39,164 nucleotides of DNA from a virus. This document shows positions 1 through 39,164 of this stretch, piece by piece. The DNA is taken from IMG/VR virus record IMGVR_UViG_3300044618_001297, positions 1 to 39,164 of that record; one strand, written 5' to 3'. The notes under the pieces were generated by a model. The model did not search any database, had not been told where the DNA came from, and saw nothing but the letters and a program-made list of their open reading frames with translations. The position numbers and the translations under genes are program-made. How positions within the stretch are numbered: position 1 is the stretch's first letter; the number at the start of each line of letters is the position of its first letter.

Positions 1-2
1 AG

Positions 3-347
3 TTCTATCAGTATTTGAAGGACAAAAACATTGTGCGCAGAGAAGATTGGTATCATAGTCTTTACCTAGCAGTGCATCCCAATTACTATTGTGCTAAGAG
101 TTTGCCCAAAGAATTAAAGATTCCGGCCGCAGAAAAAGCACTAGCGTGGGCTAAAGCAAACGAAAATGATGGAACATCACTATCCAGACTAATCACTGAT
201 GCAGTTAACTTTGCCAGTGATAAAGATCAATGGAACGATTATCGTGGGGAATTCTTACAGCATACGGCTTCAATGGATCGTATTAGGGATGAAAACTTCT
301 GGCAAGTATTCCCTGAATTAAATAAATTAAGAGACTTAGAGGAATAA
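3..347 (+). CDS. Radical SAM (twitch-type) protein, C-terminal end only
   Basis: The reading frame is open through the left edge, so only the last 115 codons are present. The first internal start-like codon (TTG at 15) is not convincing as a true start. The segment FYQYLKDKNIV...AVHPNYYCAKSLPKELK matches in order and spacing the region of the 661-1932 protein that reads MIENGFI...LATNPWYANIMILPKHVK. The ending (HTASMDRIRDENFWQVFPEL) matches that protein's FNDELDEFRNEKFEELVPEI. I therefore read it as the tail of a paralogous twitch-type radical SAM protein whose [4Fe-4S] CxxxCxxC motif lies off the window. It is followed at once by a small gene and then by its full-length paralogue. Substrate unknown. 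Confidence 0.7.
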   Translation, partial: FYQYLKDKNIVRREDWYHSLYLAVHPNYYCAKSLPKELKIPAAEKALAWAKANENDGTSLSRLITDAVNFASDKDQWNDYRGEFLQHTASMDRIRDENFWQVFPELNKLRDLEE

Positions 348-349
348 TT

Positions 350-661
350 ATGTCAACATTTTCAACTGATGCAGACTTCATCGACCATGACACTGGTAAA
401 AAAGTCAAGAACATTATGGAAAAGTATTTAGATACAGTGTATTCAGAAGAAACCTGTGATTTAATCATGACCGATTTGCGTAATGAATTTGGCAATGATG
501 CCGACGCACAGGTAACGTTAGACACAGATACAACAGAGATTGAAATCATTGTACGTGACGTTAAAAATCGTTTAATGAAATGTTCCTCACTTACACTTTT
601 TAAAGATAAGAATGAAACTGAAGAATGGCCTACTGGTGGATTTGGTAAAGGTAAACTATAA
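350..661 (+). CDS. Hypothetical acidic protein
   Basis: This 103-aa acidic protein has no motif I recognise. The ATG lies 2 nt after the previous stop, with GAGGAA just upstream as a plausible ribosome binding site. Its stop overlaps the next start (TAATG at 658-662), which implies coupled translation with the radical SAM gene downstream. There is no signal peptide or membrane segment. The pattern of short helices with a run of acidic residues (FGNDADAQVTLDTDTTEIEI) suggests a small soluble alpha/beta protein. The place between two radical SAM genes hints at an accessory or substrate role, but nothing in the sequence shows this. Confidence 0.8.
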   Translation: MSTFSTDADFIDHDTGKKVKNIMEKYLDTVYSEETCDLIMTDLRNEFGNDADAQVTLDTDTTEIEIIVRDVKNRLMKCSSLTLFKDKNETEEWPTGGFGKGKL

Positions 662-1932
662 TGGATAAAGCGGTTGTTAACAACTTAGTAGAAAATGGTA
701 AGCACTTTTGCGTATTACCCTGGGTTCACTTTCACGCATGGCCTGACAGTCGTGTAATGCCATGCTGTGTTGCTGATAGCAACATGCCTGTTGCAAAGAT
801 TGACGGAGATCAGTCTATCATTGAAATGATGAACAGCGAAGACTATAAAGAACTTCGCCGCAAGATGATGGATGATGAACCCGTAGAAGCATGTAAGCGT
901 TGTTATGATTTAGAACTTATGGGTACATGGACAATGCGTCAATCACATAATAAGCGCAAAGGCCTTGAGTATGCAGACTATATTACTGACGTAACGAATG
1001 ATGATGGAAGTCTCAAAGAGTTTGAGATGAAGTACATGGACATTCGTTTCAGTAATCTGTGTAACATGAAATGTCGTAGTTGCGGCCCAAGTTGTTCAAG
1101 TCAGTGGGCGCAAGAGTTTCAAGATCAGCGCGGGGAAGAAATGTTTAAGAAGTATTTCCCTAATCAAAAGATTGTAGTTAACAATAATGAAGACCAACAG
1201 TTCATGGTTAAGTTAAAGCCATATCTTGCTGACGTTACTGAAGTATACTTTGCCGGTGGCGAAATTATTATTACTCCGGAACACTATGAATGCTTAGACT
1301 ATTGGGTTGAGAATGATTTAACTAATCAAGTTGAATTAAACTATACTACAAACTTTGCTACACTTAAGTACAAAAAGAACGTAGACTTGATTGATTACTG
1401 GAAAAAGTTCCCCAATCTACAGATTTGGGCGTCATTAGATGCACACGGTGAAGTTGCTGAATGTATTCGTAAGGGAACTGACTGGAAAAAGATCGTAGAG
1501 AACATTAACGAGATTAAAGAAAAAGTGCCTCACGCAAAGTTTCAAATTACTCCTACAATTAGTATTTGGAATATCTTTACGTTCCCTGACTTCTTTGATT
1601 ACATGATTGAAAATGGATTCATTGACACAATGTCAAGCCCACGTTTTAATCTTGCTACTAACCCTTGGTATGCAAACATTATGATTTTACCCAAACATGT
1701 TAAGCGTAGACTAACAGAATTATATCGTGTATATCAGGAAAAGTATAAACACAACTCAGATATCTATAATGGATTCAAGATGATTATCTATAATCTAAAC
1801 GTAGGTGATGAAAACAAGGGCGGTATCTTAGAATTCAAAAAGTTTAATGATGAACTAGATGAGTTTAGAAACGAGAAGTTTGAAGAGTTAGTACCAGAGA
1901 TTAAAGAGGTATATGAGTGGGCCGCAAGTTAA
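661..1932 (+). CDS. Twitch-domain radical SAM protein
   Basis: A 423-aa radical SAM enzyme. The SAM-binding [4Fe-4S] motif is C134-x3-C138-x2-C141 (NLCNMKCRSC), followed by a FAGGE glycine-rich strand near 198-202. The N-terminus carries the usual phage-type signature, VLPWVHFHAWPDSRVMPCC, with Cys17, 35, 36, 78 and 81 likely to bind an auxiliary cluster (twitch or partial SPASM). SPASM/twitch proteins of known function modify peptides, proteins or small metabolites by 5'-deoxyadenosyl radical chemistry; phage members have no assigned substrate that I know of. The gene overlaps the preceding one by 1 nt and the next radical SAM gene by 16 nt, so the two enzymes are probably made together. Confidence 0.88.
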   Translation: MDKAVVNNLVENGKHFCVLPWVHFHAWPDSRVMPCCVADSNMPVAKIDGDQSIIEMMNSEDYKELRRKMMDDEPVEACKRCYDLELMGTWTMRQSHNKRKGLEYADYITDVTNDDGSLKEFEMKYMDIRFSNLCNMKCRSCGPSCSSQWAQEFQDQRGEEMFKKYFPNQKIVVNNNEDQQFMVKLKPYLADVTEVYFAGGEIIITPEHYECLDYWVENDLTNQVELNYTTNFATLKYKKNVDLIDYWKKFPNLQIWASLDAHGEVAECIRKGTDWKKIVENINEIKEKVPHAKFQITPTISIWNIFTFPDFFDYMIENGFIDTMSSPRFNLATNPWYANIMILPKHVKRRLTELYRVYQEKYKHNSDIYNGFKMIIYNLNVGDENKGGILEFKKFNDELDEFRNEKFEELVPEIKEVYEWAAS

Positions 1933-2882
1933 TAGCGATTGAAGCACCGGAACCGTATGTAGCAATTACGTGGCAAGTAAACAATTTTTGCAACTTTCGT
2001 TGTAGTTATTGTAACCCAGGTAACTGGGCCGGCGCCAATCCAAACAACGGCAACTTAGACAAGTACTTAGAAAATCTAAAGATCATTATTGACCGCTACA
2101 AGAGTGTAGGTTATAAACAGTTTAAGTTTTTCTTTAGTGGTGGAGAACCTACAGCGTGGCGTAACTTTATTCCTATCTGTGAATTCTTACACGAAGAATT
2201 ACCTGCATGTACAATCGCAGTTAATACTAATTTAAGTCGCCCACTAGCATGGTGGGAGAAACATCATCATTTGTTTGATGATATCGTAGCAAGTTTTCAC
2301 GTAGAATTCACAGACAAAGAACGCTATACAGAGAATTCAATTTATCTATGTGACAAAGTTAATTACTTGTCAAGCAAAATGCTAATGCATGAAGAAAGAT
2401 TTTGGGAAGTAGTAGAGTTTGGTGAGGGTCTTAAGAAAGTAATGCCCAATTACTTCTTAGAATGGACTCCGTTATATGATGAATTAAGTCATGTAACTGG
2501 CCCATGGCAGTATAAAGACGAAGCAAAGACTGGATTCTTTCAGACGCATAACATTGAGATGCATCAAAGTTTACCAAAGCCAAACAAACGTGCTGATACT
2601 GTAAGTTATAGTCGTTATGATGACGATACAGTAACGTTCTGCAACGCCAATGAACTTATTGTTAACGGGGAAAACTTCTATAATGACTGGAAATGTAATG
2701 TCGGTGACTGCATTTTTATTAATCCGGTCGGTAAAGTAAGTTTAGCAAGTTGTGGTTTGGGCGGGGATGTTGGTCACATCTTAGAAGATATTAGTAAAGT
2801 TGGTCCCAAACAAATTACATGTAAGAAAGAAATGTGTATGTGCGGAACTGATATCATTATCCCCAAATTCCGTGTTGAATAA
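1917..2882 (+). CDS. Radical SAM protein with SPASM-like C-terminal cysteines
   Basis: A 321-aa radical SAM protein that probably starts at GTG 1917, inside the end of the previous gene and preceded by AAGAGG. The cluster motif is C25-x3-C29-x2-C32 (NFCNFRCSYC), followed by FFSGGEPT. The C-terminus has a set of cysteines (WKCNVGDC, LASCGLGG, ITCKKEMCMCG) that fits an auxiliary iron-sulfur cluster of SPASM type. Such enzymes often act on peptides or on carbohydrate and cofactor precursors. The overlap with the 661 gene suggests they act in one pathway. The substrate cannot be inferred. Confidence 0.88.
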   Translation: MGRKLIAIEAPEPYVAITWQVNNFCNFRCSYCNPGNWAGANPNNGNLDKYLENLKIIIDRYKSVGYKQFKFFFSGGEPTAWRNFIPICEFLHEELPACTIAVNTNLSRPLAWWEKHHHLFDDIVASFHVEFTDKERYTENSIYLCDKVNYLSSKMLMHEERFWEVVEFGEGLKKVMPNYFLEWTPLYDELSHVTGPWQYKDEAKTGFFQTHNIEMHQSLPKPNKRADTVSYSRYDDDTVTFCNANELIVNGENFYNDWKCNVGDCIFINPVGKVSLASCGLGGDVGHILEDISKVGPKQITCKKEMCMCGTDIIIPKFRVE

Positions 2883-2885
2883 ATA
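2880..2885 (+). promoter_or_regulatory. TAAATA late-promoter-like motif
   Basis: TAAATA overlaps the stop codon of the preceding gene and lies 5 nt before the second of two tandem ATGs (2888 and 2891). The same spacing recurs at 18905, 30711, 32575 and 35234. T4 late promoters are TATAAATA centred about 10 bp before the start site. This copy is weak evidence because the motif is AT-rich and also occurs inside genes. Confidence 0.3.
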
Positions 2886-2887
2886 GC

Positions 2888-4225
2888 ATGATGGAAAAAA
2901 TTAAAATCGCATATAGTTGGATTGGCCCAAGAGGACCAATTTGGAATACTGAATTACCCAACATATTAAGTTTTGCAAATGTACAAGACGGTTCAGATGC
3001 CCACTCCAGCATGTTTTGGGCAGACGATATGTGGAACCGATTATTCAAAAAACGTAAAAACTTGTTTGAATTATATCCTACTCAAGCACTAGAACTTGAT
3101 GATGATAGGCCTTTTATTTTTCCATTCTCATTAGCATGGCGTATCGATTTTAGAAACTATTTCTGTGGCCGCACAGGTATATTAGAATTCTCTCATACAC
3201 CAGGTCACTTGTTTCGTCTAGTACGAAATCACAATGGCTATTTCATGATCGACCATAGCGTTGAAGCATTTATGACTGATGCACACTTAGATGCAATGTA
3301 TGGCTACTTCAGAGGCATTCATGGCTTCCCTATGCATAAGATTATCTATCTGACAGGTTGTGTGAACGCAGAGAAATTGCATAATAACTATTGTATAAAG
3401 CGCAATATCCCTAACACGTTAGCAGAACGCATGACTATTATTGCATATCCATCATCACACCAAGTATTGTCTACTAACATTGTAGATGCACCCGAAAAAG
3501 AACCAACATACAATCCTGAACAAATGCCTGAAAAACTATTTCTAATGTGGAATCGCAGATTTAGACAGCATCGTATTGAAATGGCACTATGCCTAGAAAA
3601 GAACAATTTAGTAGACAGAAGTTACATTAGTTTTAGTAAAGATGATGTGGAAAATCCTAGTAAGAATTTTGAAAACACACTTGACTATCAACGTATTTTT
3701 GATAAAAATGCTAATCTACGATTGAACATGGATATATTAAATACTTTCAGCAGTAAATTGCCATTAGTATTAGACGGTGAAACAGCAATTAACAAGATGT
3801 GTGAAGACACTGATAATGAGACTAGACCCTATTATCAGAATAGTTTAATTAGTATCGTCACTGAAACTAATTACAATTTACCAGAGTTAACACTAACTGA
3901 AAAATCATTTAAGCCGATTAAAGAAAAGCATCCTTTTATTGTTGTAGGTGTTCCGGGCGCATTAAAAGCAATGCGTGAAATGGGCTTCAAAACATTCAAC
4001 GAGTTTTGGGATGAAACATATGATGAAACTGAATGCAATGAAGTAAGAATGCAACAGATTTCATATCAGACAGAATTAATTGGCAAATGGACTCCAGAAC
4101 AAATACTAGACTTTAGACGTAAAGTCAAGCCCATTTTAGATCACAATTATAATCAACTAAAGATTCCAAGTTCGGAATTTGCAGTGCAAAAGATTTGTAA
4201 ACACATTGAGGAACATATGGTATGA
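2888..4225 (+). CDS. Glycosyltransferase-like protein, paralogue family member 1
   Basis: A 445-aa member of a family with six copies in this window. Two shared motifs mark it. The first, near 219-250, is WNRRFRQHRIEMALCL followed by YISFSK. The second, near 320-380, is SIVTETN, then LTEKSFKPI, KHPFIVVG and GFKTFNEFWDETYD. The EK[ST] plus KPFI pattern resembles the nucleotide-sugar end of exostosin and GT10 glycosyltransferases, so a sugar transferase is plausible but unproven. Tandem ATGs at 2888 and 2891 leave the start uncertain by one residue. Its stop overlaps the epimerase start (ATGA), linking it to sugar-nucleotide synthesis. There is no membrane segment. Confidence 0.75.
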   Translation: MMEKIKIAYSWIGPRGPIWNTELPNILSFANVQDGSDAHSSMFWADDMWNRLFKKRKNLFELYPTQALELDDDRPFIFPFSLAWRIDFRNYFCGRTGILEFSHTPGHLFRLVRNHNGYFMIDHSVEAFMTDAHLDAMYGYFRGIHGFPMHKIIYLTGCVNAEKLHNNYCIKRNIPNTLAERMTIIAYPSSHQVLSTNIVDAPEKEPTYNPEQMPEKLFLMWNRRFRQHRIEMALCLEKNNLVDRSYISFSKDDVENPSKNFENTLDYQRIFDKNANLRLNMDILNTFSSKLPLVLDGETAINKMCEDTDNETRPYYQNSLISIVTETNYNLPELTLTEKSFKPIKEKHPFIVVGVPGALKAMREMGFKTFNEFWDETYDETECNEVRMQQISYQTELIGKWTPEQILDFRRKVKPILDHNYNQLKIPSSEFAVQKICKHIEEHMV

Positions 4226-5196
4226 AAACTATTTTAGTTTGCGGTGCCGGCGGATTTATTGGTACATATTTAGTAAAGAGTTTAAAAGCACAGGGCCATA
4301 CTGTTATCGGTGCTGATTTAAAGTATCCTCTTTATTCTGAAACAGAGGCAGACCATTTCTATATAATTGACTTACGCAATCAAACATCAGTCAAGTATTT
4401 GTTTAATACACATCGTTTTGACGAAGTATATCAACTAGCAGCCGATATGGGCGGAGCAGGTTATATCTTTACAGGTGAACATGATGCGGATATCATGCAC
4501 AACAGTGCTATGATTAACTTAAACATATTAGACATGATGCGTGAGTTCAATGTAAAGAAAGTATTCTATAGTTCAAGCGCATGTATGTACCCAGCACATA
4601 ATCAAACAGACCCTAACAATCCATTGTTGAGTGAAGAAAGTGCTTACCCTGCCAATCCAGATAGCGAGTATGGTTGGGAGAAACTATTCAGCGAACGACT
4701 ATATCTAACATACGCACGTAATTATAACATCGATGCTAAGATAGCAAGATTTCATAATATATTTGGTCCAAAAGGTTCTTGGAATAACGGCAAAGAAAAA
4801 TCACCGGCAGCACTATGCCGCAAAGTTGCAATGAGTAACGGAACAATAGACGTATGGGGACCGGGTAATCAAACACGTAGTTTCTTATTCATTGACGAAT
4901 GTATTGAAGGCATTCATCGTATTATGGAAAGTGATTGTAAAGTTCCTGTTAATTTAGGTAGTACACGTATGATTAGTATTAATAATCTTGTACACTTAAT
5001 TGCAGAATTAGCAGGCAAATCCGTAACAATTAATAACGTAGATGGCCCATTGGGAGTTATGGGACGCAATTCAGACAATAAACTAATTAAAGAATTAATT
5101 AATTGGGCGCCCGATGAAGATTTGGAAACAGGAATCACTAAGACATATAAGTGGATAGTAGAACAGATTACGTTAGGAAAAAAAGACTGTGACTAA
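4222..5196 (+). CDS. GDP-mannose 3,5-epimerase-like NAD-dependent epimerase
   Basis: A 324-aa extended short-chain dehydrogenase. The Rossmann motif GAGGFIG is at 8-14, SSSAC at 117-121 and the catalytic Y150-x3-K154. The family-specific stretches QLAADMGGAGYI, ARFHNIFGPKGSW, KSPAALCRK and GNQTRSFLFIDECIEGI match GDP-D-mannose 3',5'-epimerase, which converts GDP-mannose to GDP-L-galactose and GDP-L-gulose. The length is close to the bacterial family. It overlaps the genes on both sides (ATGA upstream, 8 nt downstream), both of which encode glycosyltransferase-like proteins. A related GDP-sugar epimerase or reductase remains possible, but the GME signatures are strong. Confidence 0.88.
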   Translation: MKTILVCGAGGFIGTYLVKSLKAQGHTVIGADLKYPLYSETEADHFYIIDLRNQTSVKYLFNTHRFDEVYQLAADMGGAGYIFTGEHDADIMHNSAMINLNILDMMREFNVKKVFYSSSACMYPAHNQTDPNNPLLSEESAYPANPDSEYGWEKLFSERLYLTYARNYNIDAKIARFHNIFGPKGSWNNGKEKSPAALCRKVAMSNGTIDVWGPGNQTRSFLFIDECIEGIHRIMESDCKVPVNLGSTRMISINNLVHLIAELAGKSVTINNVDGPLGVMGRNSDNKLIKELINWAPDEDLETGITKTYKWIVEQITLGKKDCD

Positions 5197-6253
5197 AGTT
5201 TATATACTTCATCATCAAGGTATATTTTTAAATTCACATGAAGATGCTTTTAAGAAAGAAGTTGAAGATGTAAAGCGTATTAATCCGGATAAGATAATCT
5301 GTTTATGCATGGAAGAATTTGATTTCGAACATATTTTTAAAAATTTTTTTGATGGAATACAAGATTGGTTGTTAGAGAATAACAAGAAAGTTATTGTCTC
5401 TATTCCTAATCCAGATAATGTAGAACTTGGACCTAACATCATAACTGAAAAAAATTGCGGTTACTATATCTACAATTACGAGATGATTTCAAAAATGATA
5501 GAACAGGGCGCGGACTATTATAACAATATACATGAACGTGCTACTAAGTGGTATACATGCTATAATAATACTCCAAAGATTCACAGAGCATTGCTATTAG
5601 ATAGTTTAGCAAAAAATAATTTATTACAGCATGGTATGGTAACATTTCATAGTCCTGTTAAAGTACATGAATGCTATCAATGGCAATATCATGATGGTAG
5701 TGAACTTAACGATGAAGAAAACTTCATATTGAATTCTAAACCCGAGTTTTTACCCGGTGAACTACCAAAAAGTTTTTTTAACGGCTTCTTAGATATAATC
5801 ACGGAAAGTTCTATTGCTCCGAATAATTGGTTCTGTACAGAAAAAACAGCAAAAAGCATTGGCACACTTAAACCCTTTTTAGTATTGGGAAATCAAGATT
5901 ATCACAAGTTTTTACAGGATGAGTATGATATAGAATTATATGATGAATTCTTTGACTATAGTTTTGATAGTGAACCAAATTTATCTGACAGAATTCAAGG
6001 TATTCTAGATAATCTAAATCGTATCGTAAAATTAGATCATAGTGAAATGACTACGATGCATAATAAACTATTGCCTAAGATGCTGTTAAATAGAAAGAGA
6101 TTTATGGATTATGGCACTAAAGAAAATATGATTCCTAGATCATTGCAATTTTTGACACAAAATACTGATTACGAGTTATATAGATCAGATACTGGTACTA
6201 TTAGTAGTAATATTTTTGATTATATGGAAAAACAAAATTGGTTAGCGAAATGA
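5189..6253 (+). CDS. Glycosyltransferase-like protein, paralogue family member 2
   Basis: A 354-aa protein with a likely GTG start at 5189, overlapping the epimerase gene and preceded by AGGA. It is a divergent member of the six-copy family. Motif 1 near 122-141 reads TCYNNTPKIHRALLLDSL; motif 2 near 201-262 reads DIITESS, then FCTEKTAKSIGTLKPFLVLG and EFFDYSFDSE, where most members have FWDESYD. Its closest relative here appears to be the 31218 gene, which also has a Tyr/Phe variant (FDYTFD). It shares the ATGA junction with the SGNH gene downstream, a pairing seen three times in the window. Function is inferred only from motif likeness and context. Confidence 0.72.
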   Translation: MTKVYILHHQGIFLNSHEDAFKKEVEDVKRINPDKIICLCMEEFDFEHIFKNFFDGIQDWLLENNKKVIVSIPNPDNVELGPNIITEKNCGYYIYNYEMISKMIEQGADYYNNIHERATKWYTCYNNTPKIHRALLLDSLAKNNLLQHGMVTFHSPVKVHECYQWQYHDGSELNDEENFILNSKPEFLPGELPKSFFNGFLDIITESSIAPNNWFCTEKTAKSIGTLKPFLVLGNQDYHKFLQDEYDIELYDEFFDYSFDSEPNLSDRIQGILDNLNRIVKLDHSEMTTMHNKLLPKMLLNRKRFMDYGTKENMIPRSLQFLTQNTDYELYRSDTGTISSNIFDYMEKQNWLAK

Positions 6254-7140
6254 AAAAGAAATACATCATTGGATTAGGTTGCAGTTGGACTCAGGGTGAA
6301 GGCGGCTATCCAGAAGAGATTTGGAAAGAATACGGTGGACGAGTTCAAATTCGTCATGGACCTGACTATCATCTACGCAAGTATGAACATGAAAACAGTT
6401 GGGTAAATGTATTGTGCCGCGATCATTTTCCAGATCATGAGCCTGTTAACTTAGGTGTGCGTGGCATTGGTAATCGTGCCGCCGTTCATCAGTTACACTT
6501 TGTTGATAAGATTGACTGGTCAAATAGCGAAGGCATTATTGTCTTTATGATGAGTGGTATGGAACGTTTTGACTTCTTCCAAGAACAACCCCTACGTGCT
6601 AGTAATCCTAATGAGCCAGATGGCTACAGTAAAGGACAATATGCACATAGTAAGTGGCGTACGATGTGGCCTATTCCCGGTCAAGGTGGCGGAGATAGCC
6701 CTCTATATGATGTATATGGTAAGATGCTGTGGAGCGAGCAGTTTCAAGCCGCAGAACAAATGATGGCTTTATTAGATGCGCAGACATTTGCTAGACTACA
6801 TGGATTTAAATTAGTTATTGCTAATGGATTTAATCAAAGTCATCAGCAAGGCGTTAAACAATATCTATTACAGAATGCAGGACCACTAGTAATGAAGTTA
6901 GACTGGTCTGGCTATGTGCATGACGAAACACCATATATTGCGTTTGTTCAAAAACTAGTTTGGTTAGATGGACTATTAGATCCCAAAGATTGGGGTGCAT
7001 ACTTTAATCTATATTACAATAGAGATTACCCTGCTGAGTATCTAACAAATTGTCAGGGCGCACACCCTACAATTAAAGGATATAAAGTAATTGGTGATGA
7101 GTTAGCAGAGTTTATAAAGTTAAGGGGTTATGTCAATTAA
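6250..7140 (+). CDS. SGNH/GDSL-like hydrolase, copy 1
   Basis: A 296-aa protein. I choose ATG 6250, which overlaps the upstream stop (ATGA), over an upstream TTG at 6238. The N-terminus IIGLGCSWTQGEGG carries the block-I serine (Ser12) of SGNH hydrolases in its phage GCSxT form. The C-terminus has AHPTIKGYKVIGDELAEF, the block-V DxxH-like motif. VNLGVRGIGNRAAVHQL fits the block-II glycine region. SGNH enzymes add or remove acetyl or other acyl esters, often on glycans. It sits between a glycosyltransferase-like gene and a radical SAM gene, overlapping both. No signal peptide is seen, so it probably works in the cytoplasm. Confidence 0.8.
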   Translation: MKKKYIIGLGCSWTQGEGGYPEEIWKEYGGRVQIRHGPDYHLRKYEHENSWVNVLCRDHFPDHEPVNLGVRGIGNRAAVHQLHFVDKIDWSNSEGIIVFMMSGMERFDFFQEQPLRASNPNEPDGYSKGQYAHSKWRTMWPIPGQGGGDSPLYDVYGKMLWSEQFQAAEQMMALLDAQTFARLHGFKLVIANGFNQSHQQGVKQYLLQNAGPLVMKLDWSGYVHDETPYIAFVQKLVWLDGLLDPKDWGAYFNLYYNRDYPAEYLTNCQGAHPTIKGYKVIGDELAEFIKLRGYVN

Positions 7141-9061
7141 AAAAGTTGTTAGTTTTGTAAATCCAAACTTCCAACAAGGCCCCAAAGAATTTAATGCATA
7201 TTACTTACCGTATAGTGCAGGGGTGTTGTGGAGTTATGTGATACAAGATCCTACTATCAACAGTAACTATGAAATAGGTGAATTCATTTGGCGCAGAGAT
7301 TTAATCGAAGACGCAGTTGAAACACTTAAACATAGTGATGTAGTAGGATTCTCTACCTATATCTGGAATCGCAGTTACGCACAAGTATTAGGCCGTGAAC
7401 TAAAGAAGGCTAATCCAAATATCTTAATCGTTGGTGGCGGACCAGAGTATCCTATTGAACGCCCGGGGTTCTTTGAAAAGTATCCCTATATGGATATCTG
7501 TGTTAAGCAAGAGGGTGAGATTGCATTTAAACGTATCTTAGAAGAACATTTAAAAGAAACTCCAGACTATACGTCTATTCCCGGACTATTAATTAACGAC
7601 AACGGTAAAACAATTCTTACTGGTAGTAGCCCACGCATTGATGATTTGGATGTTATTCCAAGTCCATATCTAACTGGCATCTTTGACAAACTAATGAGTA
7701 AGCATCCTGAAGTACGTTGGAATGCTACATTAGAAACTAATAGAGGTTGCCCATACGCATGTACATTCTGTGACTGGGGAAGTCTTACATATAACAAAGT
7801 TAAAGTGTTTAACTTAGAACGTGTATTCGATGAATTAGAATGGATTGCACAAAAAGGTATCGATTTCGTATCATTCACTGATGCAAACTTTGGTATCTTT
7901 GCAGAACGTGATAGTTTAATTGCTGATAAACTAATTGAAGTGCAAAAGAAATGGGGTAACCCACGTGCTTATACAATTGCATGGGCAAAGAATCAAAAGC
8001 AAGAAGTTGTTGACATTGTACGTAAGTTGATTTACGAAGGTGGAAGCAAAATGGGTCTTAATTTATCTGTACAGAGTATGGATGACAACGTATTAGATAT
8101 CATTAAGCGCAAAAATCTTGAAATGAATAAGATTGAAGAAGTATTTAAATTGTGTGAAGAGTATAACATTCCACTTTACACAGAACTAATTCTTGGATTG
8201 CCCGGCGAAACAATGAGAAGTTGGAAAGAAAACTTTTATAAACTATATAAGAGCGGCAACCATACTGGCATTACTGTATATCAAGCACAATTACTTGAGA
8301 ACGCAGAGATGAATTTAACTCAGCGTAAGATGTATAAACTAGAGGGCAAGATTGTTTATGACTATCTAGTTGGTACATACAATGAACATGAATTAAAAGA
8401 GGGTATTGAAGTAATTGTTAGTACCCGTGACTTATCACGTAAACAAATGATTGAAGCACAAGTGTTTAGTTGGTTCATGAATACTTTCCATATCAATGGA
8501 ATAACCAATTATATTTCACGTGTGTTGTATAAAAAGCACAACATTGAATACAGCGACTTCTATGATAAACTATGGAAGTATGTTGCAGAAGATGAATGGT
8601 TATTAAGTGAAATTAAACGCATTGAAGAGCATTACGAGAAGTGGACTACAGATGGATTAATTAATCATGACCCTATTGAGGGTATGGAGATTCATGGCTG
8701 GAATCTAATTCACAGTACAGTAATTAATTTGCACAGTGCAAGCAAACATAATCATATCTTTAACGTAGTTGAAAAGTTCCTACGTAGTGAGTATGATATT
8801 GAAGAAAGTCTATTACAAGACTTGATGACATTTCAACGTACATTCTTAATTGACTATAACGACACTCAGAACTATACAAAAACTATTACGTTTAAGCATG
8901 ACATTCCTGGCTATGTGCAGAATACACATGATTTGAATACTGAATCTACATATGAGTTTGAGTTCCCCGAAGATCATAACATGTCATTACAACGTTTTTG
9001 TGAACAGATTTTCTTTGCACGTAGAAGAAACTTTGGTAAGAGTTGGATTACCCGCAAATGA
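7130..9061 (+). CDS. B12-binding-type radical SAM protein
   Basis: A 643-aa protein. Residues 1-140 form a Rossmann-like domain resembling a cobalamin-binding domain (VVGFSTYIWN, ILIVGGGPEYP, VKQEGEIAFKRIL). The classical DxHxxG cobalamin motif is not evident, so B12 may be bound base-off or not at all. The radical SAM motif is C207-x3-C211-x2-C214 (RGCPYACTFCDWG), followed by NLSVQSMDD and LILGLPGET. Residues of about 400-643 are a C-terminal domain I do not recognise. Known relatives make methyl transfers, ring rearrangements or methylthiolations. The ATG is preceded by AAGGGG and overlaps the SGNH gene by 11 nt. Confidence 0.88.
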   Translation: MSIKKVVSFVNPNFQQGPKEFNAYYLPYSAGVLWSYVIQDPTINSNYEIGEFIWRRDLIEDAVETLKHSDVVGFSTYIWNRSYAQVLGRELKKANPNILIVGGGPEYPIERPGFFEKYPYMDICVKQEGEIAFKRILEEHLKETPDYTSIPGLLINDNGKTILTGSSPRIDDLDVIPSPYLTGIFDKLMSKHPEVRWNATLETNRGCPYACTFCDWGSLTYNKVKVFNLERVFDELEWIAQKGIDFVSFTDANFGIFAERDSLIADKLIEVQKKWGNPRAYTIAWAKNQKQEVVDIVRKLIYEGGSKMGLNLSVQSMDDNVLDIIKRKNLEMNKIEEVFKLCEEYNIPLYTELILGLPGETMRSWKENFYKLYKSGNHTGITVYQAQLLENAEMNLTQRKMYKLEGKIVYDYLVGTYNEHELKEGIEVIVSTRDLSRKQMIEAQVFSWFMNTFHINGITNYISRVLYKKHNIEYSDFYDKLWKYVAEDEWLLSEIKRIEEHYEKWTTDGLINHDPIEGMEIHGWNLIHSTVINLHSASKHNHIFNVVEKFLRSEYDIEESLLQDLMTFQRTFLIDYNDTQNYTKTITFKHDIPGYVQNTHDLNTESTYEFEFPEDHNMSLQRFCEQIFFARRRNFGKSWITRK

Positions 9062-9786
9062 AAACACTGTTAACTAACGGATGTAGTTGGACATGGGGCG
9101 GCGGATTTGAAAGTCTATCCGACAATGATAGACTTGAAATAGTTTGGCCACATCATTTAATGCACTTACTAGAACACGACACCAATGTAAACTTGTCAAT
9201 GGGTTGCGGCAGTAATCAACGTATTGTTAGAACTACACTAGATTGGATACTAAAGCAGGATCGTGAAACACTAGATAATACAATTGCGGTAATTCAATGG
9301 ACAGAAGTTTCACGATATGAGTATTACTCACAAACTACCGAACCGGACAAAAACAATAATTGGGACTGGGATAATAACGATGGTGACTGGGCATTAGTCA
9401 AAGCCGGTATTTGTATATACCCACCCGGCTCTAGAAATTATCATATACCTATAGAAGAGTTTCAGGATTCGCAAATGAGATATAAAACATATAGTGATAT
9501 CGAAGGATTATATAATTTCATTACTCATATGGCCGCATTAGCAAATATTTTTGAAACATACAATATTAAGTATTATTATTGGAATGCATTGGGTATACCC
9601 GTTAAATACTTTCCTGACAACTTAAAAACGTATGCATTCAAGTTTAATTGGATCAACATAAAACATAATGATTGGTATTATGAAAGAATCAGTAAGGAAG
9701 ACAATCATCCTAACGAATACGGACATAGACGAATAGCACAATATATTTTTAAAGAAATACAGAGTTTGAACAATGGATTATTATGA
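9058..9786 (+). CDS. SGNH/GDSL-like hydrolase, copy 2
   Basis: A 242-aa protein. ATG 9058 (ATGA overlap with the upstream stop) is preferred over TTG 9043. Block I is TNGCSWTWGGG (Ser10), block II-like is NLSMGCGSNQRIVRT, block III-like is VIQWTEVSRYEYY and block V is DNHPNEYGHRRIAQYIF, with the expected Asp and His. It thus keeps the catalytic set of an SGNH esterase or acyltransferase. It overlaps the next gene, a glycosyltransferase-like paralogue, by 14 nt. The surrounding sugar enzymes suggest a glycan substrate, but this is inference. Confidence 0.82.
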   Translation: MKTLLTNGCSWTWGGGFESLSDNDRLEIVWPHHLMHLLEHDTNVNLSMGCGSNQRIVRTTLDWILKQDRETLDNTIAVIQWTEVSRYEYYSQTTEPDKNNNWDWDNNDGDWALVKAGICIYPPGSRNYHIPIEEFQDSQMRYKTYSDIEGLYNFITHMAALANIFETYNIKYYYWNALGIPVKYFPDNLKTYAFKFNWINIKHNDWYYERISKEDNHPNEYGHRRIAQYIFKEIQSLNNGLL

Positions 9787-10975
9787 AGATATTATACAAC
9801 AGGTAGAACAGAGAGATCAATGGTCTAATGTAGAATTAGCAATTGGTCTTGATATACCTAGAGATAAATTAATTATTATTCCTCCTCATATACCTTATTT
9901 TGGTGAACATTTTGAGGGAACAATTGTTGCCACTCAGAGATATGTTAAAGACCAGTTAGACACAAAGGGTTGGAATAAGTTTATAGTATTTGATTTACGT
10001 GATGAATCATTTGCGACTGGCTACATGAGAGTTATTGACAAAGTAATAAAGCCATTAATCATTGATTGGAATTTTCCAATACACAACCTTATATTTGTAA
10101 CTGCCGCCGCCAATGTAAGTTATAACCGAAAGGTATACTTTAAATATTGTGCAATAATGAATTATCTGCCGATACCCTTGTGCTTTACAAACACATTTGA
10201 AGCATCACCTGCAAAAGAAAAAAATCAAATTGAAGTTTTTCATTCAACTGAACCTCATCGTAGAAAGAAAATACTATGCTTGAATATGCAACCCAGAGCG
10301 CATAGATTAGTAACAGTGTCAGAATTAGTTAATCGTGGTCTTAGAGATATAGCATATTTGTCATTTGTAAAACCCCAAGAAGATATTTTATCTAATCTAT
10401 ATGAAATGAAAGTATTTTTTCCTAACTTAGAAGAAAGAGTTACACAGGGAATCAATAGCATCGCAGATGAGTTTCCATTAAATCTTACATTGAATTCTAA
10501 CACTGATAACATGCATATTCTTAATGAAAGCGATTTGGCACTATATAAAAACTCGTTGTTTAGTTTGGTTAATGAAACATTATTCCATCACAATGTAGAT
10601 TACGTTAGTGAATTTTCTCCGCGAGGTGGTCTTAATGACATTCCCGGTAGAATTCATTGCTTTCCATCTACATTTCACACAGAAAAGACATGGAAAACTA
10701 TTAGAGCAAAGCATCCATTTATAATTACCTCAGTTCCAAATACACTTAAAGGTCTACATGAATTGGGATATAAAACGTTTCATCCCTATATTGACGAATC
10801 TTATGATACAATTGAAGATGATGAAACTAGAGTAATGGCTATTATGGATGAGGTTGAACGTTTGTGTAATATGACTGATGACGAAACACGTGAATGGTTA
10901 GCCAATGTTCAACCAATATGTAAGTTTAACTACGATCTACTACGAACCAAAAAACTAGAATTTAATAGACTATAA
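9773..10975 (+). CDS. Glycosyltransferase-like protein, paralogue family member 3
   Basis: A 400-aa member of the six-copy family. Motif 1 near 165-200 reads KKILCLNMQPRAHRLVTVSE and YLSFVK. Motif 2 near 261-344 reads SLFSLVNETLF, FHTEKTWKTI, KHPFIITS and GYKTFHPYIDESYD. SLVNE...F(x)TEKT is the best match in this window to the exostosin-like pattern. It ends the long operon-like run; about 40 bp of non-coding DNA follow, with a late-promoter-like element. It has no membrane helix or signal peptide. A nucleotide-sugar-dependent transferase is the best guess. Confidence 0.75.
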   Translation: MDYYEDIIQQVEQRDQWSNVELAIGLDIPRDKLIIIPPHIPYFGEHFEGTIVATQRYVKDQLDTKGWNKFIVFDLRDESFATGYMRVIDKVIKPLIIDWNFPIHNLIFVTAAANVSYNRKVYFKYCAIMNYLPIPLCFTNTFEASPAKEKNQIEVFHSTEPHRRKKILCLNMQPRAHRLVTVSELVNRGLRDIAYLSFVKPQEDILSNLYEMKVFFPNLEERVTQGINSIADEFPLNLTLNSNTDNMHILNESDLALYKNSLFSLVNETLFHHNVDYVSEFSPRGGLNDIPGRIHCFPSTFHTEKTWKTIRAKHPFIITSVPNTLKGLHELGYKTFHPYIDESYDTIEDDETRVMAIMDEVERLCNMTDDETREWLANVQPICKFNYDLLRTKKLEFNRL

Positions 10976-10983
10976 TTACTCAC

Positions 10984-10991
10984 TATAAATA
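10984..10991 (+). promoter_or_regulatory. T4-type late promoter TATAAATA
   Basis: A perfect TATAAATA lies in the gap between 10975 and 11015. If a T4-type late sigma uses it, the transcript would start near 10997, leaving a leader of about 18 nt that contains AAGG 7 nt before the ATG at 11015. This is the best-formed late promoter candidate with a normal leader. It would start the second gene run. Confidence 0.5.
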
Positions 10992-11014
10992 TTCACATAT
11001 AATAAGGCGTATAA

Positions 11015-12946
11015 ATGATTAAAGTTGCAATGATAGGTGTGGGTAAATTGGGTGAACCCTGCGCTACAGTTATGTCCAAACACTATGATGTAGTTGGATA
11101 CGATACACAGGAAAGAAGTCCCTCATTCCCAATGAAGCCTTCTATTAAAGAAGCAGTAGAAGATAGAGATTTTATCTTTATTGCGGCGCCGACTCCACAT
11201 GATGCTATCTACGGTGGAGAAACACCTACTAGTCATTTGCCAAATAGAGATTTTGACTATTCAACTACTGCACAGATTCTAAAAGAAGTTAACAAATACG
11301 TAACACAAAAACAATTAGTTATTTTAATTAGTACCGTATTGCCGGGAACAGTACGCAACAGTCTACGCAAATATATTAGTAATGGTCGATTCATATACAA
11401 TCCATATCTAATTGCAATGGGTACTGTTGCTTGGGACTTTGTTAATCCCGAAATGGTTATTATTGGAACTGAAGATGGCTCTATCACAGGTGACGCTAAA
11501 GAGTTGATTGACTTTTATAAGCCCATGATGAAAAATGACCCTAGATATGAAGTGGGCACCTGGGATGAAGCAGAGTCCATTAAGATATTCTATAATACAT
11601 TCATTAGCACAAAGATTGCATTAGTTAATATGATTCAAGACGTTGCTGAAACTAATGGCAACATCAATGTAGACGTAGTAACTAATGCACTTGCAAAGAG
11701 TGACTATCGTATTACGGGTCCTGCATACATGAAAGCCGGCATGGGCGATGCTGGCGCCTGTCACCCACGTGACAACATTGCATTACGTTTTCTAGCAGAA
11801 CGATTAGACTTGGGTTATGATCTATTTGATAGTATCATGACCGCACGTGAAATGCAAGCAAAAAGATTAGCACAGAAATGTTTATCACTTGGTAAACGTG
11901 TTACAATTGTAGGTAAAGCATATAAGCCAAATGTGCCATATATAAACGGAAGTTACTCGTTATTAGTTGGACATTATGTTAAAGAGTTAGGTGGTGAAGT
12001 CAATTACTATGACATTCATACCGGTGACACTGATTTAAGAACTAATTCAACAGATGTATACCTAATTGGTTACTGGGAAAAGTATGTAGAAGAATTACGT
12101 TTCCCTGATAATTCAATTGTTATTGATCCGTGGAGACAATTCAATAAATCAAATCATAATGGAACTGTAATTCATTATGGTAATACACGACCTGAAGTTA
12201 CTACAACTAACGATGAGGTTGTAGTAACTAAACGTGAGCAACATGAAACTAGATTAAACGCTGTTAATACAGATAATATTTGGTTAGGTGATGACATTGC
12301 TACTGCACGATTGAAAGGTGGAATCTTTCTTAAGTATCCACGTAAATTAGACGGTGGCGGACTTAACTTTAAAGATGATTTATTAGACGTTGTTCGCAAG
12401 ACAGGAAAATATTCATATAGTAGAGGATATGAATGGTGTGCTGGCTTCGGTGCATTAGGATATGAGTTATTGGGTATGGGTGTATGCAATCATATTGTAT
12501 TCAGTGACATGTATAAAGAAGCAATTGATAATTGTTTAGATACAGCAAATGCAAATAGTTTAGCCAAATATGTAACTGGTTATCACTGTGATAAAATTAG
12601 TGATATTCCAAAATCTGAAAAATGGGATTTGGTTGTATCTAATCCTCCCCACTGTTTAGATTTAACAGAGTTTGAAGCCAGTTTGAAAACTATGGGTAAT
12701 ACTAATCAGCAAAACATCGAAAATTCTGCTAGATTATGTGTTGACCAAGACTTTAAGATTCATGAAGAATTTTTTAAAAACATTGGTAAACATCTCACAC
12801 ACGATGCAGACATTTATCTTATCGAATGCCAATATATGGAAAGCGAAATACATATGGCAAGTTTATATGGATTAAAGTTTATGGGCAAATATGAGATGAA
12901 AAACAAAACTATGCCTCAGGGCGTCATATTACATTTTAAACCCTAA
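11015..12946 (+). CDS. UDP-sugar 6-dehydrogenase fused to a class I methyltransferase
   Basis: A 643-aa two-domain protein. Residues 1 to about 380 are a UDP-glucose/GDP-mannose dehydrogenase: Rossmann GVGKLG at 8-13, STVLPGT near 106-112, AESIK with Lys190, and the catalytic thiol Cys249 in GDAGACHPRD; VGKAYKPN marks the UDP-binding domain. It should oxidise C6 of a nucleotide sugar to the uronate with NAD+. Residues of about 425-643 are a SAM methyltransferase: motif I EWCAGFGALG at 473-482, VFSDMY for the ribose-binding acid, and the catalytic VVSNPPH at 541-546, typical of N-methylation of amide or amine groups. I know of no common protein with this fusion. AAGG precedes the ATG. Confidence 0.88.
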   Translation: MIKVAMIGVGKLGEPCATVMSKHYDVVGYDTQERSPSFPMKPSIKEAVEDRDFIFIAAPTPHDAIYGGETPTSHLPNRDFDYSTTAQILKEVNKYVTQKQLVILISTVLPGTVRNSLRKYISNGRFIYNPYLIAMGTVAWDFVNPEMVIIGTEDGSITGDAKELIDFYKPMMKNDPRYEVGTWDEAESIKIFYNTFISTKIALVNMIQDVAETNGNINVDVVTNALAKSDYRITGPAYMKAGMGDAGACHPRDNIALRFLAERLDLGYDLFDSIMTAREMQAKRLAQKCLSLGKRVTIVGKAYKPNVPYINGSYSLLVGHYVKELGGEVNYYDIHTGDTDLRTNSTDVYLIGYWEKYVEELRFPDNSIVIDPWRQFNKSNHNGTVIHYGNTRPEVTTTNDEVVVTKREQHETRLNAVNTDNIWLGDDIATARLKGGIFLKYPRKLDGGGLNFKDDLLDVVRKTGKYSYSRGYEWCAGFGALGYELLGMGVCNHIVFSDMYKEAIDNCLDTANANSLAKYVTGYHCDKISDIPKSEKWDLVVSNPPHCLDLTEFEASLKTMGNTNQQNIENSARLCVDQDFKIHEEFFKNIGKHLTHDADIYLIECQYMESEIHMASLYGLKFMGKYEMKNKTMPQGVILHFKP

Positions 12947-12973
12947 ATTTAATTAGACTCCTGCAGTTTTCTC

Positions 12974-12994
12974 TAAATATAGTAGACACGGGAG
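12974..12994 (+). promoter_or_regulatory. TAAATA motif and Shine-Dalgarno that decides a TTG start
   Basis: CTAAATATAG at 12973-12982 resembles the TATAAATA late promoter, and the 9-mer CTAAATATA recurs before the small gene at 30722. GGGAG at 12990-12994 lies 6 nt before TTG 13001 and is the only good ribosome binding site there, so it fixes the start of the long radical SAM gene at a TTG codon. Confidence 0.45.
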
Positions 12995-13000
12995 TTACCA

Positions 13001-15295
13001 TTGGATTTTACACTACGTTCTTTAGCAGTTGATGAACTTAAACCTAAAGAGAGACCTACAGAAGATATTTCAGACGCACGCCATCGTTCAATGATGGAGG
13101 CGATTGCACCCTATGCCAAACAAACTGTACAAAAGAACTTAACACCAGTATACGTTGACTACAAGACACGTAATACTAAAATGGTTCTAGTTCTATGCCC
13201 TGAGTGGTCTCCCTATATGCCCCCATTTAGTCTTGCACGATTATCAGGGGTCGCTAAGAGTTCAGGCTATGAAACACATATCATGGACTTGAACGTTAAA
13301 GCATATAACGCTTTTAGAGATGATTGGTGGCCTAATCGCAAACTACCTTTTAGACTATGGGATCCTTCAAGTTCATGGCACTGGCTAGGTGATACGTACA
13401 TGAATGACATTCACCCTGTACTAGAACCTATTCTATCTGAAGCAGTAGATCAGATCATTGAGATGAACCCTGAAGTCGTTGGCTTCAGTGTTTATTATAT
13501 CAGTGAAGAACCTACTAAGTGGATGTGTCAAGAAATTAAAAGACGTAATCCAAAGATTCGTATTGCAGTAGGTGGTCCAAACGTTCACAAGAGTTGGTTT
13601 AAAATTGAACCCTACTATGACTATGTTGTAATTGGAGAGGGTGAACAAAATCTATTAGTAATGCTTGATGAAATCGAGTCTGGTTTCCGTAGTCCCGAAC
13701 CTCGTATTTTATCACAACCCGAAGACGAACGAATTAACATCAATGGTTTGCCAATGCCGGACTATGAAAGTCTTGACTTCTCACTATATGAAGTTCCCAA
13801 TGGAGTTAACAGTGAAATTAGTCGAGGCTGTACTGCTAAATGTACGTTCTGTGAAGAAACACACTTTTGGAAGTATCGTCAACGTCAAGCAGTTGACTTG
13901 ATTGATGAAGTAGAGTGGCTTTACTATAACAAAGGCACCGATATCATTTGGTTCATTGATAGTCTTATCAATGGTAACGTAAAAGAATTACGTGCATTTG
14001 CCAAAGCACTTGTTGCTAAAGACTTGAAAGTTCGTTGGACAGGCTATGCTCGTTGCGATGGTCGTATGGACTTAGAATATCTACAAGACTTAGCCGACGG
14101 TGGCTGTATTATGTTTAACTTTGGTTGCGAGTCAGGATCACAAAAAGTACTTGACGATATGCACAAAGGTGTTACTATTCGTGAGATGGAACAAAACTTT
14201 ATTGACTGCAAGAAAGTAGGCATTTGGTGCGCAACTAACTGGATCGTTGGCTTCCCTACAGAAGACTTCCAAGACTATAGTGACACTATGACATTCTTAT
14301 GGCGTATGCGTAATAACAATATCAATAACGCAGGGCTTGGTGTAGGATATGGTTTGGGTCCAGAAACAATTGTTGGACAGAATCCTCATGCATACAACGT
14401 AAGTTGGCACAAGTATCAAGGTCACTGGATCTCAAATGACTTTAAGATTGGCGGCCCGCATGTTATGACACGTGTTAAAACAATTCATATGTTCTTAGAT
14501 TTCTTTAAGGGAGTAACAGAAGTTCCTGTAAGTTATCCTGTACGTAGTGAATTAGCACAACGTCACTATGACATTAGATTGAATCATCCTGCGATTCAAA
14601 AAGAATTACACTATGAAGATTTTGATTACAATATTATTAAGCCTGATCTTAATCCTTTTGCTGATACGCTTGTTAATGAGATGTGGCCATTCTTTAGAAA
14701 CTTATGGAGAGCCAGAGGAGGCTATACAGCAGAAGTACGATTCCACCCAGACTTGGACTTAAAAGAGTTCGGTACTCAATATGGTCCGGGCCAGTACTGG
14801 GCAACCTATAAGTTTAAGATCACTGATGAAGGTCAGTGGGAAGCGGACTTTGATATTAAGTTTAAGCAAGTTGATAACCCATATGATGACAGACTTCCTC
14901 CTCCAGAGGGTCGTAAGGGTCCTTTCTATGCACAAGACTATTCACGTATTCAAGCAAACACTGCTAAACGTGCTAGAAAAATGGCTAAGACTACATGGGA
15001 CAGCGAAGAAGGTCGTAGTGGACAAGACTTTAGTGACTTGTTAGAAGAAGAATTAGAACTAAACGCTACTATTGACTTCTCTTTTGATTATCATTATAAG
15101 GGAACTGGCGACTGGAGTAATTACATGGATCACGTAGTTACACTAGAAGAAAAAGAACTTAAGCGTGATAAGTCTAGAGATTTAGCAATGCCTGAAAAGG
15201 AAGCAGATACTCAAGCAAAGAAAGTAAAAAGTTCTGTAGTAAGTATTTCACTTGATAGTATTGTTAAAAAGAAACCTGTGCCCTTGTTACCATGA
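13001..15295 (+). CDS. Large B12-binding-type radical SAM protein with a C-terminal extension
   Basis: A 764-aa protein with a TTG start set by GGGAG; the first internal ATG would remove 29 residues. Residues 60-225 resemble the cobalamin-binding half of class B radical SAM methylases (VLVLCPEWSPYMPPFSLARL, GFSVYYI, IRIAVGGPNVH, VVIGEGEQNLL), without an obvious DxHxxG. The SAM cluster motif is C277-x3-C281-x2-C284 (SRGCTAKCTFCEETHFW), followed by NFGCESGSQKVLDDMHKG and NWIVGFPTED. Beyond about 500 lies a charged extension that ends in a Lys-rich tail and is not part of the usual fold. Its stop overlaps the aminotransferase start (ATGA), suggesting sugar or amino-sugar chemistry. Confidence 0.87.
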   Translation: MDFTLRSLAVDELKPKERPTEDISDARHRSMMEAIAPYAKQTVQKNLTPVYVDYKTRNTKMVLVLCPEWSPYMPPFSLARLSGVAKSSGYETHIMDLNVKAYNAFRDDWWPNRKLPFRLWDPSSSWHWLGDTYMNDIHPVLEPILSEAVDQIIEMNPEVVGFSVYYISEEPTKWMCQEIKRRNPKIRIAVGGPNVHKSWFKIEPYYDYVVIGEGEQNLLVMLDEIESGFRSPEPRILSQPEDERININGLPMPDYESLDFSLYEVPNGVNSEISRGCTAKCTFCEETHFWKYRQRQAVDLIDEVEWLYYNKGTDIIWFIDSLINGNVKELRAFAKALVAKDLKVRWTGYARCDGRMDLEYLQDLADGGCIMFNFGCESGSQKVLDDMHKGVTIREMEQNFIDCKKVGIWCATNWIVGFPTEDFQDYSDTMTFLWRMRNNNINNAGLGVGYGLGPETIVGQNPHAYNVSWHKYQGHWISNDFKIGGPHVMTRVKTIHMFLDFFKGVTEVPVSYPVRSELAQRHYDIRLNHPAIQKELHYEDFDYNIIKPDLNPFADTLVNEMWPFFRNLWRARGGYTAEVRFHPDLDLKEFGTQYGPGQYWATYKFKITDEGQWEADFDIKFKQVDNPYDDRLPPPEGRKGPFYAQDYSRIQANTAKRARKMAKTTWDSEEGRSGQDFSDLLEEELELNATIDFSFDYHYKGTGDWSNYMDHVVTLEEKELKRDKSRDLAMPEKEADTQAKKVKSSVVSISLDSIVKKKPVPLLP

Positions 15296-15879
15296 AGTCA
15301 GTTAAAGAATTTGAAGTATTGATTGCTAATTACTACGGGGCAAAATATGCTGTAGCAGTTGATTGCTGTACACATGCAATTGAACTATGTTTACGAGTTT
15401 ATAAACCTCATAGTTCTGTTAATTGCCCGCGCCACACTTATCTAAGTGTTCCCATGACATTTGAGAAATTAAATTTGCCATGGGAATTCTTTGACGTACA
15501 CTGGAAAGATTATTACTATATTGGTAATACTAATATTATCGACGCCGCAGTATATTGGAAACGTAATGGATATATTCCAGGATCAATGATGTGTTTAAGT
15601 TTTCAGTATAGAAAACATTTAAACTTAAATCGAGGTGGAATGATTCTACTTGACAATGAAGAACAATATGAGTTGTTACGTAGAATGCGTTATGATGGTC
15701 GTACTGATGATAAGCCTTGGGCTGAACAAGATGTTGAAACAATGGGCTATCATTATTATATGACACCCGAAACAGCACAATTAGGATTACAACGTTTCCA
15801 AGAAGTGGTTGACGTTAAGCCCCGCCGCTGGACATATAAAGATTACCCAGACTTAAGATCAATGAGTGTATTTAAATGA
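15292..15879 (+). CDS. Miniature DegT/DnrJ/EryC1/StrS aminotransferase
   Basis: A 195-aa PLP-enzyme relative, about half the usual 360-400 aa. It keeps an N-terminal VAVDCCTHAIELCLRVY (where full-size members have SGTxAL), PRHTYLSVPMTFEKLN, DAAVYWKRNGYIPG (the DAAQ region) and SFQYRKHLNLNRGGMILL with the probable PLP lysine Lys108. MGYHYYMTPETAQLGLQRF matches the GYNYRM...A..G..Q motif. The C-terminal small domain is missing. Full-size members transaminate nucleotide-linked ketosugars. There is no frameshift: start and stop overlap both neighbours (ATGA), so the short form is the designed gene product. It may be active or serve as a binding protein. Confidence 0.8.
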   Translation: MKSVKEFEVLIANYYGAKYAVAVDCCTHAIELCLRVYKPHSSVNCPRHTYLSVPMTFEKLNLPWEFFDVHWKDYYYIGNTNIIDAAVYWKRNGYIPGSMMCLSFQYRKHLNLNRGGMILLDNEEQYELLRRMRYDGRTDDKPWAEQDVETMGYHYYMTPETAQLGLQRFQEVVDVKPRRWTYKDYPDLRSMSVFK

Positions 15880-16709
15880 CATACTATCTAAATGAAAGTG
15901 AATGGATGAATTCAACCAACATTCCTGAAGGTATGAATTTAGATATGTTGAACGGTTCAAATAGATTAAACACATTGTTAATTCCTGCTATTAGAAATTC
16001 AGTGTATGACAAAATTGTAATTGACTTAGGATGTGGAACAGGCATATTAGGATTAAACGCAATCAAATATGGTGCAAAGTTTGTATACTTTGTTGAACGT
16101 GATCCGCATATGTTTCGTATCTTAGAAAACGTTATTAACAAGAAACTAGAATCAACACAGTATAAACTAATCAACAAAGATATCGAAGAATTGTTGATTG
16201 AAGACTTTGATATGGGTATTCCTGATATCACTATCAGTGAGTTTTATGGCCCCAGACTATTTGATGAGGGCTATGTTAATTACACTAAGCATATTCGTTC
16301 ATTGTTTCCCGAATGTTATTTTATTCCGGAAACATTTAAAGTTGACTTTTATCTAAACAGTATTGACTATAAAGAACCTATTTGGCCAACAGAGAACGAT
16401 TTGATTGACCATTTTAAGTTTATGTACAAGGAAAAGGGCTTTGCTAAGTATATCCATACTGCACAAAATCTTTGCGTAGGGTCAATTGAATTCAATGCAA
16501 ACACACAAACATTCAACAACAATATGGAATTTACATTTAATGGTACAACAGAATTATTATTAATTGGAGTCGCCAATATCAAACATAATACGTTGCATCA
16601 ATCTTACACTACATTTGGTTGGCTATTAGACGAATCTGATACTGGTAAAAAGTTTCGTGTTTATTATGACATTGATAATTACTTTAACCCCAGAAAAATA
16701 GAAATATGA
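15876..16709 (+). CDS. PRMT-like SAM-dependent methyltransferase
   Basis: A 277-aa class I methyltransferase. Motif I is VIDLGCGTGILGLNAIKYGA near 48-67, followed by the ribose-binding acid in YFVERDP (Glu74). ISEFYGPRLFDEGY at 120-133 places Glu122 and Glu131 like the double-E loop of protein arginine methyltransferases. A C-terminal beta-rich region follows, as in PRMTs. PRMTs methylate guanidino nitrogens. The next gene makes guanidino groups and the previous one is an aminotransferase, and all three share ATGA junctions, so a small guanidino compound is as likely a target as a protein arginine. Confidence 0.82.
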   Translation: MTYYLNESEWMNSTNIPEGMNLDMLNGSNRLNTLLIPAIRNSVYDKIVIDLGCGTGILGLNAIKYGAKFVYFVERDPHMFRILENVINKKLESTQYKLINKDIEELLIEDFDMGIPDITISEFYGPRLFDEGYVNYTKHIRSLFPECYFIPETFKVDFYLNSIDYKEPIWPTENDLIDHFKFMYKEKGFAKYIHTAQNLCVGSIEFNANTQTFNNNMEFTFNGTTELLLIGVANIKHNTLHQSYTTFGWLLDESDTGKKFRVYYDIDNYFNPRKIEI

Positions 16710-17671
16710 CGTATAGTAGAAATGAATGGGACACACTAAAGAAAGTAATTGTAGGTCGTGCTGACGATGCAAAGATTCCTTTATTGGATCCAAGTTTACG
16801 CCTAATTAATTACGCTGACAGACGTTATACATATAACATTCCAACTGGCCCTTATCCAAAGCAAGTTATTGCAGAAGCAAACGAAGACTTAGAGACTCTT
16901 GTAAATTTTTTGCAGGGTGAAAGTGTAGAGGTACTACGACCAAACGTTAAAGAAATTCCTAACTACTACAACTATTGCCCACGTGATACTATAATGGCAT
17001 ATGATGACAAAATCATTTCACCTCCAATGGCACTACGTGCTAGACGCAACGAGTGGATGGCATATCACGGTGTTGTAGATATAATTCATTTAATGGGTAG
17101 ACCTACTGGAAACGACTTATACAATAGTCAATGCTTAGGCAACCCTGACATACTAGCATTGAATGATACAGAGCCTTGCTTTGATGCCGCAAATGTATTA
17201 CGTAGTAATGATGATTTGTATTATCTTGTAAGTAACACAGGCAACAAAAAGGGTGCAGAACTATTACAAAGTTATTACCCTAACTCTACTGTACACACAA
17301 TTGAAGGGGTTTACAGTTATATTCATATTGACAGCACGATTGCATTATTGCGTGAGGGTCTAATGTTATTGAACCCATCACGTGTTAAGTCGGTAGAACA
17401 ATTGCCTAAACCGTTGAGAAACTGGGATGTTATTTGGGCACCCGAGCCAGTAGACATTGGACATTATCCAGGCTACTGTAATGCAAGCACATGGGTCAGT
17501 ATCAATTTATTGTCAGTGAATCCAAACTTAGTTGTATTAGAAGAACATCAACATAATCTTAGAACAGAGTTAGAGAAACACAATATTGAATGTGCCATGC
17601 TACCTATGCGTCACGCACGTACACTGGGAGGATGCTTTCATTGCGTAACAGTTGACCTAAAGCGAGAATGA
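16706..17671 (+). CDS. Amidinotransferase (arginine:amine type)
   Basis: A 321-aa member of the glycine/inosamine amidinotransferase family. Key motifs are EPCFDAANVL (Asp160), the catalytic His207 in YIHIDSTIALL and the nucleophile Cys313 in LGGCFHCVTVDLKR. The N-terminal WDTLKKVIVGRADDA matches the usual WxxLxxVxVGR start. The family moves the amidino group of arginine to an amine: glycine in creatine synthesis, or aminocyclitol phosphate in streptomycin synthesis (StrB). Neighbours are an aminotransferase-like and a PRMT-like protein, which fits a route from amine to guanidine to methylguanidine. It overlaps the upstream gene by 4 nt. Confidence 0.9.
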   Translation: MTYSRNEWDTLKKVIVGRADDAKIPLLDPSLRLINYADRRYTYNIPTGPYPKQVIAEANEDLETLVNFLQGESVEVLRPNVKEIPNYYNYCPRDTIMAYDDKIISPPMALRARRNEWMAYHGVVDIIHLMGRPTGNDLYNSQCLGNPDILALNDTEPCFDAANVLRSNDDLYYLVSNTGNKKGAELLQSYYPNSTVHTIEGVYSYIHIDSTIALLREGLMLLNPSRVKSVEQLPKPLRNWDVIWAPEPVDIGHYPGYCNASTWVSINLLSVNPNLVVLEEHQHNLRTELEKHNIECAMLPMRHARTLGGCFHCVTVDLKRE

Positions 17672-17672
17672 A

Positions 17673-18911
17673 ATGTTGTCAACGAATGATCTCTATAAAG
17701 AAGTACATTGGTTTAATTTTCCTAATCTAAAAACTAAACCACATAGTGATCAACATTATAGTATCAACAAAGTAATACATCAGATAAACAAAACAACACC
17801 TATTATTATCTTTATGTTGAATAATAGTTTAAAAGAACTACACCATTTAATACATGATGATGTTGATTATCTAAACGATACCGGAATAGATATCTACTTG
17901 TATGAACCTATTATTAGTTACTACAAAGGTAAACACAAGAAAACTCCACAATTCTATCACGAATATATTGGTAATGAAGATGTTAATCTAAATCGTTCAA
18001 AAGAACTTGACAGCATTAGTTTATACGCTACCCGAAACAATCTAACTAATATCACAGTACATACCTGTGACTATGATATTGAAAAATATTACCCACACTA
18101 TAGTAATTTAAAATTAGTTTGCGATGACTTGTTTCTCAAGACTAGTATAACTATGCCAGTGCTAGATACAACCGAATATAAGATAGAACGTAAGTTTCTA
18201 TCATTAAACTGGAGATATGCTACTCATAGACATATCATAGCGGCATATTTGCAGAATTACCCTAGTTATGTTAGTTGGCAATTTAAATGTGACTTTGAAA
18301 CATTTAGTAAAAATCTATGGTTTAATATAGAAGACTATAGGGTAGATTACCTCAAGCAATATCGCAAACTAAGTTTGGGAACAATATTACTAGATAAGAA
18401 GTCGCCGCTTAACTTAGATCATTCTGTCAAACAACCTATACAAATTAATAAATGGGACGGTGCATATACTATTCCATTGAATTATCATACTATGTCTAAC
18501 CGTTCAAGCACTGGTATAATAGCATCATTGTATAATAAATCTTTTATTTCTGTGGTAAATGAAACTAGATTTGCACAGCCAACTGCAAATTACTCTGAGA
18601 AGATCCTACAAACAATATTTCTTAAGCATCCGTTTATATTAGTTGCACCTCCATATACACTGAAATATATGCGAGAAACTGGACTAAAAACATTTAGTGA
18701 CTTTTGGGATGAAAGTTATGACGAAGAACCAATACACAGTGTACGAATGGCTAAGATATTAAAGTTGATTGACTATATTGGTAGTAAGTCACTTGAAGAA
18801 CTCGAAGAATTGAGATCGGAAATCGAACCCATTTTAAAGTATAATCTAGCACTATTGAAACAAACGTATCATACTTTTAATTTGTCAATAGTAAGTAATC
18901 CCATTAAATAA
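17673..18911 (+). CDS. Glycosyltransferase-like protein, paralogue family member 4
   Basis: A 412-aa protein of the six-copy family. Motif 1 at 174-205 reads KFLSLNWRYATHRHII and SWQFK. Motif 2 at 291-350 reads FISVVNETRFAQPTANYSEK, KHPFILVAPP and GLKTFSDFWDESYD. It aligns over nearly its full length with residues 190-593 of the next protein (both have IYLYEP, RNNLTN, VHTCDY and DDLFLKT), so the pair is a tandem duplication. It starts one base after the amidinotransferase stop. Function as for the family: a sugar transferase by motif likeness only. Confidence 0.75.
   Translation: MLSTNDLYKEVHWFNFPNLKTKPHSDQHYSINKVIHQINKTTPIIIFMLNNSLKELHHLIHDDVDYLNDTGIDIYLYEPIISYYKGKHKKTPQFYHEYIGNEDVNLNRSKELDSISLYATRNNLTNITVHTCDYDIEKYYPHYSNLKLVCDDLFLKTSITMPVLDTTEYKIERKFLSLNWRYATHRHIIAAYLQNYPSYVSWQFKCDFETFSKNLWFNIEDYRVDYLKQYRKLSLGTILLDKKSPLNLDHSVKQPIQINKWDGAYTIPLNYHTMSNRSSTGIIASLYNKSFISVVNETRFAQPTANYSEKILQTIFLKHPFILVAPPYTLKYMRETGLKTFSDFWDESYDEEPIHSVRMAKILKLIDYIGSKSLEELEELRSEIEPILKYNLALLKQTYHTFNLSIVSNPIK
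18905..18910 (+). promoter_or_regulatory. TAAATA motif 5 nt before the start
   Basis: TAAATA overlaps the stop codon of the gene upstream and sits 5 nt before ATG 18916. With T4-like geometry the transcript would begin on or next to the ATG. No Shine-Dalgarno lies between them. Confidence 0.35.
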
Positions 18912-18915
18912 AGAT

Positions 18916-20697
18916 ATGAATAATGAACGAGTAACACGGGGACATTTGGGCAAATTATGGGGAGATGACTTTAAATACCTACCCTATAAAAAACAACCTA
19001 TAACTAACCATGAGATAGAAACATGGAGAAATATGGGCTATGACTATGTTAAAAGTTTTACTGGTAGCATGTATGATAATAGAAACCCTATGCCCCAGTG
19101 GATAAAGGACATTGAGGGTGCGTTTGGATTGTTTAATCAATCATATACATTCTATAAAATGACCACACTTGAAATTATGCCAATACATAGTGATCATTAC
19201 AGAACTTACTGCAAACTAAATGAAGTTGATTCCAACGAAGTATATAGAGTTATTTTAATGCTTGAAGATTGGAAGCCCGGCCATTATTTTGAATTAGATG
19301 GTGTTGGATACACTAATTGGAAAGCAGGTGATTGGTTTAAATGGCATAACGATACTCCCCATGCGGCCGCAAACATTGGGGTAGAAGACAGATATACATT
19401 ACAAGTTACTGGACAAAACATTTACTCTGGGCAAATGAATTCTTTGCTTTGTGTTAACGTACCTAACGTTGATACTAAACAATCATCACATCTGTTTTTC
19501 AAATATAGTATTGTTCCTAAAATTGAAGATAATCTAACCCGTGCATTTATGGTGTATATGGATAACTCTAGTATCAAACAACTAGATGATATCACGCATG
19601 ATATAAACGGAAAAGACATATTGAATAAAAATGGTTTGCATATTTATTTGTATGAACCATTGTGCAGTTATCTTAATGGGGCCAAAGTGAAATACAAACA
19701 CGGCACCAAACATACACAAGGGTTTTACTCAGAGTTTAGTCACGATATTGACTTCCAACAGTTAAGAGCCGATGAGTTAGATAGCATTTTAGATTATATT
19801 ACACGAAATAATTTAACTAATGTCACTGTACATACATGTGATTATGAAGTTGAAAAGTATTACCCGTATTATAACTCAAAAATGAACTTAGTTACCGATG
19901 ACTTGTTTTTAAAGACTCAGGAAAATATTCAAGATTTAACTAATCTTGCAAATGACAACTTTACTAAAAAGTTTATGAATTTAAATTGGCGTTACACTAA
20001 GCATAGAAATTTAGTTGCTACATATTTGTCTACAATGGATTCAAATGTTAGTTGGTATTTTAAAACTACATTTGATGTGTTAAGTCAAGATTTGCCATTT
20101 AAATTAAATGAATGGCATATAAAGCATCCTACACATTTTAGAATACTAAAAGAAAACACCGAATACGTCAATACAAATAGTCCATTGATTGTAGATCAAT
20201 TTACCAGTGAAGCAGTTTGGGTTAATCATCCACACTTAATGAATCCGTGGCCTAACATGGCAGAATATAAACCGGGTATGACACCTGCGTTATTTAATGG
20301 TGTCAGAAATACTTTAGAGCATTATTACTCCGATATCTTTGTCGATGTAATAAATGAAACACGGTTTTTTCAACCAACGGCAAACTTCTCTGAAAAAGTA
20401 TTTCAAGCAATGCAATATATGAAACCCTTTATTGTAGTTGCGCCACCAAAGACAGTAGAATATATTAAAAGTTTAGGATTTAAAACGTTTGGTGATTTTT
20501 GGGATGAATCATATGACGATGAATATGACCATAGTGAAAGATTAGCAAAGATTTTTAAATTGATCGATGGTTTAAATGAATGTTCTATTGATAATTTGAA
20601 AAACGTCTATAATAGAATGCTTCCCATATTAGAACATAATACAGCATTGTTCACAGAGAAATTTGCCAACCCTGGTTATAGAATAAAGAGAAATTAA
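18916..20697 (+). CDS. Dioxygenase-like domain fused to glycosyltransferase-like family member 5
   Basis: A 593-aa fusion. Residues of about 30-168 resemble aspartyl/asparaginyl beta-hydroxylase-type 2-oxoglutarate/Fe(II) enzymes: the metal ligands look like His91 and Asp93 (MPIHSDHY) and His149 (WHNDTPHAAANIG), with Arg159 as the candidate 2-oxoglutarate anchor. Residues 190-593 are the six-copy family domain: KKFMNLNWRYTKHRNLV near 351-367, FVDVINETRFFQPTANFSEK, MKPFIVVAPP and GFKTFGDFWDESYD near 521-534. The gene before it lacks the dioxygenase part, so the fusion happened in one copy of the duplicated pair. The start follows a TAAATA motif by 5 nt. Its stop overlaps the SGNH gene start. 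Confidence 0.8.
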   Translation: MNNERVTRGHLGKLWGDDFKYLPYKKQPITNHEIETWRNMGYDYVKSFTGSMYDNRNPMPQWIKDIEGAFGLFNQSYTFYKMTTLEIMPIHSDHYRTYCKLNEVDSNEVYRVILMLEDWKPGHYFELDGVGYTNWKAGDWFKWHNDTPHAAANIGVEDRYTLQVTGQNIYSGQMNSLLCVNVPNVDTKQSSHLFFKYSIVPKIEDNLTRAFMVYMDNSSIKQLDDITHDINGKDILNKNGLHIYLYEPLCSYLNGAKVKYKHGTKHTQGFYSEFSHDIDFQQLRADELDSILDYITRNNLTNVTVHTCDYEVEKYYPYYNSKMNLVTDDLFLKTQENIQDLTNLANDNFTKKFMNLNWRYTKHRNLVATYLSTMDSNVSWYFKTTFDVLSQDLPFKLNEWHIKHPTHFRILKENTEYVNTNSPLIVDQFTSEAVWVNHPHLMNPWPNMAEYKPGMTPALFNGVRNTLEHYYSDIFVDVINETRFFQPTANFSEKVFQAMQYMKPFIVVAPPKTVEYIKSLGFKTFGDFWDESYDDEYDHSERLAKIFKLIDGLNECSIDNLKNVYNRMLPILEHNTALFTEKFANPGYRIKRN

Positions 20698-21452
20698 TGG
20701 AAAAGATAATGTTAATTGCAGGTTGTAGTCATGCTGCCGGATCTGAAATCAATGGACAAGAGGATAGCGTCTATAATAGACAGCAATCATATGGCGCACA
20801 ACTTGCACGTATTCTAGGTTATAAGCCAGTTAACATTGCATTGAATGGTGCATCAAACAGTTGCATTGCACGTAGTATCTTAAAATGGTTTCAACATAAT
20901 TATAAGCCAAACCAAATGGAAGTGTTTGTATTAGCATCTTGGACTGAAAGCATCAGATTAGAAGTTGCAAGTAACAGAGGCTTTTGGTATAATGGTAGTA
21001 GCAAATCAGCAGACTGGTTTGACGATACAACCAATTCATACTTTAGAATTAACTTTGGCTGGGAAGGCGGAGACCCAGAAGAGAAAGAATTGTTCCCGCG
21101 CTATCATAAATTTATGGCAGAGAATGAAACTATGCTAGAGATAATGAGTGCCAATAATGTATTGCAGATTCAATATTTTCTAAAAAGTTTGAATGTTAAA
21201 TATGTTATGTGCAATGCAATGCATATGTTTACTTTGGGTAGCAAACATGTGCAGGAATATCTTGACTTAATTGACAAACAGTGCTATTATAAACTGAACG
21301 GAACTAAGGACGAGGCATTCTTTTGGAAGTATCGCAATTTGGGTTATGAGAACCCTAACGCAAAGTATTGGCATCATGACGAAACACCGCATCGTTTATA
21401 TGCTGAAGAACTTTACAAATTTATAGAGGAAAACAAATGTTTACATGGATAA
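20697..21452 (+). CDS. SGNH/GDSL-like hydrolase, copy 3
   Basis: A 251-aa protein with IAGCSHAAGSE at the N-terminus (Ser11 in the GCSxA variant of block I), NIALNGASNSCIARS for block II with its Asn, and LASWTESIRLEV for block III. The C-terminal YWHHDETPHRLYAEELYKFI holds the candidate Asp/His pair, in a form less canonical than in copies 1 and 2. It follows a glycosyltransferase-like gene with a 1-nt overlap, repeating the pairing seen at 5189/6250 and 9058/9773. Confidence 0.75.
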   Translation: MEKIMLIAGCSHAAGSEINGQEDSVYNRQQSYGAQLARILGYKPVNIALNGASNSCIARSILKWFQHNYKPNQMEVFVLASWTESIRLEVASNRGFWYNGSSKSADWFDDTTNSYFRINFGWEGGDPEEKELFPRYHKFMAENETMLEIMSANNVLQIQYFLKSLNVKYVMCNAMHMFTLGSKHVQEYLDLIDKQCYYKLNGTKDEAFFWKYRNLGYENPNAKYWHHDETPHRLYAEELYKFIEENKCLHG

Positions 21453-21541
21453 AAAGACTTTATAACAAAGTCAAACGTGAAATTCAATACCGCAAACGTA
21501 TCAAAGAACTTAAAAAACGGGACCCATTCATCTACAAATGA
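21437..21541 (+). CDS. Small basic protein, 34 aa
   Basis: A short gene missed by length cut-offs. The ATG at 21437 is preceded by AGAGGA with 6-nt spacing, one of the best ribosome binding sites in the window, and lies within the end of the SGNH gene. The stop overlaps the carbamoyltransferase start (ATGA). The product is very basic and helical, starting MFTWIKRLYNKVK and ending KELKKRDPFIYK. As far as I recall, similar small proteins with a DPFIYK ending occur in marine phages. It may be an amphipathic peptide or serve mainly to couple translation of the next gene. Confidence 0.72.
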   Translation: MFTWIKRLYNKVKREIQYRKRIKELKKRDPFIYK

Positions 21542-23034
21542 ACTACATTGGAATCAGTACTGGCTTTCACGATGCCGCATTAAGCGTTATCGATGACCAG
21601 GGTAACATATTATTTGCTGGACACAGTGAACGTTATAACAAAGAAAAGCACACTAAAGATTTGTGCAATGATATTGTTGAGGATGCACTAAAGCACTGCA
21701 ATAGTAGAGATGTTGAACTTCACTACTATGAACGTCCTTGGATGAAGTTCTTTAGGCAATTGCGTTCAGGAGAAAAGCCTAAACTATCTAGTTTATTCAC
21801 TAAAGACCTTATTGGTTCAAAATTTGTGCATAAACTACAAGATGGTCGTAATGGTAAGATTCATACTCATAGTCATCACTTAACTCATGCGGCCGCAGGA
21901 TTTCAAACATCACCCTTTGAACATGCAACAGTTGTTGTGATTGACGCTATTGGTGAGTTGGATACTATCAGTATATGGGATGCAAGTTATGATAAAGAAG
22001 GTAAAGCAACATATAAGAAACTTTGGGGGCGTAGATACCCTGACTCGATTGGTCTTTTTTATTCTGCGATGACACAACGAGTGGGCTTACGTCCACTAGA
22101 TGAAGAATATATCTTAATGGGTATGGCTGCATATGGCAAGCCTATTCATGCTAGTAAGATAGAATATAATGTATTAGCCAATAGAACCACACTTGATTTC
22201 AAGTTAAATCTACATACTGGCATTAGCGATGATTTCTTAGCAGGTGCTAATGAAATGGATATTGCCGCTTCTACACAAGCACTTACAGAAACATTGATTA
22301 CTAATGTTATCGCTAAAGCAAAGTTCTTAGGTTCAAGTCAGAACTTAGTATATGGTGGTGGCGTTGCTCTTAACTGTCTTGCTAATAGATTATTAGGAGA
22401 TCACTTTAAGAATATTTGGATTATGCCTAATCCGGGTGACGCTGGTAACAGTCTTGGTGCAGCCTGTTTGGGTTATGGTAAGAAAGTTAAGTGGACAGAT
22501 GCATTCTTAGGATATAACATTGAGGGTGATTATCCCGTTGACGATGTAATTAAAGAGTTGTATACGAATAAGATCGTAGGAGTTGCTAGTGGTCGTGCGG
22601 AGTTTGGCCCACGTGCTTTGGGTAATCGATCATTGTTAGCGGATCCTAGAGGATCAGATATTAAGGATAAAGTAAATGAAATTAAGCGAAGACAGAAGTT
22701 CCGCCCGTTTGCGCCAATTATTTTGGAGGAACATGCTGATATGTATTTTGACATGCCTCGTGGTTTCGATAACAGTAGGTATATGCAAGTCATCGCTCGT
22801 TGTAGGCATCCTCACATATTTCCTGCTATCGTTCACGCTGACTTTACTAGTCGTGTGCAAACTGTACCTAACGACGGATCTGGAATTAGAAAACTCTTAG
22901 AACATTGGTACAAAGAAACAGGTTGCCCAATGCTACTAAACACATCACTTAACATTCGTGGAGAACCAATGGTAAACAATCGTGAAGACGCAGACAGATT
23001 TGAAAAACTTTATAATGTAACAGTCTGCTCATAA
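21538..23034 (+). CDS. Carbamoyltransferase, NodU/TobZ type
   Basis: A 498-aa member of the NodU/CmcH/TobZ O-carbamoyltransferases. The Kae1-like N-terminal half has GISTGFHDAALSVI, the metal-binding HLTHAAAGF (His114, His117) and DAIGELDTIS. GGGVALNCLANR and NPGDAGNSLGAA follow. The C-terminal half has GRAEFGPRALGNRSLLADPR, RFRPFAPIILEE and NTSLNIRGEPM. These enzymes use carbamoyl phosphate and ATP to carbamoylate a hydroxyl, typically of a sugar (nodulation factors, tobramycin, cephamycin). Its length is somewhat below the usual 540-600 aa. It shares an ATGA junction with the small basic gene and closes the sugar-tailoring run. Confidence 0.92.
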   Translation: MNYIGISTGFHDAALSVIDDQGNILFAGHSERYNKEKHTKDLCNDIVEDALKHCNSRDVELHYYERPWMKFFRQLRSGEKPKLSSLFTKDLIGSKFVHKLQDGRNGKIHTHSHHLTHAAAGFQTSPFEHATVVVIDAIGELDTISIWDASYDKEGKATYKKLWGRRYPDSIGLFYSAMTQRVGLRPLDEEYILMGMAAYGKPIHASKIEYNVLANRTTLDFKLNLHTGISDDFLAGANEMDIAASTQALTETLITNVIAKAKFLGSSQNLVYGGGVALNCLANRLLGDHFKNIWIMPNPGDAGNSLGAACLGYGKKVKWTDAFLGYNIEGDYPVDDVIKELYTNKIVGVASGRAEFGPRALGNRSLLADPRGSDIKDKVNEIKRRQKFRPFAPIILEEHADMYFDMPRGFDNSRYMQVIARCRHPHIFPAIVHADFTSRVQTVPNDGSGIRKLLEHWYKETGCPMLLNTSLNIRGEPMVNNREDADRFEKLYNVTVCS

Positions 23035-23042
23035 GTAAATGT

Positions 23043-26000
23043 ATGTTGAGAGATGTATTTTACTATGGCAAAAAGCCAAACGTTCACCCCAGAGAAAGAC
23101 ACGCTGAATCACTAATAGATGCCCGTGCCAAGGCTTCTACTAGCCACTTCTGGATCATTAATGAATTCTGCGATTACAAAAATTTCGATTGGGACTTTGA
23201 CTTTGAATTCTTATCCGACGAAGATGTATGGGCTGAAGATCATAACAATGTGTGGCCCAGCCAACATCAAAAAGATAGTGGCACTTGGCTATGCCCAAAA
23301 GAACACAGTGACTTAATTATCTATCGTGCAGATGTAAATCCTGTACGTAGAAAAAATGAAAAAACTGACAACTGGGTCGAATTAGATTTAATCGATCAAA
23401 GTAAGTTTGACTTCTCATGGCATCCCGATCCTTCTGAACCTGCTTATATCTATAAATGGGGAAATAAGTTTGCACCTGTACAATTAAAAACTGTATTAGA
23501 ATATCACGTTGAGGGTGCAACTCAAGTCAAGTACATGGACTCTATTGTAGAGTTGCTTCCTGAATTAGATAGATGGGTAGAAGTTCAACCAATTGACAAA
23601 GATAAATTTGATATGTCTTGGCGTCCCGATCCAATGGACACCCCGTTCATTTATATTTGGGGTAACAAGTATATCGAAGGCACATTAAAATCTACACTTG
23701 AATATCACGCACCTGGCGCAACTGATAAGAAGTACATGCCTAACCCAATTGAAGTTCTCCCTGAATGGGACAAGTGGGAAATATTACACCCTGTACACAA
23801 AGATAGTTTTGACTTCTCATGGAGACCTGATCCAAGAGAACCAAATATGAATTATGTATTTGGTCATAGTCAATATGACAGTACTAAGATGCCTACTATC
23901 ATTTATAAGATGGATGGGGCAACTGATGAAAAGCATATGCCTAGCGTTGCTAAACTATTGCCTCAAGTCTCACGTTTTGAACACTTAGAAGATTGTAATG
24001 GCATTGATTACAGTTGGGTTCCTGATCCAACTGCGCCTCCTTATATCTATGCATGGGGCAATCAATGGAACAAGCCAGAAGATAAAATCTCTATTCAGTA
24101 TGTAGTAGAAGGTGCAACCGAATATCAATACATGACAGAACGTGCTACACGTAAACCATGTAAAGATAACTGGGAAATTCCTACAGACATAGATACTGCT
24201 GGATTTGATTTCAGTTGGGAGCCTAGTCCTGCCGACCCACCGTTCATCTATGAGTTTGGCACACAGTGGCAGAAGACAGGTGGTCCTCGTTATGTAGTAG
24301 AGGGCGCAACTGAAGTAAAGTATATGGACTTACAACATGTAAGAAAACTGCCATCTACTGATAACTGGGACATACCTTCATATATTGATAAAGATAGTTT
24401 TGATTTTAGTTGGCATCCAGATGCCACATCTCCTAAGTATAATTATAACTTTCCTACTCAGTGGGCGTTGTCGGGAGGCCCTACGTATAAAATGGAAGGC
24501 GCAACAGAAATAAAGTATGTTGAAGACCAAAAAGCAAAAGCATTACCTAATAAAACAAACTGGGAATACTACCCTGATTTAATTGATGAAGATAGTTTTG
24601 ACTTCTCATGGCATCCATATGTAGAAGATCAACCTTACATTTATATCTTTGGTACACAGCATCAAAAGACCGGTGGACCAAAGTATATTACCCCTGGCTG
24701 TCACAAAAATTCACCGATCAAGTATATTGACACACGTATTATCAAAGCAAAACGTTTGCCTAATCTTAAGAATTGGTATGTAGTCACTGATGCTAAATTA
24801 TCGTCATTTGATTATAGTTGGCATCCAGATGATACAGAAGAGCCGTACATCTATGCTTTTGGTAATAATCAATATCCGGCAGAAATTATGCCCACTGTTG
24901 AATATCGTGTGCAGGGTGCAACGCAGGTTAAGTATGTAAACTCTATTGTTGCTACTCTTGCACCTGACAGGGCAAAATGGAATATTCCCAGTGACATTGA
25001 TGATACTGGCTTTGATTATTCATGGAGACCCAATCCCAAAGATCCTGCTTATATCTATGAGTTCGGCACTCAGTGGCAGAAGACAGACGGTCCTCGTTAT
25101 GTAGTAGAGGGCGCAATTGAAGTAAAGTATATGGACTTGCAAAAAGTAAAAAAATTGCCATGCAGTGATAACTGGTCTATACCTTCATATATTGACAAAG
25201 ATAGTTTTGACTTTAGTTGGCATCCAGATGCCACTGCCCCTGCATATGAGTATGTATTTGCTACACAGTGGGCATTTAGTGGTGGGCCGGTGTATCACAT
25301 GAAAAATTCAACAGAAATTAAATATGTTGAAGATCAAAAAGCAAAAGCATTGCCCGATAAAACAAATTGGGAATACTATCCTGACTTGATTGACGAAGAT
25401 AGTTTTGACTTCTCATGGCATCCATATGTAGAAGATCAGCCTTATGTCTATATCTTTGGTACACAACATCAAAAGACAGGTGGCCCAAAGTATATTACTC
25501 CTGGTTGTCACAAGAACAGTCCTGTTAAGTATATTGATACACGTATTCTAAAAGCAAAACGTTTAATGAGTCTTGATAACTATACTGTAGTTGGTAACTT
25601 AAAAGTATTTGCTTTTGATTATTCATGGCATCCTGATGATACAGAAGAACCTTATATCTATCAGTTTGGTAATCAGTACTATGATGCTGAAACAATGCCT
25701 ACTGTACAATATAAAGTTCCCAACGCAACACAAGTTAAATATGTCAGTGGGCTAAAAGCAACTCTTGCACCAGATAGAACTAATTGGGTTATTCCCAAGA
25801 ATGTTGACGCTACTGACTTTGACTTCACATGGAAGCCTAATCCACATGCGCCACCTTATATCTATGAGTTTGGCACACAATGGCAAAAAACAGACGGCCC
25901 TCGTTATGTAGTAGAGGGTGCAACAGAGGTAAAGTATCTAGATGGTTCAAAGGCTAAAAGACTTCCTTCAGAAGAAAACTGGACGATTCCTAGTAATATT

Positions 26001-29000
26001 GATATTACTGGATTTGATTTTTCATGGCATCCAGACAGTACTAGTCCTCCTTACATGTATGTATTTGCTACTCAGTGGGCACTCAGCGGAGGACCTATAT
26101 ACACAGTTCCAGGTGCTACTGAGTTAAAATTTGCAGAAGAACAATCAGCAAAAGCATTACCTGATAGAACTAACTGGGAATATTTCCCTAATGAAATTGA
26201 TGTAGAAGCATTTGACTTCTCATGGCACCCTTACTTAGAAGATCAGCCATACATTTATCAGTTTGGTACTCAGTGGCAAAAGACAGGTGGACCGCAGTAT
26301 GTTGCGCCTGGTGCAACTAAAGAGTCACCTATCAAATATATTGACACACGTATTATCAAAGCAAAACGTTTGCCCAACAGAGATAATTGGAAGGCATTAG
26401 AAAATTATACAGTAGTAGATTTCGATTACTCATGGCACCCTGATGAAACAGAAGAGCCATATATCTATCAATTTGGTAATCAATATCACTCACCCGAAGT
26501 GATGCCTACGATTGAATACAAAGTAAAGAATGCAACTCAAATCAAATACGTGAATAAGCCACTTGCTACTCTTGCGCCCGATATGGACAATTGGGAAGTG
26601 CCTAGTGATATTGATGTAACTAAGTTTGACTTCTCATGGAAGCCAAGTCCCAAAGACCCTGCGTATATCTATCAGTTTGGTACTCAATGGGCTAAGACAC
26701 GTGGCCCGCGTTATGTAGTTCCCGGTGCAAAAGATGTTAAGTATGTTGACATTATCAAAGCACGTGCGTTGCCAAAGAATACTAACTGGGAAGTTCCTGC
26801 TAACATTGATGTTAATAACTTTGACTTCTCATGGCATCCCGATGATACTGACCCTGCTTATATCTATCAGTTTGGTACACAGTGGGCATTTACTGGTGGA
26901 CCTCGTTACACTGTACCCGGTGCAACTGAAGTCAAATATGTTGAAGGTTTAACAGCCAAGTCACTTACTAATATGACTAACTGGGAAATACCAAATGATA
27001 TCTCAGCAACAGAGTTTGATTTTTCATGGCATCCATATGCGGAAGATGATCCTTTCATCTACCAGTTTGGTACACAACATCAAAAGACAGGTGGGCCGCG
27101 ATATATAGTACCTGGTGCAACTAAACTCAAGTATGTTGATACACGTGTGTTGAAAGCACGTAAACTTCCTACTAAAAAGAACTGGGATATTCCTACAACA
27201 ATAGATGTGAGTAAGTTCGACTTCTCATGGCATCCTGATGATACAGCAGGCCCTGTTATCTATCAGTTTGGTACTATCGTAGACCCAATTGACGGACCAA
27301 AATACATTACACCAAACAACAACGGAGAAGTTGTAAACTTAGAACGTGTTGAGATCGAAGAAGTTAAGAAAGAAGAGTATGCTCAATATCTAATTGAGAC
27401 TACACTTGAAGATTTGGTTGATAAACATAAAGACGAAGTATTCTGGGCATTGAACCCTGACTTGAATTATTCAGAGTTTGATTTTAACTGGCGCCCTAGC
27501 ATTGAACAAGCACATTATGTTCATGCATTTGGTACACGTGACAACATGAATACACAAACGTATTTTGTCAACGGGCCACAATGGTTCAAAGGCAATCGTG
27601 AAATTAACTATGTCGAAGATCAAAAAGTTGAGATCAAAGTTAACATTGATATGTTCTATGTTGATAGAGGTAACAAAGAATCCGCTAATAGATTTGAAAC
27701 GCTTAAAGCAAAATTTGGTAATAGAATTCAAAAGACACGTTACCTAAACTCTTGGGTCGATACAATCACTCGTTGCACTAATCGTGCTACAACTAATTTG
27801 GTATGGGTACTAAACTCAGAACTAGACTATACAGGTTTTGACTTTGACTATTACCCTAACCCCTGGCAGATGAAAATGGTAAACGTGTTTGGTACTCAGT
27901 GGTCACACTGGGGTACAACATTTATGATTAACCGTGAAACGTTTGCACAAGACACAAAGTATGTTAAAATCATCGAACACTTGAATAATCTAAACTTTGT
28001 TAAAGATAATCGTACTAAGGCAACAAAAGCATTACACGATGTATATGTTATCGATCATGGTAATCCTGAAGTAACTTCAGTTGTCGAACAGATTACTCAA
28101 AAGGTTGATGAAAAATCTATAACAGTTGTCAAGTACAATAAAAGTTATTTGAACACACTACGTGAGATTATCAATAAACAGCCAGAAAAGAAAGAACATT
28201 ATCTGTGGCTATGCAGTAGTGTTTGTGACTACAGAGAGTTTGACTTTAGTTATATCTGTGATCCTTTCGCTAAAGATCAACTACATGTATTCCCTAGTGG
28301 TAAACAAAAGTTTGGAGACACGTTCTTTATTGATGTAAACAAGACTAGAGAGTTAATTGCAGACATGAAAGTTCTTGAGGACTATCATAAAGTAAACTAT
28401 AACTCTACACTACGTGCGCAACGTTTGCCAGAGCCAACTATTGTTACTAGTAAAGATACAATGGTTGACGCAGTTACTAGCATTGGTAATTGGCCATATG
28501 CTACATTGATTTCAGAAGACAATAACAATATTGAAAAGATTGAAATTGAACCAATGAACTTGTGGGCGCCCGATACTAAAACTATTATCATTACTAGTAC
28601 CGGCGCAAGTAGAATTGTTGTACCACGTGAAGTTAATGACTATGTAAAGAAAGAGTTGTATGATTATCCTTACATTAAGAAATCTACAAAACTTTCTAAG
28701 TCTAACCCAATGGACATTGTATTCTTAAGCAATGGTGAAACTGGCGCAGAAGAAAACTACGAACATCTATTACGAGTTACTAAAGGACTTAAAAACAGAG
28801 TAGTTAGAGTTGATGGCGTAAATGGTCGTGTAGCAGCCTATCATGCTGCCGCAGAAGCAAGCAACACTCCTTGGATGTTCACGGTGTTTGCTAAGTTAAA
28901 GGTCAGTCCTAAATTCGATTGGAACTGGCAACCAGATCGTATGCAGATTTCAAAGCACTATATCTTTCAAGCAAAGAATCCAGTGAATGGTTTGATTTAT

Positions 29001-29372
29001 GGTCACCAAGCAATGATTGCCTACAATAAGAAATTAACTCTTGCCAATGAAGGTAAAGGCTTAGACTTTACCCTTGACGATGAACACGAAGTAGTAGAAC
29101 TATTATCGGGTACAGCGATGTACAACACGGATCCTTTCTCAACATGGCGCACAGCCTTCCGTGAAGTACTGAAACTAAAAGCCGAAGATAGTGATATTGC
29201 TCGGGAGCGCCTTGATGCATGGATGAACAAAGCCGATGGGGACTTTGCACAATTCAGCATCAAGGGCGCTGTTGATGCTGACGAGTTCTATGAAGAAGTC
29301 AATGGTGATTTTAATCAGTTGAAACTTTCATACGAGTGGGCGTGGTTGCGCAAAAGATTCGAAGAATTGTAA
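23043..29372 (+). CDS. Giant repeat protein (2109 aa) with a C-terminal GT-A-like domain
   Basis: Residues 122 to about 1430 hold 20 repeats of 65-70 aa with the core F-D-[FY]-S-W-[HR]-P-x(5-6)-P-x-I-Y-x-F-G-T-Q-W, then G-G-P-x-Y and G-A-T-x-x-K-Y. Degenerate copies lie at the N-terminus (about 40-60) and at 1480-1810. From residue 388 the repeats group in fours (A 65, B 66, C 70, D 68 aa). Residues 1891-2109 form a different domain with IVFLSNGETGAEENYEHLL, AAYHAAAEASNTPW, KNPVNGLIYG and NTDPFSTWRTAFREVLKL. I recall this domain in phage proteins; its layout resembles a GT-A sugar transferase, without a clear DxD. There is no signal peptide or membrane helix. Roles in virion structure, adhesion or sugar transfer are all possible. 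Confidence 0.85.
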   Translation: MLRDVFYYGKKPNVHPRERHAESLIDARAKASTSHFWIINEFCDYKNFDWDFDFEFLSDEDVWAEDHNNVWPSQHQKDSGTWLCPKEHSDLIIYRADVNPVRRKNEKTDNWVELDLIDQSKFDFSWHPDPSEPAYIYKWGNKFAPVQLKTVLEYHVEGATQVKYMDSIVELLPELDRWVEVQPIDKDKFDMSWRPDPMDTPFIYIWGNKYIEGTLKSTLEYHAPGATDKKYMPNPIEVLPEWDKWEILHPVHKDSFDFSWRPDPREPNMNYVFGHSQYDSTKMPTIIYKMDGATDEKHMPSVAKLLPQVSRFEHLEDCNGIDYSWVPDPTAPPYIYAWGNQWNKPEDKISIQYVVEGATEYQYMTERATRKPCKDNWEIPTDIDTAGFDFSWEPSPADPPFIYEFGTQWQKTGGPRYVVEGATEVKYMDLQHVRKLPSTDNWDIPSYIDKDSFDFSWHPDATSPKYNYNFPTQWALSGGPTYKMEGATEIKYVEDQKAKALPNKTNWEYYPDLIDEDSFDFSWHPYVEDQPYIYIFGTQHQKTGGPKYITPGCHKNSPIKYIDTRIIKAKRLPNLKNWYVVTDAKLSSFDYSWHPDDTEEPYIYAFGNNQYPAEIMPTVEYRVQGATQVKYVNSIVATLAPDRAKWNIPSDIDDTGFDYSWRPNPKDPAYIYEFGTQWQKTDGPRYVVEGAIEVKYMDLQKVKKLPCSDNWSIPSYIDKDSFDFSWHPDATAPAYEYVFATQWAFSGGPVYHMKNSTEIKYVEDQKAKALPDKTNWEYYPDLIDEDSFDFSWHPYVEDQPYVYIFGTQHQKTGGPKYITPGCHKNSPVKYIDTRILKAKRLMSLDNYTVVGNLKVFAFDYSWHPDDTEEPYIYQFGNQYYDAETMPTVQYKVPNATQVKYVSGLKATLAPDRTNWVIPKNVDATDFDFTWKPNPHAPPYIYEFGTQWQKTDGPRYVVEGATEVKYLDGSKAKRLPSEENWTIPSNIDITGFDFSWHPDSTSPPYMYVFATQWALSGGPIYTVPGATELKFAEEQSAKALPDRTNWEYFPNEIDVEAFDFSWHPYLEDQPYIYQFGTQWQKTGGPQYVAPGATKESPIKYIDTRIIKAKRLPNRDNWKALENYTVVDFDYSWHPDETEEPYIYQFGNQYHSPEVMPTIEYKVKNATQIKYVNKPLATLAPDMDNWEVPSDIDVTKFDFSWKPSPKDPAYIYQFGTQWAKTRGPRYVVPGAKDVKYVDIIKARALPKNTNWEVPANIDVNNFDFSWHPDDTDPAYIYQFGTQWAFTGGPRYTVPGATEVKYVEGLTAKSLTNMTNWEIPNDISATEFDFSWHPYAEDDPFIYQFGTQHQKTGGPRYIVPGATKLKYVDTRVLKARKLPTKKNWDIPTTIDVSKFDFSWHPDDTAGPVIYQFGTIVDPIDGPKYITPNNNGEVVNLERVEIEEVKKEEYAQYLIETTLEDLVDKHKDEVFWALNPDLNYSEFDFNWRPSIEQAHYVHAFGTRDNMNTQTYFVNGPQWFKGNREINYVEDQKVEIKVNIDMFYVDRGNKESANRFETLKAKFGNRIQKTRYLNSWVDTITRCTNRATTNLVWVLNSELDYTGFDFDYYPNPWQMKMVNVFGTQWSHWGTTFMINRETFAQDTKYVKIIEHLNNLNFVKDNRTKATKALHDVYVIDHGNPEVTSVVEQITQKVDEKSITVVKYNKSYLNTLREIINKQPEKKEHYLWLCSSVCDYREFDFSYICDPFAKDQLHVFPSGKQKFGDTFFIDVNKTRELIADMKVLEDYHKVNYNSTLRAQRLPEPTIVTSKDTMVDAVTSIGNWPYATLISEDNNNIEKIEIEPMNLWAPDTKTIIITSTGASRIVVPREVNDYVKKELYDYPYIKKSTKLSKSNPMDIVFLSNGETGAEENYEHLLRVTKGLKNRVVRVDGVNGRVAAYHAAAEASNTPWMFTVFAKLKVSPKFDWNWQPDRMQISKHYIFQAKNPVNGLIYGHQAMIAYNKKLTLANEGKGLDFTLDDEHEVVELLSGTAMYNTDPFSTWRTAFREVLKLKAEDSDIARERLDAWMNKADGDFAQFSIKGAVDADEFYEEVNGDFNQLKLSYEWAWLRKRFEEL
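23406..27330 (+). repeat. Tandem protein-coding repeats, single-unit level
   Basis: Twenty in-frame units of 195-210 bp start (at the core Phe codon) at 23406, 23607, 23808, 24003, 24204, 24399, 24597, 24807 and so on to 27216. The units are alike at protein level but mostly diverged in codons, so the array is old and kept by selection. Some words are still shared between units, such as GACTTCTCATGGCATCC. Confidence 0.9.
24204..27230 (+). repeat. Four-unit super-repeat with exact 807-bp period
   Basis: The A unit's core Phe codon lies at 24204, 25011, 25818 and 26625, three steps of exactly 807 bp (269 codons). The D unit lies at 24807, 25614 and 26421, offset 603 each time, and at 27216 (offset 591) in the fourth block. 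Block 4 is 12 bp shorter because its C unit lacks the KNSP/KES insertion (PGATKLKYVD instead of CHKNSPIKYID). This shows duplication of whole four-unit blocks after the units had diverged. Confidence 0.9.
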
Positions 29373-29381
29373 CCATAACAC

Positions 29382-29410
29382 TTGCTTTATGGAACAAAGG
29401 CAAGTATAAT
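29382..29410 (+). promoter_or_regulatory. Sigma70-type promoter
   Basis: TTGCTT (29382-29387), a 17-bp spacer, then a perfect TATAAT (29405-29410). The ATG of the DNA methyltransferase gene begins only 5 nt after the -10 box, so the message would start on the ATG and be leaderless. It gives this gene its own promoter after the giant gene. Confidence 0.7.
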
Positions 29411-29415
29411 AGTAT

Positions 29416-30687
29416 ATGGCTAATCAGAACATCATACAGTATTTCCAAACTCATTGCGATGCTAAGGGTATCCCATGCATTAGTAATGAGAAGTGGAAGG
29501 TGTTCATTACTCAATACACTATCAGTGAAATCAAAGAAGCACTAGCAGAGTATATCACTAGCAACAACATTCCTTTTCCTATTAAAGATATTCCCACAAC
29601 TGATATGGAAGAAAACTTCCTACGTTTGTGTAGAACATCAATGATGGGCGAGTACAAAGACTTTGATACTGTACAAGAAAAGTTTGTTTACAAATATACA
29701 TATGACGCAAATCCATTAGGAGTCATTGATAAAGGTCACGTTTACAACAAGTGCGCTGATTACTTTCAACAAGAAAATCGCATGAAGTGCGGCAGTACAC
29801 AGGTCGATAGTCCCTGGGATATTTGGAATACTAAGTCAAAGTTATCAAAGATGAATTGGCATTTTTGGCGTAGTGGCACATTAGGCAACAGTGATATTGG
29901 CCCCGCTACGTTTCGTAGTGCATTTCGTTTAGGAACATATACTGCCACACAGTTTAAGCCTAGTGTAGCAAAAGCATTGTATGAAAAGCATCAGGCTATG
30001 AACGTACTTGATACAAGTTGTGGATGGGGAGATAGACTTGCTGGTTTCTATGCTACACCCAACACACGAATTTATGTAGGGTGTGATCCTAATCCTGATA
30101 CGTTTGCCGTATATAAACAGCAATGTATTGAGTATGAACGTTTATTAGGTGGTAAAGCCGTTATCGTAGAGGATGTCAACTATTTTAGTTGTACAGGCGT
30201 TAAACATGTAGAGATATGGAATCTACCTAGTGAAGACGTTGATTGGAAGTTGTATGAGAATACGTTTGACTTTTACTTTACATCACCTCCTTACTTTGAA
30301 ACTGAAAAGTATGCAGAGACAACTAGCAAGGTAGATCAACAATCTTGGAAGCGTTATCCTGATTACCAATCGTGGAAGAATGATTTCTTCTTTAAGGTAA
30401 ATCGAATGGTATGGGATACATTACGAGAAAATGCATATATGATGATTAATATTATCCCACCTTTGCGAGTTCGTGCTAAAACAAATCTATGTGATGAAAT
30501 GGTTGATGACATACTAACTTACCCCAACGCTAACTATTTGGGTAAGATTGGTATGCGATTACAAGCAAGACCGCATCGAATCAAGACTGGTGGCAAGAAT
30601 GGAATCTTTATAGAACCTATATGGGTTTTTAGAAAAAACAACTCAACTTACCCAAAATCTATTAGTTTTACTGATTTCTTTAAATAA
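29416..30687 (+). CDS. DNA methyltransferase, N4/N6 amino type
   Basis: A 423-aa protein. Motif I is NVLDTSCGWGDRLAGF at 196-211, the SAM-binding acid lies in YVGCDPNP (about 220-227), and the catalytic tetrapeptide is SPPY in FTSPPYFETEKY (290-293). SPPY is commonest in N4-cytosine methyltransferases, but N6-adenine activity is possible. The first 190 residues are a helical domain without a motif I know, perhaps target recognition or DNA binding. The start at ATG 29416 lies 5 nt after a TATAAT box with no Shine-Dalgarno, so leaderless translation is likely. A phage would use it to protect its DNA or to alter host methylation. No restriction enzyme gene is adjacent. Confidence 0.82.
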   Translation: MANQNIIQYFQTHCDAKGIPCISNEKWKVFITQYTISEIKEALAEYITSNNIPFPIKDIPTTDMEENFLRLCRTSMMGEYKDFDTVQEKFVYKYTYDANPLGVIDKGHVYNKCADYFQQENRMKCGSTQVDSPWDIWNTKSKLSKMNWHFWRSGTLGNSDIGPATFRSAFRLGTYTATQFKPSVAKALYEKHQAMNVLDTSCGWGDRLAGFYATPNTRIYVGCDPNPDTFAVYKQQCIEYERLLGGKAVIVEDVNYFSCTGVKHVEIWNLPSEDVDWKLYENTFDFYFTSPPYFETEKYAETTSKVDQQSWKRYPDYQSWKNDFFFKVNRMVWDTLRENAYMMINIIPPLRVRAKTNLCDEMVDDILTYPNANYLGKIGMRLQARPHRIKTGGKNGIFIEPIWVFRKNNSTYPKSISFTDFFK

Positions 30688-30691
30688 GGAC

Positions 30692-30720
30692 TTGACTTTT
30701 AATCCAAGACTAAATATAGT
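30692..30720 (+). promoter_or_regulatory. Sigma70-type promoter overlapping a TAAATA motif
   Basis: TTGACT (30692-30697), a 17-bp spacer, then TATAGT (30715-30720). TAAATA at 30711-30716 overlaps the -10 box and lies 5 nt before ATG 30722. Two promoter types may thus be superimposed. A start 7 nt after TATAGT would fall on the second ATG, at 30728. Confidence 0.65.
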
Positions 30721-30721
30721 T

Positions 30722-30847
30722 ATGAACATGACAGAAACACAAAAACAAAAAATCGTATACGGTCTACTATTTGCACCAATAGCAGCCTTCGTGCTACATA
30801 GATTAGCACTAGAAGCATGGTGCATTATATATGGACTCATTTATTAA
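30722..30847 (+). CDS. Small membrane protein, about 41 aa
   Basis: This ORF is too short for usual gene finders. It starts MNMTETQKQK and then has one hydrophobic stretch, IVYGLLFAPIAAFVLHRLAL, followed by EAWCIIYGLIY, long enough for a single membrane helix. ATG 30722 and ATG 30728 are both possible; the second coincides with the expected transcription start. There is no Shine-Dalgarno, so it would be read from a leaderless message. Its stop overlaps the AAGGAG of the next gene, suggesting coupling. A small phage inner-membrane protein is plausible; the function is unknown. Confidence 0.6.
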   Translation: MNMTETQKQKIVYGLLFAPIAAFVLHRLALEAWCIIYGLIY

Positions 30848-30857
30848 GGAGATATCC

Positions 30858-31214
30858 ATGAAGAAGATTATTGGTAGTTTAATTATCGCTGTGTTAGCAA
30901 CAATGGCTACTCCGGCAATTGCAGGTGGTCGCCATGATTATCGTTGGGGTGTTGATAGCAATCGCCACAGCCCATATCATCACGTAAATCGTCACCATCA
31001 TCACAGACACGGTACTGTGATTATTCATCGTGATAACTGGGTAGGACCTTTGATCGGTGGTGTAATTCTAGGTGCAGTTATTGCCGATGCTAAGGATAGA
31101 GATAGAGAAGAAAGAGTTGTTATCGAACGAACCCAGCCAGTTCAAGTTTGTACTGATTGGAAAGAAGTAATGACTGATGATGGAAGAATCTACAAAGAGC
31201 GTATTTGTCGGTAA
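30858..31214 (+). CDS. Secreted or periplasmic His-rich protein
   Basis: A 118-aa protein. I choose ATG 30858, preceded by AAGGAG, over an upstream in-frame ATG at 30831. The start MKKIIGSLIIAVLATMATPA then IAGG is a clear Sec signal peptide with cleavage expected after Ala22. A His-rich stretch (SPYHHVNRHHHHRHG, about 38-52) could bind metal. GPLIGGVILGAVIADA is a glycine-rich hydrophobic segment like those of glycine-zipper envelope proteins. Two cysteines in the last 25 residues (VCTDWKE...RICR) may form a disulfide. It probably acts in the host envelope. A bacterial origin is likely, as this layout is common in proteobacterial surface proteins. Confidence 0.8.
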   Translation: MKKIIGSLIIAVLATMATPAIAGGRHDYRWGVDSNRHSPYHHVNRHHHHRHGTVIIHRDNWVGPLIGGVILGAVIADAKDRDREERVVIERTQPVQVCTDWKEVMTDDGRIYKERICR

Positions 31215-31217
31215 TTA

Positions 31218-32216
31218 ATGAAATATCAAGTTTTTGAATTTTGGTACACGTTAGATAAAGTTCAACCACAGTTAAATGCACTTTATTCTGATAGTTTTGA
31301 TAAAGTTATATTGTATGGTCCACATGAATGGACATATTGGGAATGCAATTATTGGAATGAACTAATTAAAGCCTGTCAAGAAAATAATCATAAACTTACT
31401 ATCATTACTAGTACTAAAAAATATTTCACTGACGAAGAACCTAAGTTAGATATTGACCATGAAATTATTAATTGGCCAACTCACTATTTTTCTAGAACAT
31501 ATATACATTTAGAATCATTAAAAAACGCTATACCTAATGTTGATAATTATCAACATCATTTTGTTAGCATGAACTATAGACCTAGAAAAAGTCGCTGTTT
31601 ATTAATGGATCTAATTGCAAAACATAAATTATTACATTTTAATGCTATTTCATGGCACAACCCTAATATTGAATATGAATGGAAATATTGGAAGCCTAGA
31701 TTGATGCAGTTATCAGATATTTCTTTTACGCAGTCACGTAACTATAACGTATTGCCAAAAGAATATTATAACTCTTTTGCACAACTGATAAGCGAGACTA
31801 GAACAGATACATTATCTGTCTCTGAAAAAACTGCTACTGCTATTTTTATGGAGAAACCATTTTTAGTAGCATCATGTAGTCACTTTCACAAATATCTTGA
31901 CGAGTTAGGATTTTTGCGCTATGATGAGATTTTCGATTACACATTTGATACAGTAGAAAATACTGAAACTAGATTTGATTTATTAGTTGAAAATTTTAAG
32001 AACTTGTCTAAAGTACCGTTAAAAGATTTACCTAAACTAAGAGAAACAATACAAGACAAACTTAGATATAACAAACAAAGGGCACAAGATATAGTATTTG
32101 ACTATGATTTGTATCCCGAGGTAATAAAAGAACTAATTGATGTTTACAAAACAGAAGGTGTTATTTTGAATAAAATTTTAGTTAATATGTATGAAAATAC
32201 ATTTGAAACTAAATAA
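31218..32216 (+). CDS. Glycosyltransferase-like protein, paralogue family member 6
   Basis: A 332-aa member of the six-copy family, placed apart from the others. Motif 1 near 114-147 reads HFVSMNYRPRKSRCLLMDLI and AISWHN. Motif 2 near 186-245 reads FAQLISETR, LSVSEKTATAI, MEKPFLVAS and IFDYTFD. It is most like the 5189 protein. It begins 3 nt after the previous stop, with only a weak ribosome binding site. It is AT-rich and ends just before the tmRNA gene; its stop overlaps a TAAATA motif. Confidence 0.72.
   Translation: MKYQVFEFWYTLDKVQPQLNALYSDSFDKVILYGPHEWTYWECNYWNELIKACQENNHKLTIITSTKKYFTDEEPKLDIDHEIINWPTHYFSRTYIHLESLKNAIPNVDNYQHHFVSMNYRPRKSRCLLMDLIAKHKLLHFNAISWHNPNIEYEWKYWKPRLMQLSDISFTQSRNYNVLPKEYYNSFAQLISETRTDTLSVSEKTATAIFMEKPFLVASCSHFHKYLDELGFLRYDEIFDYTFDTVENTETRFDLLVENFKNLSKVPLKDLPKLRETIQDKLRYNKQRAQDIVFDYDLYPEVIKELIDVYKTEGVILNKILVNMYENTFETK
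32210..32215 (+). promoter_or_regulatory. TAAATA motif just before the tmRNA gene
   Basis: TAAATA overlaps the stop of the upstream gene. With T4-like spacing it would start RNA near 32221, which is where the acceptor piece of the tmRNA begins. It is a possible late promoter for the tmRNA; no sigma70-type promoter is evident here. Confidence 0.35.
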
Positions 32217-32285
32217 GAGTTATGACAGTATGAAGTAGACTGAAAAGGATTCAAGACGCGGGGGCAGTGCCCGCCATCTCCACCA

Positions 32286-32342
32286 TAGACACATTGTTTA
32301 GTTATGGGATTTGCGTATGCGAGTCGGCAGTGTGTCTATGAT
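32286..32342 (+). other. tmRNA intervening segment (removed in maturation)
   Basis: TAGACACA (32286-32293), directly after the CCA, pairs with TGTGTCTA (32331-32338), directly before the coding piece. With the acceptor stem this forms one long helix with a single mismatch, so the two pieces are held together while processing enzymes cut out the loop. Confidence 0.8.
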
Positions 32343-32451
32343 GGGGATGACACAGGATCGATTGGGTCAAGAGTAAAGAAATGGACTGTTCGGCAATGTA
32401 GAAGCCGTTAGGATTGGGGAAACCCGGTCGAAGAAGCACAAAAAAGTAACT

Positions 32452-32496
32452 GCAAATGACAATTACTACACTGAGGAACTACGCCTAGCGGCGTGA
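32452..32496 (+). other. tmRNA tag reading frame
   Basis: GCA at 32452 is the resume codon. The frame reads ANDNYYTEELRLAA then TGA (32494-32496). The ANDN start and the LAA end are usual for tmRNA tags recognised by ClpXP and related proteases. With the alanine carried by the tmRNA itself the full tag is one residue longer. Confidence 0.93.
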
Positions 32497-32533
32497 GTCT
32501 CACGAGGCTGACTACCTTGTAACCAAACAGTTA

Positions 32534-32559
32534 GGAAAAGGCTCTTCGGAGCCTTTTCT
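32534..32559 (+). terminator. Rho-independent terminator of the tmRNA gene
   Basis: AAAAGGCTC (32536-32544), loop TTCG, GAGCCTTTT (32549-32557), then a T-rich tail. The stem is identical to that of the terminator at 35206. Confidence 0.9.
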
Positions 32560-32572
32560 TTTGGTTTCATAA

Positions 32573-32580
32573 ACTAAATA
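32573..32580 (+). promoter_or_regulatory. ACTAAATA late-promoter-like motif
   Basis: The motif lies in the short gap after the tmRNA terminator, where a new promoter is needed, and ends 5 nt before ATG 32586. No Shine-Dalgarno is present, so a leaderless message is implied. Confidence 0.45.
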
Positions 32581-32585
32581 CAATA

Positions 32586-33386
32586 ATGAAAACGTATCGT
32601 TCCATCTTTATTTCAGACGTTCATCTTGGTACCAAAGACAGCCAAGCAGGAAAACTTAACAACTTTTTGAAACATAACAGTTGTAATACATTGTACTTGG
32701 TCGGAGATATTATTGATGGATGGAAGATACAACAAAACAAATGGCGCTGGAAACAAAGTCATACTAACGTAGTTCGTAGAGTATTAGGTCACGCTAAACG
32801 AGGTACTAGAGTAGTATATGTAGCAGGCAACCATGATGAATTTTTAAGAACAATGCTACCCTATAATTTTAATTTTGGGTTAATCGAAATTCATAACCAA
32901 ATAGAACATGTCGGGGCGGATGGCAAACACTATCTAGTCATACATGGTGATTTGTTTGATGGCATCACACGACTAGCACCATGGATAGGATTTTTAGGAG
33001 ACAAAGCATATGATATCATTTTATCGCTTAATAGCAGATTCAATTGGATCCGTCATCGTATGGGTTTTGGGTATTTTAGTATTAGTAAATATCTTAAACA
33101 CAAAGTAAAAAAGGCAGTTGATTTTATCTTCCAGTTTGAATCAAATTTGGCAGCATATTGTAAAAAAAGAGACTACGATGGTGTGATATGTGGACACATA
33201 CATCACGCTGAAATAAAAGAAATTAATGGTGTAATATATATGAATGACGGCGATTGGGTAGAAAGTTGTACAGCACTAGTAGAGCATCATGACGGCCGTT
33301 GGGAAATCGTAACTTGGACTAAGGAGAAAGATGATGAAAGTAAAGAAGATAGTAAAGAAAATGTATCAAGCAATATTGAACCATAA
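32586..33386 (+). CDS. LpxH-like metallophosphoesterase
   Basis: A 266-aa calcineurin-like phosphoesterase of the UDP-2,3-diacylglucosamine diphosphatase type. Metal-site motifs in order: SDVHLGT (Asp11, His13), LVGDIIDGW (Asp41), AGNHDEF (Asn82, His83), VIHGDLFDG (His120) and ICGHIHHAEI (His204, His206). LpxH cleaves UDP-diacylglucosamine to lipid X and UMP in lipid A synthesis. The sequence is close to bacterial relatives, so it was probably taken from a host; the GT2 gene nearby also fits envelope glycolipid work. Another small diphosphate substrate is possible. It starts directly after a promoter-like motif. Its 3' end overlaps a 44-aa ORF in another frame. Confidence 0.87.
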   Translation: MKTYRSIFISDVHLGTKDSQAGKLNNFLKHNSCNTLYLVGDIIDGWKIQQNKWRWKQSHTNVVRRVLGHAKRGTRVVYVAGNHDEFLRTMLPYNFNFGLIEIHNQIEHVGADGKHYLVIHGDLFDGITRLAPWIGFLGDKAYDIILSLNSRFNWIRHRMGFGYFSISKYLKHKVKKAVDFIFQFESNLAAYCKKRDYDGVICGHIHHAEIKEINGVIYMNDGDWVESCTALVEHHDGRWEIVTWTKEKDDESKEDSKENVSSNIEP

Positions 33387-33465
33387 TGAAGAGAAAGAAA
33401 AAAAGTTGTGGCTAAAGGCATTGAATAAGTCATTAAAGAACAAACACACTCAAGTTATTAGATAA
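33331..33465 (+). CDS. Small Lys-rich ORF (44 aa) overlapping the phosphoesterase end
   Basis: AAGGAG at 33321-33326 precedes tandem ATGs at 33331 and 33334, a strong ribosome binding site placed inside the phosphoesterase gene. The frame runs MMKVKKIVKKMYQAIL to HTQVIR and fills the gap up to the next gene, whose ATG overlaps its stop (TAATG). The product is highly basic and helical. It may be a real small protein or a translational bridge that carries ribosomes to the GT2 gene. Confidence 0.6.
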   Translation: MMKVKKIVKKMYQAILNHNEEKEKKLWLKALNKSLKNKHTQVIR

Positions 33466-34172
33466 TGATGAAAGATAAAATAACCATTGTTGTTCCTTGC
33501 AAGAACGAAGAAAATTATATTCATCACTTACTAGAATCATTGCGTCAGCAAGACATTAGTGATACTAAAATTATCATCGCTGATTGTTCTACCGACAATA
33601 CTAGACAAGTTATCAGAGATAATTGTGGTTCGTTGAACGTAGAAATCATAGACGGTGGTCCTGTTTCATTTGCAAAAAACAATGGTGCCCGACTGGTTAC
33701 CACTCCTTACATCTTATTCATTGATGCTGATGTTCGGTTCTTTAAAAACACTGTTATTAAAGATGCAGTGAATGAAATTGTATCTAGTGATTTGGATCTT
33801 ATCGGATTAAACATCAAGTGCTATGACAATGATATTAGAGCAATCATAGGCTTTTCTATCTTCAATGTAATAAATCACATATTGAAATATTTCTCTCCGT
33901 TTGCAGTTGGTGCATTTATGTTAACACGTAGAGACAGGTTTGAAGAATTGGGTGGATTCCCCGAAAAGACTGTAACATCCGAAGACTATTTTTTATCCAA
34001 AATGTACAGTCCAAAAAAGTTTAAAATTATCAATCATCACTTTGGTCAAGATTCTCGTAGGTTTAAGAAAATGGGATACTTTGGTATGGCCGCATATCTA
34101 ATTAAAAACTTTATTAATCGCAACAACAAAGAATACTGGGACCGTTTAGACTCATCCAAATATTGGAACTAA
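33465..34172 (+). CDS. GT2-family glycosyltransferase
   Basis: A 235-aa GT-A fold enzyme. The N-terminus ITIVVPCKNEENYIHHLLESL is the classic GT2 start. IIIADCSTDNT follows, then FAKNNGARL and the metal-binding D87-A-D89 in ILFIDADVRF. TSEDYFLSKM supplies the candidate acceptor-side ED motif. FSIFNVINHILKYFSPFAVGAFML near 133-155 is hydrophobic and may touch the membrane, as in lipid-linked sugar transferases. Tandem ATGs at 33465 and 33468; the first overlaps the upstream stop. A role with the LpxH-like enzyme in altering host lipopolysaccharide or making a phage glycan is inference. Confidence 0.85.
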   Translation: MMKDKITIVVPCKNEENYIHHLLESLRQQDISDTKIIIADCSTDNTRQVIRDNCGSLNVEIIDGGPVSFAKNNGARLVTTPYILFIDADVRFFKNTVIKDAVNEIVSSDLDLIGLNIKCYDNDIRAIIGFSIFNVINHILKYFSPFAVGAFMLTRRDRFEELGGFPEKTVTSEDYFLSKMYSPKKFKIINHHFGQDSRRFKKMGYFGMAAYLIKNFINRNNKEYWDRLDSSKYWN

Positions 34173-34225
34173 CCAGTTTTCAACTAAAATTGTGACCCGG
34201 ATCACATCCTGTGTACGATATAACC

Positions 34226-34255
34226 TTGACAGTGGCACTACAAATGCTATATACT
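34226..34255 (+). promoter_or_regulatory. Strong sigma70-type promoter
   Basis: A perfect TTGACA (34226-34231), an 18-bp spacer and TATACT (34250-34255), with TG at 34245-34246. It lies in a 113-bp gap that otherwise holds only the leader of the next gene, which ends in AAGGAA before ATG 34286. Confidence 0.75.
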
Positions 34256-34285
34256 TGTTAAGTTATTTTTTATATAAGGAATATT

Positions 34286-35188
34286 ATGACAACAACAATT
34301 ACAATTAAAGACAAAGCAGTGAATGCTACATATCAAAACGTTACGGGTTTAACAGGTGGAGCAGGAGTTGACGCAGTTTTTGACGTAGTAAAAACAAACG
34401 GTGTTTACACAGCAAGTTTAGACAGTCTAGCCGCAAGTGCTGGTTCTGGATATGTTGCAGGTGACACTATCACTATTCTAGGTTCTGCACTAGGTGGCGT
34501 GAACGGCACAAACAACTTGATTCTAACTGTTGCAACAGTTGGTACTGCAGGTAAGATTGCTACGTTTGGTGCTGTTGGTACAGGTCGAGTTGGTGATGGC
34601 ACTGTTGATGTTGCTGTTGATGTAACCGGCACTACCGGCATTGACACATACACACTAAATGGCGCAAGCACAGACTTCACAATTACTAAGACCGCAGACA
34701 AAATTACAGCCGCAAGCACAGTCGCAACCAATGTTACATTTACATTAGCAGACCACGAGCGTGTTGTATTTGATAACAAAGGTATCGCCTTTGATGCCGC
34801 AGGTCGTGCAGGTGACGTATATGCATTACTGGCTGCCGCATTAGGTACAAGTGATGTTACTAATTCATACAAAGGTATTGGTATCTATCTTGCTGACAAT
34901 GGTTGGACTAACAAACAATTAGCAACAGCATTACTAGCCACTGATACTTACAAAACTGATGCAGGTGGAGTAAGCGATGAGACATTCATCAAGCACGTTT
35001 ACAAAAACGTATTTGGTACAGATGCTACATTGACGCAAGTTACAGAATATACAACTTGGATGCACAACAGCAATCTAAGTCAAGCGGATGTTCTAATAGC
35101 CGCAAGTGAATTAGCCGCATTTGAAACTACAATCGGTTTAACTGGGTTAGCAACAACCGGTATCGAATATACCCCATTCGTAGCGTAA
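34286..35188 (+). CDS. DUF4214-containing extracellular or virion-type protein
   Basis: A 300-aa, Thr/Ala/Gly-rich protein. Residues 1-100 are beta-strand repeats with YVAGDTITILGSALGG and NNLILTVA, a pattern I associate with phage tail or fibre proteins. Residues 110-175 (YTLNGASTDFTITKT, ADHERVVFDNKGIAFD) and 178-290 (DVYALLAAALG, GIYLADNGWTNKQLATALL, FIKHVYKNVFG) match the DUF4214 region found in RTX-like and S-layer-like bacterial proteins. There is no Sec signal. It has its own promoter, a leader with AAGGAA and its own terminator, so it is a single-gene unit that is probably strongly expressed. Many GCA and GCC alanine codons set it apart from its neighbours. Confidence 0.8.
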   Translation: MTTTITIKDKAVNATYQNVTGLTGGAGVDAVFDVVKTNGVYTASLDSLAASAGSGYVAGDTITILGSALGGVNGTNNLILTVATVGTAGKIATFGAVGTGRVGDGTVDVAVDVTGTTGIDTYTLNGASTDFTITKTADKITAASTVATNVTFTLADHERVVFDNKGIAFDAAGRAGDVYALLAAALGTSDVTNSYKGIGIYLADNGWTNKQLATALLATDTYKTDAGGVSDETFIKHVYKNVFGTDATLTQVTEYTTWMHNSNLSQADVLIAASELAAFETTIGLTGLATTGIEYTPFVA

Positions 35189-35205
35189 TCAGTTTTACGC
35201 TATTC

Positions 35206-35227
35206 AAAAGGCTCTTAGGAGCCTTTT
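35206..35227 (+). terminator. Rho-independent terminator
   Basis: AAAAGGCTC (35206-35214), loop TTAG, GAGCCTTTT (35219-35227). The stem equals that of the tmRNA terminator; the loops are TTAG here and TTCG there. Confidence 0.88.
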
Positions 35228-35231
35228 CCAT

Positions 35232-35239
35232 TATAAATA
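35232..35239 (+). promoter_or_regulatory. T4-type late promoter TATAAATA
   Basis: A perfect TATAAATA directly follows the terminator and ends 5 nt before ATG 35245. A new transcript must begin here, so the context supports the call. The message would be leaderless. Confidence 0.6.
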
Positions 35240-35244
35240 CTTTG

Positions 35245-35733
35245 ATGAACCCTGACTACATTGAAATATTACCCGATTACAAAGTTGATTTATCTAAGTT
35301 ATTAGAAGAATATAACATGGTAAAACATTTATTATCTGACCGCAAACGTCCAAATAGTTCGGTATTGATACAACGTGCATTGAATTTAGCAACTGGTCAT
35401 CGTCCTACAGACACACTTGATTCATTGCCCTACACCGTTAATGTTGTAAAACATCTAATGGCCACACATAGTTTCAACACGGTATCATATAGATGCATTA
35501 TGCCCGATACGTGCTATTCTTGGCACACTGATTTTAGCGAAATGTGCTTGCATATTCCGTTAATCACTAACGAAGGATGTAGATTTGTCTACGAAGATAA
35601 AGCATTTCACATGCCCGCAGATGGTTCCGTATATATAGTTAATAATGAAAAATCTCATTCTTTTATGAATGGTGGAACTGAACCCAGAGTACATATCACC
35701 TTAGAGAATTTTGGTTCAAGGCCAATGCGATAA
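35245..35733 (+). CDS. Aspartyl/asparaginyl beta-hydroxylase-like dioxygenase
   Basis: A 162-aa protein starting at ATG 35245 (a TTG 3 nt upstream is less likely). CYSWHTDFSEMCLHIPL holds the candidate iron ligands His94 and Asp96. HMPADGSVYIVNNEKSHSFMNGG gives the distal His138, and Arg148 in PRVHITLENFG would anchor 2-oxoglutarate. This is the double-stranded beta-helix core with little else. It differs clearly from the dioxygenase domain at 18916. Known relatives hydroxylate Asp/Asn side chains or small molecules. It sits alone between a terminator and a nucleotidyltransferase-like gene. Confidence 0.82.
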   Translation: MNPDYIEILPDYKVDLSKLLEEYNMVKHLLSDRKRPNSSVLIQRALNLATGHRPTDTLDSLPYTVNVVKHLMATHSFNTVSYRCIMPDTCYSWHTDFSEMCLHIPLITNEGCRFVYEDKAFHMPADGSVYIVNNEKSHSFMNGGTEPRVHITLENFGSRPMR

Positions 35734-35736
35734 ATA
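35729..35736 (+). promoter_or_regulatory. GATAAATA late-promoter-like motif
   Basis: The motif overlaps the stop of the dioxygenase gene and ends 4 nt before ATG 35741. It departs from TATAAATA at the first base. Confidence 0.35.
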
Positions 35737-35740
35737 CTAT

Positions 35741-37108
35741 ATGGATATTAAAGAACTTCACTCATTTAAAATGTCAGATGCCGTGAAATTTCACGACAAA
35801 TTGAACCCAAATCTATGGCGTAATAACCAATTAGATCCTGCGGTTAGAAAGCAATTGATTGTCATTGCTGAAGACTTTTTATCCAACATGGGCATCAGTG
35901 GCCTAGACGTAAAAGACATTACAGTATCCGGTTCTAGTGCGGCATATTCATATACCCCACATAGCGACTTAGACTTGCATATCCTTGTTGATATGACTAA
36001 GTTGCCAAATGACGAAGTTTACAGAGAGTTATTCACTGCTAAAAAGACAATATATAACGATAGTCATGATATCAAAGTGAAGGGTGTACCAGTAGAACTT
36101 TATGTGCAGGATTCTAATCAACCAATAGTTTCATTGGGCGAGTACAGTATTCTTAATGATAAGTGGCTTAAGATTCCTTCAAAGCGCAGAGCAAATCTTG
36201 ACCAAAATGCAACTAAAGCAAAGTATGACAAGTTAGCAGGACTTGTTGATCTAGCACTTAAGTCACGTAATTTAGAACGAGTCAAAGACACTATCAAAAC
36301 TATCAAGCGTTATCGCCAAGCAGGTTTAGATACGTTTGGTGAGTTTGGTCCTGAAAATCTTGCATATAAAGCAGTTAGAAGTCAGGGTGCAATCGATGCA
36401 CTTTACAAGTTGCGTGATGAGTTACACGGTGAAGAACTTAGCATTGAAGAAATGTATTCAGGTCCCAAAATGAAATTTTTAAAGCCTGGCGAGTTGAAAG
36501 GTTCATATTCTGACTATGATTTACTACGCATGGGCTTTAAGAAATCACAAAATGGCTCATGGTATATTCCACAAACCAAGTGGGATAAACTTGTTAACGC
36601 ACAACAAATCGGCGAAGAAGATTTAGCAGAACGTTATTCTAAAGAGTTTGAAGGCTATTCAGGAAATAATCCTGCTATAGGTAAACTTAAAGTACTAACC
36701 CCCAGAGATATTAGAGGCAAGTATACAGATGACCAACTTGTTGCTGTAGGATTTAAAAAAGAACCAAATGGTAATTTTACCATTCCTTTATTGAAGTGGA
36801 ATAAACTACGATCAACAAAGAAGTTAGAAGACAGTGTTAGCGAAGATGAAACCATGCAATATGCCGCAGAAAAAATAGCGGCAACAAATCCATATGGTGG
36901 TATGAAAGATAGACAATATCGCGGATCAGTTTCAGAAGCATCAGGATACATTCCAAGCGAAAAAGAAAAGAATGATCCTCGCTGGAGCATGGCATTAACC
37001 AAAGACGTTCGTCCAAACGCAGTTAAAAAGAATGCTAAGGCATTTAGTTGGCTCACAAACAGAGCCGGTGTTCCTCCCCAAGCCAGACCGGATGGCAAAG
37101 TAAAATAA
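35741..37108 (+). CDS. Nucleotidyltransferase-fold protein with two C-terminal repeats
   Basis: A 455-aa protein. I choose ATG 35741 (MDIKELHSFK) over an upstream in-frame start inside the previous gene, because a promoter-like motif lies just before it. The polymerase-beta-like core has VSGSSAAYSYTPHSDLDLHIL with Gly64-Ser65 and Asp76/Asp78, and a third acid, Glu119, in VPVELYVQ, so the catalytic set looks complete. Helices follow to about 240. Two 45-residue repeats lie at 243-287 and 314-357 (LKPGELKGSYSDYDLLRMGF and LTPRDIRGKYTDDQLVAVGF). The end, NDPRWSMAL...KKNAKAFSWLTNRAG, resembles a tail I recall in phage proteins. Nucleotide and acceptor are unknown. Confidence 0.8.
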   Translation: MDIKELHSFKMSDAVKFHDKLNPNLWRNNQLDPAVRKQLIVIAEDFLSNMGISGLDVKDITVSGSSAAYSYTPHSDLDLHILVDMTKLPNDEVYRELFTAKKTIYNDSHDIKVKGVPVELYVQDSNQPIVSLGEYSILNDKWLKIPSKRRANLDQNATKAKYDKLAGLVDLALKSRNLERVKDTIKTIKRYRQAGLDTFGEFGPENLAYKAVRSQGAIDALYKLRDELHGEELSIEEMYSGPKMKFLKPGELKGSYSDYDLLRMGFKKSQNGSWYIPQTKWDKLVNAQQIGEEDLAERYSKEFEGYSGNNPAIGKLKVLTPRDIRGKYTDDQLVAVGFKKEPNGNFTIPLLKWNKLRSTKKLEDSVSEDETMQYAAEKIAATNPYGGMKDRQYRGSVSEASGYIPSEKEKNDPRWSMALTKDVRPNAVKKNAKAFSWLTNRAGVPPQARPDGKVK

Positions 37109-37111
37109 CGG

Positions 37112-37140
37112 TTGACATTAAATGAGTTTGGGCTTATAGT
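37112..37140 (+). promoter_or_regulatory. Sigma70-type promoter
   Basis: A perfect TTGACA (37112-37117), a 17-bp spacer and TATAGT (37135-37140). ATG 37147 begins 6 nt after the -10 box, so transcription would start on the ATG. Confidence 0.75.
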
Positions 37141-37146
37141 CACACT

Positions 37147-37407
37147 ATGTCTGAACGATTTAGTACCTCACTTGAAGCCAGAGACATTATTGTGGACCTG
37201 CGTCGGCAGTTGAAACGTTCACGTTATAATCCTGACCTACATAAATTATGTAACAATTTGGGTGAAATGAATTCCCAACTCAGTAGGCTTGAGGTAGAAG
37301 CCCGTCAAACTCATAAAGACCACAAAGTTGTTGCATATAAGCAACAGATTGCACAATCTATCGATTATCTCGAAAAAATGATACTAATTCTTAAACTTAT
37401 GGATTAA
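37147..37407 (+). CDS. Small helical protein, 86 aa
   Basis: The protein is charged and predicted almost wholly helical (DIIVDLRRQLKRSRYN, LGEMNSQLSRLEVEARQTHK, QQIAQSIDYLEKMILILKLMD), with a heptad-like pattern that suggests a coiled-coil dimer. I recognise no family. The ATG is 6 nt from the -10 box with no room for a Shine-Dalgarno, so the message is probably leaderless. It sits among short genes that each have their own sigma70-type promoter, which suits early expression by host polymerase. Confidence 0.75.
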   Translation: MSERFSTSLEARDIIVDLRRQLKRSRYNPDLHKLCNNLGEMNSQLSRLEVEARQTHKDHKVVAYKQQIAQSIDYLEKMILILKLMD

Positions 37408-37412
37408 AGTGC

Positions 37413-37441
37413 TTGACTTTAATTCAGTTTGGGCGTACAAT
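37413..37441 (+). promoter_or_regulatory. Sigma70-type promoter
   Basis: TTGACT (37413-37418), a 17-bp spacer and TACAAT (37436-37441). The leader of about 27 nt contains GGAG 6 nt before ATG 37475. It shares the TTGAC-T/A-TTAA stretch with the promoters at 37112 and 37741. Confidence 0.72.
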
Positions 37442-37474
37442 ACATGTATTGACACTAAGAAATCGGAGTTAAAA

Positions 37475-37732
37475 ATGAAAGCATTGAAAGCATATTTGGA
37501 CCGTAAGAACGCATACGCTACGATCTTTGGCGCCAAAGCACTTACGTTAGACAGTGCAGTTGATCGTCAGGCTATTGCCGATAGTATCGATTGTGATTTG
37601 AGTCCTGAAAATTTGACTTGCGATGGTGAATTGCCCCGCAGTCTTGTTCAAGCCCGTTATAAGGAATTGACTAATGCGGCACGTGAGTTGCAAAAATTAG
37701 ACCCATCTGTAAAATTTTATGAGTTTGCCTAA
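37475..37732 (+). CDS. Hypothetical protein, 85 aa
   Basis: I place the start at ATG 37475, after GGAG and downstream of a promoter; the frame is open further upstream, but that would put the start inside the promoter. The product (MKALKAYLDRKNAYATIFG to SVKFYEFA) is a mixed helical protein with no motif I know. CDLSPENLTCDGEL holds its two cysteines 10 apart. It has its own promoter, and another lies just after its stop, so it is probably a single-gene unit. Confidence 0.75.
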   Translation: MKALKAYLDRKNAYATIFGAKALTLDSAVDRQAIADSIDCDLSPENLTCDGELPRSLVQARYKELTNAARELQKLDPSVKFYEFA

Positions 37733-37740
37733 TTTAAGGC

Positions 37741-37769
37741 TTGACATTAATTCAAAACCCTGTTATATT
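37741..37769 (+). promoter_or_regulatory. Sigma70-type promoter with extended -10
   Basis: A perfect TTGACA (37741-37746), a 17-bp spacer and TATATT (37764-37769) preceded by TGT. The leader carries AAAGGAG (37786-37792) 9 nt before ATG 37802. Confidence 0.78.
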
Positions 37770-37801
37770 ACATATATTGTTAAACAAAGGAGCAACTAAC
37801 A

Positions 37802-38902
37802 ATGTCTCACGTATCTGATAATCTCACAATTACTTCTGTTCAGGCCCGCAAGGCAATTCTGACAGCATTCAAAGCAAAGCGACCCGTTTTTCTTTGGGGA
37901 CCTCCCGGCATCGGTAAGTCGGAAGTCGTAGAAGAAATCACTAACGAACTTAGTGGTGCTATGATTGACTTGCGTATGGCGCAGATGGAACCAACTGATA
38001 TTCGTGGTATCCCTTACTTCAATAAAGAAATCAACAAGATGGACTGGGCTGAGCCTGTCGATCTTCCTAGCGAAGAATTCGCTAAAGACTACCCTATCGT
38101 AGTTCTCTTCCTCGATGAAATGAACTCTGCACCCCCTGCAGTGCAAGCGGCTGGCTATCAACTTATTCTTAACCGTCGTGTAGGTAAGTACAAGTTGCCT
38201 GATAACGTTGTTATTGTTGCCGCAGGTAATCGTGACAGTGACAAGGGTGTTACGTATCGTATGCCGATGCCCCTTGCTAATCGTTTCATTCACATTGAAA
38301 TGCGTCCCGACTTTACTTCATGGCAGAATTGGGCTGTAAACAAGAACATTCACAAGGACGTTGTTGGTTATCTGTCTTTTGCAAAGCAGGACCTCTATGA
38401 TTTTGATGCAAAGTCTTCAAGCCGTGCATTTGCTACTCCCCGTTCGTGGTGTTTCGTTAGCGATTTGCTTGATGACGAAGACAACACTGATACTGATACA
38501 TTGTTCAATCTTGTTGCAGGTTCAGTTGGTGATGGTCTTGCTACAAAGTTTATGGCACACCGCAAGGTTGCAGGTCGTATGCCTAACCCAACTGACATTC
38601 TGTCAGGTAAGGTAACTGAACTCAACGTTAAAGAAATCAGTGCGATGTACTCACTCACTGTTTCTATGTGCTATGAACTCAAGGATTCACTTGAGAACAA
38701 GACTGCTGATCGTAAGCAGTTTCACGAAATGGCTGACAACTTCTTCTCATACATGATGAAGAATTTCGAAACTGAACTTGTTGTTATGGGTGCTAAGATT
38801 GCGCTTAAGACTTACAAGTTGCCGATTGAGCCTTCTCAATTGAAGAACTTTGACGAGTTTCACAAGAAGTACGGCAAGTACATTGTGGAAGCAGGCAACT
38901 AA
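37802..38902 (+). CDS. MoxR-like AAA+ ATPase
   Basis: A 366-aa protein. Walker A is GPPGIGKS at 33-40, Walker B VVLFLDE at 100-106 followed by MNSAPPAVQAAGYQLI, sensor 1 Asn143 in AAGNRDSD and the probable arginine finger Arg161 in PLANRF. The order fits MoxR-family AAA+ proteins, which use ATP to remodel target proteins or insert cofactors, usually with a VWA-domain partner; the partner would lie to the right of the window if present. It has a strong promoter and ribosome binding site of its own and a hairpin after it. Its codon choice leans more to C- and G-ending codons (AAG, AAC, CTC, TAC) than the genes to the left, as in highly expressed or more recently acquired genes. Confidence 0.9.
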   Translation: MSHVSDNLTITSVQARKAILTAFKAKRPVFLWGPPGIGKSEVVEEITNELSGAMIDLRMAQMEPTDIRGIPYFNKEINKMDWAEPVDLPSEEFAKDYPIVVLFLDEMNSAPPAVQAAGYQLILNRRVGKYKLPDNVVIVAAGNRDSDKGVTYRMPMPLANRFIHIEMRPDFTSWQNWAVNKNIHKDVVGYLSFAKQDLYDFDAKSSSRAFATPRSWCFVSDLLDDEDNTDTDTLFNLVAGSVGDGLATKFMAHRKVAGRMPNPTDILSGKVTELNVKEISAMYSLTVSMCYELKDSLENKTADRKQFHEMADNFFSYMMKNFETELVVMGAKIALKTYKLPIEPSQLKNFDEFHKKYGKYIVEAGN

Positions 38903-38915
38903 ATAGTTGCTCCTA

Positions 38916-38957
38916 GAGGGGGTAGGGTACGAGACATACTCTATCCCCTCGCTTTTA
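38916..38957 (+). terminator. Probable rho-independent terminator
   Basis: GAGGGGGTAG (38916-38925) pairs with CTATCCCCTC (38941-38950) over 10 bp with one G-T pair; the 15-nt loop is long. GCTTTTATT follows. It may let some transcription through to the gene starting 12 nt beyond. Confidence 0.65.
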
Positions 38958-38968
38958 TTAGGATTTAT

Positions 38969-39164
38969 ATGTCTGATACAGAAAAGAAGAAACTAGAAGT
39001 TGTATTTGCGCCCGGGTGCTTTGATGACTTTGAAGGATCGCAGGAAGAACTAGATGATCTAGTAGCAGAAATTAGTCGCCTAGTTGAATCTGGTGAAATG
39101 TTTGAGCAAGCAGGGTCCATGGTCCTTTCCGACATGGACCTTTCCGATGAAGAGGTTGAAGAAC
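38969..39164 (+). CDS. Acidic hypothetical protein, 5' part
   Basis: The frame is open through the right edge; 65 codons are present. The ATG follows AGGA by 5 nt. The product begins MSDTEKKKLEVVFAPGCFDD and continues FEGSQEELDDLVAEISRLVE, ending in an acid-rich stretch. I recall phage hypothetical proteins with a similar APGCFDxFxGxQEELD start but no known function. It lies just after the ATPase terminator, and no separate promoter is evident. Confidence 0.7.
   Translation, partial: MSDTEKKKLEVVFAPGCFDDFEGSQEELDDLVAEISRLVESGEMFEQAGSMVLSDMDLSDEEVEE

Follow-up and report, generated by a model that had tools for sequence, protein, structure and literature searches.

A permuted tmRNA gene with an extra hairpin before its tag in a probable fragment of a very large phage

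The window analyzed here, an entire linear IMG/VR virus record of 39,164 bp that is likely incomplete, carries a complete permuted (two-piece) tmRNA gene at positions 32224 to 32496 of the + strand. Between PK1 and the resume codon, the gene holds an extra 7-bp hairpin (GATTGGG-GAAA-CCCGGTC, 32412 to 32429) that went unmentioned in a preliminary description of this DNA. We consider it likely that the gene specifies a working phage-encoded tmRNA, which would be processed, charged with alanine, and used in SmpB-dependent trans-translation and tagging, with a role for the hairpin. A full-text search, with most subscription papers outside its reach, found no published description of the hairpin or of tmRNA cassette exchange among phages, and both the phage tetraloop hairpin with its compensatory changes and the shuffling of cassettes therefore appear to be new.

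The covariance search proposed in the preliminary description returned two permuted models above their cut-offs. RF04321 (tmRNA_permuted) was matched over its full length (cmscan; 104.9 bits; cut-off, 47; E value, 1.3e-19; model positions 1 to 213 of 213), while RF01849 (alpha_tmRNA) was matched at 78.4 bits (cut-off, 50) over model positions 40 to 245 of 355 only, with no whole-model cmscan match that included both of its ends. The gene fell below the cut-off of RF01850 (beta_tmRNA), for which cmscan gave no row. ARAGORN reported no gene at the site, and it does detect a relative, L113, that has a tag identical to that of the window.

As the preliminary description had read from the letters, the acceptor (3′) piece, parsed at 32224 to 32285 and starting with the RF04321 match, comes before the coding (5′) piece. 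It contains a T-stem (32258 to 32262 with 32270 to 32274) around the T-loop GGCAGTG (32263 to 32269), the 3′ strand of the acceptor stem (32275 to 32281), and an encoded CCA that ends at 32285. The start of the coding piece, including the linker to the tag, was placed at 32343 to 32451 by the covariance models and parsing. The acceptor stem claimed across the break forms all 7 of its pairs between CATCTCC (32275 to 32281) and GGGGATG (32343 to 32349), and its third pair is indeed G3-U70, which all 356 of the parsed genes have, counting repeats (the parser required 7 acceptor pairs and left the third pair free). Helix 2 pairs 32362 to 32368 with 32248 to 32254; its pairing was not required by the parser, and at least 5 of 6 pairs are present in 161 of 168 phage genes, with a mean of 5.88 against 5.16 for shuffled partners (maximum, 5.30). 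The PK1 stem, recovered by both parsing and RNAalifold, joins 32391 to 32394 with 32404 to 32407. The tag reading frame, which begins with the resume codon, occupies 32452 to 32496 and reads ANDNYYTEELRLAA plus a stop, in agreement with the earlier reading. The A at position -4 is invariant (85 of 85 aligned coding pieces), and we take it to be the equivalent of E. coli A86.

The fold of 32217 to 32420 is better than expected by chance (z, -3.7; 0 of 200 shuffles equally good), and that of the coding piece at 32340 to 32456 alone is unremarkable (z, -1.0; 28 of 200 shuffles equally good). An intrinsic-terminator-like hairpin of 12 pairs lies at 32533 to 32560 (+ strand), with 1 such hairpin found versus 0.8 expected in shuffles, and no outstanding promoter was found near the gene (6 found versus 8.9 expected).

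The two pieces are separated by an intervening segment of 57 nt (32286 to 32342) that, judging from its helix and fold, is expected to be excised. The long helix that the preliminary description saw closing this segment measures 13 bp (32286 to 32298 with 32326 to 32338) and encloses an inner hairpin at 32308 to 32325. Closing helices of at least 7 bp occur in 90% of 164 phage segments (8.7% when shuffled) and in 47% of 97 bacterial segments (6.2% when shuffled). The phage helices comprise 128 distinct arm pairs, which indicates that pairing has been retained though the letters vary. The median length of the segment is 88 nt in phages versus 30 nt in bacteria. A cousin hairpin, GATTTGC-GTAT-GCNAGTC, is present in 11 contigs (inspected except for L552 and L553), sitting in the intervening segment of the window (32308 to 32325) and at the PK1 site of L090 (1321 to 1338 of that locus).

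The 39-kb record is probably a fragment of a very large phage, as suggested by the kinship of one of its genes. An AAA-ATPase at 37802 to 38902 of the + strand (phrog_1297; E value, 1e-101) serves as the marker of this kinship. It matches jumbo phages such as PA5oct, Phosso, Atu_ph07, and SCTP-2, and 9 of the 15 records searched, one of them the window, contain it. The protein is 85% identical in G027 (349 kb), G034 (171 kb), G037 (525 kb), and G040 (230 kb) and 74% identical in G032 (345 kb) and G033 (262 kb). All six of these contigs carry a permuted tmRNA, although they are not independent cases, since G034 and G037 have an identical tmRNA, as do G032 and G033. A T4-type Gp23 capsid protein is encoded in G027, G032, G037, and G040 (230 to 525 kb) and in 0 of 14 control genomes; the tail sheath PF04984, tried as a further phage marker and rejected, appeared in 2 of 23 records at E values of <0.001, in none over the cut-off. 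Gp23 is absent from the window record, itself linear and likely incomplete, and there are no structural genes in the window, so that its link to phages rests on these relatives. Many enzyme genes and no structural gene are also what would be expected if a fragment of a bacterial chromosome had been misfiled as a virus and the tmRNA gene were the host's own ssrA. We give this only a very slight chance, as the record is listed as viral in IMG/VR and its AAA-ATPase is common to the Gp23-bearing contigs (Gp23, 0 of 14 controls). The phage-like setting claimed in the preliminary description is upheld by the virus record and by an AAA-ATPase common to huge, Gp23-bearing contigs. Neither of the outcomes that would have refuted that description was seen: permuted models were matched, and the record is listed as viral.

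The remainder of the window includes, between 661 and 23034 and on one strand, genes for radical SAM, SPASM, B12-binding, epimerase, nucleotide-sugar dehydrogenase, aminotransferase, and carbamoyltransferase proteins, followed at 23043 to 29372 by a gene for a 2109-residue protein to which neither Pfam nor PHROG gave a match. Next downstream of the tmRNA gene lies a metallophosphoesterase gene (32586 to 33386, + strand) that has relatives in many viral contigs. The phosphoesterase was rejected as a fixed neighbor of the tmRNA gene, being present within 1.5 kb downstream in only 10 of the 126 loci with enough flank.

Permuted tmRNA genes in phages had been thought unusual in the preliminary description, and that view must be given up. 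One published study (PMC9004378), covering 402 phages, counted 133 unique tmRNA structures; 53 were two-piece molecules, and 50 of these came from marine or aquatic samples. This part of the finding is therefore not new. Our own search, which took 50 of about 100 loci, found RF04321 in 28 of 50 records (27 over the cut-off, including Sinorhizobium phage Phosso). This is no frequency estimate, because nine of the 50 had been picked by a tmRNA-like pattern. The tmRNA was absent from the other 22 records searched, many of which are fragments. Excerpts of other papers report huge phages with tmRNA and SmpB (PMC7162821) and a megaphage with one tmRNA (PMC9723777).

A scan of bacterial genomes for permuted tmRNA matched 334 of 398 genomes, 157 of them over the cut-off; only places of 96 bits or more were fetched, which gave 137 loci, with 129 placed by the parser and 8 dropped. 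The parsed set consisted of these 129 genes and 168 distinct phage tmRNAs, the latter drawn partly from matches listed in motif scans. A betaproteobacterial set of 33 loci contributed 32 placed genes (all but L577), among them L522, which is the same gene as L163, for 160 bacterial loci overall. In the genome sets searched for these loci, beta_tmRNA was over its cut-off in 4 of 150, 26 of 61, and 6 of 61 genomes, with weak matches only in the others, so that the two-piece tmRNA is patchy in the order searched. Two bacterial genomes, G249 (8.8 Mb) and G336 (7.3 Mb), carry two permuted tmRNA genes each, the second lower scoring.

The extra hairpin sets a class of phage genes apart from their bacterial counterparts. 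Aligned to both RF04321 and RF01849, the window shows an insert of 22 nt ahead of the resume codon, and this insert contains the hairpin. Counted from the acceptor strand, the resume codon lies 104 to 112 nt away in 93 of the 168 phage genes, versus 80 to 101 nt in the 129 bacterial genes (80 to 88 nt in 127) and 83 to 85 nt in 32 further betaproteobacterial genes. The hairpin of the 93 phage genes has 7 pairs in 89 and 6 pairs in 4, and in every one of them it is separated from the resume codon by 20 to 22 nt. It was found in none of 72 shorter phage genes, even by a loose test, and by the strict test in 0 of 160 bacterial permuted tmRNAs (0 of 129 and 0 of 32 betaproteobacterial, with one gene in common). 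A looser test (6 of 7 pairs) returned some tetraloop hairpin in the region in 10 of the 129 bacterial genes, with 7 weak pairs in L257; the eight that were inspected differ in sequence and lie 3 to 19 nt from the tag. One phage gene, L431, has a further insert in the hairpin region before the tag, which extends the distance from acceptor strand to resume codon to 142 nt. The parser did not place L126 to L129, although L126 plainly carries the hairpin.

Among the matches listed, 76 of the 93 hairpin-class genes came from a motif scan for the hairpin itself. Since the motif of that scan prescribes a GNAA loop and most letters of the stem, the GNRA loop in 84 of the 93 is partly built in. For this reason, the frequency and loop type were taken from a differently chosen set. 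In a set selected by another motif, 60 of 80 among the matches listed were parsed, 57 were distinct, and 20 of the 57 had the hairpin. The 20 hairpin genes outside the hairpin scan, again among the matches listed, include 17 with all 7 pairs and 14 with a GNRA loop. Further, the hairpin was present in 7 of 22 loci collected earlier, four of the seven being the window and its near-copies.

Among hairpin-motif sites in loci L296 to L413, 107 of 118 passed a strict test that required a PK1 stem upstream and the start of a tag downstream; the remaining 11 are tmRNA-like by eye, two of them cut by a contig end. The 398 bacterial genomes yielded a single match at up to 2 mismatches, which by eye resembles a helicase-type coding frame and has no PK1 stem. 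Within the reach of blastn, hairpin-bearing queries gave no match across the hairpin in 50,697 phage records. A dispersed repeat was considered as the source of the hairpin and rejected, the motif occurring once in the window at up to 3 mismatches.

Covariation supports both the hairpin and the neighboring PK1 stem, which RNAalifold finds unprompted when 85 coding pieces selected for their length are aligned. Pairing is kept in 99.6% of 935 cells, most of it partly built in by the motif-scan origin of the genes, and two-sided changes are seen in 6 of 11 pairs. The covariation score is 0.278, compared with 0.130 after shuffling (0 of 500 as high) and a maximum of 0.100 with slid partners. Because the motif used in the scan dictates much of the stem, the informative pairs are those with one side unconstrained. 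At the second hairpin pair, 54 pieces have A-U, 30 have G-C, and 1 is unpaired; outside the motif scan, this pair is A-U in 11, G-C in 5, and A-C in 1. The inner PK1 pair varies among G-C (41 of the 85 pieces), C-G (32), and U-A (12). Similarly, the stem of L090 (GATTTGC-GTAT-GCAAGTC) has several pairs swapped with pairing intact. Such a complete and covarying gene is hard to reconcile with a functionless attachment-site mark left by integration, a reading that excerpts of the literature on tmRNA genes as common integration sites (PMC11915505) bring to mind; with a Pfam scan of 30 window proteins revealing no integrase, we attach almost no weight to it.

Phylogenetic analysis of the tRNA-like domain alone (FastTree; 136 columns, 297 rows) separates phages from bacteria with 3 changes, whether 129 or 160 bacterial rows are used, on a tree with few columns and many forks unresolved. 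One split of the tree misplaces only 2 of the 297 rows, those of Phosso and of the one betaproteobacterial gene. When 31 betaproteobacterial genes were added, they formed one group, the phages and bacteria were still 3 changes apart, and a branch with a support of 99 had the window and other phages on its alphaproteobacterial side. That placement, together with the alpha-style tag and the partial alpha_tmRNA match, is what a recently captured host ssrA, with no phage history of its own, would show. Such a capture is nevertheless improbable in light of the few phage/bacteria changes on the tree (3 only), the absence of the hairpin from the bacterial genes (0 of 160), and the presence, in other phage contigs, of at least four near-copies as well as additional relatives.

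Within the phages, the presence of the hairpin requires 34 changes on the tree, a minimum of 12 being forced by strongly supported branches for the hairpin group; the tag length class requires 17. The window and L113 are 98% identical in the tag, 83% in the intervening segment, and 85% at the 3′ end, but only 69% and 75% in the tRNA-like segments. With L111, the tRNA-like segments are 91% and 87% identical and the tag 54%, that of L111 being the beta-style ANDEQFALAA. The window therefore has an alpha-style tag on a domain whose nearest other relatives, near-copies aside, have beta-style tags. We read this mosaic as the likely product of recombination or gene conversion between cassettes, although with sequences this short the exact number of exchange events is unsafe. 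Tag and hairpin thus appear to have been shuffled among phage tRNA-like domains, and the tag alone would not name the host.

Most phage tags (144 of 168) end in LAA, and 9 of 168 end in LVA (4), MVA (3), or ANA (2). Tag frames of 26 to 31 residues, such as ANADTFEFGALNFTGNTVGAANEGRFALAA, are found in L105, L349, L371, L388, and L401, versus 10 residues in most phages. Regarding the alphaproteobacterial (or betaproteobacterial) host suggested in the preliminary description, the alpha-like character of tag and domain stands, but the assignment is weakened by nearest relatives with beta-style tags, by the variation of tags between closely related phages, and by the tag itself, which is found in no sampled bacterium (0 of 129 bacterial permuted tmRNAs and 0 of 32 parsed betaproteobacterial ones). 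The tag start was also tried as a guide to the host and rejected: a scan of genome contigs gave 17 matches, none translating to a tmRNA-like tag, and ARAGORN reported no gene at the 11 of these 17 loci submitted to it. The 17 sites resemble what we take to be Fur/Zur-type boxes.

The RNA most likely functions in trans-translation with host SmpB. Its transcript would be matured like a tRNA precursor, the long closing helix keeping the acceptor ends in contact up to the excision of the intervening segment, after which the two pieces would remain paired and be charged with alanine via G3-U70. Host alanyl-tRNA synthetase, SmpB, and proteases would be used. A search for SmpB (PF01668) was negative in all 23 records examined and positive in 10 of 14 control genomes, which argues that the phage tmRNA depends on its host. 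Ribosomes stalled on mRNA broken during infection may thereby be freed, with ANDNYYTEELRLAA added for proteolysis. The hairpin was presumably inserted at the base of PK1 in the phage lineage, with the 20- to 22-nt linker to the resume codon kept, and would most likely stabilize or position the segment that sets the reading frame. The choice of the resume codon by tmRNA is an old question, and two E. coli studies indicate that the segment between PK1 and the tag matters, affecting both tagging and reading frame (PMC2481249, PMC4236655). A hairpin in this segment is therefore expected to have a role in placing the resume codon.

The absence of SmpB from the phage records (0 of 23) could equally be invoked for a decoy that inhibits host tmRNA by titrating SmpB, as suggested for the mycobacteriophage DS6A gene, which has a tRNA-like domain only; excerpts of two papers describe tmRNA inhibition by DS6A-like molecules (PMC4131195, PMC11915505). 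We find this unlikely, because a decoy would not need the mRNA-like part, which is intact here, with a tag frame and stop, the A at -4, a constant linker, and tags mostly ending in LAA. Trans-translation remains the preferred reading. A bolder and more tentative proposal, which we think possible but would not bet on, can also be framed. Huge phages might possess their own tmRNA subclass, marked by the hairpin as a frame-fixing docking element independent of the usual host factor, and the parts of the molecule (tRNA-like domain, PK1 plus hairpin, tag, and intervening segment) might be cassettes, with the tag swapped along with host class or protease. The combinations of domain, hairpin, and tag in phages amount to a large set of natural chimeras that could indicate which parts must match and whether phages retag proteins for another protease. 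The tag of a phage tmRNA is itself a weak guide to the host.

Among known systems, the two-piece tmRNA of OM43 phage Melnitz and other phages, as described in passages of PMC9004378, is like the window in its permuted gene, large marine myophage, and alphaproteobacterial affinity. The Melnitz gene is accompanied by a glutamine riboswitch according to the same passages, whereas no riboswitch family reached its cut-off in the window. Sinorhizobium phage Phosso (L102) is likewise a huge phage with a related AAA-ATPase (44%) and an RF04321 match of 113.3 bits. It differs from the window in its 410-nt intervening segment and its tag, ANDNVSTKVALAA, falls outside the hairpin class, and groups with bacteria on the tree. 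The betaproteobacterial two-piece tmRNA (RF01850) is matched by many phage relatives with tags such as ANDEQFALAA, while the window is under its cut-off and the hairpin occurs in 0 of 32 of the bacterial representatives. The alphaproteobacterial two-piece tmRNA (RF01849) is unlike the window in having no hairpin insert in bacteria, and the window covers 40 to 245 of its 355 model positions; the two share an ANDN-type tag, a GGC(A/G)GT(A/G) T-loop, and the permuted order of the pieces.
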